Part shown: positions 1-49,034 of the stretch, one piece after another | How positions within the stretch are numbered: position 1 is the stretch's first letter | Layout: every line of letters starts with the position of its first letter | IMG/VR virus record: IMGVR_UViG_3300034066_000841 | Span: 1-49,034 of that record | Reading direction: 5' to 3' (one strand) | DNA length: 49,034 bases | Source: a virus | Notes under the pieces: generated by a model | Database searches by the model: none | What the model was told of the DNA's origin: nothing | Seen by the model: only the letters and a program-made list of their open reading frames with translations | Program-made: the position numbers and the translations under genes

Positions 1-127
1 CCCGGGCGAACTCGGTGATCGTCATGTCGTAGCCCCAGCAGCTGTAGGCAATCTGGCCAAGCTGGAAGCGGTCGGTGGTGGTGGCGGCGGTGGTCATGAT
101 CGGTCGGGGTGGTGGGGGTCGCCCCCC
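1..127. repeat. Terminal direct repeat, left copy (identical to 48908-49034)
   Basis: Bases 1-127 match 48908-49034 exactly; the match ends where the left copy has a seventh C after the GTCG and the window stops. The left copy holds the first 32 codons (97 down to 1, minus strand) of the gene that is complete at 48651-49004, plus its leader hairpin. A clean 127-base end overlap is typical of a circular contig from a k=127 de Bruijn assembly, so the molecule is probably circular or circularly permuted, with 48,907 unique bases. Confidence 0.95.
114..127 (-). promoter_or_regulatory. GCGA-tetraloop leader hairpin, copy A
   Basis: On the minus strand a 5-bp GGGGG/CCCCC stem is closed by a GCGA loop. 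It sits 17 bases upstream of the ATG at 97 (the gene complete at 48651-49004). Between hairpin and ATG there is CACCCCGA and no Shine-Dalgarno sequence. It belongs to the hairpin family described in the findings. Confidence 0.75.
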
Positions 128-196
128 CTTGACTCCATCAGTATGGCAAGGCGACTGGCCGCGCGGCTGGCCGCTGTCGCAAACCGACACAATCAG
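128..196 (-). promoter_or_regulatory. Conserved early promoter block, copy A
   Basis: Reading leftward: a distal block TGTGTCGGTTTGCGAC (about 193-175), then GGCCAGTCGC, then a CATACT -10-like hexamer at 141-146 and TGATGGAGTCA, leading straight into the leader hairpin. The same order and spacing occur upstream of 950 and 1829. There is no clear -35 TTGACA. It would drive the minus-strand genes that cross the circle junction (48651-49004 and onward). Confidence 0.6.
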
Positions 197-417
197 CGCA
201 GTGTCGGGTTTCGCTGTTCAGCCGTCAGCGATGGGTGGTCGTCCCATCCTTCCTCGGGCTCGCTGCAGCTGGCGTGCTCTTTGGTGAACTGCTCGCCGAG
301 CCACGCGGCCTCGTGCAGTGGAATCGGCAGCTGCAGCTCCTGCTCAGCACCGCACAGCTCGCAGCGGAATCGCGGCGGCTGTGCGCACAGGTCGATCACG
401 CAGTGGTCAGTCGTCAT
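193..417 (-). CDS. Small Cys-containing protein of unknown function
   Basis: A 74-residue product. I chose the ATG at 417 because it overlaps the stop of the upstream gene (ATGA). A CELC pair near residue 20 and a later HASC near residue 50 could bind one zinc ion, with an acidic, polar C-terminus. I do not recognise a family. It is the last gene before promoter block A, in a run of tightly packed minus-strand early genes, so a small host-interaction or regulatory role is possible but unproven. Confidence 0.6.
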   Translation of the reverse strand: MTTDHCVIDLCAQPPRFRCELCGAEQELQLPIPLHEAAWLGEQFTKEHASCSEPEEGWDDHPSLTAEQRNPTLR

Positions 418-683
418 GCTTCCAGGGCTGGCGTCCATACCCGCTCGGCCAGCAGCACCGGCGCCAAGGAGGCCCGGCCCAGGGGAGCCGCTTCTTCTGA
501 CTCGAAGGCCACGTTGTAGCGAACCCGGCAGGTCTTGAGGCCCCAGCCATCGGCGTACAGGGTGACAGTCTTGGCGGTCCGCTTCATCACCACCCAGAAC
601 GTCTCAGCCTGGGCATCGGTGACCCAGCTCATGCGGTAGCAACGGCCGGTCTCAAAAGCAGCAACGGTGGTGGGATAGCTCAT
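414..683 (-). CDS. Small early protein of the W-x-x-D / V-x-KRT type
   Basis: An 89-residue product starting at the ATG at 683. The N-terminal half has G-R-C-Y-R-M-S-W-V-T-D followed by FWVVMKRTAKTVTL. This matches the layout of the protein at 48651-49004 (CWGYDMT, then FARVIKRT and ITLDL), so the two look like distant paralogues. From memory, similar SWGYD...VVKRT proteins are scattered through phages and plasmids with no known function. Its leader carries hairpin 705-720 but no separate promoter block. The stop overlaps the next start (ATGA). Confidence 0.65.
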   Translation of the reverse strand: MSYPTTVAAFETGRCYRMSWVTDAQAETFWVVMKRTAKTVTLYADGWGLKTCRVRYNVAFESEEAAPLGRASLAPVLLAERVWTPALEA

Positions 684-704
684 GGATCTCGGGGTGAAGG
701 TGGT

Positions 705-720
705 GGGGCCTCGCGGCCCC
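705..720 (-). promoter_or_regulatory. GCGA-tetraloop leader hairpin between genes
   Basis: Minus-strand GGGGCC-GCGA-GGCCCC, a perfect 6-bp stem. It is followed by CACCACCTTCACCCCGAG and then the ATG at 683. It lies only 8 bases past the stop of the upstream gene (729-950) and no promoter block precedes it. There is no U-tract, so it does not look like an intrinsic terminator. Confidence 0.75.
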
Positions 721-728
721 GGTTGCAA

Positions 729-950
729 TCAGGCCGCCAAAACCAGCACGGCGCCCCAGCTCTTAAGGTCGGCGCCGATCTTGGCGCGCTGCAGGAAGCT
801 CACTTCCTCGGGCACCTGCACCACCCAGTCCATGCGGGTGATGTCGCCGGCGTGCAGCAGGGTGAAGCCGGCGGGGAAGTGAACTCCAAACCGGGCGGTC
901 ACCAGGTCCTCGGTGAGGCTGGTGACGGTGAAGGTCGTGGTCTTGGCCAT
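729..950 (-). CDS. Hypothetical early protein
   Basis: A 73-residue product from the ATG at 950, preceded by a recognisable GGAG at suitable spacing, which is unusual for this gene block. The sequence alternates beta-like hydrophobic segments (TTTFTVTSLTEDLVTARFGV, then DWVVQVPEEVSFL) and ends in a hydrophobic AVLVLAA tail. I do not recognise a family. It is the first gene after promoter block B and hairpin 970-985. Confidence 0.6.
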   Translation of the reverse strand: MAKTTTFTVTSLTEDLVTARFGVHFPAGFTLLHAGDITRMDWVVQVPEEVSFLQRAKIGADLKSWGAVLVLAA

Positions 951-969
951 CTGAGGCTCCGGGGTGGCG

Positions 970-985
970 GGGGCATCGCTGCCCC
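970..985 (-). promoter_or_regulatory. GCGA-tetraloop leader hairpin, copy B
   Basis: Minus-strand GGGGCA-GCGA-TGCCCC, a perfect 6-bp stem, followed by CCACCCCGGAG and the ATG at 950. It starts 12 bases after the CATACT hexamer, so it would lie at the extreme 5' end of the transcript if that hexamer is the -10. Confidence 0.78.
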
Positions 986-1056
986 TCTGACTCCTTAAGT
1001 ATGCCATGACGACCGGCAGCGTGCGTCGGGTCGCGTCACAAGTCGAAACAATCAGG
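986..1056 (-). promoter_or_regulatory. Conserved early promoter block, copy B
   Basis: Minus strand: TTTCGACTTGTGAC (about 1049-1035), CGCTGCCGGTCG, GGCATACTTAAGGAGTCA. The CATACT hexamer is at 999-1004. The distal block lies 37 bases from the -10-like element, against 36 in copies A and C. It overlaps the end of the gene that stops at 1052. Confidence 0.62.
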
Positions 1057-1234
1057 CCAGCATCCGGCGGACCGTAGTTCGGCTCACGCGGAGGCGCTGC
1101 GCAATCGCAGCCTGGGTCATGCCGCTCCGGCGCCAACGTCGCGCGCGCTGCTGGCGGGATTCGCTCAGCCACAGCAGCACGCCGACCACCACCAGCAGGG
1201 GGAACAGCAGCAGGTAGATCGCGGTCGTCGTCAT
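1052..1234 (-). CDS. Membrane-anchored mini helix-turn-helix protein
   Basis: A 60-residue product from the ATG at 1234 (the stop of the upstream gene overlaps as ATGA). Residues about 4-22 form one strong membrane segment (AIYLLLFPLLVVVGVLLWL). Residues about 38-60 form a resolvase/recombinase-like HTH (MTQAAIAQRLRVSRTTVRRM) after a basic RRWRRSG linker. The whole protein is therefore a membrane anchor plus one HTH. Function unknown; a membrane-tethered DNA-binding or DNA-positioning role is an inference. Its stop abuts promoter block B. Confidence 0.7.
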   Translation of the reverse strand: MTTTAIYLLLFPLLVVVGVLLWLSESRQQRARRWRRSGMTQAAIAQRLRVSRTTVRRMLA

Positions 1235-1545
1235 GCCGCCTCCAGCCACTCTTGATCCACGCGGTAGCCGTCGCGCAGCAGGCGTCGATACAGCTGGCGT
1301 GCCCGGGGCTTCAGCATGGTGCGCTGCTGGCCGTCGTAGCAGACGTGGCGCAGCCGGCCGTCCTCGGATCTGAACAGCGTCTGCCAGGTCACGGTCATGA
1401 CATCGCTCATGTCGTTTGACTCGAACGTGGCGACCCGTTGCGTGATCGTGCCGTCAGTGCCGGCCAGGGGCTCTGGCTCGCACGCCAGCGTGACGCGGGT
1501 CACGTTGTAGTCGCCCCAGCGGCTGCGGAAGGTGATGGCGCCCAT
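1231..1545 (-). CDS. Hypothetical early protein
   Basis: A 104-residue product from the ATG at 1545, which overlaps the previous stop (TGATG). The N-terminal 60 residues look beta-rich (WGDYNVTRVTLACEP, VMTVTWQTLFR); the C-terminal 40 are basic and helical (MLKPRARQLYRRLLRDGYRVDQEWL). I recognise no domain. Second gene of the three-gene run behind promoter block C. Confidence 0.6.
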   Translation of the reverse strand: MGAITFRSRWGDYNVTRVTLACEPEPLAGTDGTITQRVATFESNDMSDVMTVTWQTLFRSEDGRLRHVCYDGQQRTMLKPRARQLYRRLLRDGYRVDQEWLEAA

Positions 1546-1829
1546 CAGAACACCTCCCACAGCTTGTGCTCGCAGTAAGCCTGCTCCATGGCCATGCCCA
1601 CAAAGGTGGCGTCGCCCATGCGCTCGGGCCGGCGCTCGGTGTCTTCCCAGCCGGCCTGGAAGCCGTAAGCGTAGGGAGGGTTGAAGTGGGCCTCGCCCAA
1701 TTCGGCCAGCTCATCGCGCACAGCGCAGCGGCCGCCAACCCAGCGGCACTGGCCGTCGTTGGCGCGGCGGAAGCGCGCGCCGCGGCCATCCATGTAGCCC
1801 TGGTTGAAGCTCCCGCGTGGGGTCTGCAT
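1545..1829 (-). CDS. Hypothetical early protein with GY/GW-DG motifs
   Basis: A 94-residue product from the ATG at 1829. It has GYMDGRG near residue 11 and GFQAGWEDTERRP near residue 57, separated by a segment with two cysteines. The G-Y-x-x-G...G-W pattern is loosely like the ribosome-modulation-factor (RMF)-type small proteins of phages and bacteria, but the similarity is weak and I do not assign that role. First gene behind promoter block C. Confidence 0.6.
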   Translation of the reverse strand: MQTPRGSFNQGYMDGRGARFRRANDGQCRWVGGRCAVRDELAELGEAHFNPPYAYGFQAGWEDTERRPERMGDATFVGMAMEQAYCEHKLWEVF

Positions 1830-1857
1830 TTCAGTCGCGGGCTCTGGCCCGCCGTGT
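1830..1857 (-). promoter_or_regulatory. Second leader hairpin in copy C
   Basis: Minus-strand GCGGGC-CAGA-GCCCGC (1837-1852) between the GCGA hairpin and the ATG at 1829. Here it replaces the ACCCC element seen in the other leaders. No Shine-Dalgarno sequence is visible. Confidence 0.5.
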
Positions 1858-1871
1858 GGGCATCGCTGCCC
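1858..1871 (-). promoter_or_regulatory. GCGA-tetraloop leader hairpin, copy C
   Basis: Minus-strand GGGCA-GCGA-TGCCC, a perfect 5-bp stem, beginning 12 bases after the CATACT hexamer. Confidence 0.75.
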
Positions 1872-1936
1872 TGAACTCCCTCAGTATGGGCTGGCGACTG
1901 GCAGCGTGCACAGTCGCCGTAACAAACCGACATGAA
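1872..1936 (-). promoter_or_regulatory. Conserved early promoter block, copy C
   Basis: Minus strand: CATGTCGGTTTGTTAC (1934-1919), CACGCTGCCAGTCGCC, CCATACTGAGGGAGTTCA; CATACT at 1884-1889. The rest of the 1937-2032 gap up to the stop at 2033 holds no gene that I can support. Confidence 0.62.
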
Positions 1937-2032
1937 TAGGGGCCGGGCCTCCGATACCGCATCTCGGCGAGTCGCACCCCAGGGCGATCGCGGCGGTGCC
2001 CATCCTTACGGGTAGGGCCGACCCGGCTTCCC

Positions 2033-2497
2033 TCAGGGTATGTCACCCATCGGACTGCTCACCACTTCATAGCGATCCAGCAGCCGCCGATACCGCCCAC
2101 TCAGGAAGTTGCGCAGCGTTCCGGGGTGGACCTGCAGACGCTCAGCCCACTCGTTCTGCTGCCCGACGCGGATCATCACCTTCGCCTTCGGCTGCTGCAG
2201 ATCCTTCAGCACCCAACGCGGATAATCACGCTCTGGCCGCGGCTCATCGCCAGGATGCTGTTTGATCCACCAGAGGAACGTCCCGCCAGCGCCATAGCTC
2301 ACGTACTCGATCAGTCCATGCTTCCGCAGGCGCAGCATCGAAGCGTTGATGTTGGATCGGTGCGTGGCGAATCGCTCAGCCACGTCCGTCAGCAGATACC
2401 ACCCGGGCCCGATTGCACTCAGGTGGACCAGGTTCAACACGTCATAGACCCCATAGCGCTCGCGCAGCTGGGTCAGATACTCAGGGTCGGTGATCAT
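2033..2497 (-). CDS. Winged-helix-like DNA-binding protein
   Basis: A 154-residue product from the ATG at 2497. Residues about 33-75 (GWYLLTDVAERFATHRSNINASMLRLRKHGLIEYVSYG, in parts) read as a winged-helix domain: helix, recognition helix, then a beta wing. Residues about 112-140 (EWAERLQVHPGTLRNFLSGRYRR) look like a second HTH. It is a plausible transcription or replication regulator for the early block. I recognise no repressor family. The leader has the extended GCGA hairpin 2515-2540. Confidence 0.65.
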   Translation of the reverse strand: MITDPEYLTQLRERYGVYDVLNLVHLSAIGPGWYLLTDVAERFATHRSNINASMLRLRKHGLIEYVSYGAGGTFLWWIKQHPGDEPRPERDYPRWVLKDLQQPKAKVMIRVGQQNEWAERLQVHPGTLRNFLSGRYRRLLDRYEVVSSPMGDIP

Positions 2498-2514
2498 TAG
2501 GAGTCGGGGTAGAT

Positions 2515-2540
2515 GGGCCCGCCCATCGCTGAACGGGCCC
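2515..2540 (-). promoter_or_regulatory. Extended GCGA-tetraloop leader hairpin
   Basis: Minus-strand GGGCCCG-TTCA-GCGA-TGGG-CGGGCCC: a 7-bp outer stem plus a 4-bp inner stem (two G-U pairs), closed by GCGA. It is followed by CTACCCCGACTCCTA and the ATG at 2497. A weak copy of the early promoter core (GACGGCATACCC, about 2552-2563) lies upstream inside the SSB 3' end. Confidence 0.72.
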
Positions 2541-2547
2541 GGTCATC

Positions 2548-3012
2548 TCAGAAGGGTATGCCGTCATGGTCCGGCGGCACCTGCTGCACAACGACAGCTG
2601 GCGCACTTTGCTGCATTTGCACCGGTGCAGGCGCTGCTGGTGCAGATGCAACAGCCGGCGCTTGCTGGCCGGCGCTGCCGTCCCAGTTCGCGGGCTGCTG
2701 CTGGCGCTCGCCAAACTTCTCGATGTTCTCTGCGGTGAACACCTCGGCGATGCCGGTGCTGCCGTCCCGACGGGTGAAGATTTCAGGCGCCTCCACCCGG
2801 CCGAGCAGCAGCACGCTGTCGCCTTTCTTGACGTAGTTGCCCACGTACTCAGCAGCCTTGCCCCAGACCGCCACCTTCACCCAGCGGGGAGGGGCGTCTT
2901 TCTTGCCTTGCCGCACAGCGATGGTGAAGTTGGCCACCACGCTGCCAGTCTGCAGATACTTCAGCTCTGGGTCCCGGCCGAGGTTGCCGGTGAGTTGTCC
3001 GTTGAAAGCCAT
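2548..3012 (-). CDS. ssb: Single-stranded DNA-binding protein
   Basis: A 154-residue SSB. The N-terminal OB-fold (residues 1-105) begins MAFNGQLTGNLGRDPELKYL and contains WVKVAVWGKAAEYV and GRVEAPEIF. A low-complexity Q/A/P linker follows, then an acidic tip ending DHDGIPF, close to the canonical DDDIPF tip that recruits partner proteins. It protects ssDNA during phage replication and recombination and sits in one transcript with the RecT- and RecE-like genes. Its first 52 bases overlap the end of the small HTH gene 2961-3182. Confidence 0.95.
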   Translation of the reverse strand: MAFNGQLTGNLGRDPELKYLQTGSVVANFTIAVRQGKKDAPPRWVKVAVWGKAAEYVGNYVKKGDSVLLLGRVEAPEIFTRRDGSTGIAEVFTAENIEKFGERQQQPANWDGSAGQQAPAVASAPAAPAPVQMQQSAPAVVVQQVPPDHDGIPF

Positions 3013-3182
3013 TGGGTGTCGAGTCGTTCGAAAGCGGTGATCCCCTCGATGGGGTAGAGAACCCGGGTGCCAACCCTGATGAAGGGCGGCCCTTTGCGCG
3101 CATGGCGCCAGTTCGCCAGCGTCTGATGGTTGAGCCGCCAGCGTTGGGCGAGCTCCTTCGGTGTCAGAAAAGCGTCAGTCAT
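2961..3182 (-). CDS. Small MerR/excisionase-type HTH protein
   Basis: A 73-residue product from the ATG at 3182. Residues about 8-55 (LTPKELAQRWRLNHQTLANWRHARKGPPFIRVG, in parts, then VLYPIEGITAFE) match the compact winged HTH of the HTH_17/AlpA/Xis group: helix-turn-helix, then a wing giving a Y-P-x-E-x-I-x-A-F strand-helix. In phages these act as excisionases or small transcription factors. It lies far from int (43 kb), inside the recombination operon, so its target is open. Confidence 0.8.
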   Translation of the reverse strand: MTDAFLTPKELAQRWRLNHQTLANWRHARKGPPFIRVGTRVLYPIEGITAFERLDTQWLSTDNSPATSAGTQS

Positions 3183-3191
3183 GGGCTGCCC

Positions 3192-3953
3192 TTAGAACGG
3201 ATCCTCTACGTCGACCGTCTCCGCCTGCTGCACGGCCGGCGGTGTTGTTGTTTCTTCGACCCGCACTTCAACCGGCTCAGCATCTGCCTTGCTCAGGATC
3301 TGCTGGTTCAGCTGCTCAACAATGTCGGTAGGTGCCGTCGGGGACTGGTCGATGACCGTGACGGGCTTAACCCCCTGAGATGGGCGAGGTTGCGCTGTCG
3401 CAATCTCGTCATCAGTGCCGAGTCCTAGCAGCACTTCTGGACAGTGCAAGCGGATCAACCATGTTGCCGCTCGATACCGCAGCATCTGCTCAGGCATTGA
3501 GCGATACTTCGGGTTCTTTACCCATCCTTCTGCCTTTGCCGTCTGCATTGAAACGGTGGCTGAGACCTGTTCGCCGGTGACCCTCACAATTCCGTGAGCA
3601 GTCACTTCAAGGTCATCGCCAGCGCCTTTGCTCGACCACGTAATCGGTCCAGCAAACGGTCCGCGCTGATTCGCCAGGCCGATCGCAAAGCTCGCGCTGA
3701 ACCCTGCACGGCCGTTCACTACCTGCAGGTTCTGCAATGCCAGCAGCGGATTTACCTCCAGCTGCTGCGCCATCATCAGCGCCACCATGCAGTCCTCAGG
3801 CTTCCCCTGGAAATGCGGCGGCACCATCCGGCTGGCGCTGAACGCCTTGGCCACGCGCCAGATGTGGTTGAACGCTTCGCCGTCGTGCAGGAACGCCAGC
3901 GGTGCTGGCTGCTGCGCCTGGGTCTGCGTCGATAGTGCGGTTGATTCGGTCAT
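3192..3953 (-). CDS. RecT-like single-strand annealing protein
   Basis: A 253-residue product. Residues about 25-205 show the RecT-family layout: AFSASRMVPPHFQGKPEDC, then ALMMAQQLEVNPLLALQNL, VNGRAGFSASFAIGLAN, and NPKYRSMPEQMLRYRAATWL. The C-terminal 50 residues are disordered and acidic. RecT anneals complementary single strands after a 5'-3' exonuclease has resected the ends. The partner nuclease is encoded two small genes upstream (4199-4996) and SSB two genes downstream, which gives a full recombination module. Confidence 0.88.
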   Translation of the reverse strand: MTESTALSTQTQAQQPAPLAFLHDGEAFNHIWRVAKAFSASRMVPPHFQGKPEDCMVALMMAQQLEVNPLLALQNLQVVNGRAGFSASFAIGLANQRGPFAGPITWSSKGAGDDLEVTAHGIVRVTGEQVSATVSMQTAKAEGWVKNPKYRSMPEQMLRYRAATWLIRLHCPEVLLGLGTDDEIATAQPRPSQGVKPVTVIDQSPTAPTDIVEQLNQQILSKADAEPVEVRVEETTTPPAVQQAETVDVEDPF

Positions 3954-4135
3954 CGGTGAGCTTGGATGAAACGGAACATTCGGTCGATTGCGTCTTGGTC
4001 GGCTTCGCTCAACTCATCCAGGATCTGGATGGTGGCGGCCATGTGCTCTAACGCTTGCAGCGCCTCGATCACAGTCGGCGGCTCAAGGAACTGCAGAGCG
4101 TCAGGCAGCACAGGAGGGGGGCGGGTGTAGTCCAT
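3950..4135 (-). CDS. Hypothetical small protein
   Basis: A 61-residue product from the ATG at 4135. A proline-rich N-terminus (DYTRPPPVLPDALQFLEPP) is followed by an acidic helical region (VIEALQALEHMAATIQILDELSEADQDAI). The start overlaps the 23-codon gene upstream (TGATG) and the stop overlaps the RecT-like start (ATGA). Function unknown. Confidence 0.6.
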   Translation of the reverse strand: MDYTRPPPVLPDALQFLEPPTVIEALQALEHMAATIQILDELSEADQDAIDRMFRFIQAHR

Positions 4136-4206
4136 CACTTCCTCACAGCTAAGTAGGCGATCCCCAGCGCAATCGACCACACCAGCAGCAGGCCGACTTC
4201 AGTCAT
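4135..4206 (-). CDS. 23-residue single-pass membrane peptide
   Basis: This minus-strand frame from the ATG at 4206 encodes a 23-residue peptide: MTEVGLL, a hydrophobic core LLVWSIALGIAYLAV, and a basic RK end. The start overlaps the stop of the RecE-like gene (4199-4201) and the stop overlaps the next ATG (4135), exactly the packing of the genuine genes around it. One membrane helix with a positive C-terminus. Function unknown. Confidence 0.5.
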   Translation of the reverse strand: MTEVGLLLVWSIALGIAYLAVRK

Positions 4207-4996
4207 CGCACCACCGCGGCAGGTCTAGGGGTTGGATCGTGTCGGCGTAGCCCGGCCACTTGCCGCTCGCTTTGCACTCAGCAATCAGCGCCAGGTTTTG
4301 ATCAGCCGCGCGGCCACCGGCGGCCACCATCTCAGGCGTCGCCACATAGACCGCCACCAGGTACGGCGGGGACTTCTCAACTGCCACGAACAGGAACTGC
4401 TCAGCGCCGGTCCCGCGGAGATACCAGTGGCTCTGCACGTGGTAGCGGAACTTGGCCACTGACTGCGCAAAGGTCCGCGCGTCAGCGTGCTCGGTGGTTT
4501 TCACATCAACCACCAGGCGGCCGTCAGCACTGCGCCAGTCCGGGCGGCACTTGCAGTCCTGCTCGGTGGCGTCATCACGCCAGCGCACAGTCTGCTCAAC
4601 CTGGCCCGGCAGCTCCAGCAGGAACCGGCTGGCCGGGTGCTTGTGCACAGCGTCGGCCATGCGCCGCACTGCATCCACGTCGTCCTGCTTGAGCAGGATC
4701 TTGCCCTCAGCCTTGGCTTCCCACTCAGCCCACGCCTTGGTGCCGCGGCGGATCTGCGGTGCCACCACGTACTGCTCATCGAATAGGTGCGGCTCAAGGA
4801 TTGCGGTGTGAGTCGCTGAGCCCAACACCATCGCTGGCGTTGGCTCCTGCTGCACGCGGTTCGGGTCCAGGAATTTCGCCCAGTAGTGCGCCGGGCTCTT
4901 GGCCACCTCATCGAGATGGCTTTTGCCGATCACCATCGTCAGCGCGTGGTACTCGGCGTTGCTCAGGACTTCTTTCCCAGCAACCTCATCTCCCAT
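4199..4996 (-). CDS. RecE/exonuclease VIII-like PD-(D/E)XK nuclease
   Basis: About 265 residues from the ATG at 4996; an in-frame GTG at 5044 and ATGs at 5035 and 5029 are alternatives. I prefer 4996 because the NAEYHAL region then sits near the N-terminus, as in the family. Motifs: KSHLDEVAKSPAHYWAKF, LGSATHTAILEP (helical motif with H), then DCKCRPDWRS and LVVDVKTTEHA, which provide the D...D-x-K nuclease core, and FRYHVQSHWY. It resects dsDNA ends 5'-3' to feed the RecT-like protein. Confidence 0.87.
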   Translation of the reverse strand: MGDEVAGKEVLSNAEYHALTMVIGKSHLDEVAKSPAHYWAKFLDPNRVQQEPTPAMVLGSATHTAILEPHLFDEQYVVAPQIRRGTKAWAEWEAKAEGKILLKQDDVDAVRRMADAVHKHPASRFLLELPGQVEQTVRWRDDATEQDCKCRPDWRSADGRLVVDVKTTEHADARTFAQSVAKFRYHVQSHWYLRGTGAEQFLFVAVEKSPPYLVAVYVATPEMVAAGGRAADQNLALIAECKASGKWPGYADTIQPLDLPRWCDD

Positions 4997-5044
4997 ACTC
5001 AGGCATCCTTCGGGGCACTGGCCGACCATAGACATTCCCTGCAC

Positions 5045-5141
5045 GTCCCGCCCCGTCCTGTTGCATAACTTCGCAACCTATTGATTCTGCACACCTTTTG
5101 CCCTTAAGTAACCACTCAGTCAAGGCGTAACTCTTTCACCC
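5045..5141. promoter_or_regulatory. Divergent promoter region between recombination and replication operons
   Basis: This AT-richer gap separates the minus-strand RecE-like gene from the plus-strand helicase. On the plus strand TTGATT, a 17-base spacer and TTAAGT form a plausible sigma-70 pair. No GCGA hairpin is present. Assignment rests on position and weak hexamer similarity. Confidence 0.4.
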
Positions 5142-6545
5142 ATGCGAGTAACCCTCAGGCCCTACCAGGAGGCCGGAGTGACACAACTGCGCTACGAGTA
5201 TTGGCAAGGCAGGAAATCAGTCCTGTACTGCCTGCCCACTGGCGGAGGCAAAACAGTGGTCTTCAGCCACATCGCCGAAAGCGCCGCGCGCAAGGGCAAC
5301 CGCATCTGCATCCTGGTGCACCGCCAGGAGCTGGTCTCCCAGTCATCCGACAGCCTGACGAACATCGGCGTGGCGCACGGCGTCATCGCTGCTGGCACCC
5401 CCATGGACCTCAGCCACAGCGTTCAGGTCGCCAGCGTCCAGACCCTGGTGCGGCGCCTGCACAAGATCCCGCCCAACTTCTTTCAACTGCTGGTGGTCGA
5501 CGAAGCTCACCACGCGGTCGCCGGCAGCTGGGCCACCGTCATCCAGCACTACGCCGACGCCAAAGTGCTGGGCGTCACCGCAACGCCCGAACGTCTCGAC
5601 GGCCGCGGCCTGGGCGACATCTTTGACGCCCTGGTGCTGGGCCCCGACGCGCGCTGGCTCACCGACAGCGGCTTCCTGGCGCCCGCCCGCATCTTTGCCC
5701 CGCCGGCTGAGCTCGACTTCAGCGTCATGCGCCGCCAGATGGGCGACTACCGCATGGATGACGCCGAAGAACAGGTGATTCGCGCCAAGTTCATCGGTGA
5801 CGTGGTGGCCCACTACCGCCGCCATCTCGAGCCCGGCACTGCGATCGCTTTCTGCTGCTCAGTCCGTCATGCCCAGGCCATGGCTGATACCTTTCAAAGC
5901 GCCGGCATCCGCGCCGCTTCCCTTGACGGCAAGACCCACAAGGATGAGCGCAAGGCCATGATCGCCAAGCTCGGCACCGGCGAAATCCAGGTGCTGTGCT
6001 CCTGCCAGATCATCAGCGAAGGCACTGACGTGCCCACAGTCGGCGGCGCCATCCTGGTGCGCCCCACCGACAGCCTCAGCCTCTACCTCCAGCAGGTGGG
6101 CCGGTGCCTGCGCCCAGCGCCCGGCAAGGAGCACGCCATCATCCTCGATCACGTTGGCAACGTGCAGCGATTCGGCCTGCCAACTGACTCGCGCGACTGG
6201 TCACTCGAAGGCCGCAAGCGCAAAACCCGCCAGGGTGACGACGCCGCACCGGTCAAGGTGTGCCCGGCGTGCTTCAGCGTTGTGTCATCCACCGTCACCA
6301 TCTGCGACGCCTGCGGTCATGCGTTCGAGCGCAAGGCGCGCACCGACGTGACCCGTGACGACATCAACCTGATCGAAATCACTGACATCGCCCGCGGCGA
6401 CTACAACTTCTCAGATCGCCGCCGCCTCGTTTCACAGGCCCGCACATTGCAGGAGCTTGAAGAGCTGGCTCAGGAGTTCGGCTACAAGCGCGGCTGGGCC
6501 TACAAGATCTACACATCACGCCAAGTCCGCAGGTATGGCACCTAG
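5142..6545 (+). CDS. SF2 DEAH-box helicase with C-terminal zinc ribbon
   Basis: A 467-residue product. RecA-like domain 1 has LRPYQEAGV (Q-motif region), Walker A TGGGKT near residue 33, DEAHH (motif II) and TATPERLDGRG (motif III region). Domain 2 has ISEGTDVPTVGGAILVRPT (motif V) and QQVGRCLRPAPGK (motif VI). Near residue 375, CPAC...CDACG forms a zinc ribbon. This is the SSL2/RadD-like helicase type common in phages. It opens the plus-strand replication operon and overlaps the VRR-NUC gene by 11 bases. Confidence 0.92.
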   Translation: MRVTLRPYQEAGVTQLRYEYWQGRKSVLYCLPTGGGKTVVFSHIAESAARKGNRICILVHRQELVSQSSDSLTNIGVAHGVIAAGTPMDLSHSVQVASVQTLVRRLHKIPPNFFQLLVVDEAHHAVAGSWATVIQHYADAKVLGVTATPERLDGRGLGDIFDALVLGPDARWLTDSGFLAPARIFAPPAELDFSVMRRQMGDYRMDDAEEQVIRAKFIGDVVAHYRRHLEPGTAIAFCCSVRHAQAMADTFQSAGIRAASLDGKTHKDERKAMIAKLGTGEIQVLCSCQIISEGTDVPTVGGAILVRPTDSLSLYLQQVGRCLRPAPGKEHAIILDHVGNVQRFGLPTDSRDWSLEGRKRKTRQGDDAAPVKVCPACFSVVSSTVTICDACGHAFERKARTDVTRDDINLIEITDIARGDYNFSDRRRLVSQARTLQELEELAQEFGYKRGWAYKIYTSRQVRRYGT

Positions 6546-6885
6546 CCATGAGCTCGCTGTTCAGAACAGCATCCGCCTCGCGCTCGGTCGCGGCAACGTG
6601 CGCCTGTTCCGCAACAACACCGGCGCGCTCAAGGATGCCCAAGGCCGCCTCGTCACCTTCGGCCTCTGCCCTGGCAGCTCAGACCTCATCGGCTGGCGCA
6701 CGATCACCATCACCCCCGACATGGTGGGCCGGCAGCTCGCCGTCTTCACCGCCATCGAGGTCAAGGACAAAGGCCGCGCCACAGCGCAACAGCAGCAGTT
6801 CATCAGCGTCGTGCAGCAGGCCGGCGGCATCGCTGGTGTCGCCCGCTCGATCGAAGACGCCACGGCTATCCTGGACGCCGTGTAA
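6535..6885 (+). CDS. VRR-NUC domain nuclease
   Basis: A 116-residue product from the ATG at 6535, overlapping the helicase stop. It has the standalone VRR-NUC layout: RLFRNNTG, PGSSDLIGW (catalytic D), FTAIEVKDKGRATAQQQQF (E-x-K and Q motif), then VQQAGGIAGVARS. These PD-(D/E)XK-related Holliday-junction or flap nucleases often accompany a phage helicase and primase, as here. Confidence 0.9.
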   Translation: MAPSHELAVQNSIRLALGRGNVRLFRNNTGALKDAQGRLVTFGLCPGSSDLIGWRTITITPDMVGRQLAVFTAIEVKDKGRATAQQQQFISVVQQAGGIAGVARSIEDATAILDAV

Positions 6886-6955
6886 CAGATCATTAACTTC
6901 CCGTTGTGACGCGGAACCGCGCCACATACGCTCGGCCCGCACCTCAACGCCAGCG
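6886..6955 (+). promoter_or_regulatory. Short non-coding leader before 6956
   Basis: It contains TTGTGACGCG, also present in the distal part of early promoter block B, and CATACGCT 15 bases later. A weak promoter on the plus strand is possible. No terminator seen. Confidence 0.3.
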
Positions 6956-7195
6956 ATGGCCCCCCTTTCCCCAGACCAGTGCCTCAAGCGCCTCAGGCAG
7001 CTCTACCGCGATGCCATGAAGTGCACCCCAGACTCAGATCAGGCCGCAATCGATTGGGCCTATCAGGTTGAAACCTGGGCTACCCAGCAGATCGCTCACC
7101 GCGGTTGGAGCTTTCAGGCCGCCGAGGCCGTGGTCCGCAGCACACGCATCATCCGCAAGCGTGCCACCATCGCAGCGCAGGAGGCCGCGCTGTGA
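6956..7195 (+). CDS. Hypothetical small protein in replication operon
   Basis: A 79-residue product from the ATG at 6956. It is helical and basic overall (CLKRLRQLYRDAMKC, WAYQVETWATQQIAHRGWSF, VVRSTRIIRKRATIAAQ). No domain recognised. The stop overlaps the GTG start of the next gene (GTGA). Confidence 0.6.
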   Translation: MAPLSPDQCLKRLRQLYRDAMKCTPDSDQAAIDWAYQVETWATQQIAHRGWSFQAAEAVVRSTRIIRKRATIAAQEAAL

Positions 7196-7389
7196 CCGTT
7201 GCCGAGTTCCGTGAGTCCATTGGCTTTGCTGCTGGCGTCTCCTATGAGCGCCGCCGCATTTATGAGCTGATCAAGGGCCGCGTCGCCACTCTCAACGCCT
7301 GGGCCGGCCAAGGCATCCCCAAGGCCACCATCGAACGCCTCACCTCAGAGCTGCACCTGCTGCTCACCGCGCTCGACGAGGCGCCCTGA
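7192..7389 (+). CDS. Hypothetical small protein in replication operon
   Basis: A 65-residue product; GTG start at 7192 chosen because it overlaps the upstream stop. The sequence (FRESIGFAAGVSYERRRIYELI, then ATIERLTSELHLLLTAL) reads as two or three helices. It lies 3 bases before the primase gene. Unknown function. Confidence 0.6.
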   Translation: MTVAEFRESIGFAAGVSYERRRIYELIKGRVATLNAWAGQGIPKATIERLTSELHLLLTALDEAP

Positions 7390-7392
7390 CTC

Positions 7393-9489
7393 ATGGTGCT
7401 GCTCGATCAACTCCAGGCCCTGCCTGATGAATGGGGCCTGGTCGCCGTGGGCGACAACAAACGCCCTTACCAGCACGAGTGGCAGAAGCATCCCCTCACC
7501 AAGGCTGAGGTCGCCGCCGAGATCAACGCCGGCCGCGCCAAGGCCGTTGGCGTCATCGCTGGCCCCGCCTCTGGTGGCTTGCTGTTCGTTGACCATGACG
7601 GCGTTAGCGCCTCAGAAGTCCTGGACCGCATAGGGGCACCCCTCCGCACTCTGCCCAAATCATGGGCAATGACCTCAGGCCGTAACGGCCGCTTTCAGGT
7701 CATCTACCGCGTACCTGAGCGCTATTGGGATCACCTCCACACCAAGCGCATCAAATCCGGCAAGCAGGATGAAGAGGGCAACAACGAGCAGCTGGAGCTC
7801 CGCTGGACTGGCTGCCAGTCCGTGGTCATCGGCGCACACCCCAGCACACAGGGCTACCGCTGGCTCAAAGGCCGCGCTCCCCACGAGCTGCCCATCGCTG
7901 AAGCGCCCACCGCGCTGATTGAGCAGATGCTGCGCCTTCGCCCGCAGCAGGATGCCGCACCGCTTCTGGCGCCGCCCACCGGCGGCCTCTCAGATAGTGA
8001 GCGCGCCCGCCAATACCTCGCCGCACTCAGCAGCGCACGCGCTGACGACTACGACACCTGGCTGCAGGTGGGCATGGCCCTTCACAGCGTCGGTGACGAC
8101 TCACTGCTCGCTGACTGGGAGGCGTTCTCACGCGCATCAGCCAAGAACAAGCCCCAGGACTGCGAACAGAAGTGGCGGTCGTTTTCTGCCGGCACTTCAG
8201 GCATCACCCTTGGCACCCTGGGCCAGCTGGCCAAGCAAGACGGCTGGCAGCCGCCCAGCAAGTCCAAATCAAAGCCCGCACCAGCACCCCCGTCAGCACC
8301 GCGCGCCTCCACGCTCCACGGCACCGTTGAGCCGGCCGACAACGAAACCGCAAGCATCAAACCCCAAAAGCTGGAGGCCATTGAGCTGCTCCAAAGGCTC
8401 CGGGCCAGCAGTGAGTCTATTCGTTACAACGTCTTCACCCAGCAGATCGAAATCAAGGGCGAAGTCATGCAGGGCGCTGAGCGCTTCTACCTGCAGCTCG
8501 CTGAGATGGGCTACAAGGTCTCAAAAGAGCTGGCCATGGACTGCCTGGTGCAGGTGGCCAATGAGCACCCATACGACCCCGTGCGCCTTTACCTCGAGCA
8601 CGTGGCCGAAACCGTTCAGCCCGCCTACATCGACGCGCTGGCAACCACCTACCTCAGGCCAGGTGACGCCCCCGGCAGCCTCTACGACGAGATGCTCAAG
8701 CGCACCCTCATCGCTGCGGTCAAACGCATCTTTGAGCCTGGCTGCAAACACGACACTGCCTGCGTCCTCATGGGTGACCAGGGCGCGCGCAAATCCACCT
8801 TCTGGAACGTGCTCGGCGGCACGTGGTTCTCAGATGCCCTGCGGGACATCACCTCAAAGGATGACCTGATGGTGCTGCACCGCTCCTGGCTCATGGAGTG
8901 GGCTGAGCTGGATCACATCACCTCCAAGAAACACGCCGGCCAGGTCAAAGCCTTCCTCAGCCAGGCGACCGACCTGTTCCGCGTGCCCTACGGCAAGGCC
9001 ACAGAAGCCTTCCCCAGGCGCTGCGTCATCGTTGGGTCAACCAACCGCAGCACCGGCTTCCTGGTGGATGAGACCGGCAACCGCCGCTTCTGGGTCATCC
9101 CCACCACCAAGACCATTGATGACCCCATCGACATCCCCGGCCTGCTGCTGGAACGTGACGCCATCTGGGCCGCGGCCGTACAGGCCTACAGGGCCGGCGA
9201 AACCAGCTTCCTCAACAGTGCCCGAGAGCAAGAGGTAGCCAACGAAAACCAGGACTACTTGGTGACCAACCCCTGGCAGCCCGCCATCGAAGGCTGGCTG
9301 GCCCGGCAGTTCCCCGGTGACCCCATCACCACCGAAGCGATCCTCACTGACGCAGTGGCCAAGCCCATCGAACGGCAGACCAAGCATGACCAGATGCAGG
9401 TGGCCGACATCCTCAAGCGCCTGGGCTACGACCGCCGCAGGGCCATGGTCACCGGGCAGAGGCAGTGGCGGTGGTTCAAGGTGGCGTGA
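7393..9489 (+). CDS. Primase-polymerase / VirE-type SF3-like helicase fusion
   Basis: A 698-residue replication protein. Residues about 1-185 form a primase-polymerase domain (LLFVDHDGV for the catalytic acids, AMTSGRNGRFQVIYR, and QSVVIGAHPSTQGY). Residues about 200-280 are PriCT-2-like (ARQYLAALS...DDYDTWLQVGMALHS). The C-terminal half is a VirE/VapE-type P-loop domain with Walker A GDQGARKST near residue 462, WLMEWAELDHI, and the arginine-rich FPRRCVIVGSTNRSTGFL. It primes and unwinds at the origin. A strong terminator follows 43 bases after the stop. Confidence 0.93.
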   Translation: MVLLDQLQALPDEWGLVAVGDNKRPYQHEWQKHPLTKAEVAAEINAGRAKAVGVIAGPASGGLLFVDHDGVSASEVLDRIGAPLRTLPKSWAMTSGRNGRFQVIYRVPERYWDHLHTKRIKSGKQDEEGNNEQLELRWTGCQSVVIGAHPSTQGYRWLKGRAPHELPIAEAPTALIEQMLRLRPQQDAAPLLAPPTGGLSDSERARQYLAALSSARADDYDTWLQVGMALHSVGDDSLLADWEAFSRASAKNKPQDCEQKWRSFSAGTSGITLGTLGQLAKQDGWQPPSKSKSKPAPAPPSAPRASTLHGTVEPADNETASIKPQKLEAIELLQRLRASSESIRYNVFTQQIEIKGEVMQGAERFYLQLAEMGYKVSKELAMDCLVQVANEHPYDPVRLYLEHVAETVQPAYIDALATTYLRPGDAPGSLYDEMLKRTLIAAVKRIFEPGCKHDTACVLMGDQGARKSTFWNVLGGTWFSDALRDITSKDDLMVLHRSWLMEWAELDHITSKKHAGQVKAFLSQATDLFRVPYGKATEAFPRRCVIVGSTNRSTGFLVDETGNRRFWVIPTTKTIDDPIDIPGLLLERDAIWAAAVQAYRAGETSFLNSAREQEVANENQDYLVTNPWQPAIEGWLARQFPGDPITTEAILTDAVAKPIERQTKHDQMQVADILKRLGYDRRRAMVTGQRQWRWFKVA

Positions 9490-9505
9490 CCTGATTGCCC
9501 TACCT

Positions 9506-9525
9506 GTGCCCCTTAGGTGGGGCAC
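9506..9525 (+). repeat. Stem-loop GTGCCCC-TTAGGT-GGGGCAC
   Basis: A perfect 7-bp stem just past the primase stop and before the terminator. Its loop-side sequence shares the CCTTAGG theme of the region. Confidence 0.5.
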
Positions 9526-9531
9526 CCTGAG

Positions 9532-9556
9532 AACCCTGTCAGTGACAGGGTTTTTT
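9532..9556 (+). terminator. Rho-independent terminator of the replication operon
   Basis: AACCCTGTC / GACAGGGTT form a 9-bp stem with a 3-base AGT loop, followed by six T residues. It ends transcription of the helicase-to-primase operon and isolates it from the late genes. Confidence 0.9.
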
Positions 9557-9557
9557 C

Positions 9558-9683
9558 ATGGATTGCCCTACCTGCCCTACTGCCCTACCTTTTGCCCAAA
9601 CTACCCCCAGGTCTATGCCCTTACCCCCTATTTCTACTTTTACCCTTCTAGGTAGGGTAGGTAGGGTAAGTAGGGCAATCCAT
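9558..9683. repeat. Large inverted repeat with octamer arms
   Basis: The left arm begins ATGGATTGCCCTAC and the right arm ends with its exact complement. The 14-bp outer match is perfect and the inner 20 bp are degenerate repeats of CCCTACC. The spacer is about 60 bases, C/T-rich on the plus strand. Confidence 0.7.
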
Positions 9684-9794
9684 TGCAGCGCAAGGCTTCT
9701 GAAGGGTGCCCTACCTGCCCCACCTCCCCCTGAGGTAGGGCAATGAGGTAGGGCAGCGCTCCCGCCTAGCCTGGGCCTATCGGAGGGCCATCCC

Positions 9795-10352
9795 ATGGCA
9801 CGCATCGACATCACCGCCACCGTCCTGGGCGACAAGGAGCTGGTGGCTGCCCTGCAGCGCATGAGAAGCCACGACGTGGACAAGGCCGTGCGTGATGGCG
9901 TGCGCTATGCCGCACGTGGTGGCCGCACCGCCATCGCCAAGAACATCGGCGCGCACTACAGCCTCGCTGCAGGCCGCATCAAACAGGACGTGACACAGCC
10001 CAGCTTCCAGGAGGGGGGCAAGGTGGCCGTGATCCGCACCATGCGGAAGCCCATCACCGCCATGCAGTTCAAGGCGCGCGAGACGCGCAAGGGCCTGAGC
10101 ATGAGCATCTACCGCGGGCAGCGCACCGTGGTGAAGTCAGGCTTCATCGCTAAGGGCAAGCCCTTCAAGCGCACAGGCAAGGAGCGCTATCCCCTGGACG
10201 TGATCCATGGCCCGTCCATCCATGCCATCTACACCGGGGGCAGGCACGCCGAGGCGATCAGCAGCGCCACTGAGCAACGCATCCAGGAGCAGCTGGAGAA
10301 GGGCATCCTGCGAAGCCTCCAGAGCATGAGCAGGGGCTTCGGCCGCAGCTGA
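9795..10352 (+). CDS. Minor tail protein gpZ-like
   Basis: A 185-residue product. The N-terminal LVAALQRMRSHDVDKAVRDGVRYAARGGRTAIAK, the central basic region (MSIYRGQRT..., KPFKRTGKERYPL) and the C-terminal helix recall the lambda gpZ/prophage minor tail protein Z family, which acts at the head-tail or tail-terminator interface. In most phages it sits between the head-completion and tail genes; here it lies about 11 kb upstream, alone, before the ParB cassette. Start ATG with GGAGG upstream. Confidence 0.72.
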   Translation: MARIDITATVLGDKELVAALQRMRSHDVDKAVRDGVRYAARGGRTAIAKNIGAHYSLAAGRIKQDVTQPSFQEGGKVAVIRTMRKPITAMQFKARETRKGLSMSIYRGQRTVVKSGFIAKGKPFKRTGKERYPLDVIHGPSIHAIYTGGRHAEAISSATEQRIQEQLEKGILRSLQSMSRGFGRS

Positions 10353-10642
10353 CCCCCGCCCCCTCCGGGTCCTTCCTGGCCTGCGACAGTGCGGGGCCGC
10401 GCACCGCCGTTTTTTCGTAGCGTCTGAAATCAAAGCGGGTTGCCGGGGCGGCCGAGACCCCAGGCCCTGACTGGGGTTCTCAACAGGCCTCGTCTATTGC
10501 AAAAGCCTGCTGTCGCAACGTGAGTCTCGCCAGGCCGTTTTCTGATCAGAAGTTATGCGGCGGGACGAGCGTGCAGAGTTGCGTCGGTTGCGCAACCATG
10601 GCCCAATGCCGCAGCTAATCTCTGACCACCCCACCGCAACGC
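10353..10642 (+). promoter_or_regulatory. Non-coding control region before the ParB cassette
   Basis: This 290-base gap holds a weak terminator-like hairpin (GTGCG...CGCAC at 10389-10404, then CGCCG and six T at 10410-10415), a GAGACCCCAG...CTGGGGTTCTC hairpin with one bulge near 10454-10481, and two perfect 12-bp palindromes: TTCTGATCAGAA (10540-10551) and GGTTGCGCAACC (10586-10597). No convincing -35/-10 pair was seen. The palindromes look like operators for a dimeric regulator. Confidence 0.5.
10389..10415 (+). terminator. Possible terminator after gpZ-like gene
   Basis: A 5-bp GC stem with a 6-base loop and a T6 run 5 bases later. The spacing between stem and T-run is longer than ideal, so this is tentative. 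Confidence 0.45.
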
Positions 10643-11272
10643 ATGGCAGCCAAACTCAAGCCGGCGATGGCCAACCGCATAGAGGTGTGGCCCATCGAAA
10701 AGCTGGTGCCTTACGAGCGCAACGCCCGCACCCACAGCGCAGCGCAGGTGGCGCAGCTGGCGGCGAGCATCACTGAGTTTGGTTTCGTCAACCCGATCCT
10801 GGTGGACACCGGCGCTGGCGTAATCGCCGGGCATGGGCGGCTGGCCGCGGCCAAGGACCTGGGCCTCAAGGAAGTGCCGGTGGTGGTGCTCGATCACCTG
10901 AGCCCTGAGCAGCGCAAGGCGTATGTCATCGCCGACAACAAGCTGGCGCTGAACGCCGGCTGGGACATGAGCCTGCTGCAGGAGGAAGTGATCGGCCTGC
11001 AGCTGGCAGACTTTGACCTGAGCCTGCTGGGCTTCGACGAGTCAGAGCTGGAGGGCCTGCTGGGCGACGACGACCTGGAAGATGGCGTGGACGCCCGTGA
11101 CGCGGTGGACGAGCACGATGACGCCAACACGCAGGTGGTGATCGGCAGCTACCGATTCCCGCTGGACCGCGACGCCTACTTCCAGTGGCGGGACGCCATC
11201 CGTGAGGAAGTGGGCTTCGAGGAAGACGACATCAAAGCCGAGATTCGCCGCCGCCTGCAGATCCCCGAATGA
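10643..11272 (+). CDS. ParB-like N-terminal domain protein
   Basis: A 209-residue product. Residues about 15-110 form a ParB/sulfiredoxin-fold domain: EKLVPYERNARTHS, VAQLAASITEFGFVNPILVD, then the signature G-V-I-A-G-H-G-R-L-A-A-A. The C-terminal half is very acidic (GLLGDDDLEDGVDARD). There is no ParA partner, and the chromosome-partition HTH and C-terminal dimer domain are absent. In phages such domains usually precede or are fused to DNA methyltransferases. First gene of a chain of overlapping genes leading to terminase. Confidence 0.85.
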   Translation: MAAKLKPAMANRIEVWPIEKLVPYERNARTHSAAQVAQLAASITEFGFVNPILVDTGAGVIAGHGRLAAAKDLGLKEVPVVVLDHLSPEQRKAYVIADNKLALNAGWDMSLLQEEVIGLQLADFDLSLLGFDESELEGLLGDDDLEDGVDARDAVDEHDDANTQVVIGSYRFPLDRDAYFQWRDAIREEVGFEEDDIKAEIRRRLQIPE

Positions 11273-12792
11273 CGATCAAGCTGGTGCCACTGGGTGAGCT
11301 GAACCCGTCGGCCTACAACCCGCGCACGGCTGACCCGAAGCGGCTGGACCTGATTGAGCTGAGCCTGCGCAAGCTGGGTTTCGTGCTGCCGGTGTTCGCC
11401 GACGCCACGGGCGAGATCCTCAGCGGTCACCAGCGCCACCTGGTAGCGACCCGCATGGGCCTGTCGGCGATGCCGGTGATGTTCACGAAGCCGCTGGACC
11501 TGGCGAAACGCAAGAGCATCAACATCGCGTTCAACCGCGGCACCAACGACATGGCGGCGGTCGACACACCGGCCAGCATGACGGAAGCGCTGCAGCGCGC
11601 GGACATTCAGGGGCTGGCTGCGAAGCTGCCGGACCGCGAGGGCGATGACCTGTTCCCGTGCATGGCGGCGACGCCGGTGCGGGTGAAGGAGCTCACGAAG
11701 GTCAACAACGGCCGGTGGGTGCAGTACGCGAAGAACACGGCCCGGGTGCTGGCCGGTCACGGCGTGACAATGCCGATCGTTTGCACCAGGGACAACGTGG
11801 TGGTGAACGGCATCGGCCGGCTGGAGTACGCGGCCGAAAAGGGCATCGAGACAGTGCAAGTGGTCTACATCACTGAGGCGGAGCGGGACTTCACCTACGC
11901 GATGCTCAACTACCTCACGATGGATTTCAACATCCACGAGAGATACGAGGACCTGCTGCGATACAACAGCTTCCGCCGCAGCCGCGGAGCTCGCAGCTAC
12001 CTGGGCCGGTGCTTCACCTTCCCGCTGCTGGGGCACAAGAGCAGCAAGACGTTTGACGTGAACCAGCCCGAGAGCCGGGCGCTGTGGATCAAGACGTTCG
12101 GGCGGACCGTGCTGGACTTTGGCGCGGGCACGTTGAGCGAGACGCGCATCCTGCAGGGCGTGGGTGTGGATTGTGTGCCGTTCGAGCCGTTCAGGCTGGA
12201 CGGGGAGACGATTGACCGGGCGAAGAGCGTGGCGACCACCCGTGAGTTTTTCGCACGTGTCGCAGACGGGACTCAGTTCGACGCAATTTTTTTGAGCGCG
12301 ATCATGAACTCGGTGCCCTTCTACCAGGACCGGGTGCACATCCTGCGGATCATCGCGGCGCTATGCGGTCCCCGCACCCGGGTCTACGCGGTGAGCGCCA
12401 GCACTGACCAGACCGGCTATGAGCTGACGGCGGGCCGGCAGTATCTGAACAAGGGCGACGCCAGCCGGTTGCAGTTCAGGTTGGACTACGAGCCACGGGT
12501 GACGATCGCCGACTTCAGCGAAACGCCCAAGGTGCAGAAGTATCACACGCCGGAAGAATGGTACGAGCTGTGGAAACAACAGTTCGAGAAGGTCAAAGTA
12601 ACTGAAAGCGCAAACAATGTTGAATGCATCTGCGGGAAACCGATCAAACCAAGCGATGAAGATCTAAGTGCTGCACTTTGTTTCGAGTTCGACTTGCCGT
12701 ATCCTGACGGCCATAGAATGGACCTGGCTAAAGAGGCACTTGCCGCTTTCGGCCAGCGATTGAAGCGCGAGCTTCCTTACCCCAAGCGATGA
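11269..12792 (+). CDS. ParB-like / class I methyltransferase fusion protein
   Basis: A 507-residue product. Residues 1-75 are ParB-like (GELNPSAYNPRT..., ILSGHQRHLVATRMGL). Residues about 125-200 look like a second, diverged ParB-like module (TMPIVCTRDNVVVNGIGRLEYAAEKGI). Residues about 275-400 form a Rossmann SAM-binding domain (TVLDFGAGTLSETRIL as motif I, FDAIFLSAIMNSVPF further on). The last 75 residues (CICGKPIKPSDEDL...) are lower in GC and of unknown fold. A DNA or nucleotide methyltransferase guided by ParB-like modules is my inference; no DPPY-type motif is visible. It overlaps both neighbours as ATGA. Confidence 0.75.
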   Translation: MTIKLVPLGELNPSAYNPRTADPKRLDLIELSLRKLGFVLPVFADATGEILSGHQRHLVATRMGLSAMPVMFTKPLDLAKRKSINIAFNRGTNDMAAVDTPASMTEALQRADIQGLAAKLPDREGDDLFPCMAATPVRVKELTKVNNGRWVQYAKNTARVLAGHGVTMPIVCTRDNVVVNGIGRLEYAAEKGIETVQVVYITEAERDFTYAMLNYLTMDFNIHERYEDLLRYNSFRRSRGARSYLGRCFTFPLLGHKSSKTFDVNQPESRALWIKTFGRTVLDFGAGTLSETRILQGVGVDCVPFEPFRLDGETIDRAKSVATTREFFARVADGTQFDAIFLSAIMNSVPFYQDRVHILRIIAALCGPRTRVYAVSASTDQTGYELTAGRQYLNKGDASRLQFRLDYEPRVTIADFSETPKVQKYHTPEEWYELWKQQFEKVKVTESANNVECICGKPIKPSDEDLSAALCFEFDLPYPDGHRMDLAKEALAAFGQRLKRELPYPKR

Positions 12793-13259
12793 CTGACACA
12801 ATCCTGTTGGACCTCAACAGCACCTACGCCGGCAACGCCAGCGAGGTGCACATCATGAACAAGGGCATCTACTACGTGGCCCGCGAGACCTATCGCAGCT
12901 GGCTGACCGAGCTGCTGCGCGGCCGGCACGTGATCATGATGACGAGCCGGCCCGAGAGTTACCGCATCCAAACGCTGGAGCACATCCGCGAGCTTGAGAA
13001 CTGGCTGCCCGACCTGGCGCTGTTCAATCGGTGGCGCCTGCGAGCGCCGGACGCGAAACTCAAGATGCTGCAAGAGGTGGTGTTCCCGCAGTTCGGCACG
13101 CCGGATCAGCGGAGCTACCTGGCGATCGAAAGCAACTACAAGACCCAGGACATGTTCAAGCGCCAGGGCATCCGCACAACCACGCAGCAGGAAGTCAACG
13201 CCAACGCTGGGCTGCTCGAGGGGCCGCCAGCGATGGTCACGAACCTGAGCCTGTTCTGA
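12789..13259 (+). CDS. Degenerate HAD-like protein
   Basis: A 156-residue product. The N-terminal ILLDLNST resembles HAD motif I (DxDxT) with the second Asp replaced by Asn (D8, N10, T12). MMTSRPESY matches motif II, APDAKLKML supplies a possible motif III lysine, and AIESNYKTQDMF stands where DDxxxD is expected. The fold is thus recognisable while two catalytic acids are changed. It could be an altered nucleotidase, a polynucleotide 3'-phosphatase relative, or a non-catalytic subunit. It overlaps both neighbours. Confidence 0.65.
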   Translation: MTDTILLDLNSTYAGNASEVHIMNKGIYYVARETYRSWLTELLRGRHVIMMTSRPESYRIQTLEHIRELENWLPDLALFNRWRLRAPDAKLKMLQEVVFPQFGTPDQRSYLAIESNYKTQDMFKRQGIRTTTQQEVNANAGLLEGPPAMVTNLSLF

Positions 13260-13912
13260 TGGAGATTCCCAGTAACTGGACCTTTGAGACCGCTGAGGTC
13301 GCTAAGGGCTTCGACCGGCACGTGCGTGAGCAGCTGCCGTGGTACGACCTGGCGACCAACGCGATCACCCACATTGCCCGCCACTACATCAGCGAGGGCG
13401 GGCTGGTGTACGACGTGGGTGCAGCTACTGGGAACATCGCCCGCGCTTTGCAGCCGGTGCTCGACGACCGCGGCGCGCGGATCATCAACATCGAGCCATC
13501 GGCGGCAATGGTTGAGAAGTTTGACGGCCCTGGCGAAGTGATCTGCGCCAGGGCTGAAGACGTGATCTACGAAGGGTTCGACCTGGCGGTGGTCTTCCTG
13601 ACGCTGATGTTCATCGAGCCGCGCCGTCGCGTGCGGGTGATGAACCACTTGCGCCAGTCATGCCGACCAGGTGGAGCCATCATCGTGTTCGACAAGCTGG
13701 AGCCGGCGGGTGGCTACCTAAGCACGGTGTTCTACCGGTTGACGCTCGCGGGCAAGCGCGCTGCGGGTGTGCCGCCGGCGGAGATCATCGAAAAGGAGCT
13801 GAGCCTTTCAGGCGTGCAGCGCCCGATCAACGAGGGGCAGCTGAGCGGTAACGCGCACCTGTGGTTCAAGTTCGGCGACTTCGCCGGCTGGGTGATTGAA
13901 AGGCCGGCGTGA
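13259..13912 (+). CDS. CmoA-like class I SAM methyltransferase
   Basis: A 217-residue product from the ATG at 13259, overlapping the upstream stop (TGATG). VYDVGAATGNIARAL is motif I, NIEPSAAMVEKF the acidic loop, and CRPGGAIIVFDKLEP follows motif post-III. The N-terminal GFDRHVREQLPWYD and the C-terminal LWFKFGDFAGWVIE recall the carboxy-SAM synthase CmoA family from memory. If it really makes carboxy-SAM, a neighbouring transferase could install a carboxymethyl group; that is speculative. A plain methyltransferase is the conservative call. Confidence 0.75.
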   Translation: MEIPSNWTFETAEVAKGFDRHVREQLPWYDLATNAITHIARHYISEGGLVYDVGAATGNIARALQPVLDDRGARIINIEPSAAMVEKFDGPGEVICARAEDVIYEGFDLAVVFLTLMFIEPRRRVRVMNHLRQSCRPGGAIIVFDKLEPAGGYLSTVFYRLTLAGKRAAGVPPAEIIEKELSLSGVQRPINEGQLSGNAHLWFKFGDFAGWVIERPA

Positions 13913-14298
13913 TGCGGCAAGGTCCCCTGCTGCATCTCACCTGGTCGGGGCTTGACGCGGCGGTGGATCTGATCGCGGCGCAGTGCCGTTGGCGTGAGCG
14001 CTCTGGGGTGTGGAGCTCATCCGCCGAGGGGCAAGTGCTGGCGTTGGCGTTGGCCGACCGGCTTTCGCTGACACTGCTGGCGCTGCCGACCCCGGGGATG
14101 CTGCAGGTCGATGCGGTGATCAACAGGCTGCGGCCGACGGGATTGGAAGACGTTGAGCACTGGGCCTGGGTGGACGCGACGCCAGAGTGCACGGTCAACT
14201 CTGCAATGAAGGTGACGCCCGGCACGTTCGTGATGCTGCCTTGGCAGGATGCCCGAGCCTGCTGCAGACGACCGTTCGTCACCGGGTTCGATGATTGA
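13912..14298 (+). CDS. Hypothetical protein in the ParB cassette
   Basis: A 128-residue product from the ATG at 13912 (TGATG overlap). Helical, with LLHLTWSGLDAAVDLIAAQCRW and a central LSLTLLALPTPGMLQVDAVI. No motif recognised. Its stop overlaps the next gene by 8 bases. Confidence 0.55.
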   Translation: MRQGPLLHLTWSGLDAAVDLIAAQCRWRERSGVWSSSAEGQVLALALADRLSLTLLALPTPGMLQVDAVINRLRPTGLEDVEHWAWVDATPECTVNSAMKVTPGTFVMLPWQDARACCRRPFVTGFDD

Positions 14299-14593
14299 AG
14301 TGGCAAGCGTCGGTTACGGCTGCCAGTGGGGGAAGGATGGTCACGTGCGGGCCTGGCCGCTGCGCGTGACGATCGGCGCGAGGGGTGAGGAAACCACGGT
14401 CGACGAAATGCTGGAAGGCCGCGGCTACACGGTCATGCACCGAGGGCAGCTGCTGGAGCTGATCGTGGACATGGCAACGCTGCGCACGCCAATCGAGCTG
14501 TGTTCAGCGGTGAAGCTGTGCGGAGACCCGCCGGTGGAGCTGTTCTGGGATCTGCTGCGGCTCGGCTATGACGTGGCCATCGTGCAGCAGTGA
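14291..14593 (+). CDS. Hypothetical protein upstream of small terminase
   Basis: A 100-residue product from the ATG at 14291. Mixed alpha/beta: IEVASVGYGCQWGKDG, then VRAWPLRVTIG, and a C-terminal helix-rich stretch with cysteines (LCSAVKLCGDPPVEL). No family recognised. Its TGA overlaps the terminase small-subunit ATG. Confidence 0.55.
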   Translation: MIEVASVGYGCQWGKDGHVRAWPLRVTIGARGEETTVDEMLEGRGYTVMHRGQLLELIVDMATLRTPIELCSAVKLCGDPPVELFWDLLRLGYDVAIVQQ

Positions 14594-15135
14594 TGCAAGT
14601 TTCGGTCGCGGAGTATGCGCGGATGGCCGGGGTGAGCCCGCAGGCAATCCGCAAGGCGATCAAGGAAGGCCGGCTGTCGAAGTCGGTCACGCAAGACGGC
14701 CGGGCTTACGTGATCGACCCGGTGTTGGCCGACAAGGAGTACGGCCGCAACACGGCGATGGAGCAACGCCGCACGGCGGAGCAGATCAACGCCGGCAAGG
14801 CCAGGGCAAGGGGCGAGGAAGTCGGCGAGGGCCTGGGCGTCAACTACAGCAAGGCGCGCGCCTACGGCGAGGGCTTCAAGGCAAAGCTGCTGGAGCTGGA
14901 GTACCGGGAGAAAGCGGGGCAGCTGACCCGCACCGACGACGTGAAGAACGCGACCTTCAAGGTGATGAGGCTGTTCCGCGATGCAGTGCAGAACATCCCG
15001 ATCCGGGTGGTGAACGAGCTGGCAGCAGTGATGGGCGACGTGCCTCCGGAGAAGCGGCACGACATGATGCTGATCATGCAGCGCGAGATCAACCGAGCGC
15101 TGGAGCAACTCGCAGATAGCAGTGGCCCTCGCTGA
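14593..15135 (+). CDS. Terminase small subunit
   Basis: A 180-residue product from the ATG at 14593. Residues 1-45 form an HTH (SVAEYARMAGVSPQAIRKAIKEGRL) as in lambda Nu1-type small terminases, followed by a beta turn for the wing. Residues 55-180 are a long helical oligomerisation region (MEQRRTAEQINAGKAR, then AKLLELEYREKAGQL). It recognises the packaging site on phage DNA. It overlaps the large subunit by 14 bases, which supports the assignment. Confidence 0.85.
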   Translation: MQVSVAEYARMAGVSPQAIRKAIKEGRLSKSVTQDGRAYVIDPVLADKEYGRNTAMEQRRTAEQINAGKARARGEEVGEGLGVNYSKARAYGEGFKAKLLELEYREKAGQLTRTDDVKNATFKVMRLFRDAVQNIPIRVVNELAAVMGDVPPEKRHDMMLIMQREINRALEQLADSSGPR

Positions 15136-17005
15136 CGCCTACTCACTGGTCTGGGAAGCGGCATCGGGAGCCATCAGGCCAGACCCGCTGCTGACGGTGA
15201 GCGAGTGGGCTGACAACCATCGGTTCCTGAGCCAGCGGGCGAGCGCAGAGCCCGGGGCGTGGCGAACGGACCGGACCCCCTATCTGCGCGAGGTGATGGA
15301 CTGCCTATCGGCAACGAGCCCGGTCGAAAAGGCGGTGTTCATGAAGGGCGCCCAGGTGGGCGGAACGGAGGCGGGCAACAACTGGCTGGGCTACGTGATC
15401 GACAACTGCCCAGGGCCGATGCTCATGGTGCAGCCGACGGTGGAGATGGCGAAGCGCAACAGCAAGACGCGCATCGCCCCGCTGATCGAGGAAAGCCCCA
15501 GCCTGCGGGAGAAGGTGCGCGACCCCAGGAGCCGGGACAGCGGCAACAGCCTGCTGGCCAAGGAGTTCCCGGGCGGCGTGGTCGTCATGGCCGGAGCCAA
15601 CTCGGCGGCGGGCCTGCGCTCGATGCCGGTGCGGTTCCTGTTCCTGGATGAGCCGGACGCCTACCCCGGCGACGTGGACGGTGAGGGTGACCCGTGCACG
15701 CTGGCTGAGGCGCGCACCCGGACCTTTAGCCGGCGGAAGGTGTTCTACGTGAGCACGCCGACGCTGGCGGGACGCAGCCGGATCGAGCGTGAGTTCCTCG
15801 AAAGCGACATGCGGTTTTTCGAGGTGCCGTGTCCGCTGTGCGGCAGCTACCAGCAGCTGGTCTGGGAGCAGATGAAGTGGGAGGAAGGGCGGCCTGAGAC
15901 AGCGCGTTATCAGTGCGCCCACTGCGATGAGCAGTTCGAGGAGCACCACAAAAACAAGATCTTGCCGCGCGGGCAGTGGGTGCCTCAGAACCCGGAGGGC
16001 AAGTGGCGTGGCTACCACATCAGCTCGCTTTACAGCCCGCTGGGATGGTTCAGCTGGAAGGAGTGCGTGGAGGCGTTCACCCAAGCGCGCAAGACCGACG
16101 AGGCCATGCGCGTGTTTCAGAACACGATCCTGGGCCTTACCTACGCCGACACCGGCGAGGCGCCGGACTGGGAGCTGCTCTACGGCCGACGCGAAAACTA
16201 TCCGATCGGCCAGGTGCCTGACCCGGTTGTGTTCCTGACGGCGGGCGTCGACGTGCAGAAGGACCGCATCGAGCTGGAGGTCGTGGGCTGGGGGCGCAAC
16301 CTGGAGAGCTGGTCGATCGACTACGCGGTGCTGCACGGTGACACGGCCTCAGATGAGGTGTGGGAGCAGCTGAGCGCGGTGGTGCGGCAGGACTACGGGC
16401 GCATGGATGGGATGCGGCTGCCGATCAGGATGGCGGCGGTGGACACCGGCTTCCGCACCCAGGAGGTCTACCGCTGGGTGAAGTCGCAGAGCGCGCTGCG
16501 GGTGATGGCGGTGAAGGGCCGTGAGCAGCAGGCGACGATCATCAGCCAGCCGAGCACGGTTGAGGTGACGATCCGCGGCAAGCGCATCAGGGGCGGCATC
16601 AAGGTGTGGCCGGTGGGTGTGAGCGTGGCCAAGTCAGAGCTCTACGGGTGGCTGCGGCGCAGGTTGCCGTCCAACCTGGAAGAGGGCCTGCCCTACGGGT
16701 GGTGCCACTTCCCGCAGCACACCGAGGAGTATTTCAAGCAGCTGACCGCTGAGTCGCTCGTGAGCCGGATTGTGCGCGGTTACCAGAAGTACCAGTGGGA
16801 GAAGACCCGAGACCGCAACGAGGCGCTGGACTGCCGGGTCTACAACCGGGCCGCGGCGATGGCGATCGGTGCAGACCGGTGGGACGACAAGCGGTGGGAG
16901 TATGAGGCGGGGCAGTCGTTCAACGGCATGGCCACGGTTTCAGCGCAAACGGCGCAGGTTTCGCAGCAAAGCCCGATCAAACGTCGCAAGAGCACGTTCC
17001 TTTGA
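15122..17005 (+). CDS. Terminase large subunit (GpA family)
   Basis: A 627-residue ATPase/nuclease that cuts and packages DNA into the prohead. A Walker A-like KGAQVGGTE sits near residue 76 and Walker B FLFLDEPDAY near residue 173. CPLCG...CAHC near 238-265 is the zinc site seen in the GpA group. The nuclease domain begins near residue 355 (TAGVDVQKDRIELEVVGWG) with further acids around VDTGF. GTG start at 15122. GpA-type terminases usually go with cos-type packaging; I could not locate a cos site. Confidence 0.95.
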   Translation: MALADAYSLVWEAASGAIRPDPLLTVSEWADNHRFLSQRASAEPGAWRTDRTPYLREVMDCLSATSPVEKAVFMKGAQVGGTEAGNNWLGYVIDNCPGPMLMVQPTVEMAKRNSKTRIAPLIEESPSLREKVRDPRSRDSGNSLLAKEFPGGVVVMAGANSAAGLRSMPVRFLFLDEPDAYPGDVDGEGDPCTLAEARTRTFSRRKVFYVSTPTLAGRSRIEREFLESDMRFFEVPCPLCGSYQQLVWEQMKWEEGRPETARYQCAHCDEQFEEHHKNKILPRGQWVPQNPEGKWRGYHISSLYSPLGWFSWKECVEAFTQARKTDEAMRVFQNTILGLTYADTGEAPDWELLYGRRENYPIGQVPDPVVFLTAGVDVQKDRIELEVVGWGRNLESWSIDYAVLHGDTASDEVWEQLSAVVRQDYGRMDGMRLPIRMAAVDTGFRTQEVYRWVKSQSALRVMAVKGREQQATIISQPSTVEVTIRGKRIRGGIKVWPVGVSVAKSELYGWLRRRLPSNLEEGLPYGWCHFPQHTEEYFKQLTAESLVSRIVRGYQKYQWEKTRDRNEALDCRVYNRAAAMAIGADRWDDKRWEYEAGQSFNGMATVSAQTAQVSQQSPIKRRKSTFL

Positions 17006-17037
17006 GGGCGATAGCATGACCCAAGGAGGTGGCCAGA

Positions 17038-17235
17038 ATGTCACTGTTCAGTGAGGCAGGGCTACAGGCGATCGAAGAAGCGATCGCTGGCGGCTACCTG
17101 GAAGTGGAATACGACGACAAGCGGGTGAAGTACCGCAGCCTGAGCGAGCTGCTGCAGGTGCGGGACATGATCCGCAGCAAGCTGAACGGCGGCACACAGA
17201 GCCGTCGGTACGTGAGCTTCTCGAGGGACTACTGA
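17038..17235 (+). CDS. Head-tail joining protein gpW-like
   Basis: A 65-residue product. The ATG at 17038 is chosen because of AAGGAGGT at 17023-17030. EAIAGGYLEVEYDDKRVKYRS followed by LSELLQVRDMIRSKL matches the short gpW-type adaptor placed between terminase and portal in lambda-like heads. Confidence 0.82.
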   Translation: MSLFSEAGLQAIEEAIAGGYLEVEYDDKRVKYRSLSELLQVRDMIRSKLNGGTQSRRYVSFSRDY

Positions 17236-18713
17236 TGAACCCGCTGGATCAGTTCATCGCAGCGGTGAACCCCATCGCAGGTCTGCGACGTGAGCGTGCG
17301 CGGCTGCAGCTTGATGCAGTGCGCAAATACGACGGCGCAAGCCGCGGCCGGCGGACCGATGGGTGGCGCACCCAGGGCACCAGTGCCGACGCTGCTGCAG
17401 CGCCTGGGCTGAAGCTGCTGCGCGATCGCAGCCGCGACCTGGTGCGCAACAGCCCCTACGCGGCGAAGGCCGTGCAGGTGATCGTCAGCAACGTGATCGG
17501 CACGGGCATCGTGGCCCAGGCCCGGGCACAGCGCAGCCGCCGGCGGAGCCAGCAGTTCACCGATCTGTGGCAGGGCTGGGCGCTTGACCCGCGCCAGTGT
17601 GACTACGACGGGCGGCACGACTTCTACGGCCTGCAGGCGATCGCACTGCGGGCAGTGGTGGAATCGGGCGAGGTGCTGATCCGGCGCCGCACTCCGCCTG
17701 CCGGCAGTGGGCAGCGCGTGCCGCTGCAGCTGCAGCTGATGGAGCCCGACTACCTGGACACCACGAAGGACGTGGCGCTCGACAACGGCGGGCTGATCAA
17801 GCAGGGCATCGAGTACGACGCCAACGGCAAGCGGGTGGCCTACTACCTCTACACAGAGCACCCTGGCGAGCAGCACCTGCGGGTGACGATGGCGCTGAGC
17901 AGCCGGGTGCCGGCTGAGGAAGTCCTGCACGTCTACCGCCAGGATCGCCCCCACCAGAGCCGTGGTGTTCCCTGGGCATCACCGATCATCATCCGGCTGC
18001 GGGACTTCGACGACTACAGCGACGCGCAGCTGCTGAAGCAAAAGATTTCCGCTTGCTTCGCAGCCTTCGCTGTGGATACTGAGTCGCCTGACAGCGGCAT
18101 GGGCACTGAGCTGATCGACAAGCTTGAGCCCGGCGCGATCGAGATTCTCCCCCCTGGCAAAGACATCCGTTTCAGCAACCCGCCGACGGTCGGCGAGTTC
18201 GACAAGATCACCCGGCAGTACCTGCTGCAGATCGCGGCTGGCTTCGGCATCACCTACGAAGCGCTGACCAGCGACCTGAGCGCGACAAACTTCAGCAGCG
18301 CCCGCCTGGGCTGGCTTGAGTTTCAGCGCAACATCGAGAGCTGGCGCTGGCAGATGCTGGTGCCGCAGATGTTGAACCCGATCTGGCAGTGGTTCAGCAA
18401 CGCAGCAAGCGTGAACGGCATCCGCATGGAGGGCATCAACGCGCAGTGGACTCCGCCACGGCGCGAGCTGATCGACCCCAGCAAGGAAATCAAAGCCACT
18501 ATCGAAGCGGTGCGCGGCGGCCTGATGAGCCTGAGCGAGGCGATCCGTGAGTACGGCTACGACCCTGAAGAAGTGATGCTGGAGATGCAGCAGGACAATG
18601 AGCTGATGGACAAGCTCGGCCTAGTGCTCGACAGCGACCCGCGAAAGACCACTGGCGCCGGCAATGCTCAGCAAACGCCAGGCCAGGACGGCGGCGAGGA
18701 TCCCAACGCCTAA
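17235..18713 (+). CDS. Portal protein (lambda gpB-like)
   Basis: A 492-residue product. It has the lambda-type portal landmarks: RDLVRNSPYAAKAVQVIVSN, VIGTGIVAQ, EVLIRRR, LMEPDYLDT, HVYRQDRPHQSRGVP, and GFGITYEALTSDLSATNFSSARLG. It forms the dodecameric channel for DNA entry and joins head to tail. The ATG overlaps the gpW-like stop (TGATG). Confidence 0.94.
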   Translation: MNPLDQFIAAVNPIAGLRRERARLQLDAVRKYDGASRGRRTDGWRTQGTSADAAAAPGLKLLRDRSRDLVRNSPYAAKAVQVIVSNVIGTGIVAQARAQRSRRRSQQFTDLWQGWALDPRQCDYDGRHDFYGLQAIALRAVVESGEVLIRRRTPPAGSGQRVPLQLQLMEPDYLDTTKDVALDNGGLIKQGIEYDANGKRVAYYLYTEHPGEQHLRVTMALSSRVPAEEVLHVYRQDRPHQSRGVPWASPIIIRLRDFDDYSDAQLLKQKISACFAAFAVDTESPDSGMGTELIDKLEPGAIEILPPGKDIRFSNPPTVGEFDKITRQYLLQIAAGFGITYEALTSDLSATNFSSARLGWLEFQRNIESWRWQMLVPQMLNPIWQWFSNAASVNGIRMEGINAQWTPPRRELIDPSKEIKATIEAVRGGLMSLSEAIREYGYDPEEVMLEMQQDNELMDKLGLVLDSDPRKTTGAGNAQQTPGQDGGEDPNA

Positions 18714-18719
18714 CCTGGG

Positions 18720-18725
18720 TAGAAT
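18720..18725 (+). promoter_or_regulatory. Possible late promoter -10 (TAGAAT)
   Basis: TAGAAT in the 33-base gap before the protease-capsid gene. The same hexamer occurs in gaps at 25356 and 32786. None has a good -35 box. Confidence 0.4.
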
Positions 18726-18746
18726 CGAGACGCTGATGCTATCGCC

Positions 18747-20615
18747 ATGAGCGAAGAGCTACTGCAAACCCGAGCGATGTTCGCACCCGAAACCGTGAAC
18801 GCGGAAGCGCGCACGGTCGAAGTGGTGTGGACTACAGGCGCCAGGGTTCAACGCTACGGCATGGACGGCTCCTACTTGGAGGAGTTGTCGATGGATGCGA
18901 AGGCGATCCGCATGGACCGCCTGAACGCCGGTGCCCCACTGCTGAACAGTCACAGTGCTGCTCAACTCTCCGACGTTGTCGGAGTAGTGGAGCGCGCCTG
19001 GCTGGACGGCAATGAAGGCCGCGCCGTGGTGAGGTTTTCCAGCCGTGATGACGTTGAGCCCATCTTTCGAGATGTGCGCGACGGCATCATTCGGTCGATT
19101 TCAGTCGGCTACCGCGTCTGGAAGTACGAGCGTTCTGAAGAGGGGGGAACCCCTGTGATGCGCGCAGTGGACTGGGAACCGCACGAGCTATCCCTGGTCC
19201 CGATCCCGGCAGATGCCCGGGCCCAGGTGCGTTCGGAAGACGCCCCTAAACTTGAAACCGAGCCTGAAAAGGACAGCCCAATGGACGAAATCCGCGAACT
19301 GGAGGGCGCCACCACTCCTGAGGCCCCCGAGCCTCAGGTGCGTGCCGCTTCCCCCGAGGACATCCAGGCTGCCATTGCCACTGAGCGTCGTCGGGTAGCG
19401 GAGATCCGCCGCTCCGTTCGCGCCGCTGGGTTGGACATGGCCCTGGCAGATCAAATGGAGCAGGACGGCACCACTGTGGATGCCGCCCGCGCTGCCGTCA
19501 TCGACAAGATGGCCGAGCGTGAAGCTGCCGCCCCCACCCGCACTCACGTGCAGGTGCTGGCCGATGAAGGCCAGAAGCGCAGCGAGTGCATGACCGCCAC
19601 CCTGGAGGCCCGTTGCGGGCTGCGCCAGTGGGACGATCAAGCCCGCGCCTATGGCCACAGCAGCCTGATGGACATGGCCAAGGACGCCCTCGTGCGTTCT
19701 GGCGTGAACCTGGTGGGCCTGAGCAAGAGCGAGATCGCTGGCCGTGCAATGCACAGCACCAGCGACTTCCCGCTGCTGCTCAGCAACATCGCCAACAAGA
19801 GCCTGCGCGGCGCTTACGAGGCTGAAGCTCAGACCTTCCGCCCCCTGGCCCGTCAGCGCAACCTGCCCGACTTCAAGCCCGTGTACGAGCTTGAGATCGC
19901 CGGCCAGATCACTCCCGAGCCCCTGCTCGAGGGTGGCGAGTACAAGGCCGCGACCGTGCAGGAGCAGCAGAGCTCCTGGCGGATCTACACCTACGGCAAA
20001 AAGATCGCCGTTACCCGCCAGCTGATCATCAACGATGATCTGGACGCCCTGAGCCGCATCCCCCAGATGATCGGCCGCGGCATGAGCCTGTTTGAGTCCA
20101 ACGAGGTGTGGAAGCTCATCACTTCCAACGCCGCGATGAGCTACGACAACAAGGCTCTGTTCCACAACGATCACAAGAACCAAGGTTCTGGCGCGATCGG
20201 TGTGAACGCCATCAGCGAAGCTCGCAAGAAGCTGCGGAACCAGAGCGACATCGCCGGCAACCGCATCAACCTGCGCCCCACCTACCTGGTGGTGCCCACT
20301 TCGCTGGAGACCGCAGCTGAGCAATTCCTCAGCCCGATCCAGCCCACGCAGACCAGCAACGTCAACATCTTCACGCAGAAGCTGCAGCTGATCGCTGAGC
20401 CCCGCCTGGATGATGCGAGCGAGGCTGTCTACTACGTGACCGCCAGCCCCGAGCAGATCGACATGATCGCTTTCGGCTACCTGGATGGCGAAGCTGGTCC
20501 CCAGGTGGAGACTGTCAACGAGCGCGATCCCGACGGGACCGTGATCTACGCACGTCTCGACTTTGGTTGCACCCTGCTCAACCACCGGGGCTTCTACAAG
20601 TCCACCGGCGTCTGA
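18747..20615 (+). CDS. Prohead protease / major capsid protein fusion
   Basis: A 622-residue product. Residues 1-170 are an HK97-type (S78/U35) protease: LLNSHSAAQ supplies His69 and IIRSISVGYRV Ser119. Residues 175-290 form a charged, helical, scaffold-like delta region. Residues 330-622 match a Mu gpT-type major head subunit (GQITPEPLLEGGEYKAA, GKKIAVTRQLIINDDL, ALFHNDHKN, and NHRGFYKS at the end). One polypeptide thus provides protease, scaffold and shell, and the protease should cut itself away during maturation. Confidence 0.92.
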   Translation: MSEELLQTRAMFAPETVNAEARTVEVVWTTGARVQRYGMDGSYLEELSMDAKAIRMDRLNAGAPLLNSHSAAQLSDVVGVVERAWLDGNEGRAVVRFSSRDDVEPIFRDVRDGIIRSISVGYRVWKYERSEEGGTPVMRAVDWEPHELSLVPIPADARAQVRSEDAPKLETEPEKDSPMDEIRELEGATTPEAPEPQVRAASPEDIQAAIATERRRVAEIRRSVRAAGLDMALADQMEQDGTTVDAARAAVIDKMAEREAAAPTRTHVQVLADEGQKRSECMTATLEARCGLRQWDDQARAYGHSSLMDMAKDALVRSGVNLVGLSKSEIAGRAMHSTSDFPLLLSNIANKSLRGAYEAEAQTFRPLARQRNLPDFKPVYELEIAGQITPEPLLEGGEYKAATVQEQQSSWRIYTYGKKIAVTRQLIINDDLDALSRIPQMIGRGMSLFESNEVWKLITSNAAMSYDNKALFHNDHKNQGSGAIGVNAISEARKKLRNQSDIAGNRINLRPTYLVVPTSLETAAEQFLSPIQPTQTSNVNIFTQKLQLIAEPRLDDASEAVYYVTASPEQIDMIAFGYLDGEAGPQVETVNERDPDGTVIYARLDFGCTLLNHRGFYKSTGV

Positions 20616-20626
20616 GGTACTGACCC

Positions 20627-20962
20627 ATGAAGAACTACGTTCAACACGGCGAAAAAGTCGACATCACCGCTCCTTACGCGGTGAGCTCTGGCGGCGGCGT
20701 GCTGGTGGGTGCTCTGTTCGGTGTAGCTGTTGTGGACATCGCCAACGGCGGTGTCGGCACCATCTCCACCGAAGGCGTGTACGAGCTGGCAAAGTCCACC
20801 GGTGCTGGCACCGATGGCGCCTTCGGGGCGAAAGCCTACTGGGACAACACCGCCAAGAAGGTGACCGGCGCTGCCTCTGGCAACACCCTGGTCGGTTGCT
20901 TCCTGAAAGCTGCCGCCACCGGTGATGCTGTGGCTACCGTGCGCCTCAACGGCACCGTCTGA
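20627..20962 (+). CDS. Capsid decoration protein, DUF2190-like
   Basis: A 111-residue, small, beta-rich, alanine/glycine-rich product: KNYVQHGEKVDITAPYAVSSGG, FGVAVVDIANG, YELAKSTG, AKAYWDN, GNTLVGCFLKAAATGD. This is the DUF2190 pattern placed directly after the capsid gene in Mu-like and related phages, thought to be a capsid cement or spike. The leader GAGGTACTGACCC is nearly identical to that of the tube gene at 34249. Confidence 0.88.
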   Translation: MKNYVQHGEKVDITAPYAVSSGGGVLVGALFGVAVVDIANGGVGTISTEGVYELAKSTGAGTDGAFGAKAYWDNTAKKVTGAASGNTLVGCFLKAAATGDAVATVRLNGTV

Positions 20963-21276
20963 TGCTCAACGACCTGGCCAATCGTGCCATCACCGCAGTG
21001 GTGAGGACCATGGGGGAACCCGTGGTCTACCGCCGCGGCCAGGCCGAGCACCAGGTCAAAGGCGTCTTTCAAGCAAGCCATGTCGGGCTCGACCCCGACA
21101 CGGGGATGCAGGTGAACTCCACCCAGCCGATCGTCATGATCGACGGGTGGAGTTTGCCCTTTGAACCCAAGAGCGGCGACGTGGTGGAGGTGCGCAGCAC
21201 CAGCTACCGAGTGCGCGATGCACAGCCCGATGGGCACACAGGCTGGACTTTGATGCTGCACCGGGTGAACGCATGA
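20962..21276 (+). CDS. Head-tail joining protein FII-like
   Basis: A 104-residue product. LVYRRGQ-type strand, GVFQASHVGLDPDTGMQVNS, and GDVVEVRSTSYRVRDAQPDGHTGWTLMLH match the small beta-barrel FII/head-completion family. The ATG overlaps the DUF2190 stop. It probably forms the gateway between portal and tail. Confidence 0.8.
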   Translation: MLNDLANRAITAVVRTMGEPVVYRRGQAEHQVKGVFQASHVGLDPDTGMQVNSTQPIVMIDGWSLPFEPKSGDVVEVRSTSYRVRDAQPDGHTGWTLMLHRVNA

Positions 21277-21905
21277 CGCACCCGCGCAAGCTGATCCGCA
21301 ATGCACTGGTGGCGCGACTGGGTAGCAACGCTGGCACCCAGCAGGCGCCGGCCTATCCGACGGTCGCAGGGCCTCGCGTGTTCGCCGGCCGGCCGGCGCC
21401 GCTTGAGGAAGGCGATCTGCCGGCGATTGTCATCCACACCCGTGAAGCTGAGGATGTGGAGAGCTACCCCGCGAGCGGGTGGAATGGTTTCGTGCGCAGG
21501 CGCTGCACCGCGATGGTTGAGTGCTACCTGCAGAGCTTTGACGACATCGACGAAGAACTGGACGACCTTGCCGATCAGGTGGAGCGCATGATCGAAAGCT
21601 GGGAGATCCCTGGCTTTGAGTCAGCTGAGATCCAGCTGCGCAGTACCACCAGCGAGGTGGACTGGGACGGCAGTCTGAGCACCGGCGCGGTGAAGCTGCG
21701 CTACGACGTGATCTACCGCACCCCCTACCGCGACTGCAGCAACCCCTACGTGGATGCTGACGCTGCAGCGGGTGACGGTTCGATCTACCGCAGCGGCGCC
21801 TATCCTGGGGGGCAGGTCATGCCGGGCTGCCCGGCCGACAACACCGGCGAGGCGTGCCCCATCGGCGCCGCCGAACTGTTCTCACAAGAGGAGCCGATCA
21901 ACTGA
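21273..21905 (+). CDS. Minor tail / tail-terminator protein
   Basis: A 210-residue product. Residues 1-155 (KLIRNALVARLGS, RVFAGRPAPLEEGDLPAIVIHTR, MVECYLQSFDDIDEELDDLADQVE, RSTTSEVDWDGS, VKLRYDVIYRTPY) follow the gpU-type tail-terminator fold as seen in lambda-like phages. The last 45 residues are an unusual Gly/Pro/Cys-containing tail. It overlaps both neighbours. Confidence 0.72.
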   Translation: MTHPRKLIRNALVARLGSNAGTQQAPAYPTVAGPRVFAGRPAPLEEGDLPAIVIHTREAEDVESYPASGWNGFVRRRCTAMVECYLQSFDDIDEELDDLADQVERMIESWEIPGFESAEIQLRSTTSEVDWDGSLSTGAVKLRYDVIYRTPYRDCSNPYVDADAAAGDGSIYRSGAYPGGQVMPGCPADNTGEACPIGAAELFSQEEPIN

Positions 21906-22225
21906 TGGCCACCCGCAAAAAGCCAACAGCATCCAAAACCGCGCAGCCTGGCGTGACGCTGGACAGCATGGTGCAGTTCCTGGGCTTGAATCAGGACAAG
22001 GATCACGACACGCTGCGCAAGGCCGTCGACCTGGCAACTGCTGCCGCCGCCGCTCACATCGGCCAGGAGCTGCCTGAGGAACTGCCGCACCCGATCGCTC
22101 AAGGCGTGCGCTTGCTGGCGACCAAACTGCTTATCACCGGCGCCCTGGAGGGCCCTGTGGAAGCCAAAGACATCCCGCTGCTGGTGCGCGCTTTCTGGAC
22201 GCCGGCCGATGCTGCGGGTCAATAG
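21905..22225 (+). CDS. Hypothetical structural-region protein
   Basis: A 106-residue product from the ATG at 21905 (TGATGG overlap). The basic, disordered start (ATRKKPTASKTAQPG) precedes a helical body (DSMVQFLGLNQDKDHDTLRKAVDLATAAAAAHIG and ARAFWTPADAAGQ-like end). Gene position before baseplate V suggests a tail-completion role. The helical head-completion adaptor type (gp6-like) is a possibility. Low certainty on function. Confidence 0.6.
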   Translation: MATRKKPTASKTAQPGVTLDSMVQFLGLNQDKDHDTLRKAVDLATAAAAAHIGQELPEELPHPIAQGVRLLATKLLITGALEGPVEAKDIPLLVRAFWTPADAAGQ

Positions 22226-22712
22226 GGACGACCAGACCACATCTGGCGTAGGTGCAGCTGAGCACACCGACAGCTCGCGGCGGGTCAATAACATGATCCG
22301 CTACGGCGTGGTGAAGGAAGCTGACTACCCCAAGGGTTTAATCCGCGTCGAGATGCAGGATGGCGAGATCCTGAGCGACTGGATTCCCTGGGTGACTCTG
22401 CGGGCCGGAAAGGACCGTTTCTGGTGGGCGCCTGAGGAAGGCGAGGTGATGCTGGTGCTGGCTCCTTCCGGCGAGCTGGCCAACGCTGTGGCGCTGCCGG
22501 CAGCGTTCAGCAACGAGAACCAGAACGCCGACCGCGAGACGGTGCAGCGGCAGACCTTCGACGATGGCACTGTGGTCGAGTACGACCGCGAAGCGCACCG
22601 CCTCACGATGGACGTGAAGGGAGACGTGAAGATCAAGGCCACGGGCAAGATCGACATTGAAGCCGATGGCAACGTGAAGATCGTCGGTGCCAGAATTGAC
22701 CTGAACCCGTAG
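22209..22712 (+). CDS. Baseplate assembly protein V
   Basis: A 167-residue product; ATG at 22209 (an alternative ATG at 22293 gives 139 residues). Residues from about 29 (MIRYGVVKEADYPKGLIRVEM, WIPWVTLRAGKDRFWWAPEEGE) form the gpV OB-fold, followed by FDDGTVVEYDRE and triplet beta-repeats (MDVKGDVKIKATGKIDIEADGNV) that build the triple-stranded beta-helix spike. It forms the membrane-piercing needle under the hub and is tipped by the PAAR protein (41952-42242). Confidence 0.92.
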   Translation: MLRVNRDDQTTSGVGAAEHTDSSRRVNNMIRYGVVKEADYPKGLIRVEMQDGEILSDWIPWVTLRAGKDRFWWAPEEGEVMLVLAPSGELANAVALPAAFSNENQNADRETVQRQTFDDGTVVEYDREAHRLTMDVKGDVKIKATGKIDIEADGNVKIVGARIDLNP

Positions 22713-22720
22713 GAGGCGTC

Positions 22721-23062
22721 ATGGCTGGCGGGATGAGCCGCACAAGCGGCAGCGCGCTGGGCGGCTTCGACCACCTGCGGCAATCCATCTGGGACATCCT
22801 GACGACGCCGATCGGCAGCAGGGTTCACCGCCGGGACTACGGCAGCCGTTTGCCGTACCTGGTCGACCGGCCGATCAACAGCAGCCTTGTGGCTGAGCTC
22901 GTGGCGGCGACGGCTGAGGCCTTAGATCGCTGGGAGCCGCGGCTGCGCCTTGAGCAGGTCAAAGTCGACAACGTGAGCAGCAACGGGCAGATCGAACTCA
23001 GCCTGATTGGCTACTATCTGCTCAACGGGAAAAAAGTCGAGATCGAGGGGCTGGTGATCTGA
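22721..23062 (+). CDS. Baseplate wedge protein GpW/gp25-like
   Basis: A 113-residue product. GGFDHLRQSIWDILTTPIGSRVHRRDYGS is the hallmark of the gp25/GpW lysozyme-like baseplate family. It links baseplate and sheath and starts sheath assembly. Typical order V, W, J, I is kept. Confidence 0.93.
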   Translation: MAGGMSRTSGSALGGFDHLRQSIWDILTTPIGSRVHRRDYGSRLPYLVDRPINSSLVAELVAATAEALDRWEPRLRLEQVKVDNVSSNGQIELSLIGYYLLNGKKVEIEGLVI

Positions 23063-24033
23063 TGGCCACGATCGACTTCAGCACTATCCCGGCGCCGGCG
23101 ATCATCGAGGCGCTCGACTTTGAAACGATCCTGCAGGAAATGATTGCGGACCTGCAGGCCCGCGACCCTGCATACACCGAGATCCTCGAAAGCGATCCTG
23201 GCGTCAAGATCCTGGAAGTGGCAGCCGCGCGTGAGCTGATCCTGCGACAGCGAATCAATGACGCGCTGCAGGCGACGCTGCTGCGCTACAGCCTCGGCGC
23301 TGACATGGACAACCTGGCCGCCTTCTATGGCGTGAGCCGCCTGATCGACGAAACCGACGAAGCGCTGCGCTTGCGCACCATCGAGCGCATCATGGGCAGC
23401 AGCACTGCCGGCGGCGCCGCGTGGTATCGCTTCCAAGCCCTGAGCGCTGACGACCGCGTGAAGGACGCTGCGGTGAGCAGCCCATCAGCCGGGCAAGTGC
23501 TGGTGGCGCTGCTGAGCAAGGAAGGCGAGCAGGCGGCAGTCGCAACCGGAACTGATCTGAATCAGCTGGGCGTGGCCTACGGCATCGTGCGAACCACCGG
23601 TGAGACCGACGCTGCCTACCGCTCGCGCATCCTGGCAGTGGTGGTGGCTGGCGGCGGCTACGGCTACGCCAGCTCGAACCTGGTGCAGGCAGTGAATACG
23701 AAGCTGCAGGCTGACGACGTTCGAGTGCTGACCGACACGCTGACGGTGCAGGGCGCGCAGATCCTGAACGTGAACGTGACAGCGCAGATCTACCTCTACC
23801 CCGACACTCCGATGGAGGTTTTTGACGGGTTGGAAGCCCGACTGCGAAGTGCCTTCAGTGCGCAGTCCGGTCTGGGGTGGGACGTGACTACCAGCTGGCT
23901 GATTGCTCAGCTGCATCCGGCTGGCGTGCAGCGCGTGATCTTGACAGCGCCGACCGCCAATGTCATCTGTTCACCTATCCAAGCCCCATCTCTCGGCACT
24001 GTGACGCTCACCCTGGCGGGCCGTGACCGATGA
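23062..24033 (+). CDS. Baseplate protein J
   Basis: A 323-residue product of the P2 gpJ/T4 gp6-like wedge family: MLQEMIADLQARDPAYTE-type start, SDPGVKILEVAAARELILRQRIN, GADMDNLAAFYGVSRL, and a C-terminal LTLAGRD. It overlaps W at its start and I at its end. Confidence 0.93.
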   Translation: MATIDFSTIPAPAIIEALDFETILQEMIADLQARDPAYTEILESDPGVKILEVAAARELILRQRINDALQATLLRYSLGADMDNLAAFYGVSRLIDETDEALRLRTIERIMGSSTAGGAAWYRFQALSADDRVKDAAVSSPSAGQVLVALLSKEGEQAAVATGTDLNQLGVAYGIVRTTGETDAAYRSRILAVVVAGGGYGYASSNLVQAVNTKLQADDVRVLTDTLTVQGAQILNVNVTAQIYLYPDTPMEVFDGLEARLRSAFSAQSGLGWDVTTSWLIAQLHPAGVQRVILTAPTANVICSPIQAPSLGTVTLTLAGRDR

Positions 24034-25346
24034 GTCTTTACGATCTGCTGCCGCCCAACGCGACGCAGCTTGAGCGGGACTTCTCTCGAGCGACTTCTAG
24101 CCTTGAGCGCACCGGCAGCGCGGTGCCGACGGTCCGCACCGCCAAGCGGGTCAACATCCCCGACTCAGTGGTCCCCTGGCTCATCTACGAGTACGGCCTG
24201 GGTGAGCTACTGCCCTATCTGGGCAATGACCAGCGGCGCGCTATCGCTGAGGGCGTGCTGTGGCAACGAGTGCGCGGCACGCCCCAGGCGCTGAAGACGG
24301 CGCTGAACTGGATCAGCCTGGCGGCAACGATTGAGGAATCCGAAGCCGGGACTCTGCGATGGGCTGAGTACCAGCTGGGCCTCGATCAGGTGCCGATCGG
24401 CCTGGACGGCATTACCTCGATGGTGGGCATTGCCACCATCAGCCAGCCAGTCCGCAGCAAGCTGTTTCGCGTCTACGCCGGTTACGACGAGCGGCGCTTC
24501 ATCCTTGACGATCACAAGCTGGGCGAAGGCCTGCTCTGCGATCACTCCGGCGTCTACCTCAGGCCTGATTGGCCACAGCTGAGCTTCGGGAGAGAGTTTG
24601 AGAGCGAACTTGACCAGCGTGACCAGTTCATCGCCGTGCGCGGCAACGAGCGCGCGCGGGGGATGCTGGGCCCCTACGAAGACAAGTTCATCCTCAGCCA
24701 CAGCCTCGTCGATGAGTGGTGGCACCTCAGCGACTTCGGATCGAGCGTCCGCAGCCGGCTCATCTTCATCAGCTACGGGCCGCTGCCCTCAGCTGGCACG
24801 ACCTGGGAGCAGGGCACGTGGGAAAGCGTGCTGGGATGGGCGATCACCAACAGCACAGTCCCGCCGCGCAAGTTTGCCAAGGCCGGCATCTACCTCAGCG
24901 ACTACGCGGTCCTCAGCGACACCAACACGTGCTTCCCGGCGCGGATCGAAACCGAGGTGGGCGACGGGCCCTTCATCCTCAGCGAACCCCTGGCCACTGG
25001 TGAAGGCCAACTCAGCGGGCACCGCTCTCAGCTGCAATACCAGGAAGTGCTGGAGCGCCTGGAGCGCTCACTGCAGGCCACCACAGCAGCACCAGCTGCG
25101 CCGCAGGTCGCAAGCAGCCTGCAGCGGCAGACCAGCCGCGAGCTGCCCTACGACGACAACTTCATCCTCAGTCAGCACCGTCTCGATGAGTGGTGGCACC
25201 TGGCGGATGAAATGCTGATCGACCGCCTGATCACGGCAACCGCGCCTGGCGCTGCACACCCGGCGATCGGCTGGGAAAACATCAGCTGGGAAGCTGCGAT
25301 TAACTGGGGTGTGGCGATCGAGAGCCAACATCAAACCATCAACTAG
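24030..25346 (+). CDS. Tail protein I with a long C-terminal extension
   Basis: A 438-residue product. Residues 1-115 match P2 gpI (LLPPNATQLERDFSRATS, VPWLIYEYGLGELLPYL, VLWQRVRGTPQALKTALNWI). The rest, about 320 residues, is an extension absent from P2 gpI. It contains repeats of the type F-I-L-S-x-x-x-L-D-E-W-W-H-L (near residues 217-233 and 380-395) and LDDHKLGEGLLCDHSGVYL. The repeats may mediate attachment of fibres. Confidence 0.85.
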   Translation: MSLYDLLPPNATQLERDFSRATSSLERTGSAVPTVRTAKRVNIPDSVVPWLIYEYGLGELLPYLGNDQRRAIAEGVLWQRVRGTPQALKTALNWISLAATIEESEAGTLRWAEYQLGLDQVPIGLDGITSMVGIATISQPVRSKLFRVYAGYDERRFILDDHKLGEGLLCDHSGVYLRPDWPQLSFGREFESELDQRDQFIAVRGNERARGMLGPYEDKFILSHSLVDEWWHLSDFGSSVRSRLIFISYGPLPSAGTTWEQGTWESVLGWAITNSTVPPRKFAKAGIYLSDYAVLSDTNTCFPARIETEVGDGPFILSEPLATGEGQLSGHRSQLQYQEVLERLERSLQATTAAPAAPQVASSLQRQTSRELPYDDNFILSQHRLDEWWHLADEMLIDRLITATAPGAAHPAIGWENISWEAAINWGVAIESQHQTIN

Positions 25347-25355
25347 GACAGCGAT

Positions 25356-25361
25356 AGAATG
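25356..25361 (+). promoter_or_regulatory. Possible late promoter -10 (GATAGAAT)
   Basis: GATAGAAT in the 41-base gap before 25388. It shares TAGAAT with 18720 and 32786. Confidence 0.35.
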
Positions 25362-25387
25362 ACCATGACCACTGAGGCCCAGGCCTA

Positions 25388-25873
25388 ATGGCAACCCTCA
25401 CCACGTCCGGGCGCGCAGGCCTGGCGGCTGCGATCGCAGCCCGCAACATCTACCTGGGTCTCGGCTCTGGCAGCAGCAGCTGGGACAGCAGCGGCACGCC
25501 TCCCGAAAACATCAGCCAGACAGCACTGCTGGCAGCGGTTGGATTCCGCAAAGCGGCACAGGTGTCGTTCGTGACGCCGAACGCTCAAGGTTCGATCTCT
25601 CTGCCAAGCGGCCGTTACAACGTCAGCCAGTCGCAGACGAACTACCTCTATCTGCGGTTCACGCTCGACTTCGCGGACGCCGGCACCGCCACGATCCGCG
25701 AAACCGGCGTGATGCTCGACACCGTGCCTAACGTCGGTCTGCCTGCTGGGCAGATGTTCTTCAGCGCTGCACAGGTGTCGAACCCCGGTACGCTGTACCT
25801 ACTGGAACACGTGCCTGCGATCATTCGCACGCCCGCCACCCGCGAAACCTTCGAGTTCGTCCTGACGTTCTGA
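25388..25873 (+). CDS. Baseplate/fibre-associated structural protein
   Basis: A 161-residue product. GRAGLAAAIAARNIYLGLGSG, then VSFVTPNAQGSISLPSGRYN, LYLRFTLDFADAGTATIRETGVMLDT, and ETFEFVLTF at the end. This layout recurs in Mu/P2-like phages directly before DUF4815-type genes. Probably a baseplate or fibre-network component. Exact role unknown. Confidence 0.72.
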   Translation: MATLTTSGRAGLAAAIAARNIYLGLGSGSSSWDSSGTPPENISQTALLAAVGFRKAAQVSFVTPNAQGSISLPSGRYNVSQSQTNYLYLRFTLDFADAGTATIRETGVMLDTVPNVGLPAGQMFFSAAQVSNPGTLYLLEHVPAIIRTPATRETFEFVLTF

Positions 25874-25880
25874 GGCATCC

Positions 25881-28800
25881 ATGACACTCCAGGGCTACTA
25901 CAACCGCTTCGACGCCGCAGACCGCTACGACGAGCTGCTGTTCCGCGCCAGCAAGGGCCTGCAGTCGGCCGAGCTGAACGAAATCCAGAGCATCCTTAGC
26001 GATCGCATCCTGAAGATCGCCAACGTGCTGTTCAAGGACGGCGCGGTGGTTCGCAACGCCTCTGCGGTGATCAACCCGCAGACCGGCGCCACGCAGATGG
26101 AAGCTGGCTCGGTCTACGTGCTGGGCGCAGTGCGGGACGTGACCGCTGCCACCTTCACCATTCCCACAGCTGGGGACGTGCAGATCGGCGTGCGGATCGT
26201 CACTGCCACCATCACAGAGCTGGAGTCGGCAGCGCTGCGCGACCCCGCAGTCGGCACCCGCAACTACCAGGAGGCTGGCGCGGGCCGCACCCGCCGCACC
26301 GTGTCCTGGGGATGGAACGGCGACGGTGGCGCTGGCGACTTCTACAGCGTCTACAGCGTGCGCGATGGCGTGCTGCTGAACCAAGATCCCCCGCCGCAGC
26401 TTGACGGCGTCAAGCAGCTGATCGCTCGCTACGACCGCGACGCCAACGGCAACTACATCGTTTCCGGCTTCAACGTCATCCCTCTCGGGAAAGACGCTGG
26501 CCAGACCAACTACGTCTACAGCGTGCAGGAGGGCGTGGCCAACGTCCTCGGCAGCAAGATCGACAAGCCTCAAGCCAGCCCCCTGGCTTACCCGATCGAC
26601 CCTGACCTGCAGACCATCAGCAACGAGCCCAAGGTCAGCGCGTCAGCCGGCACCCAAACGATTACCGTCAACCGCAAGCCGCTCAACAACATCGTTGACG
26701 TGGTGGTGACGAGGGAAAAGACCGTCACCCTGACGCATGGCGCCTTCACCGGCGCGCTCGACGCACTGCCTGACACTGCGGTGCTGAGCATCCAAAGCGT
26801 CACCCAAGGCGGCACGACCTACACCGCCGGCACCGCTTACAACCTGACTGCTGATCAAGTCGACTGGAGCCCTGGCGGCGCTGAGCCCGCTCCGGGCAGC
26901 ACCTACAGCGTTACTTATCGCTATCTCACCAGCGTCACCCCGTCGAACATCAACACCGACGCCGGCACCTTCCAGATCACCGATGCGGTGAGCGGCACCC
27001 TGGTGCTTGTCGACTACCGCTGGAAAATGCCGCGGTACGATGTGATCGCGCTTGACAACGCAGGCCTGTTCCACCGGATCAAGGGCGTGGCCTCGCCCTT
27101 CCGCCCGGTCGTGCCCCTGGTGCCGAGCTCCCAGCTGCCGATTGCCAACATCTACTTTGACTGGCTGAGCACCAGCACCCCGCGGGTCGAAAACGATGGC
27201 ACCCGTGTGGTGTCCATGAAGGAGCAGCGGCAGTTCAAGGATTCAATCGTGGAGCTCTACAGCCTGATCGCTGAAGAGCGTCTAAAGAACGACATCAGCA
27301 GCCGCGAACCCACGGCCAAATACGGCCTGTTCACCGATCCGCTCCTGGACAACGACCTGCGCGATGCAGGCGTGGCGCAGGACGCCGTGCTGGTGGATCA
27401 GGAGCTGCAGCTGGGCATCACCGCCTCTGCGACCTTTGCCTCGCAGAACAACAACAGCCAGCACCTGCTGCCGTTCGTTGATGAGGTGCTCATCGCACAG
27501 GAGCTGCGCACCGGGCAGATGGCGATCAACCCCTACGCCAACTTCGACCCGATCCCGGCTCGCGTCACGTTGAACCCCAACGTGGACCTGTGGACTGAGT
27601 TCACTGATCAAACCACGGAGACCACCCGCCGGATCAGCCAGGGCAGCGGCAACGCCAGCCAGACCAGCACCAGCACCGCCACCAACCTGGCAGCTTCAGC
27701 CAGCAGCGCGATCGAGTTCCTGCGCCAGCGCAGCGTCTCGTTCGTGGTGGACGGCTTCGGCCCGAGCGAAATCCTGCAACAGCTGCGCTTTGATGGCCGC
27801 AACGTCACGCCCGCGGGCGTGACTGCCAACCTGAGCGGCACTCTCACCGGCAGTTTCAGCATCCCCGCTGGCGTGCCTGCTGGCACCAAACTGGTCGAGT
27901 TCCTCGGCCAGGGCGGCAGCTACGGCGCAGCGCAGTACACCGGCCAGGGCACTCTGGTGGCGCGTCGATGGGAACGGGTGACCACGATCCTGACCCAGTT
28001 CTGGAACGTGGACCCGCTGGCTCAGAGCTTTGTTCTCAACACTGGCCGGCACATCACCGGCGTGGACCTGAAGTTCGCAGCCGTCGGCAACACCGCCAGG
28101 CCCGTGGTGGTGCAGTTGCGTGAGTCGGACAACGGCTTCCCCGGCCGCCGCGTCATCGCTGACGCCGTCATCCCCGGGACCGCACTGACCACCAACAACA
28201 CCTACGTGCGCGCTGGCTTTGGAGTGCCGGTCTATCTCGAGGCCGGGACCGAATACTTCATCGTCCTGCTGACCGATGACGCCACCCACGCAGTGCGCGT
28301 GGCTGAGCTCGGCAAGTTCGACTCAGTGGCGCAGCGCTGGGTGACCAGCCAGCCCTACACCGTGGGCGTGCTGCTCAGCAGCTCGAACAACAGCACCTGG
28401 ACCGCGCACCAGGAAAAGGATCTGACCTTCCGTCTGGCCGGCGCTGACTTCACCGCCAACACCCAGACGGTGAACCTCGGCTCGATCACCGTGAGCGGCA
28501 TGACCGATCTGCAGGTGCTGGCCCCTGTGGACCTGCCGACCAACAACACTAACGTCAGCTTCCGCTACACCCGGAGCACTGGCGAGGTGTTCAACCTCAG
28601 CCCTGGCCAGGCACTGCAGTTTGAGACCAGCATCTCGGACACCATGCAGATCCAGGCGGTGCTGAGCGGCAACGCGAACGAAAGCCCCGTGCTGTTCCCT
28701 GGCACTCAGAGCATTATCGGCACGCTGGACACCGCCGCGTTCTACCAGAGCCGGCAGTTCAGCATCGGCGCCGGCGGCGGCACGATGCGGGTGGTGATCG

Positions 28801-29024
28801 ACGCCAAGGTGACTGGCACCGCGACCGTCGCACCTCAGTACGACAACGCCGGCTTCCAGAACATGACCCTCGTCAAGTCGACGCCCCTAGGCGACGGCTA
28901 CGTGGAGTACGTCTACCAGGACACCGGCATCGTGGGCCTGACCGCTTCCAAGGTGAAACTGAGCCTGACCGGATCGGCAGCCCACCGGCCGAAGATCCGC
29001 AACATCCGCGCCGTGATGGTGTGA
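25881..29024 (+). CDS. Large DUF4815-type tail/baseplate protein
   Basis: A 1047-residue product. The N-terminal 350 residues (GYYNRFDAADRYDELLFRAS, SAELNEIQSILSDRI, VSWGWNGDGGAGDFYSVY, PQLDGVKQLIARYDRDANG) follow the DUF4815 pattern. The middle carries Ig-like or jelly-roll segments, including a region near 690-840 (GRHITGVDLKFAAVGNTARPVVVQLRE...) like a carbohydrate-binding beta-sandwich. Probably a peripheral baseplate protein onto which fibres dock. It is the largest gene in the genome. Confidence 0.82.
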   Translation: MTLQGYYNRFDAADRYDELLFRASKGLQSAELNEIQSILSDRILKIANVLFKDGAVVRNASAVINPQTGATQMEAGSVYVLGAVRDVTAATFTIPTAGDVQIGVRIVTATITELESAALRDPAVGTRNYQEAGAGRTRRTVSWGWNGDGGAGDFYSVYSVRDGVLLNQDPPPQLDGVKQLIARYDRDANGNYIVSGFNVIPLGKDAGQTNYVYSVQEGVANVLGSKIDKPQASPLAYPIDPDLQTISNEPKVSASAGTQTITVNRKPLNNIVDVVVTREKTVTLTHGAFTGALDALPDTAVLSIQSVTQGGTTYTAGTAYNLTADQVDWSPGGAEPAPGSTYSVTYRYLTSVTPSNINTDAGTFQITDAVSGTLVLVDYRWKMPRYDVIALDNAGLFHRIKGVASPFRPVVPLVPSSQLPIANIYFDWLSTSTPRVENDGTRVVSMKEQRQFKDSIVELYSLIAEERLKNDISSREPTAKYGLFTDPLLDNDLRDAGVAQDAVLVDQELQLGITASATFASQNNNSQHLLPFVDEVLIAQELRTGQMAINPYANFDPIPARVTLNPNVDLWTEFTDQTTETTRRISQGSGNASQTSTSTATNLAASASSAIEFLRQRSVSFVVDGFGPSEILQQLRFDGRNVTPAGVTANLSGTLTGSFSIPAGVPAGTKLVEFLGQGGSYGAAQYTGQGTLVARRWERVTTILTQFWNVDPLAQSFVLNTGRHITGVDLKFAAVGNTARPVVVQLRESDNGFPGRRVIADAVIPGTALTTNNTYVRAGFGVPVYLEAGTEYFIVLLTDDATHAVRVAELGKFDSVAQRWVTSQPYTVGVLLSSSNNSTWTAHQEKDLTFRLAGADFTANTQTVNLGSITVSGMTDLQVLAPVDLPTNNTNVSFRYTRSTGEVFNLSPGQALQFETSISDTMQIQAVLSGNANESPVLFPGTQSIIGTLDTAAFYQSRQFSIGAGGGTMRVVIDAKVTGTATVAPQYDNAGFQNMTLVKSTPLGDGYVEYVYQDTGIVGLTASKVKLSLTGSAAHRPKIRNIRAVMV

Positions 29025-29028
29025 CGCC

Positions 29029-29691
29029 ATGCCTGTCGATCAGCAGACAACTGGCAGGGGCTACAAGCTCCCGCATCCAACCAACCTCCTGACGGAGGAC
29101 GTTCAGCGCCTGCGGGATGCCCTGCAGGCGATCGACAACGACGTGTCAGCCCGCCTGACCGCCAGCGGCGTCCAAGGCGCTGTAGATGCCGCCATTAACG
29201 CGCTGATCAACGGCGCCCCTGGCGCGCTCAACACGCTGGACGAACTGGCAGCGGCAATGGGCGATGACGCCAACTTCGCTGCAACAGTCACCAACGCTCT
29301 GGCCAGCCGGTACACAAAGGCCGAAGCGGACGCTCGCTACGTGCAGGGCGCCACGCAGACCGAAATGGTGTTTACCGCTGGCGCCGGCCAGACGGTGTTC
29401 ACCCTGAGCACGGCGGTGATCAATAAGGCGTCAGCGCTGGTGTCGGTTGACGGCATCATTCAGCCGACCGCTGAATACGCGATCAACCAAGCCGGCACCC
29501 ATCTAACTCTGAGCGAGGCGCCGGGCGCCGGTTCCATCGTGCGCGTCTTGGCGTTGGGTGTCGCCACTCCTGGCGCCCCTGCTGACGACACCGTGACAAC
29601 CCCAAAACTGCGCGATGGCGCCGTGACCGCGGCCAAGCTGGCGCCCGATGCAAAAGGCGCAAGCATCGGCCTGGCGATTGCCCTCGGCTAA
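29029..29691 (+). CDS. Tail fibre protein
   Basis: A 220-residue product. The N-terminal docking part (YKLPHPTNLLTEDVQRLRDAL) is followed by the fibre repeat APGALNTLDELAAAMGDDANF...YTKAEADARYV common to phage side fibres, then VFTAGAGQTVFTLS and a C-terminal TTPKLRDGAVTAAKLAPDA repeat. It is shorter than most receptor-binding fibres, so it may be a connector. Confidence 0.85.
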   Translation: MPVDQQTTGRGYKLPHPTNLLTEDVQRLRDALQAIDNDVSARLTASGVQGAVDAAINALINGAPGALNTLDELAAAMGDDANFAATVTNALASRYTKAEADARYVQGATQTEMVFTAGAGQTVFTLSTAVINKASALVSVDGIIQPTAEYAINQAGTHLTLSEAPGAGSIVRVLALGVATPGAPADDTVTTPKLRDGAVTAAKLAPDAKGASIGLAIALG

Positions 29692-29709
29692 CCCCTCAGG
29701 ATCCGACCC

Positions 29710-30048
29710 ATGGCTGAAACTTTCAACCGCACCAGCGTCAAGCTCACCACCACTACGATCACCGACGCCTACCAGGCACCCAACGTCGCCAACACCGACC
29801 GAGCCATCGTGCTGAGCTGCATGGTGGCAAACGTCGATCCCAGTGTCTCCTGCGACGTGACGGTGGCGATCACCGACAGCAGCAACGTTGAGATTGCTAA
29901 GATCGCCAACGCGATTCAGGTGCCGGCGAAGTCTACCCTAGAGATCGTGGCGAACAAGGTGGTGCTCAAGCGCGGCGAGAAGCTGCGTGCGACTGCCAGC
30001 TTGGCGAACGATCTTGAAGTGACCGTGAGCGCGCTGGAGATCAGCTGA
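29710..30048 (+). CDS. Small virion-associated beta protein
   Basis: A 112-residue product: ETFNRTSVKLTTTTITDAYQAPN, IVLSCMVANVDPSVSCDVTVAITDSS, QVPAKSTLEIVANKVVLKRGEKLRA, LEVTVSALEIS. From memory this all-beta family is frequent in marine and freshwater phages, including cyanophages, near fibre or neck genes. Structural role only inferred. Confidence 0.72.
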   Translation: MAETFNRTSVKLTTTTITDAYQAPNVANTDRAIVLSCMVANVDPSVSCDVTVAITDSSNVEIAKIANAIQVPAKSTLEIVANKVVLKRGEKLRATASLANDLEVTVSALEIS

Positions 30049-30986
30049 TGGGGCGGCAACACCAGGAGGCCGGGGGCCGACTAGGTGGCCCCAGCAGAGG
30101 TGTCTACGGCGGCATCTGGCAGATCGGCACCAGCCCGCTGGTCATCCCAAGCGCCGCCAGCTTTACTCTAAGCGGTGCTGCAATACAGGTGGCCACGGAC
30201 GCACCGATTATCATTCCCACTGCAGGCAGCTATACGCTCACCGTTGATACTGAACAGCTCTTGCTGTTTAAGATTTGGGGCGGCGCTGGCGGTGGGGGCC
30301 ACGCGAACGGAGCTGGTGGAGTTGGTGGCGGTGGCGGCTATGCAGCAGGGCGCGTCCTGCTGCTGCCTGGTACGACTTACGCACTTTGGGTCGGTGGTGG
30401 CGGCGATTCCCGCGCAGCTAATGCAGGCCCAGGTACGCGAGCCTTTGGCGGCGGCGGCCTTAACGGAACCATGGGCTTTGGCGGCAATGGCGGAGGCCTG
30501 AGCGCGCTCTTTGCGGGCACGGCGCTGCAAACAAACTCATTACTCGTTGCAGGCGGCGGTGGCGGCGGTGCATGGGAGGGTGCCGCAGGTGGTGCAGGTG
30601 GCGGCTTAAGTGGCCAGCCAGGCAACGCGGGTGCTAGCGGCTCGCCAGGCGGCGGCACGCAAGTGGCTGGGGGCGCTGGCGTCGGCGGTGCTGGTAGCGG
30701 CATTGTTGGGCAAGGCGGTGACAGTGCTGGATCAGGCGATGGCGGCGGCGGTGGCAGCGGCGGCGGTGGCTATTTTGGTGGCGGCGCAGGCTCAGGCTTT
30801 AACCCTGGCGACGCGGGCGGTGGCGGCTCAGGCTTCACAGCGCCAAGCGTGCAGAGTGCTCAGCTGCTGGCTGGTTCAGGCGCAACACCTGGTAACGCCA
30901 GCGACCCTGACCGCGCTGGCGCAGGCCAAGGTTTCGCCGGGGCAACGCCAGGCAGCCCAGGCCGCATCGTCATCTACCCAGGCTGA
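30048..30986 (+). CDS. Glycine-rich tail adhesin 1
   Basis: A 312-residue product. A short N-terminal docking part is followed by YTLTVDTEQLLLFKIWGGAGGGGH and about 220 residues of G-G-G-rich loops (GGGGGYAAGRVLL, GGGGGGAWEGAAGG) ending GSPGRIVIYPG. This is the glycine-rich sandwich architecture used by T4-like gp38-type adhesins, where variable loops contact the receptor. The ATG overlaps the preceding stop. Confidence 0.8.
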   Translation: MGRQHQEAGGRLGGPSRGVYGGIWQIGTSPLVIPSAASFTLSGAAIQVATDAPIIIPTAGSYTLTVDTEQLLLFKIWGGAGGGGHANGAGGVGGGGGYAAGRVLLLPGTTYALWVGGGGDSRAANAGPGTRAFGGGGLNGTMGFGGNGGGLSALFAGTALQTNSLLVAGGGGGGAWEGAAGGAGGGLSGQPGNAGASGSPGGGTQVAGGAGVGGAGSGIVGQGGDSAGSGDGGGGGSGGGGYFGGGAGSGFNPGDAGGGGSGFTAPSVQSAQLLAGSGATPGNASDPDRAGAGQGFAGATPGSPGRIVIYPG

Positions 30987-30988
30987 CC

Positions 30989-31879
30989 ATGAGCTACATC
31001 GGCGCCAAACCAGCATCCGGCCGCAGCGGCATCTGGTTGCCTGAAGCTGTCCGCAGGCGCAGGGCAGCGGGGCGGTGGAGTGACATCATCGTGGCGACTG
31101 GTGGCACGGTGAATGACGTCACCGTGAACGGTGTGTCTTATCGGGTGCATACTTTTCTCGGCTCAGGCACGTTCACGGTTACGAACGCAGGCCTTGTTGA
31201 GTATCTGATCGTCGGGGGCGGCGCTTCTGGCTCGGATGGCGGGGGCGGCGGTGCCGGTGGCTTCATTGAAGGCTCGCTGTCGCTATCCGCGCAAAGCTAT
31301 GCCGTCACTGTTGGCGCGGGTGGCGCATCTGTTGGCGACGATCAACGCGGAAATAATGGCCAAGACAGCAGCTTCGCTGGGCTGATTGCTCTCGGCGGCG
31401 GCAACGGCGGCCACTACCTCTCGGGAGCCGGAGCTAACGGTGGCTCTGGTGGAGGTGGTGGATCAAATGAAGCAAACGGCGCAGTCTATGCGCCAGGGGC
31501 GGGACTCCAGCCCACCTCAGCCAGTGGCGGCTACGGCAACAGTGGCGGTACTGCTGTCGCAGCAGGTTATTCGTCGGGCGGAGGTGGTGGAGCTGGTGGT
31601 CCGGGTGCCAACGCTTCAGCCTACGTTGGTGGAAATGGCGGCGCTGGACGCGTATCTTCAATCACCGGCACAAGTCTTTTCTACGCAGGTGGTGGCGGTG
31701 GCGGTGCGCAGAATGTCGGCGGCACTGGCGGAAGTGGCATCGGCGGAAAAGGCTCGGTTAGCAGTGGTGGGGCTACCTCTGGAGCAGCTAACACCGGCTC
31801 CGGTGGTGGTGGTGGCTACACCGGAGCAACCGGAGCCGGCGGCTCCGGCATCGTCATCATCCGCTACGCCATCTCGTAA
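30989..31879 (+). CDS. Glycine-rich tail adhesin 2
   Basis: A 296-residue product, tandem paralogue of the preceding gene. A different N-terminal docking segment (SYIGAKPASGRSGIWLPEAV) is followed by VHTFLGSGTFTVTNAGLVEYLIVGGG and then glycine-rich loops, ending GGSGIVIIRYAIS, the common end of this domain. Two tandem copies with different loops suggest host-range variation or a hetero-adhesin. Confidence 0.82.
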   Translation: MSYIGAKPASGRSGIWLPEAVRRRRAAGRWSDIIVATGGTVNDVTVNGVSYRVHTFLGSGTFTVTNAGLVEYLIVGGGASGSDGGGGGAGGFIEGSLSLSAQSYAVTVGAGGASVGDDQRGNNGQDSSFAGLIALGGGNGGHYLSGAGANGGSGGGGGSNEANGAVYAPGAGLQPTSASGGYGNSGGTAVAAGYSSGGGGGAGGPGANASAYVGGNGGAGRVSSITGTSLFYAGGGGGGAQNVGGTGGSGIGGKGSVSSGGATSGAANTGSGGGGGYTGATGAGGSGIVIIRYAIS

Positions 31880-31921
31880 CCGGCTTAGCCTCACTGCTAC
31901 TGCCCCTTCGCTTTCTGACCC

Positions 31922-32638
31922 ATGCCACTTCAAAGGATCCCCGGCCGGATGGTCGAAGACGGCAGCATCACCTCAACTGACATTCAGGACGGCGCTGTCG
32001 TGACCGCTGATCTGGCGGATGGGGCAGTAACCACACCCAAGCTTGCAGATGGCGCAGTAACAGCGCAGAAGCTGGCAGCTGGTGTCGGGTTCTCTCCCAC
32101 CTGGGTGAGCTTTGATGGCACCGCATCAGCAAACCAAACTGCTACCTACAGCCAGAGCGGCAGCACGACGATCACGCTCACCCTGGCAAACCACGGGCTG
32201 CAAGTCGGCCACATCGTCAGTATTGACTTCACGTCTGGCACTGCTACCGATGGTGTCTACACCGTCGCCTCGGTGCCCACCCCAAATACCTTCACAATCA
32301 CCGCAGGTCTTAGCGCTACGACAAGCGGCAGTGGCGTGCTCCGGCGGTGCCCGATTGACGCCAGCAGTAACGTCGCCAGCATCGCTGACTGCGCGGACGG
32401 CGACTACGGCATCAACTTCACCACCCCATTCGCTGACGGCAACTACGCCATCGCCGGCATGGCAACGTCCGCGGCGACCAACAACCCCAAGACCACGATC
32501 AACCTGCGCGCGGCTGGGCAGGCTCTGCCGCCGACGACCAAAACTGCAAACGCTGTGCGCATCCTGGTCGGTTCCACCAACCAAACGGCACCGGCTGGTC
32601 TCGACTGTGCAAGCGTCAATCTGATCATCATCCGCTAA
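31922..32638 (+). CDS. Tail fibre tip protein with DGAV-KLADGAV repeats
   Basis: A 238-residue product. The N-terminus carries repeated TxxDIQDGAV / TADLADGAV / TTPKLADGAV / TAQKLAAGV strands (triple beta-helix type), also seen at the end of the fibre 29029-29691. The middle (TITLTLANHGLQVGHIVSID...) is a beta module. The C-terminal 100 residues (DGDYGINFTTPFADGNYAIAG) look like a compact fibre-tip domain. Confidence 0.78.
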   Translation: MPLQRIPGRMVEDGSITSTDIQDGAVVTADLADGAVTTPKLADGAVTAQKLAAGVGFSPTWVSFDGTASANQTATYSQSGSTTITLTLANHGLQVGHIVSIDFTSGTATDGVYTVASVPTPNTFTITAGLSATTSGSGVLRRCPIDASSNVASIADCADGDYGINFTTPFADGNYAIAGMATSAATNNPKTTINLRAAGQALPPTTKTANAVRILVGSTNQTAPAGLDCASVNLIIIR

Positions 32639-32764
32639 GTGGCACGCCCTAAGACCTCGCCCACCGGCATCAAAATCGAGCCGAAACCAAAGCGCACCCG
32701 CCAGGGCGACGGGAAGCACAGCAAGGCCAACCACGGCCGCAAGAAATCCCGAGGGCAGGGCTGA
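32639..32764 (+). CDS. Short highly basic protein
   Basis: A 41-residue product from a GTG at 32639 that overlaps the previous stop (TAAGTG). It is very basic: PKTSPTGIKIEPKPKRTRQ, GDGKHSKANHGRKKSRGQG. From memory, very similar short K/R-rich peptides with a TRQGDGKHSK-like core occur in marine phages beside tail genes. A nucleic-acid-binding or virion-packaged role is possible. Confidence 0.6.
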   Translation: MARPKTSPTGIKIEPKPKRTRQGDGKHSKANHGRKKSRGQG

Positions 32765-32785
32765 AGCCTGCTCGGGACATCCGCC

Positions 32786-32791
32786 TAGAAT
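32786..32791 (+). promoter_or_regulatory. Possible late promoter -10 (TAGAAT)
   Basis: CGCCTAGAATC in the 54-base gap before the sheath gene. Third occurrence of TAGAAT in late-gene gaps. Confidence 0.4.
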
Positions 32792-32800
32792 CAACCAGAC

Positions 32801-32814
32801 AGGAGGATTCTCCT
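32801..32814 (+). promoter_or_regulatory. Hairpin containing the sheath Shine-Dalgarno
   Basis: AGGAG-GATT-CTCCT: the ribosome-binding AGGAGG at 32801-32806 is the left arm of a perfect 5-bp hairpin, 12 bases before the ATG at 32819. Confidence 0.5.
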
Positions 32815-32818
32815 ACCC

Positions 32819-34237
32819 ATGACAACGACCTTTCTGCACGGCGTAGAGGTCCTCCAGATCGACACTGGGGCCCGGCCAATTCAGACCGTCCGATCGTCCG
32901 TGATCGGCCTCATCGGCACGGCACCTGGTGCCGATGCTGAGACGTTCCCTCTCAACACTCCGGTGCTGATCGCTCGCCGCGGCGAGATGGCTGGCATCGG
33001 CGAAACCGGCACGCTGCCCGCAGCGCTGGACCTGATCTATGACCAGGCCGGCGCCGTCGTCGTCGTGGTTCGTGTTGAGCAGGGCGTCGATGAAGGCGCC
33101 ACCATCAACAACGTCCGCGGCGGCATCAACAACGGCACCGGCGCCTACGAAGGCGTGCACGCCTTCCTTGCCGCTGAGAACGAGGTCGGCTCAACCCCCC
33201 GCATCCTTTGCGCTCCTGGGTTCACCCACCAGCGCAGCACCAACGGCATCCTGTCGATCGCTGTTACCAACCAAGGCAGCGGCTACACCACTGCCCCCGC
33301 GGTGACCATCTCGGCACCTGGCGGCAGCGGCAAGCAAGCTACCGCCGTTGCGGTGCTCGGCACTGGCGGCAACGCCGGCAAGGTGGTGAGCGTGACCATC
33401 ACCGACCCTGGCTCGGGCTACAGCACCAACCCCACCGTCACCTTCGCGGTGCCTCCTACCGGTGGCACCCAAGCGACTGCTGGCACCATCAACCGCGGCG
33501 CTGTTCGCTCTGAGGTGCTGGCCGAGATGCTGGGCATCGCTCAGCGCCTCCGCGCGGTGATCATCGCCGACGGCCCCAACACCACCGACGCTGCTGCCAT
33601 TCAGATCGCCGACGACTTCGGCTCTGATCGCATCTACGTGGTGGACCCCTGGGTGCTGCGCGACGGCTCCAGCGTGCCCGCTTCCCCCGCCGTGGCCGGC
33701 CTGATCAACAAGGTCGACAACGAGCGCGGCTTCTGGTGGAGCCCCTCCAACAACGAGATCAATGGCATCGAGGGCACTGCCCGCGCCATCGACTTCACCC
33801 TGGGCGACTACACTTCCCGGGCCAACCTGCTGAACGAAGCCAAGATCGCCACCATCGTGCGTGAACAAGGCTTCCGCCTCTGGGGCAACCGCACCCTGGC
33901 GATGGATCCCAAGTACGCCTTCCTGAGCGTGCGCCGGACCGCCGACATGGTGAACGAGTCCATCCTGCGCGGCCACCTGTGGGCCGTCGACCGCTGCATC
34001 ACCGCCACCTACCTGGAGGAAGTGCAGGAGTCGGTGCGCGAATACCTGCGCAGCCTGAAGTCCCGCGGCGCCATCCTCGGCGGTGACGTGTGGGTGGATC
34101 CCGAGCTGAACACCCCCGTCAACATCAGCAACGGCCAGGTGTTCTTCGACTTTGAGTTCACCCCGCCTTATCCGGCTGAGCGTGTGACCTTCCGGTCGCA
34201 CCTTGTGAACTCCTACGTCGTCGACCTGTTCAACTGA
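32819..34237 (+). CDS. Tail sheath protein (P2 FI-like) with inserted beta-repeat domain
   Basis: A 472-residue product. Residues 1-142 (FLHGVEVLQIDTGARPIQTVRSSVIGLIGTAP in parts, VVVVRVEQG, RILCAPGFTHQ) and 227-472 (RSEVLAEMLGIAQRLRAVIIADGPN, DRIYVVDPWVL, GFRLWGNRTLA, RRTADMVNESI, VTFRSHLVNSYV) are the contractile sheath. Residues about 143-226 are an insertion with two copies of V-T-x-x-G-S-G-Y-x-T-x-P-x-V-T. The insertion should project outward from the sheath surface. Confidence 0.92.
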   Translation: MTTTFLHGVEVLQIDTGARPIQTVRSSVIGLIGTAPGADAETFPLNTPVLIARRGEMAGIGETGTLPAALDLIYDQAGAVVVVVRVEQGVDEGATINNVRGGINNGTGAYEGVHAFLAAENEVGSTPRILCAPGFTHQRSTNGILSIAVTNQGSGYTTAPAVTISAPGGSGKQATAVAVLGTGGNAGKVVSVTITDPGSGYSTNPTVTFAVPPTGGTQATAGTINRGAVRSEVLAEMLGIAQRLRAVIIADGPNTTDAAAIQIADDFGSDRIYVVDPWVLRDGSSVPASPAVAGLINKVDNERGFWWSPSNNEINGIEGTARAIDFTLGDYTSRANLLNEAKIATIVREQGFRLWGNRTLAMDPKYAFLSVRRTADMVNESILRGHLWAVDRCITATYLEEVQESVREYLRSLKSRGAILGGDVWVDPELNTPVNISNGQVFFDFEFTPPYPAERVTFRSHLVNSYVVDLFN

Positions 34238-34248
34238 GGTACTGACTC

Positions 34249-34758
34249 ATGGCTCAGATCCCCCGCGTTCTGAAAAACTTCAGCCTGTTCGTTGACGGTC
34301 GCGGCCTCGCCGGCACCGTCTCGACGCTGACCCTGCCCACCATCACAACCAAGATGGAGGAGTTCCGGGGCGGCGGCATGGATGCCCCTGTCGAGATCGA
34401 CATGGGCATGGAGATCCTCGAGACCAGCTTTGAGCTGTTCGACTACGAGGAAAACGTCCTGGCCCTTTACGGCCTGGCCAACGGTTCAGCCACCCAGGTG
34501 ACTGCCCGCGGCGCGCTCCGGCGCGATGGCGATGCAGCTGTGCCGATGGTGGTCAACATGACCGGCGTCATCAAAGAGATGGACCCCGGCGACTGGCAGG
34601 CCGGCGAGCAAACCACCATGACCTGCAGCATGGCGCTGCGTTACCTCAAGATCACCATCGGTGGGCGCGAGGTAATCGAGGTGGATAAGGTGAACATGAT
34701 CCGTCGCATCAACGGCGTGGATCAACTTGAATCCATCCGCCAAGCAATCGGGGTCTGA
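34249..34758 (+). CDS. Tail tube protein (P2 FII-like)
   Basis: A 169-residue product. IPRVLKNFSLFVDGRGLAG, LTLPTITTKMEEFRGGGMDAPVEIDMGM, FELFDYEENVLALYGL, and LRYLKITIGGREVIEVDKVNMIRRINGVDQL match the P2 tube family. It forms the inner tube driven through the envelope on contraction. The leader GAGGTACTGACTC matches that of the DUF2190 gene. Confidence 0.94.
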   Translation: MAQIPRVLKNFSLFVDGRGLAGTVSTLTLPTITTKMEEFRGGGMDAPVEIDMGMEILETSFELFDYEENVLALYGLANGSATQVTARGALRRDGDAAVPMVVNMTGVIKEMDPGDWQAGEQTTMTCSMALRYLKITIGGREVIEVDKVNMIRRINGVDQLESIRQAIGV

Positions 34759-34763
34759 CCTGA

Positions 34764-35027
34764 ATGGACAAGCGAGCCACAGCAAAGATCGAGCTGGACT
34801 TCCCCATCGAGATCAGTGGCGTGGAGGTCAAACACCTCGTCATGCGCCGTCCCAAGGTGCGCGACGAGGTGGCCTTCACTAAGAGCAAGGGCGACGACGC
34901 TGACAAAACCCTGTCACTCCTGGCCAGCCTCTGCGAGGTGACGCCTGATGAGCTGATGGAGCTTGACAGCGGCGACTTCGCCAAGCTCGAAGCGCAATTC
35001 CAGGATTTCAAGGGGGCCAAGCCCTAG
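34764..35027 (+). CDS. Tail assembly chaperone, short form (gpE-like)
   Basis: An 87-residue product: KIELDFPIEISGVEVKHLVMRRPKVRDEV is the gpE pattern, with a C-terminal helical part. It coats the tape measure during tail assembly. Near its end the phase-0 codons AAG GGG GCC (35010-35018) can slip -1, as GGG re-pairs with GGG, giving the longer product that continues to 35182. Confidence 0.85.
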   Translation: MDKRATAKIELDFPIEISGVEVKHLVMRRPKVRDEVAFTKSKGDDADKTLSLLASLCEVTPDELMELDSGDFAKLEAQFQDFKGAKP

Positions 35028-35182
35028 AAGACGATCTGCGGCGTGCGGTACTCATCCTCACGAAGCTGACCGGCTGGGGCTTGGCCGACACCCTTGACCT
35101 AGACATCGACGAGTTCTGGATCTGGCTTAACCATGCCCAAAAGCTCGACAATGAGATAGCCAAGCAGCTGAAGCGGACATGA
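35015..35182 (+). CDS. Frameshift extension of the tail assembly chaperone (gpE'-like)
   Basis: This -1 frame has no good start of its own and continues gpE after a slip at 35013-35015: the extension reads ALEDDLRRAVLILTKLTGWG, LADTLDLDIDEFWIWL, then NHAQKLDNEIAKQLKRT. The D-L-D-I-D-E-F-W-x-W-L segment matches the GpE' domain. The fused product is about 139 residues. The TGA overlaps the tape-measure ATG (ATGA). Confidence 0.72.
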   Translation, partial: GQALEDDLRRAVLILTKLTGWGLADTLDLDIDEFWIWLNHAQKLDNEIAKQLKRT

Positions 35183-37575
35183 ACGGCGGCCTGAGCAAGA
35201 TCACGGTCGAGATCGGCGGCAAGATCGCGGCCTCGCTGGGGCAGTCGCTCAAGTCTGCCCAGATGCAAGTGTCGTCGTTCGGGCGGAACACCGCTCGAAC
35301 GATGAACGACGCTGCGACCGCCAGCAAGCGCAGCTTCAAGAACATCTTTCAGAACGATCTGTGGCAGCAGGCCACAGTCGGCGCGACCGCGTTTGCCGGT
35401 GCCATCGGCCTGTCCGTGCGGGCAGCCATGGAGTTCGACAAGGCCATGGCGGACGTGCGCAAGGCCATCGACTTCAAGGATGGCGAGAAGGGCCTGCGAC
35501 GGTTCGGCAACGAGCTGATCAAGCTGAGCACCGAGCTGCCCTACACCGCCTCGCAGCTGAGTGAGATCGCTGCCTCAGCTGGTTTTGCCGGCTACGCAGA
35601 AAGCGAAATCGTTCCCTTCACCAAGGCTGCAGCCCGGATGGGCGTGGCCTTTCAGATGACGGCGCAGGAAGCGGGCGACGCCATGGTGGCGATGCGCGCA
35701 TCCATGGGCCTCACCCAGCCCCAGGTGGAACAGCTGGGCGATGCGATCAACCACCTGTCAGACCGCTTCCAAGGCACGGTCAGCGGCGCAGACCTGACTG
35801 AGGTGACGCGGCGCATCGGCGCGATCGGCAAGGCGGCCGGCCTCACGGCTGAGCAGGTGGCGGGCCTGGGCGCCGCGTTCTTGGCGAGCGGCACGCCGAC
35901 TGAGGTGGCGGCCACCGGTCTGAAGAACTTCCTCAACGCCCTCACGAAGGGCCAGAACGCGAGCCTGGCGCAGGCCGGCGCGCTGGCCAGCATCTTCGGC
36001 GAGGAGGGCCTGGCCGAGACAATCAAGCGCGGCAAAGGCAAGGCCAAGCAAGCAGCCCGCGGCGTGGCGGTCGACATCGCCGAGGAGCTGGCCAAGGGGA
36101 TGCAGGTTGACCCCGAGGGCACGATCAAATCCGTGCTCGATCGGATGGCCAAGCTGCCCAAGGATCAGCAGGTGAGCGTCGCCGGCGCGCTGTTCGGCGA
36201 GGAAAGCAAGGCGGCGATCATGCCGCTGCTCACCAACACCAAACTCATCGGTCAGGCGTTCGATCTGATCCGTGAAAAGCAGGCGTTCGCGGGCTCCATG
36301 CAGAAGGAGTTCCAGAACCAGATGGGCACCAGCGCCGCGCAGGCGCAGATCTTCCGCAATGGCATCAACGCGCTGGGCATCAGCATCGGCGCGGCGATCC
36401 TGCCCAGCCTCAACGCGATCATGAAGGCGATCGGCCCAGTGCTGGTCAGCTTCGCTGAGTTCGCGCAGAACAACCGCGGTCTGGTCACCGGCATTGTCCT
36501 AGTGGGCGGGGCGCTGGCGGGCCTGATCATTGCGCTGCCGGTGATCGCTGGTGTGGTGAGCGCAGTCGGCACGATCGGTGGCGCCATTGCAGCAGCCGGC
36601 CCGATAATCGCGGGCCTGGGCACCGTGTTCGCCGTCCTGGGCAGCACCGTGGCTGGCTTCATCGGGACAGCCGTGACGGGCTTCGGCGCCTTCGCCATGG
36701 CCGCGGGCGCCGCGATGCTGCCCCTGCTGCCGTGGATCGCGCTGATCGCCGGCATCGGGGTGGGCATCTACCTGCTGGTGAAAAACTGGGGGGCGGTGAA
36801 GGCCGCAGCGGCGTCCGCATGGGCTGGAATCCAAGCCGGCGCTGGCCAAGCGTGGAGCTGGCTGCAGAGCACCTGGGGCAACTTCACGTCGTGGATCGGC
36901 GGCATCTTTAACGGCGCCGTTGCCATGGTGCAGGGTGCTGCGATGCGCATCGGTAATGCTTTCAAGCGCGTCGCCCCCCTGGTGCTGGCCGCCATGTTCC
37001 CGATCCCCGCCTTGGTGATGGGGATCTTTGGCAAGCTGCCGCCCGGGGTGCAGGGCATCTTCAATCAGATCGTCGCCTTCATCAAACAGACCCCGGCCAA
37101 GGTCGCCAACGTTGGCCAGATGGTGATCGAAGCGATCATCAACGGTTTGAAAGCCAAGGCGTCCGCCCTGTTCGGCTGGATCAGCGGCACCTGGAACAAA
37201 ATCAAGAGTTTTGTCGGCGGAGGCGGTGATGCCCCAGCGGGTGGCGACGCTCCTCCCGGCCGCGCCCTTGGTGGCCGCGTCTCCGCCGGCAACCCCTACA
37301 TCGTGGGCGAGCGGCGGCGTGAGCTGTTCGTGCCCGGCATGGATGGCGCGATCATCCCCCGGGTGGCGCGACCGGTCACTGCCGCCGCGTTGGCCGGTCT
37401 GCTGGCGGCGCCGGCTCCAGCCGCTGCTGCTGCAGGTGCTGTCACCATCTCGGCCCCCGTTACGATCAACGCATCGGGCGGCAACGCCCAGGAGATCCGG
37501 CAGCAGGTTGAGCTGGCCTTCCAGGACATCCTGCACCAGGTCGAATCCGCGCATCGGGTGCTGCTGAATGACTAA
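35179..37575 (+). CDS. Tail tape measure protein
   Basis: A 798-residue product. The N-terminal 320 residues are the TP901-type core (MEFDKAMADVRKAIDF, LPYTASQLSEIAASAGFAG, AMVAMRASMGLTQPQVEQLGDAINHLSD, FLASGTPTEVAATGLKNFLNAL). Residues about 430-540 are strongly hydrophobic (GIVLVGGALAGLIIALPVIAG, WIALIAGIGVGIYLLV), suited to membrane insertion at DNA entry. The C-terminus is Ala/Pro-rich. It sets tail length; at about 0.15 nm per residue the tail would be about 120 nm. Confidence 0.94.
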   Translation: MNGGLSKITVEIGGKIAASLGQSLKSAQMQVSSFGRNTARTMNDAATASKRSFKNIFQNDLWQQATVGATAFAGAIGLSVRAAMEFDKAMADVRKAIDFKDGEKGLRRFGNELIKLSTELPYTASQLSEIAASAGFAGYAESEIVPFTKAAARMGVAFQMTAQEAGDAMVAMRASMGLTQPQVEQLGDAINHLSDRFQGTVSGADLTEVTRRIGAIGKAAGLTAEQVAGLGAAFLASGTPTEVAATGLKNFLNALTKGQNASLAQAGALASIFGEEGLAETIKRGKGKAKQAARGVAVDIAEELAKGMQVDPEGTIKSVLDRMAKLPKDQQVSVAGALFGEESKAAIMPLLTNTKLIGQAFDLIREKQAFAGSMQKEFQNQMGTSAAQAQIFRNGINALGISIGAAILPSLNAIMKAIGPVLVSFAEFAQNNRGLVTGIVLVGGALAGLIIALPVIAGVVSAVGTIGGAIAAAGPIIAGLGTVFAVLGSTVAGFIGTAVTGFGAFAMAAGAAMLPLLPWIALIAGIGVGIYLLVKNWGAVKAAAASAWAGIQAGAGQAWSWLQSTWGNFTSWIGGIFNGAVAMVQGAAMRIGNAFKRVAPLVLAAMFPIPALVMGIFGKLPPGVQGIFNQIVAFIKQTPAKVANVGQMVIEAIINGLKAKASALFGWISGTWNKIKSFVGGGGDAPAGGDAPPGRALGGRVSAGNPYIVGERRRELFVPGMDGAIIPRVARPVTAAALAGLLAAPAPAAAAAGAVTISAPVTINASGGNAQEIRQQVELAFQDILHQVESAHRVLLND

Positions 37576-38485
37576 GCCGCTCTATCAGCTCGGGAGCTTC
37601 CAGTTCGACCTGCCCAACGGCGTCCCGCAAACCGTCGATCGCACCTCGGCTTACCGGTGGGAAGAGCAGGGCCGGCTGCTGCGCGACCCCGCTCAGCAGT
37701 TCCTGGGCCCCGGCACTCAGGAGATCACGCTCGACGGCGTGATGTATCCGGGCTTCAGCGGTCGCCAGGCCACGATGGACACGCTGCGCAATCTCGCGCG
37801 CGACGGAAAGCCGGTGATGTTCACCGACGGGCTGGGCAAGGTCTACGGCAAGTGGGTCATCAAGACCCTGCGCGAAGGGAAGGGCACTTTCGCCCCCGGC
37901 GGCGGCGCTCGAGAGATCAACTTCAGCGTCTCCCTGGCCTTCTACGGTGAGGACAATCCGGGTCAAGCCGCCAGCCCGCTGTCGGTCAACCTGGGCAGCG
38001 GCTACCTGGGCGCCATCGTTCAGGCGGTCGGCACGCCACTGAGCAGCAACGGCTCCGCCTTCCAGGCAGTCAGCTGGGCGACCAGCCCCCAATTCAGCGC
38101 AGCATCGCAAGCCGCGCAGGGTGCAGGTTTCAACCTGGGGCAGCTGGGCGCGATCGCCAAGACGGTGGGCAACGGCAGCCAAGTGTCTGGCGCGCTCGGT
38201 GCTTTCGGTCTGCAAGGGCTGAGCACTGCGCAGCAAGGTGCCTGGCAGCAGCTGGGCATCAACCCCCAGGGCCTGCTACAGGCGATGAACAGCAAGCGCG
38301 GCGCCGCAGCGATGAGCGTGGCGGTTGACGCTCTCCGCAGCGCGTCGACGCAGCAACTGCAGCAGCTCGCTGGCAACGCCTACCCGGGTCTTCAGAAGCT
38401 GGTGCAGTCACGCGCCACGATCGCCACCGTGCTCAACGTGGACCCCAAGATCACTGATGCCGTTCGGCAGGCGGTGCAATCATGA
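37568..38485 (+). CDS. Tail protein gpU-like with C-terminal extension
   Basis: A 305-residue product. Residues 1-140 (LYQLGSFQFDLPNGVPQTVDR, YRWEEQGRLLRDPAQQFLGPG, MDTLRNLARDGKPVMFTDG, INFSVSLAFYGED) match P2 gpU. The remaining 165 residues are Ala/Gln-rich, mostly helical, with no recognised domain (QQLQQLAGNAYPGLQKLVQS). P2 gpU is about 160 residues, so the C-terminal half is extra. Confidence 0.88.
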   Translation: MTKPLYQLGSFQFDLPNGVPQTVDRTSAYRWEEQGRLLRDPAQQFLGPGTQEITLDGVMYPGFSGRQATMDTLRNLARDGKPVMFTDGLGKVYGKWVIKTLREGKGTFAPGGGAREINFSVSLAFYGEDNPGQAASPLSVNLGSGYLGAIVQAVGTPLSSNGSAFQAVSWATSPQFSAASQAAQGAGFNLGQLGAIAKTVGNGSQVSGALGAFGLQGLSTAQQGAWQQLGINPQGLLQAMNSKRGAAAMSVAVDALRSASTQQLQQLAGNAYPGLQKLVQSRATIATVLNVDPKITDAVRQAVQS

Positions 38486-38694
38486 GCCAGCTCTACATCA
38501 CCAGGCAGTTCGACGAGCTCGACAACATCTGCTGGCGCTACTACGGGCGCACCCAGCAGACCGTGGAGGCGGTGCTGCGCGCAAACCCCAACCTGGCCGA
38601 GATGATGCCGATCCTGCCGGAGGGGCTGGAGATCCTGCTGCCTGATCTGCCGCAGCCTGAGACCACCGAAACGCTGAGGCTCTGGGATCCATGA
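38482..38694 (+). CDS. Tail protein X (LysM-like)
   Basis: A 70-residue product: FDELDNICWRYYGRTQQTVEAVLRANPNLAEMMP in parts, then ILPEGLEILLPDL. This is the P2 gpX LysM-like domain that joins baseplate hub and tube. It overlaps both neighbours by 4 bases. Confidence 0.9.
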   Translation: MSQLYITRQFDELDNICWRYYGRTQQTVEAVLRANPNLAEMMPILPEGLEILLPDLPQPETTETLRLWDP

Positions 38695-40109
38695 GCACGC
38701 CCGCGTTTCGCGTCGTCGCTGACGGCAGCGACATCACCCAGGCAATCAGCGACCGACTGCTCAGCCTGCGCATCCAGGACCAAGCCGGGCAGCAAAGCGA
38801 CAGCCTGGAGATCGCGCTCGACGACCGCGACAGTCAGGTGCCAGTACCCCGCTCTGGCGCGTGGCTCAAAGTCTGGCTGGGCTACAGCAACGACGGACAG
38901 CTGCCGGTCTACATGGGCAGTTACGCGGTCGATGAGGTGGAGCTGTCTGCAGGGCCGCGCTCGATGGTGATCAAGGCCACCGCGGCGCAGACTGCCCCAG
39001 AGCTGGTGAAGGAGCAGCGCACCAAAAGCTGGCACGACACCACCCTGGGCGCGGTCGTGCAGGAGATCGCCAAACAGAACGGGCTCACGCCGATCATCAA
39101 AGGCAATCTGGCCAGCGTGCAGATCAAGCACGAGGATCAGACCAACGAAAGCGACCAGTCGTTCCTCACCCGCCTGGCTGAGAAGTTCAAAGCCACGATC
39201 AAACCTGGCGACGGCAATCTGGTGGTCGTGCCACGCGGCGCCGGCGAAGGTGGCACCGTCACGATCAGCGGCACTGAGGTGACCAGCTGGCGCGCGACCC
39301 TGAAGAACCGCGGCGCTTACGGCCAGGTGAAGGTCAAGTATCTCGACCGCAAGCTGAACAAGGAAAAGCTCATCACCGAAGGCACCAAGGGGCCGCTCCC
39401 GGTGTTTGAGGACAAGCAGCTGTATCGCAGCGAGGAAGAGGCCAAGAAAGCTGCCGCCAGCAAACTGCAATCGCTCAACGCTGGCGAGGTCCGCATCAGC
39501 CTGCAGATGCCAGGCAAGCCACAAGTAACTGCAGAGGGCCTCGTCACGCTGCAAGGATTCCGGCAATACGTGAATGGCACCTGGAACATCAAATCGGTCA
39601 CCCACGATCTGTCGTCCAGCGGCTACAGCACGAGCGTTGAGTGCGGCACCCAGGGCGATGAGAACAGCGACTGGGCGGGTGGCTCTGGCGCCAACAACGG
39701 CAAGACAGCCACCGAGAAAGCCGGACTGCTGAGCAAGGCAGCCGCCAGCAGCCGCGGCATGAACACCAAGGGCGGTCCCGACGGCGGCAACAACGCTTGC
39801 CTCTACGCCGTGAACAAGGTACTGAGGAAGTCCGGCATCACGCCTCCCTGGGGCAACAGCAACTACGTGCCCACGGCTCGAGCATCGCTCGCTAACGGCG
39901 CCGGCACCCTTCTCAGCGGACCCGAACCTGGCGCGATCGCCATCATGCGCGACAACGGGTCACCGCCTTACCCTCACATCGGCATCGTTCAGAGCGACGG
40001 GTCGATCATCAGCAACAGCGCAAGCCGCGGCACGTTCAGCTGGGTGGCTTCGCCCAGCGGCTACGCCAGCTACTACGGCCGGGCTCCCGAGTATTGGCGC
40101 CTCAAATAG
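38691..40109 (+). CDS. Baseplate hub protein gpD fused to a CHAP/NlpC-like peptidase
   Basis: A 472-residue product. Residues 1-330 are the gpD/gp27-like hub (RLLSLRIQDQAGQQSDSLEIALDDRD, VKVWLGY-like strand, DQSFLTRLAEKF, TWNIKSVTHDLSSSGYSTSVE). After a Ser/Gly/Lys linker, residues 353-472 form a cysteine-peptidase-like module with Cys370 (NACLYAVNKVL), PGAIAIMRDNG, His429 (PHIGIV) and Asn442 (IISN). It would open peptidoglycan during injection, functionally like the lysozyme part of T4 gp5. Confidence 0.85.
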   Translation: MSTPAFRVVADGSDITQAISDRLLSLRIQDQAGQQSDSLEIALDDRDSQVPVPRSGAWLKVWLGYSNDGQLPVYMGSYAVDEVELSAGPRSMVIKATAAQTAPELVKEQRTKSWHDTTLGAVVQEIAKQNGLTPIIKGNLASVQIKHEDQTNESDQSFLTRLAEKFKATIKPGDGNLVVVPRGAGEGGTVTISGTEVTSWRATLKNRGAYGQVKVKYLDRKLNKEKLITEGTKGPLPVFEDKQLYRSEEEAKKAAASKLQSLNAGEVRISLQMPGKPQVTAEGLVTLQGFRQYVNGTWNIKSVTHDLSSSGYSTSVECGTQGDENSDWAGGSGANNGKTATEKAGLLSKAAASSRGMNTKGGPDGGNNACLYAVNKVLRKSGITPPWGNSNYVPTARASLANGAGTLLSGPEPGAIAIMRDNGSPPYPHIGIVQSDGSIISNSASRGTFSWVASPSGYASYYGRAPEYWRLK

Positions 40110-40136
40110 ACTTCTAACTGATGGAGCGGCTCCCGC

Positions 40137-40400
40137 ATGGCAGACGAGGTTTCGCACGCCGACATCTACCGTGCGCTGGGCATCCTGGAAGGCAAGCTGG
40201 ACGCGATGAACCAGACGCTAATCCAGAAGCACACTGACATTTCGTCAGCCTTCGATCGCATCAGCGCCCTGGAAAAAAGCATGGCCAAATGGGCGGGCAT
40301 CGCGCTGGTGGCCAGCGTCATCGTCCCGCTACTGGTGACGGCCGCGGCGCCCCGCCTACACTTCAGCCATGCCTCGCCAGAGATCAGGAGCGGTGAGTGA
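40137..40400 (+). CDS. Coiled-coil single-pass membrane protein, possible holin or spanin
   Basis: An 87-residue product. Residues 5-55 are a coiled coil (YRALGILEGKLDAMNQTLIQKHTDI...SALEKSM, in parts) and residues 56-72 a membrane helix (GIALVASVIVPLLVTAAA). The XhlA-like layout and location before the lysozyme point to a lysis accessory. It overlaps the next gene. Confidence 0.65.
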   Translation: MADEVSHADIYRALGILEGKLDAMNQTLIQKHTDISSAFDRISALEKSMAKWAGIALVASVIVPLLVTAAAPRLHFSHASPEIRSGE

Positions 40401-41109
40401 GCAACGGCTGATCACGGACTTTGTCCCCTACCTTGAGCACTGGAAGGGACTGCCGCATCAGCGGGCCGCGATGCAGCAGTTCTGGGAGGCGGTGCCCAGC
40501 AGCCTCAAGAAACCCGACAGCGCCTGGGTCGAGACCTGGCGAGCCGCCGGCAAGCAGGACAAACCGCGGCAGCTGACGAACCCGCTGCGGGTGCCCTACT
40601 TCAGCCAGCGCGACAGCAGCACTGAGCACGCGCTGCGAATGTGCTTCAGCAGCTCCTGCGCCATGCTGCTCGAAACGCTCAAGCCCGGCACCCTTGCCGG
40701 TCCAAACGGCGACGACGCCTACCTGGGCCGCGTGCTGCGCTACGGCGATACCACCGACGCCATGGCACAGCTCAAGGCTCTGGCCAGCTTCGGCATCGAC
40801 GCCACGCTCACCAAGCACGCCAACTGGCGCACGGTTGAGCAGCAGATCGACAAGGGCATCCCCGTGCCCCTGGGCTTCCTGCACAAAGGATCAGCATCGG
40901 CGCCCGTTGGGGGCGGCCACTGGCTCTGCTGTGTGGGCTACACCGACCAATCGCTCGTGGTGCACGACCCGTTCGGGGAAATCGACCTGGCCCGCGGCGG
41001 CTACCTCAACAACTGGGGAGCACGCCTCAGCTACAGCCACCGCAACTTCGGCCCGCGGTGGATGGTGGAAGGGCCTGGGACAGGGTGGGCCATCATCGCT
41101 ACGCTTTAA
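40369..41109 (+). CDS. C39-like cysteine peptidase
   Basis: A 246-residue product; ATG at 40369 (a GTG at 40393 is an alternative). The first 70 residues are a helical prodomain-like part. VPYFSQRDS precedes a Cys-containing CFSSSCAMLLETL (candidate nucleophile), then GGGHWLCCVGYTD (His) and VVHDPFGEID (Asp), the C39-2 triad arrangement. Between the membrane proteins and lysozyme it may cut peptidoglycan cross-links during lysis, or be a virion peptidase. Confidence 0.78.
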   Translation: MPRQRSGAVSEQRLITDFVPYLEHWKGLPHQRAAMQQFWEAVPSSLKKPDSAWVETWRAAGKQDKPRQLTNPLRVPYFSQRDSSTEHALRMCFSSSCAMLLETLKPGTLAGPNGDDAYLGRVLRYGDTTDAMAQLKALASFGIDATLTKHANWRTVEQQIDKGIPVPLGFLHKGSASAPVGGGHWLCCVGYTDQSLVVHDPFGEIDLARGGYLNNWGARLSYSHRNFGPRWMVEGPGTGWAIIATL

Positions 41110-41119
41110 GGAGAGAACG

Positions 41120-41308
41120 ATGGACTTTATGAACGGAACGCAACTGGAGTTGATCGGCCTTGGCTTGTTTGTAGCCAGCGAGATTATCGGCATGAGCAAG
41201 CTCAAGTCGAACAGCGTCCTGCAGCTGCTGCTGATGGCCGCGCGTCAGGCGTTCCCCTACGGGAAAAAGCCCAGCGTCAACCCCCTCGACAAGTTCCTCG
41301 GCAAGTGA
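41120..41308 (+). CDS. Small membrane protein, holin candidate
   Basis: A 62-residue product from the ATG at 41120 with AAGGAGAG upstream. Residues 8-24 are hydrophobic (LELIGLGLFVASEIIGM), followed by a helical, basic rest (VLQLLLMAARQAFPYGKK). It sits 8 bases before the lysozyme gene. A holin or lysis regulator is possible. Confidence 0.55.
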   Translation: MDFMNGTQLELIGLGLFVASEIIGMSKLKSNSVLQLLLMAARQAFPYGKKPSVNPLDKFLGK

Positions 41309-41315
41309 GCTGGGG

Positions 41316-41756
41316 ATGGACAATGAAGCACTGATCAGGCAGCTACGCCTCCATGAGGGGGAGCGTCTGAAGCCGTACCGCTGCACCGCCGGCAAGCTGA
41401 CGATCGGAATCGGCCGCAATCTGGAAGACCGCGGCATCACCGCCGCTGAGTCTGCATACTTGCTGGCCAACGACGTTGCCGCGGTGCAGCAGCAGGTGCT
41501 GCGCTCGCTGCCCTGGGTCGCACAACTGGACGACGTGCGGCAGCGGGTGCTGATCGACATGGCGTTCAACATGGGCATCGGCGGACTGCTGCAGTTCAAG
41601 AACACCCTCGCCACGATCAAGGCCGGCGACTACACCAAGGCCGCGGCGATGATGCTCGATAGCAAGTGGGCCGGGCAGGTTGGACAGCGCGCCGAACGCC
41701 TGAGCCGGATGATGGCAACCGGCAAAGATCCGCGCGAGCTCTGGCCCAAGCCGTGA
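41316..41756 (+). CDS. Phage lysozyme (GH24, E-C-T type)
   Basis: A 146-residue T4-type muramidase. LHEGERLKPYRCTAGKLTIGIGRNL gives Glu14, Cys23 and Thr29, the spacing of the E-8-D/C-5-T triad. The Asp of T4 lysozyme is replaced by Cys, as known for P1 Lyz. FNMGIGGLLQFKNTLA and WAGQVGQRAERLSRMM complete the fold. There is no signal peptide or SAR segment, so release needs a holin. Confidence 0.93.
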   Translation: MDNEALIRQLRLHEGERLKPYRCTAGKLTIGIGRNLEDRGITAAESAYLLANDVAAVQQQVLRSLPWVAQLDDVRQRVLIDMAFNMGIGGLLQFKNTLATIKAGDYTKAAAMMLDSKWAGQVGQRAERLSRMMATGKDPRELWPKP

Positions 41757-41977
41757 CCTGCAGCCAGGGCCGGTTCGATCTGATCGTGGACGGGATGCTG
41801 CGGTCCTACCAACGGTGGGACGACATTCCACAGCAGTTCGATCACGTCATCCGGTTCGAGCCGGCGATCCCTGATGGCCCCCACACTCACGATGAGCATG
41901 GCGAGATTGCGGTCTGGAACGCCAGACTGCAGAAGCTGATGGAGATCGAGCGTGCCCGCAGCAACGCGAATCGGTGA
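41753..41977 (+). CDS. Hypothetical protein between lysozyme and PAAR
   Basis: A 74-residue product. The GTG at 41753 overlaps the lysozyme stop (GTGA). It is polar: MLRSYQRWDDIPQQFDHVIRF, then PDGPHTHDEHGEIAVWN with several His residues, and a helix LQKLMEIERAR. No domain recognised. It overlaps the PAAR gene by 26 bases. Confidence 0.6.
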   Translation: MTCSQGRFDLIVDGMLRSYQRWDDIPQQFDHVIRFEPAIPDGPHTHDEHGEIAVWNARLQKLMEIERARSNANR

Positions 41978-42242
41978 CGCTGACGTGCCTCACTGCTCCG
42001 GCATGGTCCGAGCACAGGGCAGCCCGAACGTCTACGTGAACAGCATCCGCTGGAGCCGACAGGGCGACGTGAACACGCCGCACCTTCTGCCAGGTGTGCC
42101 ATGCCCCACCCACAGCGCGCCGATCGCGGTGGGCAGCCCGACGGTGTTCGTGAACGGCCGCGGCGCCGGCCGGGTGGGTGATGCGATTAGCGCCTGCACC
42201 AGCGTGGCGGCCGGCAGCCCCAACGTGTTCTGCGGGCCGTGA
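41952..42242 (+). CDS. PAAR-repeat spike-tip protein
   Basis: A 96-residue product from the GTG at 41952. ATRIGDADVPHCSG, SPNVYVNSIRWSRQGD, PCPTHSAPIAVGSPTVFVNGRGAGRVGD and SACTSVAAGSPNVFCG form three PAAR-type beta repeats with conserved His/Cys for one metal ion. It caps the gpV needle (22209-22712), encoded 20 kb away. Confidence 0.9.
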   Translation: MPAATRIGDADVPHCSGMVRAQGSPNVYVNSIRWSRQGDVNTPHLLPGVPCPTHSAPIAVGSPTVFVNGRGAGRVGDAISACTSVAAGSPNVFCGP

Positions 42243-42263
42243 CAATCTTGCCCGGGCACAAAA

Positions 42264-42283
42264 AAAGGGCCCCGCAGGGCCCC
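42264..42283 (-). terminator. Rho-independent terminator, minus strand
   Basis: Minus-strand GGGCCC-TGCG-GGGCCC followed by seven T residues (42260-42266 read in reverse). It ends the 42287-42481 gene and also lies at the plus-strand end of the late operon. Confidence 0.85.
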
Positions 42284-42286
42284 GTG

Positions 42287-42481
42287 TCAGTCCTCAAGTT
42301 CGCATTCCAGATCCATGCAAGCGCTGATGAGGGCATCGACCAGCTCATTCGAAATGATCTGATCCCACTGTTCCTCAGTGGTGCCGTCACGCAGTGCCTG
42401 CAAGGCAGCCACAACTGATTCAGCGGAGCAAATCACTGTGGCCATCTGGCCAAGCGCCTCGATGGCGGTGCGGGTATTCAT
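42287..42481 (-). CDS. Hypothetical small acidic protein
   Basis: A 64-residue product from the ATG at 42481. Two or three helices (AIEALGQMATVICSAESVVAALQAL, WDQIISNELVDALISACMDLE) and an acidic C-terminus (CELED). No family recognised. It has its own leader hairpin and terminator, so it is an independent transcript between int and the late operon. A lysogeny-related role is conceivable from its position only. Confidence 0.65.
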   Translation of the reverse strand: MNTRTAIEALGQMATVICSAESVVAALQALRDGTTEEQWDQIISNELVDALISACMDLECELED

Positions 42482-42501
42482 TTTTCTAGGTGCGGGGTAC
42501 A

Positions 42502-42515
42502 GGGCGTCTCCGCCC
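42502..42515 (-). promoter_or_regulatory. GAGA-tetraloop leader hairpin
   Basis: Minus-strand GGGCG-GAGA-CGCCC, followed by TGTACCCCGCACCTAGAAAA and the ATG at 42481. Same architecture as the GCGA family with a different GNRA loop. A TTTAGTG stretch upstream might be the -10. Confidence 0.65.
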
Positions 42516-42570
42516 ATGACCACACACTAAAGGGCCGGCAGTCGCCACGCTGCGTGAATGTCACATTTGT

Positions 42571-43725
42571 TCACACACCCAGATCGTCGCTGAGCCGCGC
42601 CACCGCGCGCCGCGCTGCGTCGTCGATCAGGTGGGCGTAGCGCGTCGTCGTCTGCGCGCTCCGGTGCCCCAGCAGCTGGCCGACGGTGCCCAGCGTTTCG
42701 CCGCCGCTCAGCGCGTAGCTGGCGAAGGTGTGGCGCAGGTCATGGACCCGCAGGCCCGTGATGCCCGCCTCCTGCAGCAGCGCCAGCCACAGCTTCCGGT
42801 AGCCGACCAGCGGCTTCGCCTGGCTCAGCCCATGGATCACCCAGGGGCAGTCCGGGCCCTGCTGCTGCCGCAGCGCCACCAGCACGTCCACCGCGCGGTC
42901 GCTCAGCTGCACGGTGCCGGCGCCGGTCTTGCCGTGCTCAGCCGGCACGTGGATCACCCGCCGGTCCCAATCAACCCAGGCCCACTGAGCCTCCATCACT
43001 TCCCGCAACCGGGCCCCCGTCAGCAGCAGCAGCCGCACCAGCTGAGCGAATCGCCAGCGCAGGGACAGGGGCCCGCCCAATCCTTCCCAGTCCTGCAGCG
43101 TCGCGCGCAGGCGGTTCAGTTCATCGCTCGTCATGTAGCGCCGGCGTTGCCGCTCAGGGTGCGCCTTCACGCCAGCCGTGGGGTTCGAGCCGGTGGGCCG
43201 CCAGCCCCATTCCTCAGCCAGCTCCATCGCCTTGCCCAGCACCTCCAGCGCACGGTTGGCGGTGATCGGCTTGAGGTGGGCGCCGTGCCACTCCCGCACC
43301 CGCTCCCGGGTCAGCGCCGCCACGGGCAGCCGGCCGAACGTTGGCAGCAGGTGACGCCGCCACAGGATTTCGTCGTTGAACCCCGAGCGCTTGCGCTGCC
43401 CGTGCTCGCGCATGTAGCGGTCGGCCACGTCCTGCATGGTGGCGGCCTCGCGCCGGCGCCGCCGCTCGTCATTCGGGTCGCGCCCTTCGCGCACCTGGGC
43501 CAGCGCATCACGGGCCAGCTTGCGCGCCTGGTCGATGGTGAGCTCCACCGGCGTGCCGAGCTTGTGGTCTTGCTGCCGGCCGTCGATAGTGCGGAGCCGC
43601 ACGTAGTAAGTCTTGGCCCCTGAGGGGTAGATCACCAGGCACAGGCCCGGCACCAGTGAGTCGGCCAGTCGGTAGCGGCTGGCCTTCGGAGCAGCCCCGT
43701 CAACCATGGTTTTCGTCAGCTTCAT
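42571..43725 (-). CDS. int: Tyrosine-recombinase integrase
   Basis: A 384-residue product from the ATG at 43725. The N-terminal DUF4102 arm-binding domain (residues 1-85: KTMVDGAAPKASRYRLADS, YYVRLRT) is followed by a core-binding SAM-like domain (about 95-185). The catalytic domain has Arg239 (TGARLREV), His328 and Arg331 (HDLRHTF), His354 (LGHRS) and the nucleophile Tyr363 (TRYAHL). It integrates the phage into a host tRNA gene. The tRNA fragment with paired repeats directly upstream is its substrate. Confidence 0.96.
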   Translation of the reverse strand: MKLTKTMVDGAAPKASRYRLADSLVPGLCLVIYPSGAKTYYVRLRTIDGRQQDHKLGTPVELTIDQARKLARDALAQVREGRDPNDERRRRREAATMQDVADRYMREHGQRKRSGFNDEILWRRHLLPTFGRLPVAALTRERVREWHGAHLKPITANRALEVLGKAMELAEEWGWRPTGSNPTAGVKAHPERQRRRYMTSDELNRLRATLQDWEGLGGPLSLRWRFAQLVRLLLLTGARLREVMEAQWAWVDWDRRVIHVPAEHGKTGAGTVQLSDRAVDVLVALRQQQGPDCPWVIHGLSQAKPLVGYRKLWLALLQEAGITGLRVHDLRHTFASYALSGGETLGTVGQLLGHRSAQTTTRYAHLIDDAARRAVARLSDDLGV

Positions 43726-43733
43726 CGTGTCCT

Positions 43734-43755
43734 CCGGTCCCACACCGGTCCCACA
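43734..43755. repeat. Tandem 11-mer pair, int-proximal arm
   Basis: CCGGTCCCACA occurs twice head to tail without a spacer (43734-43744, 43745-43755). An identical pair lies on the other side of the tRNA fragment. Likely arm-type integrase sites. Confidence 0.75.
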
Positions 43756-43858
43756 AAACACCGGGAACAGGGGTGATGCCTGGGGATCTGTATGGAAGCC
43801 GAAGCCAGCAAAATCAAGGGTTTAGGGATGCCCAGGTAGTGGCAATTATGCCACACCC

Positions 43859-43908
43859 TCAGGCTCATAACCTGAAGGTCGTCAGTTCAAATCTGGCCCC
43901 CGCAACCA
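43859..43908 (+). other. attP core: 3' half of an initiator-type tRNA-Met
   Basis: Anticodon stem TCAGG/CCTGA around the loop CTCATAA (anticodon CAT at 43866-43868), variable AGGTC, T-stem GTCAG/CTGGC with loop TTCAAAT, acceptor strand CCCCGCA, discriminator A and encoded CCA (43906-43908). The D-arm and 5' acceptor strand are missing, so this is not a working tRNA. It is the part that restores the host gene after integration. A29-U41 replaces the first of the usual three G-C pairs of initiators. Confidence 0.9.
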
Positions 43909-43943
43909 AAAAAAGCCCGCCAGATCAACAGTCTGGCGGGCTT
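43908..43943 (-). terminator. Strong hairpin next to attP; minus-strand terminator
   Basis: AAGCCCGCCAGA / TCTGGCGGGCTT form a perfect 12-bp stem with a 7-base loop; the A7 run on its left becomes a T7 run on the minus strand. It would stop transcription entering int from the right. It may also be part of the host tRNA terminator carried within the att identity. Confidence 0.75.
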
Positions 43944-43975
43944 GAACATTCCAGGGGCAGGCTACTACACAGGCC

Positions 43976-43997
43976 CCGGTCCCACACCGGTCCCACA
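43976..43997. repeat. Tandem 11-mer pair, int-distal arm
   Basis: CCGGTCCCACA twice head to tail (43976-43986, 43987-43997), identical to 43734-43755 and in the same orientation. Confidence 0.75.
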
Positions 43998-44001
43998 GAA
44001 A

Positions 44002-44024
44002 AGCCCGGCTGCTCAGGCCGGGCT
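44002..44024 (-). terminator. Second minus-strand terminator-like hairpin
   Basis: AGCCCGGC / GCCGGGCT, an 8-bp stem with a 7-base loop and four T residues on the minus strand. Apart from the two repeat pairs, the tRNA fragment and the two hairpins, the 353-base gap 43726-44078 holds nothing I can name. Confidence 0.6.
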
Positions 44025-44078
44025 CGGTGTCCCTTGCTTTCACCGTGCCTACGCTAGTGCGAACTGCTCGGGCGTGCC

Positions 44079-44363
44079 ATGGCCTGGCTGAACTTCAACC
44101 TGCCCCTGCATGAAGAGCTGGAGGTTGAAAAGCACGCGCGGATGATCCGCGACTGCGAAGACCTGGCCAAACTCCGAGAGATTGCCGAGCAGGCGTTCCG
44201 CGCCTGGTGCACCCAGGCCGACATCACAAACCAGCTGCTGGGGCAGATCGCCGACTGTGAGGTGACGCTGGCGAACCTCGGCGTCATCGAAGACCCGGAC
44301 CCAGAGTATCTGCAGTGGGCCCGGGAGCTTTACCCGCAGATCGATGGTCAAGATCCACGTTGA
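44079..44363 (+). CDS. Small helical protein
   Basis: A 94-residue product. LHEELEVEKHARMIRDCEDLAKLREIAEQ and WCTQADITNQLLGQIADCE, in parts, give an all-helical, acidic protein. From memory, short proteins with this E-x-E-K-x-x-R-x-I-x-x-C/D-x-L-x-x-L-R-E-x-A pattern are common in picocyanobacteria and their phages. Function unknown. It is on the opposite strand from the early block and next to attP, so expression in the lysogen is possible. Confidence 0.65.
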   Translation: MAWLNFNLPLHEELEVEKHARMIRDCEDLAKLREIAEQAFRAWCTQADITNQLLGQIADCEVTLANLGVIEDPDPEYLQWARELYPQIDGQDPR

Positions 44364-44475
44364 ACACGAGGGCCGCCGCTGGATCGAGTGGGTGCAGTGG
44401 GACGACTATCGGCAGCGCCTGCAGGAGCTGCTCGACATGGGCGCCGGCATCTGCCTGATTGAGCGCGAGGACTAG
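44344..44475 (+). CDS. Hypothetical 43-residue protein
   Basis: ATG at 44344 overlaps the end of the upstream gene by 20 bases. Amphipathic: KIHVEHEGRRWIEWVQWDD, then YRQRLQELLDMGAGICLIER. The stop meets the minus-strand gene 44472-44645 tail to tail with a 4-base overlap. Unknown function. Confidence 0.5.
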   Translation: MVKIHVEHEGRRWIEWVQWDDYRQRLQELLDMGAGICLIERED

Positions 44476-44645
44476 CTCGCCAGCAGGTGCGACAAGTACA
44501 GCTCAGCGCACCACAAATCCTCGGCGTAGCGGCAGTAGCCGCGCGCGCAGGAGCGGTAGTAGAGATCACCCCGCTCGTTCTCCAGCTGTTCGATCGTGCC
44601 GCCGTTGATCTCCCAGCAGCCGATCACCTTCGGGTCGTCAGTCAT
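44472..44645 (-). CDS. Small Cys-containing early protein
   Basis: A 57-residue product from the ATG at 44645. Four cysteines (VIGCWEING, YRSCARGYCRYAEDLWCAEL) might bind a metal ion. It is the last gene of the long minus-strand run from 47338. Unknown function. Confidence 0.6.
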   Translation of the reverse strand: MTDDPKVIGCWEINGGTIEQLENERGDLYYRSCARGYCRYAEDLWCAELYLSHLLAS

Positions 44646-44731
44646 GGCAACACCTTCGACGCCATCCACAAAATGATGGCGCAGGTCGTCGCGTAGCAGA
44701 GCGCCAGGACGAGGAACTGATGCAGGCTCAC
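44642..44731 (-). CDS. 29-residue membrane peptide
   Basis: A GTG at 44731 overlaps the upstream stop (GTGA), and the stop overlaps the next ATG (ATGA). The peptide SLHQFLVLALCYATTCAIIL-WMASKVLP is a single membrane helix with two cysteines. Unknown function. Confidence 0.5.
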   Translation of the reverse strand: MSLHQFLVLALCYATTCAIILWMASKVLP

Positions 44732-44943
44732 GTGCGGCCTTCCTGCTGGTGGATCCAGCTTTTGAGCTCGCGCACATACTGACGCAGCTGTTCGGCCTTG
44801 TCCGCGTGCCAGCGGTCGCCTGTGATGAAGAGCTGATGATTGTGGTGATCCACCGCGTGCAGCAGCTGGTGGATCACCGGGTTCCACGGCTCACGGGTCG
44901 GGGTGTTCCACTCCCTGGGCACGGCCCGCAGGCAACCGCTCAC
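44728..44943 (-). CDS. Hypothetical His-rich early protein
   Basis: Up to 71 residues (GTG at 44943, or GTG at 44922). Contains VIHQLLHAVDHHNHQLFITGDRW and a C-terminal helix AEQLRQYVRELKSWIHQQ. The HxxxxHHNHQ cluster could bind metal. It overlaps the DUF3310 gene by 53 bases if the first start is used. Confidence 0.55.
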   Translation of the reverse strand: MSGCLRAVPREWNTPTREPWNPVIHQLLHAVDHHNHQLFITGDRWHADKAEQLRQYVRELKSWIHQQEGRT

Positions 44944-45175
44944 AGTCTGGCGACTCCAGCTTCTGGATCAACCGGTCCAGATACCAGCGCGCCTTTTGCC
45001 CGTCTTGGCAGGGGTTCTCTTTATCCCAGAGCCTGAGCAGGTACTTCAGCGCCTGCCACTGCAGGCCGCCGAGCACCGGGTCGGGGGCCCGGGCTACGGC
45101 GTCTTCGATCACGTCGATCGCTTCAAATCGACGGCCGGCGGTGTAGTGCGCTGGGTGGTTGACCGGATCGCTCAT
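44891..45175 (-). CDS. DUF3310 family protein
   Basis: A 94-residue product. DPVNHPAHYTAGRRFEAIDVIEDAV, then LGGLQWQALKYLLRLWDKEN, and DGQKARWYLDRLIQKLE are the DUF3310/SaV signature (NHPxHY, K-Y-L-x-R). It is common in phages, often beside nucleotide-metabolism genes; function not established. Confidence 0.9.
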   Translation of the reverse strand: MSDPVNHPAHYTAGRRFEAIDVIEDAVARAPDPVLGGLQWQALKYLLRLWDKENPCQDGQKARWYLDRLIQKLESPDCERLPAGRAQGVEHPDP

Positions 45176-45504
45176 TCGGGCAACGCCTCTAGTGCGCGGC
45201 GGATGGTCTCGGCGGCCTCTTTCTTGAGGTAGCCCCTGTCGAAACTGATGTGCAGCTCATCCAGCGCCTGCTCCTTCAAGCTCGGCGGCTTGGGGCGGCG
45301 CGCGGCGCGCATCTGAGAAGTTGAAAGCCCATGGTCACCGGCGTAGCTCAGGCACGCCTCCAGCTCTTGGTCTGCGCCCCATTGAGCGGCTTTGGCGACG
45401 ATGTAAGACTCAAATTCAGTGTGCTTAACCTTGCTGCGATACCAGTCTTCCCGCCACTGCTCGACCAGCTCCGGCGGCGGGGTGATCGGGTGGTGGTCGC
45501 TCAT
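45172..45504 (-). CDS. Conserved early protein with ITPPPELV motif
   Basis: A 110-residue product from the ATG at 45504 (ATGA overlap). HPITPPPELVEQWREDW, AAQWGADQELEACLSYAG, and a C-terminal helical SLKEQALDELHISFDRGYL. From memory, short proteins with ITPPPELVQQW and AAQWGADQELEAC are common in marine and freshwater Synechococcus and their phages. This is one of the clues to a cyanobacterial host. Function unknown. Confidence 0.68.
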   Translation of the reverse strand: MSDHHPITPPPELVEQWREDWYRSKVKHTEFESYIVAKAAQWGADQELEACLSYAGDHGLSTSQMRAARRPKPPSLKEQALDELHISFDRGYLKKEAAETIRRALEALPE

Positions 45505-46013
45505 CCTCGGCTCGCCGTCACTTGCTGGTCGTTGTTGTAGCGGCCAGTGACGCTGTAATCGCGCAGCGGCCGCTGGCTCATCCGGTGGAACACCATCTGG
45601 CCGATTTTCATCCCGGGCCACAAGGCGACAGGGTGAAGCTGGCGGCTGTTGTGGAGCTCCAGGGTCAGCACCGAGCCGCTCCAGCCTGGGTCGCAGTAGC
45701 CAGCCATCAGGTGCTCGAGGCCGGAGCGCGCGCGGCTCGACTTGAGCATGAACTGCGCGGCGATGTTGTTCGGCAGGTGGAACGTCTCGACGGTCTGGGC
45801 CAGCACGAATTGGCTGGGCACCAGCAAGTAGGGACGCTCTTCGGTGTGGCCTTCGAGGGGATAGGGCACCAAAGCCTCCGACTCAACGCTCTCGATCAGC
45901 AGCGTGCCGCCGAGGCGAACGTCGAGGCTGGCCGGGTTGACGAGCGCGCGCTCAAACGGCGTCACCATGCCGCCATCGCAGAGAGAAGTGATCTCCCAGT
46001 CGGCGAGGATCAC
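45501..46013 (-). CDS. dcd: dCTP deaminase
   Basis: A 170-residue product from the GTG at 46013 (GTGA overlap with the gene upstream), giving the usual family length. VILADWEITSL and PASLDVRLGGTLL at the N-terminus, KSSRARSGLEHLMAG and YCDPGWSGSVLTLELHNS (Ser, Arg and the catalytic Glu), PGMKIGQMVFHRM, YNNDQ. It converts dCTP to dUTP for thymidylate supply; a bifunctional dUTPase form is possible. It is embedded in the early operon. Confidence 0.92.
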   Translation of the reverse strand: MILADWEITSLCDGGMVTPFERALVNPASLDVRLGGTLLIESVESEALVPYPLEGHTEERPYLLVPSQFVLAQTVETFHLPNNIAAQFMLKSSRARSGLEHLMAGYCDPGWSGSVLTLELHNSRQLHPVALWPGMKIGQMVFHRMSQRPLRDYSVTGRYNNDQQVTASRG

Positions 46014-46159
46014 TTGGCCTCCTCCTGCTGCTGGGCCATCAGGCCGGTGTAGAGGTTGTGCATCGGGTGGGTGGGCTCGTGCCGGCCGTCGGCTTCGTAG
46101 AGCGCGTCGAGCTGGTCTTGCCGGGCTTGCTGTTCGATCGGGTTGCAGTTGGGGTCCAT
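46010..46159 (-). CDS. Hypothetical small protein
   Basis: A 49-residue product from the ATG at 46159 (TAATG overlap). Polar and helical: DPNCNPIEQQARQDQLDALYE, HPMHNLYTGLMAQQQEEAK. Unknown function. Confidence 0.55.
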   Translation of the reverse strand: MDPNCNPIEQQARQDQLDALYEADGRHEPTHPMHNLYTGLMAQQQEEAK

Positions 46160-46482
46160 TAGATGATTGTGCGGGTGTTGTGGTTGGGGTCGATTTCGTC
46201 CAGGTGGCACTCCGGGCCGAACCCCGTGGAGAGCAGCTCATCTCGAGCCGGCTCAGTCTTGCGGCTTTTGCGCTCAGCGTCCGCCGCCTCAAGGCTGGCG
46301 ATCCATGAGCGCAGGCTGTCACCGGTCGGTGTCTTTGGCGGCCAGGCCACCCAGCGCAGCATGACCTTTGGGTCGCGGAACATCTGGCTCACGTCTGGCT
46401 TCCAGGCAATAAACCACCGGCCGTTCCAGTCGCGGTCTGTTTCGATCCGCAGGCCACGGGCCACAAAGGCTTCGCGCTTCAT
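46159..46482 (-). CDS. Hypothetical protein
   Basis: A 107-residue product from the ATG at 46482. GLRIETDRDWNGRWFIAWKPD is a beta segment; VMLRWVAWPPKTPTGDSLRSWI and ASLEAADAERKSRKTEPAR are helical and charged; an acidic ECHLDEIDPNHNT end follows. No domain recognised. Confidence 0.6.
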   Translation of the reverse strand: MKREAFVARGLRIETDRDWNGRWFIAWKPDVSQMFRDPKVMLRWVAWPPKTPTGDSLRSWIASLEAADAERKSRKTEPARDELLSTGFGPECHLDEIDPNHNTRTII

Positions 46483-46640
46483 CGGCGCAGCGCGGTGATC
46501 AGGTTGATGATCTGCACGGCGATGATCGCTACCAGCATCAGCTCTTGCACCACCGCGCGGCGCTTCAACATGCGCAGTTCGCGCATGGCCGTCTCGTGCT
46601 GCACATAGGGGCGCAGCGCAACGATGTTGTTCGTGGTCAT
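46479..46640 (-). CDS. Small single-pass membrane protein
   Basis: A 53-residue product from the ATG at 46640. The N-terminal helix is basic (MRELRMLKRRAVVQ), then a membrane span (ELMLVAIIAVQIINLITAL). Overlaps both neighbours (ATGA type). Unknown function. Confidence 0.6.
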   Translation of the reverse strand: MTTNNIVALRPYVQHETAMRELRMLKRRAVVQELMLVAIIAVQIINLITALRR

Positions 46641-46840
46641 CGAATCGCTCGAAGTTCGGTGGTCCAGCCCCAGCACATCCGCAGCAGCGCGGCGCGCTCC
46701 AGGGCCTGGTCGATGGTGTCTGACAGCCACGCCGTTTTGGCGTCATCGCACAGCAGCAGCGGCATCGGAATCAGCGCATCGCCGGCGTGGCCGGCTTCAG
46801 TGCTGATGAACTTTTGCCCGCGCATCAGGGCGTATCTCAC
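46637..46840 (-). CDS. Hypothetical protein
   Basis: A 67-residue product from the GTG at 46840 (GTGA overlap); an ATG at 46825 is the alternative. RYALMRGQKFISTEAG, LIPMPLLLCDDAKTAWLSDTIDQALERAALL. No domain recognised. Confidence 0.55.
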   Translation of the reverse strand: MRYALMRGQKFISTEAGHAGDALIPMPLLLCDDAKTAWLSDTIDQALERAALLRMCWGWTTELRAIR

Positions 46841-46995
46841 GGCTGGAGCCCCGCCTTTGCCAGCTGATTGCAGGCGCGCTGCACGCCCGCTCTGCAGTCC
46901 CGCCGCGTCAGGTCGTTCAGGGTGCTGGTGATGGAGTACCAAAATCCGGCACTCAGGGCGAGGCACAGCAAACTCGCGGAAATCTTTGGTCGCAT
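46837..46995 (-). CDS. Small membrane or secreted protein
   Basis: A 52-residue product from the ATG at 46995. KISASLLCLALSAGFWYSI is a membrane or signal segment, then TSTLNDLTRRDCRAGVQRAC with two cysteines. The 13-base gap upstream holds CACCCC but no hairpin. Confidence 0.55.
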   Translation of the reverse strand: MRPKISASLLCLALSAGFWYSITSTLNDLTRRDCRAGVQRACNQLAKAGLQP

Positions 46996-47008
46996 GGTAA
47001 GTGGGGTG

Positions 47009-47338
47009 TCAAAGGGTGAGGTAGAGGCCGGTGCTCTGCTCGAACAGGCGCACCAGGTCTTCGGCGTACACGTCGCGGTCAAGCGCCACCACAGGGGTGA
47101 GCTTGAGGGTCTTCGGGCTGAACTTCACCAGGTAGAAGCCGTAAGTGTCGGAAGCGTGGTCGTAAGCCACGCGGCACACGTTGGCCTTGCGGCTGCCCTT
47201 GAACTGGAAGCTCGCCACAGTGCGCCGCTCATCGCGTGCGTCGTAGCTGAAGCCGTGGGCGCCAACCATCGCAGCCAGCCGACCCTTGCCGCCCATCTGG
47301 GCAAACACGGTCTCTGCAATTTGCAGTGGTTCGGTCAT
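47009..47338 (-). CDS. Hypothetical early protein
   Basis: A 109-residue product from the ATG at 47338. Beta-rich: MVGAHGFSYDARDERRTVASFQFKG, ANVCRVAYDHASDTYGFYLVKFSP, then an acidic VYAEDLVRLFEQST. First gene after promoter D and hairpin 47354-47367. No family recognised. Confidence 0.62.
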   Translation of the reverse strand: MTEPLQIAETVFAQMGGKGRLAAMVGAHGFSYDARDERRTVASFQFKGSRKANVCRVAYDHASDTYGFYLVKFSPKTLKLTPVVALDRDVYAEDLVRLFEQSTGLYLTL

Positions 47339-47353
47339 GGTCTCAGGGGTGAG

Positions 47354-47367
47354 GGGCGTCGCCGCCC
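47354..47367 (-). promoter_or_regulatory. GCGA-tetraloop leader hairpin, copy D
   Basis: Minus-strand GGGCG-GCGA-CGCCC, followed by CTCACCCCTGAGACC and the ATG at 47338. Confidence 0.75.
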
Positions 47368-47440
47368 TTGCCTTCTAAGTATTGCACCGCGACTGGCAGC
47401 GCGCCACTCCTGCAACGACCTGTAACAGTCGCCGCCCCTA
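47368..47440 (-). promoter_or_regulatory. Conserved early promoter block, copy D
   Basis: Minus strand: CGACTGTTACAGGTCG (about 47433-47418), GCGCTGCCAGTCGCGGTGC, AATACTTAGAAGGCAAG. The core GCTGCCAGTCGC is identical to copy C. The distal block is 8 bases further from the -10 than in A and C. Confidence 0.58.
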
Positions 47441-47447
47441 GCATTGG

Positions 47448-47768
47448 GTGAGCGGTCGGCTGCTCATGCAGGCGCGGATTGATGGCACAGAGTTCGTCCA
47501 TGCCCGCACCGCACGACACAGATTCAGGCAGCAGATCCTGAGTGCCTGGGAGCATCGCTGCTGTTACTGCGGTGAGCACGCCCAGAGCCTGGATCACGTG
47601 CTGCCCAAGGCACGCGGCGGCCTGACGGTCCCGGAGAACCTCGTGCCGGCGTGCCTGAGCTGCAATCGCCGCAAGGGCCACAGCGAAGTCTTCAGCTGGT
47701 GGCGCAATCAGCCCTACTGGCATCAGGCCGCACAGGATCGGTTGATCGCTTGGCTGCGCGGCTCGTAG
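47448..47768 (+). CDS. HNH endonuclease
   Basis: A 106-residue product; GTG at 47448, or ATG at 47466. CCYCGEHAQSLDHVLPKARGG, ENLVPACLSCNRRKGHSE: two CxxC zinc pairs around the H-N-H core (DH, N, then the third motif position). It is divergent from the 47338 gene and convergent with 47723-48238, overlapping it by 46 bases. It could be a homing-type or packaging-associated nuclease. Confidence 0.87.
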   Translation: MSGRLLMQARIDGTEFVHARTARHRFRQQILSAWEHRCCYCGEHAQSLDHVLPKARGGLTVPENLVPACLSCNRRKGHSEVFSWWRNQPYWHQAAQDRLIAWLRGS

Positions 47769-48238
47769 AGGCTGCACTCAGCAGCGAAGGCGCCGCCGGC
47801 CTCGGGGAACCCGAAGCTGCAGCCTTCGCACCAGTCGGCGCAGCCTTCGCACGTTGGTCCATCGGCTGGCACCAGCTGGCGCACTGCACGCCTAATGGGC
47901 CCGCCGACCTGGCGCCAAGTCGCCCCAGTCACCAGCTGGCTCACCGCCTGGTGGCTGATGCCGTAGCGAGCCCCTAGCGCTGTCAGCCGCTGGCCTTCGG
48001 CCGCTGCGATGCGGATCGCCAGCACTTGCTCAGCTGTCAGCTTCTTGGAGCGCCGGTGGGGCCCAAATTCCAGCAGCTCCTGGGCCACTAGCTCAGGGCC
48101 GCCTGGCTCCTGCAGCGTGCGGACCTTGGCGCCGCATTGGGTGCACTTGCGCCGGCGCCGCCGGCGCCCGTCGTAGATCGTGTAAACGGCTTCGGTGTGG
48201 AGTCCGCGGCTGGCTCCACAGGTCGGACAGGTGAGCAT
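47723..48238 (-). CDS. Zinc-ribbon / HTH / Cys-rich regulator candidate
   Basis: A 171-residue product from the ATG at 48238. An N-terminal zinc ribbon (CPTCG...KCTQCG with basic GRRRRRRK between) is NrdR-like in spacing. A central HTH (KLTAEQVLAIRIAAAEGQRLTALGARYGISHQAVSQLVTG, in parts) follows. The C-terminus has a Cys cluster (CEGCADWCEGCSFGF...C). It is a strong candidate for a phage transcription factor acting on the repeated early promoters; this is inference. Confidence 0.72.
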   Translation of the reverse strand: MLTCPTCGASRGLHTEAVYTIYDGRRRRRRKCTQCGAKVRTLQEPGGPELVAQELLEFGPHRRSKKLTAEQVLAIRIAAAEGQRLTALGARYGISHQAVSQLVTGATWRQVGGPIRRAVRQLVPADGPTCEGCADWCEGCSFGFPEAGGAFAAECSLYEPRSQAINRSCAA

Positions 48239-48245
48239 CGGGCGC

Positions 48246-48593
48246 TCAGATCTGCTGGATGCGGACGGTAGCAACGCCGTCGAGCGGCACGCCCAGTCGA
48301 TGGGCAGCGCCAGCGCTCAGGTCGATGCTGTTGCAGTCGCAGCGGTCAGTGACGCGCACGGTGAGCACACGGCCGCGGTGGCTGACGCGCACCGGCGTGC
48401 CGCATGGCAACCACGGATGTGCAGCTGACACATCCCAGTGGCGGTAGGTGCCGCCGCAGGCGGTCTGCCGGCCGTGATACCACCCGTCGTAGACCGTGGC
48501 GGTGACAGATCGGCCGTGGTCGGCGTTGTGGTGTGCCTGAGCAGGCTGCAGGATCAGGGCCGCAGCAAGCAAGGCTCCTCGAAGTAAAAGCAT
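48246..48593 (-). CDS. Secreted RlpA-like double-psi beta-barrel protein
   Basis: A 115-residue product. Residues 1-20 are a signal peptide (LLLRGALLAAALILQPAQA, AQA cleavage). The rest is a DPBB domain: ATVYDGWYHGRQTACGG, GTPVRVSHRGRVLTVRVTDRCD, and NSIDLSAGAAHRLGV. The V-x-D-R...IDLS-x-x-A-x-x-L-G pattern is that of RlpA, a periplasmic lytic transglycosylase in some bacteria. No SPOR domain. A role in the infected cell's envelope is inferred. Confidence 0.82.
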   Translation of the reverse strand: MLLLRGALLAAALILQPAQAHHNADHGRSVTATVYDGWYHGRQTACGGTYRHWDVSAAHPWLPCGTPVRVSHRGRVLTVRVTDRCDCNSIDLSAGAAHRLGVPLDGVATVRIQQI

Positions 48594-48613
48594 GGCAATG
48601 GGGTGGGAGTGAT

Positions 48614-48631
48614 GCCCCGGTCGCCCGGGGC
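48614..48631 (-). promoter_or_regulatory. GCGA-tetraloop leader hairpin of the RlpA-like gene
   Basis: Minus-strand GCCCCGG-GCGA-CCGGGGC, a perfect 7-bp stem, followed by TCACTCCCACCCCATTGCC and the ATG at 48593. No promoter block precedes it within the 57-base gap. Confidence 0.75.
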
Positions 48632-48650
48632 GTGGTCGTGGGCTGGGCGC

Positions 48651-49004
48651 TCAGTCCCAGTGGTTGTAGCGCACGGGGCGGCCGCTCCAGGGGTGCCATA
48701 CGGGGGCACCGGCCCAGCGGGCGGTCAGCAGGTACTCGTTGCCCTGGCTGTCGCGTTGGATCTTGAAGCGCACGGGGTCTGCGCCCAGGCTGGTGTCGCT
48801 CGGCACGCAGTACCCAGAAGCGGGAGTGCCGGCATCGCCCAGCTCTGCAACGCGCTCGCCTTCGCCCAGCAGGTCGAGGGTGATGAAGTGCTCGGTGCGC
48901 TTGATCACCCGGGCGAACTCGGTGATCGTCATGTCGTAGCCCCAGCAGCTGTAGGCAATCTGGCCAAGCTGGAAGCGGTCGGTGGTGGTGGCGGCGGTGG
49001 TCAT
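48651..49004 (-). CDS. Early protein of the WGYD / KRT type
   Basis: A 117-residue product from the ATG at 49004. LGQIAYSCWGYDMTITEFARVIKRT and FITLDLLG, then an acidic stretch and YLLTARWAGAPVWHPWSGRPVRYNHW. From memory, SWGYDQT...VVKRT proteins are widespread, short and uncharacterised in phages and plasmids. The 414-683 protein is a second, diverged copy. Its promoter and hairpin (copy A) lie across the circle junction at 114-196. Confidence 0.7.
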   Translation of the reverse strand: MTTAATTTDRFQLGQIAYSCWGYDMTITEFARVIKRTEHFITLDLLGEGERVAELGDAGTPASGYCVPSDTSLGADPVRFKIQRDSQGNEYLLTARWAGAPVWHPWSGRPVRYNHWD

Positions 49005-49034
49005 GATCGGTCGGGGTGGTGGGGGTCGCCCCCC
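48908..49034. repeat. Terminal direct repeat, right copy
   Basis: Identical to 1-127. Remove one copy when circularising. Confidence 0.95.

Follow-up and report, generated by a model that had tools for sequence, protein, structure and literature searches.

Among the closest described counterparts of the element reported here are the SAS/ESAS sequences of cluster K mycobacteriophages, in which many non-structural genes carry a short conserved motif of unknown function at the ribosome-binding position. Specifically, SAS is a 13-bp consensus, GGGATAGGAGCCC, that adjoins start codons and contains a Shine-Dalgarno sequence, and about half of the motifs are preceded by an inverted repeat; in the authors' view there is little to suggest that ESAS forms an RNA hairpin, and no matching RNA acting in trans has been described (PMC3203893, PMC12699233). 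A different arrangement is found in the c4 antisense RNA of phages P1 and P7, a structured phage RNA with loops complementary to the ribosome-binding region of a phage mRNA (reviewed in PMC12197685). The CI RNA of phage P4 is a structured RNA of the same kind. In bacteria, trans-acting small RNAs use a C- or G-rich loop as a seed against a short 5′-leader motif at the ribosome-binding site; in cyanobacteria, Hfq reportedly does not serve as an RNA chaperone (PMC10989914). Finally, 5′-terminal stabilising stem-loops, for example that of E. coli ompA, consist of a GC hairpin located a few nucleotides from the mRNA 5′ end.

The window, that is, the whole stretch of 49,034 nucleotides analysed here, represents a temperate siphovirus related to picocyanobacterial phages. 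An exact 127-bp repeat is common to both contig ends; therefore, the genome is circular (48,907 bp) and the hairpin at 114-127 is seen again at 49021-49034. Gene control in the siphoviruses of picocyanobacteria is poorly understood, and a cis/trans pair of RNA elements would bear on that.

The initial annotation had listed eight minus-strand hairpins with GNRA loops, seven of them followed by ACCCC, in front of early genes. All eight were confirmed at their positions (Table 1) and are predicted to fold as stem-loops; ACCCC lies 3-9 nt past the stem and 6-12 nt ahead of the ATG in seven of them, hairpin D being the exception. The list was incomplete, as a strict unit on the plus strand (unit I, ahead of gene 12789) had been overlooked. 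When a strict unit is defined as a GNRA loop closed by at least 5 Watson-Crick pairs, then at most 12 nt, ACCCC, 4-13 nt and ATG, the window holds eight, against a mean of 0.00 per dinucleotide shuffle (100 shuffles), and under this rule an ATG follows in 8/8 cases of hairpin plus ACCCC. Apart from unit I, the strict units (7/8) belong to the minus-strand early region. The possibility that the hairpin of unit H is mere coding sequence was ruled out by an in-frame stop in the corresponding leader of phage L092. The claim that Shine-Dalgarno sequences are lacking is not absolute, since the unit before 950 carries GGAG after ACCCC, and the ACCCC without hairpin reported before 46995 was found in place, with the start corrected to 46996. 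As the initial annotation had stated, the hairpins are not intrinsic terminators: they are followed by ACC/ACA and ACCCC, and the criterion of a GC hairpin followed by a U-tract is not met. As to promoter context, -10-like boxes (CATACT or AATACT) precede units A, C and F and hairpin D, while the intercistronic units B, E and G have no clear one. These boxes end 8-12 nt ahead of the stem, and the hairpin is therefore predicted to lie at the mRNA 5′ end.

Table 1. Positions of the leader units, inferred promoter boxes and putative structured RNA in the window
Feature	Position	Strand	Details
Unit A	95..127	-	hairpin 114-127 (GCGA); ACCCC 106-110; ATG 95-97; gene 48651-49004 in the repeated end coordinates
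Unit B	681..720	-	hairpin 705-720 (GCGA); ACCCC 691-695; ATG 681-683; intercistronic
Unit C	948..985	-	hairpin 970-985 (GCGA); ACCCC 961-965; ATG 948-950
Hairpin D	1827..1871	-	hairpin 1858-1871 (GCGA) without ACCCC; second hairpin 1837-1852; ATG 1827-1829
Unit E	2495..2540	-	11-bp hairpin 2515-2540 (GCGA); ACCCC 2506-2510; ATG 2495-2497; intercistronic
Unit F	47336..47367	-	hairpin 47354-47367 (GCGA); ACCCC 47346-47350; ATG 47336-47338
Unit G	48591..48631	-	7-bp hairpin 48614-48631 (GCGA); ACCCC 48600-48604; ATG 48591-48593; intercistronic
Unit H	42479..42515	-	hairpin 42502-42515 (GAGA); ACCCC 42494-42498; ATG 42479-42481
Unit I	12762..12791	+	hairpin 12762-12775 GAAGC(GCGA)GCTTC; ACCCC 12779-12783; ATG 12789
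ACCCC without hairpin	46994..47008	-	ACCCC 47004-47008 ahead of ATG 46996; gene for a small membrane-like protein
-10-like box CATACT, ahead of unit A	140..145	-	promoter inferred
-10-like box CATACT, ahead of unit C	998..1003	-	promoter inferred
-10-like box CATACT, ahead of hairpin D	1883..1888	-	promoter inferred
-10-like box AATACT, ahead of unit F	47378..47383	-	promoter inferred
Structured RNA	1942..2027	-	closing stem; hairpin 1 with GNRA loop GUAA 2006-2009; hairpin 2 with apical CCUGGGGU, GGGGU 1976-1980

The unit of hairpin plus ACCCC is an mRNA leader element specific to phages: it recurs at start codons, covaries and occupies the Shine-Dalgarno position. A covariance model of the unit finds multiple copies in relatives, and many IMG/VR contigs carry it as well. 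The absence of enrichment at start codons in such a search had been set beforehand as a refuting outcome, and the opposite was observed. In particular, in orthologous leaders, picked by protein homology, the hairpin is kept with stem sequence or length altered on both arms. The orthologous leaders of unit H preserve its stem through a G-C/A-U swap, the ortholog of hairpin D in phage L217 retains both hairpins with the first stem replaced, and the ortholog of the hairpin-less 46996 gene in phage G005 has a full hairpin unit. The claim of compensatory conservation thus held, as the stems covary across relatives, and that of a phage-specific leader element at translation starts is supported by relatives, host absence and stem covariation; stem pair counts are supportive only, the sequences having been selected for pairing. 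The unit persists in phages from 34% to 67% GC. In the 34%-GC phages the loop is no longer GNRA and ACCCC with a 5′ hairpin is kept, so that the proposed GNRA-tetraloop family held only in part, being confined to GC-rich members. The most constant part, missed by the initial annotation, is ACCCC and not the GNRA hairpin. The carriers all fall within a single broad phage group. A general cyanophage feature is ruled out, as the unit is not in P-SSP7, Syn5, S-PM2, S-CBS2 or S-CBS3; papers on S-LBS1 and P-SS2 do not mention such an element, and a pattern scan of genome contigs returned scattered chance matches.

ACCCC ranks third among all 5-mers for positional preference, with a peak at -10 to -14, as for Shine-Dalgarno, and the two occur together in 1 of 51 ACCCC genes against about 7 expected (P=0.004). 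A host element was excluded by the ACCCC counts in 10 CsoS2-positive picocyanobacterial genomes, where no enrichment was seen (15 against 11.7 expected, 850 genes), and by a search for the unit pattern in 386 cyanobacterial genomes (2 matches, against 1 for the reversed pattern). Genome G011 was dropped as a host stand-in, not being a picocyanobacterium, and covariance searches of cyanobacterial genomes were uninformative, as only a few candidates were scored. Pairing of ACCCC with 16S rRNA was ruled out by weak duplex energies, the motif having no complementarity to the 3′ tail (-2.4 to -4.7 kcal/mol, against -13.4 kcal/mol for a Shine-Dalgarno control); the sole 16S match to ACCCC, GGGGU, sits in helix 44. 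Likewise, alternative pairing of ACCCC with the 5′ arm of the hairpin was rejected, given that stems vary and ACCCC is constant.

The initial annotation had also missed a structured RNA of about 90 nt that the same unit-bearing phages encode and that has a GGGGU loop exactly complementary to ACCCC. With this complementary RNA in the same phages, the cis element becomes a probable cis/trans pair. We consider it an undescribed, new RNA family for annotation, its transcription being inferred: no Rfam match at or above the gathering cut-off was found with the covariance models of 4227 families. Its covariation is strong: in alignable helices, to which counts were limited because RNAalifold mis-modelled hairpin 2, both sides changed in 10 of 17 pairs (0/500 shuffles), and the signal collapses on sliding. 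The RNA was first spotted through a search for GGGGT sites, which built the complementarity into its selection; the conservation and co-occurrence seen later had no part in that search. GGGGU is present in 24 of 26 distinct copies with divergent stems (those of G007 and G404 lack it) and in 10 of 11 copies not selected for it, and many copies extend the loop to GGGGUG or UGGGGU. Each unit-bearing record has one strong copy, including 11 outside the training set (E 9e-7 to 2e-17), while none was found in four relatives that share exonuclease/RecT and are without units. Among loci found through the RNA, 6/12 have strict units, against 0/47 control loci in the same scan (P=2e-5). ACCCC leaders lie elsewhere in the same genomes, the loop being complementary to several distant mRNAs. 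A pattern search for the RNA in 14 picocyanobacteria was empty. Shared ancestry could account for part of the co-occurrence, and the RNA is not detectable in S-H1, KBS-S-2A, S-CBS1 and S-LBS1, with ACCCC-rich leaders, nor in G009 and several fragments with ACCCC leaders. In the GC-rich window, early and late leaders are not told apart by duplex energy (P=0.25), and a reversed loop scores as well as the real one. In predicted folds, part of the GGGGU loop can pair internally (CC:GG). In AT-rich phages the RNA lies between a promoter and a terminator, its own pair being visible only in G005 and L220; in many GC-rich phages it is intercistronic, 15-30 nt ahead of the ATG of another small gene, and may therefore act in cis.

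On balance, and with transcription, pairing and direction all inferred in the absence of expression data, we lean towards a model in which the translation of early leaders is set by a phage-encoded RNA that pairs with their ACCCC. In this model, the phage would make the structured RNA, its GGGGU loop would pair with (C)ACCCC(A/G) 11-17 nt upstream of the AUG of many early mRNAs, and pairing would set ribosome access. We slightly favour a role in negatively timing or shutting off early translation (or in an RNA-based immunity of these temperate phages) over one in activation. A bolder reading, which can be entertained only tentatively, is that the RNA replaces Shine-Dalgarno for early genes as a trans adaptor or gate reading ACCCC in many leaders via GGGGU.

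The main rival, which remains possible, is that the leader acts alone: the 5′ hairpin would protect the mRNA, the unstructured, A/C-rich ACCCC region would be a non-Shine-Dalgarno ribosome landing site, and the RNA would be unrelated or cis-only. In its favour, ACCCC takes the Shine-Dalgarno position and seldom overlaps with it, AT-rich phage leaders are almost exclusively A and C 3′ of the hairpin, and ACCCC is found both where the hairpin is missing (G009, RecT starts, window 46996) and in phages that lack the RNA. However, hosts make no use of ACCCC, the 16S tail is not complementary to it, the lone 16S match lying in helix 44, and the conserved GGGGU loop and co-occurrence are left unexplained.

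An unlikely alternative is that hairpin and ACCCC form a translational operator bound by a phage protein, for example single-strand binding protein. SSB-type repression of translation is well known from other phages (T4 gp32, f1 gene V protein), and no genes other than exonuclease, RecT and SSB are common to nearly all unit-bearing phages; yet these genes also occur in relatives without units (L100), no small RNA-binding protein is common to all unit phages, a search for a shared small regulator having found none, and the GGGGU RNA is left unexplained. Antitermination sites resembling lambda boxB would fit GNRA-type loops, early operons and nearby promoter-like boxes, but are very improbable: the distance to start codons is fixed, intercistronic copies precede single genes, the loop is variable in AT-rich phages, ACCCC is the constant part, and no boxA-like element was seen. 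Equally remote, and already disfavoured, are DNA operators or lineage-specific inheritance without RNA function; every carrier does come from one broad phage group, but pairing is kept despite differing stem sequences, the loops are strand-specific, the GNRA sequence being that of the mRNA strand, and the unit spans the whole GC range given above.

If the preferred pairing model is true, this would represent a phage regulon run by one phage RNA that pairs with a repeated motif at the ribosome-binding position; if the bolder reading is, the phage would possess a private, switchable translation-start code. The cis/trans pair is directly testable and may offer an explanation for start-associated repeats in other phages.

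Compared with known systems, the present GC hairpin resembles the ompA stem-loop in its predicted location within a few nucleotides of the mRNA 5′ end and differs from it in that it is joined to ACCCC, occurs repeatedly and is also found between cistrons. Like SAS/ESAS, the units lie at the starts of a subset of genes, mostly in the early region; unlike SAS/ESAS, the motif is ACCCC without AGGAG, Shine-Dalgarno accompanies it in a single one of the 51 genes, and the units show clear covariation together with a complementary structured RNA. Unlike the targets of bacterial trans-acting small RNAs, the motif is repeated ahead of the phage's own genes. Finally, as in c4 and P4 CI RNA, a phage-encoded RNA has a loop whose complement lies in phage mRNA at the ribosome-binding region; whereas those RNAs address one operon with longer complementarity, one RNA would here address many leaders through a loop of 5-6 nt.

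All eight hairpins described in the window by the initial annotation are present and predicted to fold as stem-loops, and its claim that ACCCC stands behind seven of them also held, the motif lying 3-9 nt past the stem and 6-12 nt ahead of ATG. An ATG follows in every case of hairpin plus ACCCC in the window. With a strict definition of the unit (GNRA loop, at least 5 Watson-Crick pairs, at most 12 nt, ACCCC, 4-13 nt, ATG), eight units are found, seven of them on the minus strand, against 0.00 per dinucleotide shuffle. Because three units are intercistronic (Table), a promoter need not accompany the unit. In the leader of window gene 1545-1829 and in that of its ortholog in contig L217, the hairpin is present and a second conserved hairpin, GCGGGC(CAGA)GCCCGC, replaces ACCCC.

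The core of the unit is ACCCC. In particular, across 702 genes from 16 unit-bearing phages its position peaks 10-14 nt ahead of ATG, it is the third strongest positional 5-mer, behind AGGAG and GGAGG, and it occurs together with a Shine-Dalgarno in one gene versus about seven expected (P=0.004). ACCCC is not enriched in ten alpha-cyanobacterial genomes, recognised as such by CsoS2, and is unused in the T7- and T4-like cyanophages tested; 386 cyanobacterial genomes yield two hits to the unit pattern and one to the reversed pattern. Pairing of ACCCC with the 16S tail was ruled out, as the two cannot pair. GGGGU occurs only once in 16S, inside helix 44.

Many carriers were located in IMG/VR by a pattern scan and protein-based searches; G002, G003, G004, G007, G008 and G010 are among those that give 2-6 model matches apiece. 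Carriers also include phages of 32-37% GC (G005, L219-L221), with the order promoter, hairpin, ACA, ACCCC, 7-9 A-rich nt, ATG. Strict-unit counts exceed dinucleotide shuffles in five of the six relatives tested as the window was; the sixth is AT-rich G005, whose longer, purine-rich loops leave it without a GNRA unit. A -10-like box was matched in 22 of 62 units and ends 8-12 nt ahead of the stem, hence transcripts would be expected to start at the hairpin, an inference from sequence alone. In orthologous leaders found by protein similarity (window against L217/L249; the 42481 gene family), the hairpin is kept with both arms altered; pairing is complete, with double changes in all five pairs, in sequences that had been chosen for pairing. 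On the minus strand of contig L295 (G009), repeated promoters CCTGCTACAATAC are followed by ACCCC leaders, mostly without a hairpin.

The window, an IMG/VR record, has an exact terminal repeat, from which circularity and a genome length of 48,907 bp follow; in an assembly, such a repeat points to a genome that is circular or permuted. Among named phages, the closest are the Synechococcus siphoviruses S-LBS1, by primase, and KBS-S-2A, S-H1 and S-CBS1, by exonuclease. Membrane-like proteins of about 50 aa (signature DC-AGV--AC) have orthologs in G002, G004-G008, G010 and L220, with ACCCC in several leaders and the full hairpin unit in G005. A family of about 70 aa with a KOW/SH3-like GD-VYV pattern, without a Pfam match, is also found in S-CBS1, S-LBS1, G002, G004, G008 and G010. 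The PHROG 9437 protein is conserved across cyanophages of 64% and of 34% GC and in an Ochrobactrum phage; its cyanophage leaders carry ACCCC, except L217 (ACCTC).

Table. Coordinates of features in the window and in compared phages
Feature	Sequence	Coordinates	Strand	Remark
Terminal repeat	window	1-127 = 48908-49034		exact, 127 bp
Intercistronic units	window	705; 2515; 48614		
Strict unit	window	12762	plus	
Gene with second leader hairpin	window	1545-1829		
Structured RNA	window	1942-2027	minus	directly behind gene 2033-2497
Integrase, RecT, RecE-like exonuclease, SSB	window		minus	
Terminase, portal, head and tail genes	window		plus	
ParB-like nuclease/methyltransferase domains	window	10643-12792	plus	two tandem genes
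DC-AGV--AC protein	window	46837-46996	minus	
PHROG 9437 protein	window	47009-47338	minus	
GD-VYV protein	S-H1	2529-2750		
GD-VYV protein	KBS-S-2A	13090-13317		
tRNA-Met-like gene	L217, unit-bearing contig	14655-14728		possible attachment site
Truncated tRNA-Met-like copy	L283, unit-bearing contig	11928-11984		possible attachment site

Reading through all ACCCC/GGGGT sites of G005 led to an intergenic RNA gene with a promoter, a strong fold (z = -4.7), an intrinsic terminator and the apical loop UGGGG-U, present at the corresponding place in L220. The alignment of ten copies reveals a closing stem and two hairpins, one with a GNRA loop, the other long and carrying GGGGU at its apex. Specifically, 10 of 17 alignable pairs are altered on both sides, and the covariation scores, reached by none of 500 shuffles, are lost once the partner is slid by one base. 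The RNA has no match in Rfam. Its single-sequence fold in the GC-rich window is no better than shuffles; the structure rests on comparison.

A model of the RNA detects a strong copy in 20 of 38 records searched, among them G005 and all those in which the unit model matches at least twice; four relatives sharing the exonuclease or RecT and lacking units have none. Searching IMG/VR by the RNA alone returned new contigs; in that scan, strict units occurred in 6/12 model-positive versus 0/47 model-negative loci (P=2e-5). Of 26 distinct copies, 24 carry GGGGU (10/11 among those not selected for it), and the stem below is replaced among copies that keep it. The ACCCC excess is 48 versus 11.0 in RNA carriers and weak, 8 versus 3.7, in relatives without the RNA. 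Two conserved complementary parts, GGGGU and ACCCC, co-occur.

The mechanism proposed here is that GGGGU of the RNA would pair with ACCCC of the leaders and thereby control ribosome access, the 5' hairpin serving as protector and insulator. Expression of the RNA, the pairing and the direction of effect are all inferred from sequence alone. Against the pairing, complementarity is how the RNA was first spotted, part of the loop could pair internally, and duplex energies fail to separate early from late leaders in the GC-rich window genome. Moreover, S-H1, KBS-S-2A, S-CBS1 and S-LBS1 have ACCCC leaders with no detectable RNA, and the weak excess persists in relatives without it. In many phages the RNA closely precedes another small gene and may act in cis. 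As for GGGGU-ACCCC pairing itself, cyanobacterial Hfq is reportedly no RNA chaperone (PMC10989914), so it would proceed unaided or via another factor.

The closest description is that of the SAS/ESAS of cluster K mycobacteriophages (PMC3203893), which share the layout of the unit but have a Shine-Dalgarno as core, and for which the authors judge support for an RNA hairpin as little. The closest mechanism is that of the antisense c4 RNA of P1/P7 (PMC12197685). Since the membership test for neither of these known relatives is fully met, the unit and the RNA are filed as a further form of phage RNA-based control.

Follow-up and report, generated by a model that had tools for sequence, protein, structure and literature searches.

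Phage DNA modification by CmoA together with the cytosine-C5 carboxymethyltransferase CmoX was described in December 2025 (PMC12783734). The S-B43 CmoX accepts carboxy-SAM (Cx-SAM) as its sole cofactor, the carboxylate of which is contacted by an Arg at the motif-X position, and many contigs in the study have a ParB-domain protein close by (PMC12783734). The preliminary search of PMC12783734 gave no CmoA-associated adenine-N6 or cytosine-N4 carboxymethyltransferase in phages.

We analysed a viral stretch of 49,034 nucleotides (the window), in which a preliminary description had placed a cassette of overlapping genes running into terminase. All eight ORFs were indeed found at 10643-17005, each overlapping its neighbour by 1-14 bases. 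The successive overlaps are 4, 4, 1, 4, 8, 4, and 14 bases, given an ATG start of P0006 at 14291; a longer alternative ORF from 14249 would give a 50-base overlap. The features are as follows.

10643..11272, + strand: P0001, ParB_N-domain partner protein (PF02195)
11269..12792, + strand: P0002, ParB-ParB-class I methyltransferase-fold protein (phrog_5475)
11269..11553, + strand: first ParB module of P0002, residues 1-95 (structural match to 7bnr)
11671..11871, + strand: second ParB-like module of P0002, about residues 135-201 (PHROG models, predicted structure)
11923..12648, + strand: methyltransferase-fold domain of P0002, residues 219-460 (motifs, predicted structure)
12789..13259, + strand: P0003, HAD protein nearest the T4 Pnkp 3′-phosphatase domain (predicted structure, motifs)
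13259..13912, + strand: P0004, CmoA homologue, probable carboxy-SAM synthase (TIGR00740, 4gek)
13909..14298, + strand: P0005, no family match
14291..14593, + strand: P0006, no family match (ATG 14291 start assumed)
14590..15135, + strand: P0007, terminase small subunit (phrog_57, 3.7e-30)
15122..17005, + strand: P0008, terminase large subunit of the GpA type (PF05876, 1.1e-96; PF20454, 2.5e-92)

P0005 and P0006 had no match in the Pfam, PHROG, or NCBIfam profile searches.

The fourth product had been said to recall CmoA, and it matches both the CmoA model TIGR00740 (1.3e-16, 61.0 bits) and the CmoA structure 4gek (2e-15, with an alignment spanning the domain). The score misses the curated TIGR00740 cut-off of 193.3 bits, as does that of the proven phage CmoA of S-B43 (SpCmoA; 115.6 bits). 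At the column of Arg199, a carboxylate contact of the E. coli enzyme (EcCmoA), P0004 has Glu, and Glu also stands there in its CmoX-linked close relatives and in SpCmoA. The active-site comparison that had been proposed thus found the Arg199 contact absent, but this does not refute the CmoA relationship. Since the proven SpCmoA carries Glu at this column, Arg199 does not define the phage CmoA enzymes, and we discarded it as the deciding residue. Judging from its sequence, P0004 is probably a carboxy-SAM synthase. Phages seldom have CmoA-like matches (83 of 50,697 records).

For P0002, Pfam gave a weak ParB_N match and a sub-threshold Methyltransf_23 match, and phrog_5475, a PHROG family without assigned function, matches it over the full length (1.7e-100). 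The two ParB-like modules and the SAM-binding domain ascribed to it earlier are supported by the PHROG models, several of which see both ParB-like stretches, by the predicted structure, and by motifs. In the AlphaFold2 model (pLDDT 92.6), residues 2-95 match the CTPγS-bound ParB 7bnr (Z 11.8, rmsd 1.8), and the strand/helix order of the first module is repeated in the second. SGHQR of the first module and N180, G181, and R184 of the second are invariant in our alignment A2. The methyltransferase-fold domain carries DFGAG, FEP, NSVPF..DR, and PKxQK, the SAM-type motif DFGAG being intact. PKxQK was itself a search pattern, so its invariance in the family is partly by construction; it is a weak marker of CmoA association for this reason, and because its absence is confined to a single outgroup family devoid of CmoA (L004, L228). 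A remote Bacteroides-phage homologue of P0002 has neither CmoA nor PKxQK. Residues R231, R237, R355, K421, and K424 are conserved and are only candidates for carboxylate binding. In the model, the folds nearest to the methyltransferase domain are not DNA methyltransferases but METTL6, which methylates tRNA, and methyltransferases of small molecules, and a comparison of P0002 with the viral structure library returned ParB or single-domain matches only. Performing hhalign, we rejected P0002 as a relative of CmoX (probability 0.1% against SpCmoX); against E. coli CmoB, the probability was 20.6% over 70 columns around motif I only.

Contig titles assign the P0002 family to viruses or prophages from at least 10 bacterial phyla, and the isolated phages Gordonia Evaa, Pseudomonas SM1, and Aeromonas HJ05 are of this type. 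Among the matches listed, CmoA lies on the same strand in 143 of the 156 loci found with P0002-family queries (L073, the same contig as L010, is counted once), and 10 of the 13 loci devoid of CmoA end within 900 bases downstream. Two listed loci, L152 and L156, have full flanks yet no CmoA nearby. One search took the best 80 of 220 confirmed relatives, so close relatives are over-represented. A Nostoc locus (L219) that looked like a break in the linkage is not one, since its contig carries a CmoA at a distance of 10.4 kb.

Searching with P0004, we find a C5-methyltransferase, nearly always CmoX-like, beside CmoA in 48 of 53 loci; of the other five, three have P0002 with the HAD gene, one has the HAD gene where the contig starts, and one has neither. 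P0002 and a C5-methyltransferase occur together in none of these 53 loci, a count that, like the other exclusivity counts, describes loci retrieved through CmoA or P0002 rather than a random sample. The C5-methyltransferase family PF00145 was detected in 11/11 CmoX-type records versus 0/14 P0002-type records (three complete phages), and it is absent from the present record, which thus has no C5-methyltransferase fold. A CmoX hidden elsewhere in P0002 phages was considered and rejected, because the records of Evaa, SM1, and HJ05, although complete, have no PF00145. The motif-X Asn is replaced by Arg in 51 of 52 CmoA-linked C5-methyltransferases (47 by pattern, 4 by eye). The C5-methyltransferases near P0002 in L174, L180, and L093 keep the Asn and were not accepted as CmoX. 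At L085, a C5-methyltransferase also lies near P0002, with its C-terminus outside the sequence seen. A CmoA tree of 96 rows shows at least 8 exchanges between P0002 and CmoX partners; this was a quick tree with long branches, and the 8 changes exclude rows lacking a transferase label. Two loci with different partners, L035 (CmoX) and L036 (P0002), are 80.5% identical in CmoA and 89.7% in TerL. The CmoA linkage, the exclusion, and the partner exchange together point to P0002 as a second, non-C5 carboxy-SAM-dependent transferase. The preliminary description overlooked that P0002 stands where its relatives have the C5-transferase.

The first gene product was correctly described as a ParB-fold protein, with a PF02195 (ParB_N) match of 32.2 bits, above the cut-off. 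Its tail is of the P0002-locus type (IGxYxF...W...VGF...EIxRRL). A Zn-ribbon tail was present on 41 of 42 ParB ORFs in CmoX-type loci versus 0 of 147 in P0002-type loci; apart from the tail, the ParB partner is common to both types. A ParA-type ATPase (PF13614), a feature of ParAB partition systems, was not found in the record, whereas the same profile was positive in 14/14 control genomes, in support of the earlier view that partition is unlikely. ParB modules like those of P0001 and P0002 are found in the ParB-DNA methyltransferase fusions of phrog_498 and in the small ParB proteins of phrog_15396 and phrog_620. Motif IV of the DPPY type is a feature of DNA amino-methyltransferases. Compared with the phrog_498 fusions, P0002 has two ParB modules and NSVPF where such a motif IV would stand.

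P0003 has no Pfam match. Its predicted structure is a HAD fold (pLDDT 92.7), the best structural match of which is the T4 Pnkp phosphatase (Z 15.7, 125 residues, rmsd 2.4), followed by the first other HAD protein at Z 12.1. T4 Pnkp-type 3′-phosphatases use a DxD nucleophile/acid pair. P0003 shares their HAD fold but lacks this pair, and its 156 residues contain no kinase domain. D-L-N replaces D-x-D in 137 of 138 copies, an ESN segment is conserved in 134 of 138, and P0003 carries DLNxT and ESNxxT where the usual acids stand. The "HAD-like protein with altered acids" of the preliminary description is thereby borne out; on the predicted structure, P0003 is a HAD protein that resembles the T4 Pnkp phosphatase but has an altered active site, and this alteration is strictly conserved.

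The accessory genes differ between the two types. An amide ligase was found in 12 of 15 phage records with CmoA, of the CmoX type or other, a set that includes Erwinia phage L072, not a shown CmoX type, versus 1 of 31 P0002-type records. Asn_synthase (PF00733), the domain of the CmoY amide ligase, is absent from the present record. The near absence of the ligase in the P0002 type counts against a simple equivalence with the CmoX type. Aeromonas phage HJ05 combines ParB-P0002-CmoA with a DAHP synthase and an Asn-synthetase-like ligase. DAHP synthase, which catalyses the first step towards prephenate, was seen in 1 of 46 records, and a literature search on this enzyme in phages together with prephenate found nothing.

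The explanation we favour, with somewhat better than even confidence, is that carboxy-SAM is both made and used by the cassette. P0004 would convert SAM and prephenate to carboxy-SAM, as its homology suggests, and P0002 would carboxymethylate the DNA of the phage itself, as CmoX, a C5-methyltransferase homologue, does in sister phages. P0001 may help to load or place the transferase on DNA, and P0003 would be an accessory protein of nucleic-acid-phosphatase fold with an altered active site. What is observed is the order and linkage of the genes, the mutual exclusion of the partners and their repeated exchange, and the folds. P0002 has a different class-I fold, so cytosine-C5 chemistry is not expected. 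We tentatively propose, at rather less than even chances, that P0002 is a ParB-clamped class-I enzyme of a second class that carboxymethylates a base N or O rather than cytosine C5.

P0004 might instead make carboxy-SAM for a P0002 that carboxymethylates tRNA, protein, or a small molecule. METTL6 and small-molecule enzymes are the nearest folds of its methyltransferase domain, and CmoA/CmoB act on tRNA (PMC4482062). We regard a non-DNA target as unlikely: P0002 swaps with a C5-methyltransferase beside the same CmoA, it bears two ParB modules, and its ParB partner is common to CmoX loci. The putative transferase thus probably acts on DNA. Slightly less probable still is that P0004 and P0002 are ordinary SAM-dependent methyltransferases descended from CmoA-like and class-I enzymes. 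P0004 does fall far under the CmoA cut-off (61 vs 193 bits) and lacks Arg199, but SpCmoA fails the same cut-off with Glu at the same column, the closest P0004 relatives adjoin Arg-type CmoX, and the S-B43 CmoX accepts only Cx-SAM (PMC12783734). EcCmoA Arg199 is not conserved in the phage CmoA homologues compared, a further point against the explanation we favour. The nearest folds of P0002, its lack of kinship with CmoX and its slight likeness to CmoB, the CmoA-free loci L152 and L156, the Bacteroides-phage homologue, and the rarity of DAHP synthase also weigh against it, whereas the DAHP synthase and ligase of HJ05 speak for it. A role against host defences, which PMC12783734 mentions as an option for phage CmoA, would have the CmoA homologue deplete SAM or make Cx-SAM, with P0002 as a DNA-binding accessory. 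This we consider very improbable, as it leaves unexplained both the intact DFGAG of P0002 and the pairing of CmoA with one of two transferase classes, never both in the CmoA-found set.

Returning to carboxymethylation of phage DNA, the CmoA relationship, DNA modification, and non-partition of the preliminary description are supported, but its claim that carboxymethyl modification through carboxy-SAM would be new is outdated by the cytosine C5 case (PMC12783734). The timing that it suggested, shortly before packaging, is a conjecture from the position of the genes. What looks new is the partner of CmoA: P0002 replaces the C5-transferase here and in a large family of relatives. If this is true, phages swap the transferase repeatedly around one cofactor supply, and labelling chemistry would gain a carboxyl group on DNA at a position not available before. 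On the tentative reading of N- or O-carboxymethylation, the conserved HAD partner would finish, proofread, or protect the mark, a chemistry undescribed for DLN-type HAD proteins. P0002 is a testable enzyme, and the DNA of Evaa, SM1, and HJ05 is open to analysis now.

Mom of phage Mu makes N6-carbamoylmethyladenine, a DNA base whose added group has two carbons and derives from a carboxyl. The same base would result if an N6-carboxymethyl base were amidated; if the acceptor of P0002 were adenine N6, amidation as in HJ05, which has an Asn-synthetase-like gene, would reach it by an unrelated route, and we claim no sequence relation to Mom. With bacterial CmoA/CmoB (tRNA cmo5U), the locus shares the CmoA homology of P0004, but here in a phage context, and the likeness of P0002 to CmoB is limited to a short motif-I stretch. 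The features of CmoX (C5-methyltransferase fold, SPPC, Arg350) are not found in this record. Like P0004, the CmoA of the S-B43 CmoA-CmoX-CmoY system has Glu at the Arg199 column; unlike S-B43, the present locus has P0002 and P0003 in place of a C5-methyltransferase and a CmoY ligase, and a different ParB tail. Among the relatives, CmoX-type Moraxella phage Mcat8 (L005), for example, has the order ParB-CmoX-CmoA-small ORF-terminase, as here. As in the carboxy-SAM DNA modification systems, CmoA is linked in this locus to a ParB protein and to a single putative transferase of its own.

The cassette comprises eight ORFs between positions 10643 and 17005 of the window, a single viral record of 49,034 bases. 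With the P0006 start taken at 14291, successive genes overlap by 4, 4, 1, 4, 8, 4 and 14 bases, in agreement with the 1 to 14 bases of the preliminary description.

Cassette genes in order (10643-17005)
P0001, gene 1: ParB_N protein
P0002, gene 2: ParB-ParB-methyltransferase protein
P0003, gene 3: HAD protein
P0004, gene 4: CmoA homologue
P0005 and P0006, genes 5 and 6: orphans
P0007 and P0008, genes 7 and 8: terminase small and large subunits

Elsewhere the window encodes a tyrosine integrase, a contractile tail sheath, a RecT-like protein, exonuclease VIII, a helicase and a primase/VapE protein; its source is a temperate phage or prophage of the ordinary tailed kind. A dCTP deaminase-like protein (PF22769, 1.2e-28) is encoded at 45501-46322 on the minus strand.

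The suggested CmoA resemblance of the fourth gene held. P0004 matched TIGR00740 at 1.3e-16 (61.0 bits, under the curated cut-off of 193.3) and the E. coli CmoA structure 4gek at 2e-15. The CmoA of Synechococcus phage S-B43 (SpCmoA), a demonstrated carboxy-SAM (Cx-SAM) producer according to the accessible part of PMC12783734, likewise stays under the TIGR00740 cut-off (115.6 bits). In E. coli CmoA, Arg199 is the sole holder of the Cx-SAM carboxylate, as the accessible part of PMC4482062 has it, and this contact is missing from P0004, which carries Glu there. Its close CmoX-linked relatives and the active SpCmoA also have Glu, so the loss does not refute activity. We predict from sequence that P0004 is a CmoA, and the cassette very likely supplies Cx-SAM. 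CmoA-like genes are scarce among phages (83 of 50,697 records).

The accessible part of PMC12783734 reports a system of CmoA, the C5 carboxymethyltransferase CmoX and the ligase CmoY. It describes an SPPC motif in CmoX, Arg350 touching the Cx-SAM carboxylate, an inactive R350N variant and a wild type that takes Cx-SAM only. In Moraxella phage Mcat8, whose CmoA is 53% identical to P0004, the order is ParB-CmoX-CmoA-small ORF-terminase, whereas Gordonia phage Evaa, Pseudomonas phage SM1 and Aeromonas phage HJ05 have P0002 between ParB and CmoA. Among 53 IMG/VR loci retrieved with P0004, 48 carry a C5-MTase, three P0002 with HAD, one HAD only (a cut contig) and one neither; none of the 53 carries both transferases. 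SPPC occurs in 50 of 52 linked C5-MTase ORFs (those 48 loci plus four phage records), and the motif-X place is Arg in 47 by pattern and in four of the five misses when read. PF00145 matched 11/11 CmoX-type records and 0/14 P0002-type records.

Using P0002-family queries, with no selection for CmoA, we collected 76 genome loci and 80 viral loci, the best 80 of 220 confirmed relatives; this viral retrieval favors close relatives, and the fractions are not an unbiased census. With the viral part so limited, same-strand CmoA is present in 143 of the 156 loci (viral 80/80, genome 63/76), HAD in 132, and CmoA in 24 of 27 P0002 groups cut at 65% identity. Ten of the 13 loci without CmoA have less than 900 bases downstream. 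L152, L156 and L219 (Nostoc) have no nearby CmoA despite about 7 kb downstream, and L219 carries one on the same contig, 10.4 kb off. Counting against a Cx-SAM-dependent role for P0002, we found no CmoA near the remote P0002 homologue of Bacteroides phages (BS-TP3 type; L004, L227, L229). This homologue adjoins a ParB gene, lacks the PKxQK motif of the P0002 methyltransferase domain, and could be a relative that uses SAM; L004, the record with annotation, places it between the ParB and terminase genes. Arrangements also vary elsewhere: in L011, L012, L118, L157 and L183, two HAD copies flank ParB-P0002 (upstream of ParB and after P0002), and many of the Clostridia contigs L192-L206 and L222 show HAD-ParB-ParB-P0002-CmoA with two separate ParB genes.

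In the P0002 model (pLDDT 92.6, pTM 0.88), residues 2-95 form a ParB module (CTPgammaS-bound ParB, Z 11.8); another module is ParB-like, and the methyltransferase domain is of class I. The top match of this domain is METTL6 (Z 13.5), from which the acceptor is not readable because numerous enzymes acting on small molecules score less than about 2 Z units away. Sequence comparison of P0002 with CmoX detected no relation, and that with CmoB aligned just a motif-I stretch, with low probability. On balance, P0002 is best read as probably a non-C5, Cx-SAM-dependent DNA transferase. For P0003 (model pLDDT 92.7) the closest structure is the T4 Pnkp 3'-phosphatase at Z 15.7, and the first HAD of any other kind follows at 12.1; P0003 relatives keep DLNxT in 137/138 and the ESN segment in 134/138.

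We built a quick maximum-likelihood tree from 96 CmoA proteins; it has long branches, and along it the partner switched between P0002 and CmoX at least eight times, with the well-supported branches requiring each label to change 6 to 7 times. CmoX-linked L035 and P0002-linked L036 share 80.5% identity in CmoA and 89.7% in the sequenced part of TerL. The window CmoA is 80-81% identical to those of CmoX-linked L017 and L016, and 66.5-68% to those of P0002-linked L036 and L010. The tail of the ParB partner switches along with the transferase: a Zn-ribbon tail is present in 41/42 ParB ORFs of CmoX-type loci versus 0/147 of P0002-type loci.

Also counting against that reading of P0002, a ligase occurs in 12/15 CmoX-type or other CmoA phage records versus 1/31 P0002-type records; the P0002 product would therefore be a free carboxylate or be finished differently. 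The shikimate path begins with DAHP synthase and leads to prephenate, the CmoA co-substrate. A DAHP synthase gene lies beside the HJ05 cassette (L230 258-1421, PF00793 1.2e-49), a single case in 46 records that hints at prephenate supply, and an Asn-synthetase-like protein is encoded nearby (PF00733, 25.9 bits). In Erwinia phage pEa_SNUABM_39 (L072, 3971-5652), CmoA is followed by an Asn-synthetase-like ligase; we found no P0002 there beyond a 23-bit ParB-part match, and PF00145 gave only a distant, interrupted match about 15 kb away. This phage possibly holds a third transferase type. In Alcaligenes phage Afa-NA1 (L007, 5953-10497), genes near CmoA encode a NUDIX hydrolase, dTMP kinase and a protein annotated as DNA adenine methylase, the last being a candidate Cx-SAM user; neither PF00145 nor P0002 matches were found in this phage.

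The preliminary description had suggested, as speculation, that a carboxymethyl modification from Cx-SAM would be new, an idea overtaken by the published C5 system. The accessible part of PMC12783734 also counts ParBc proteins in 1,660 contigs and states that its preliminary search turned up no CmoA-associated adenine-N6 or cytosine-N4 carboxymethyltransferase. Our own search, with preprints and most subscription papers outside it, returned no further literature on phage DNA modification that involves Cx-SAM or is linked to ParB. Systems of this kind are already known; the transferase class, the ParB tail partner and the HAD companion are, as far as these searches reach, new.
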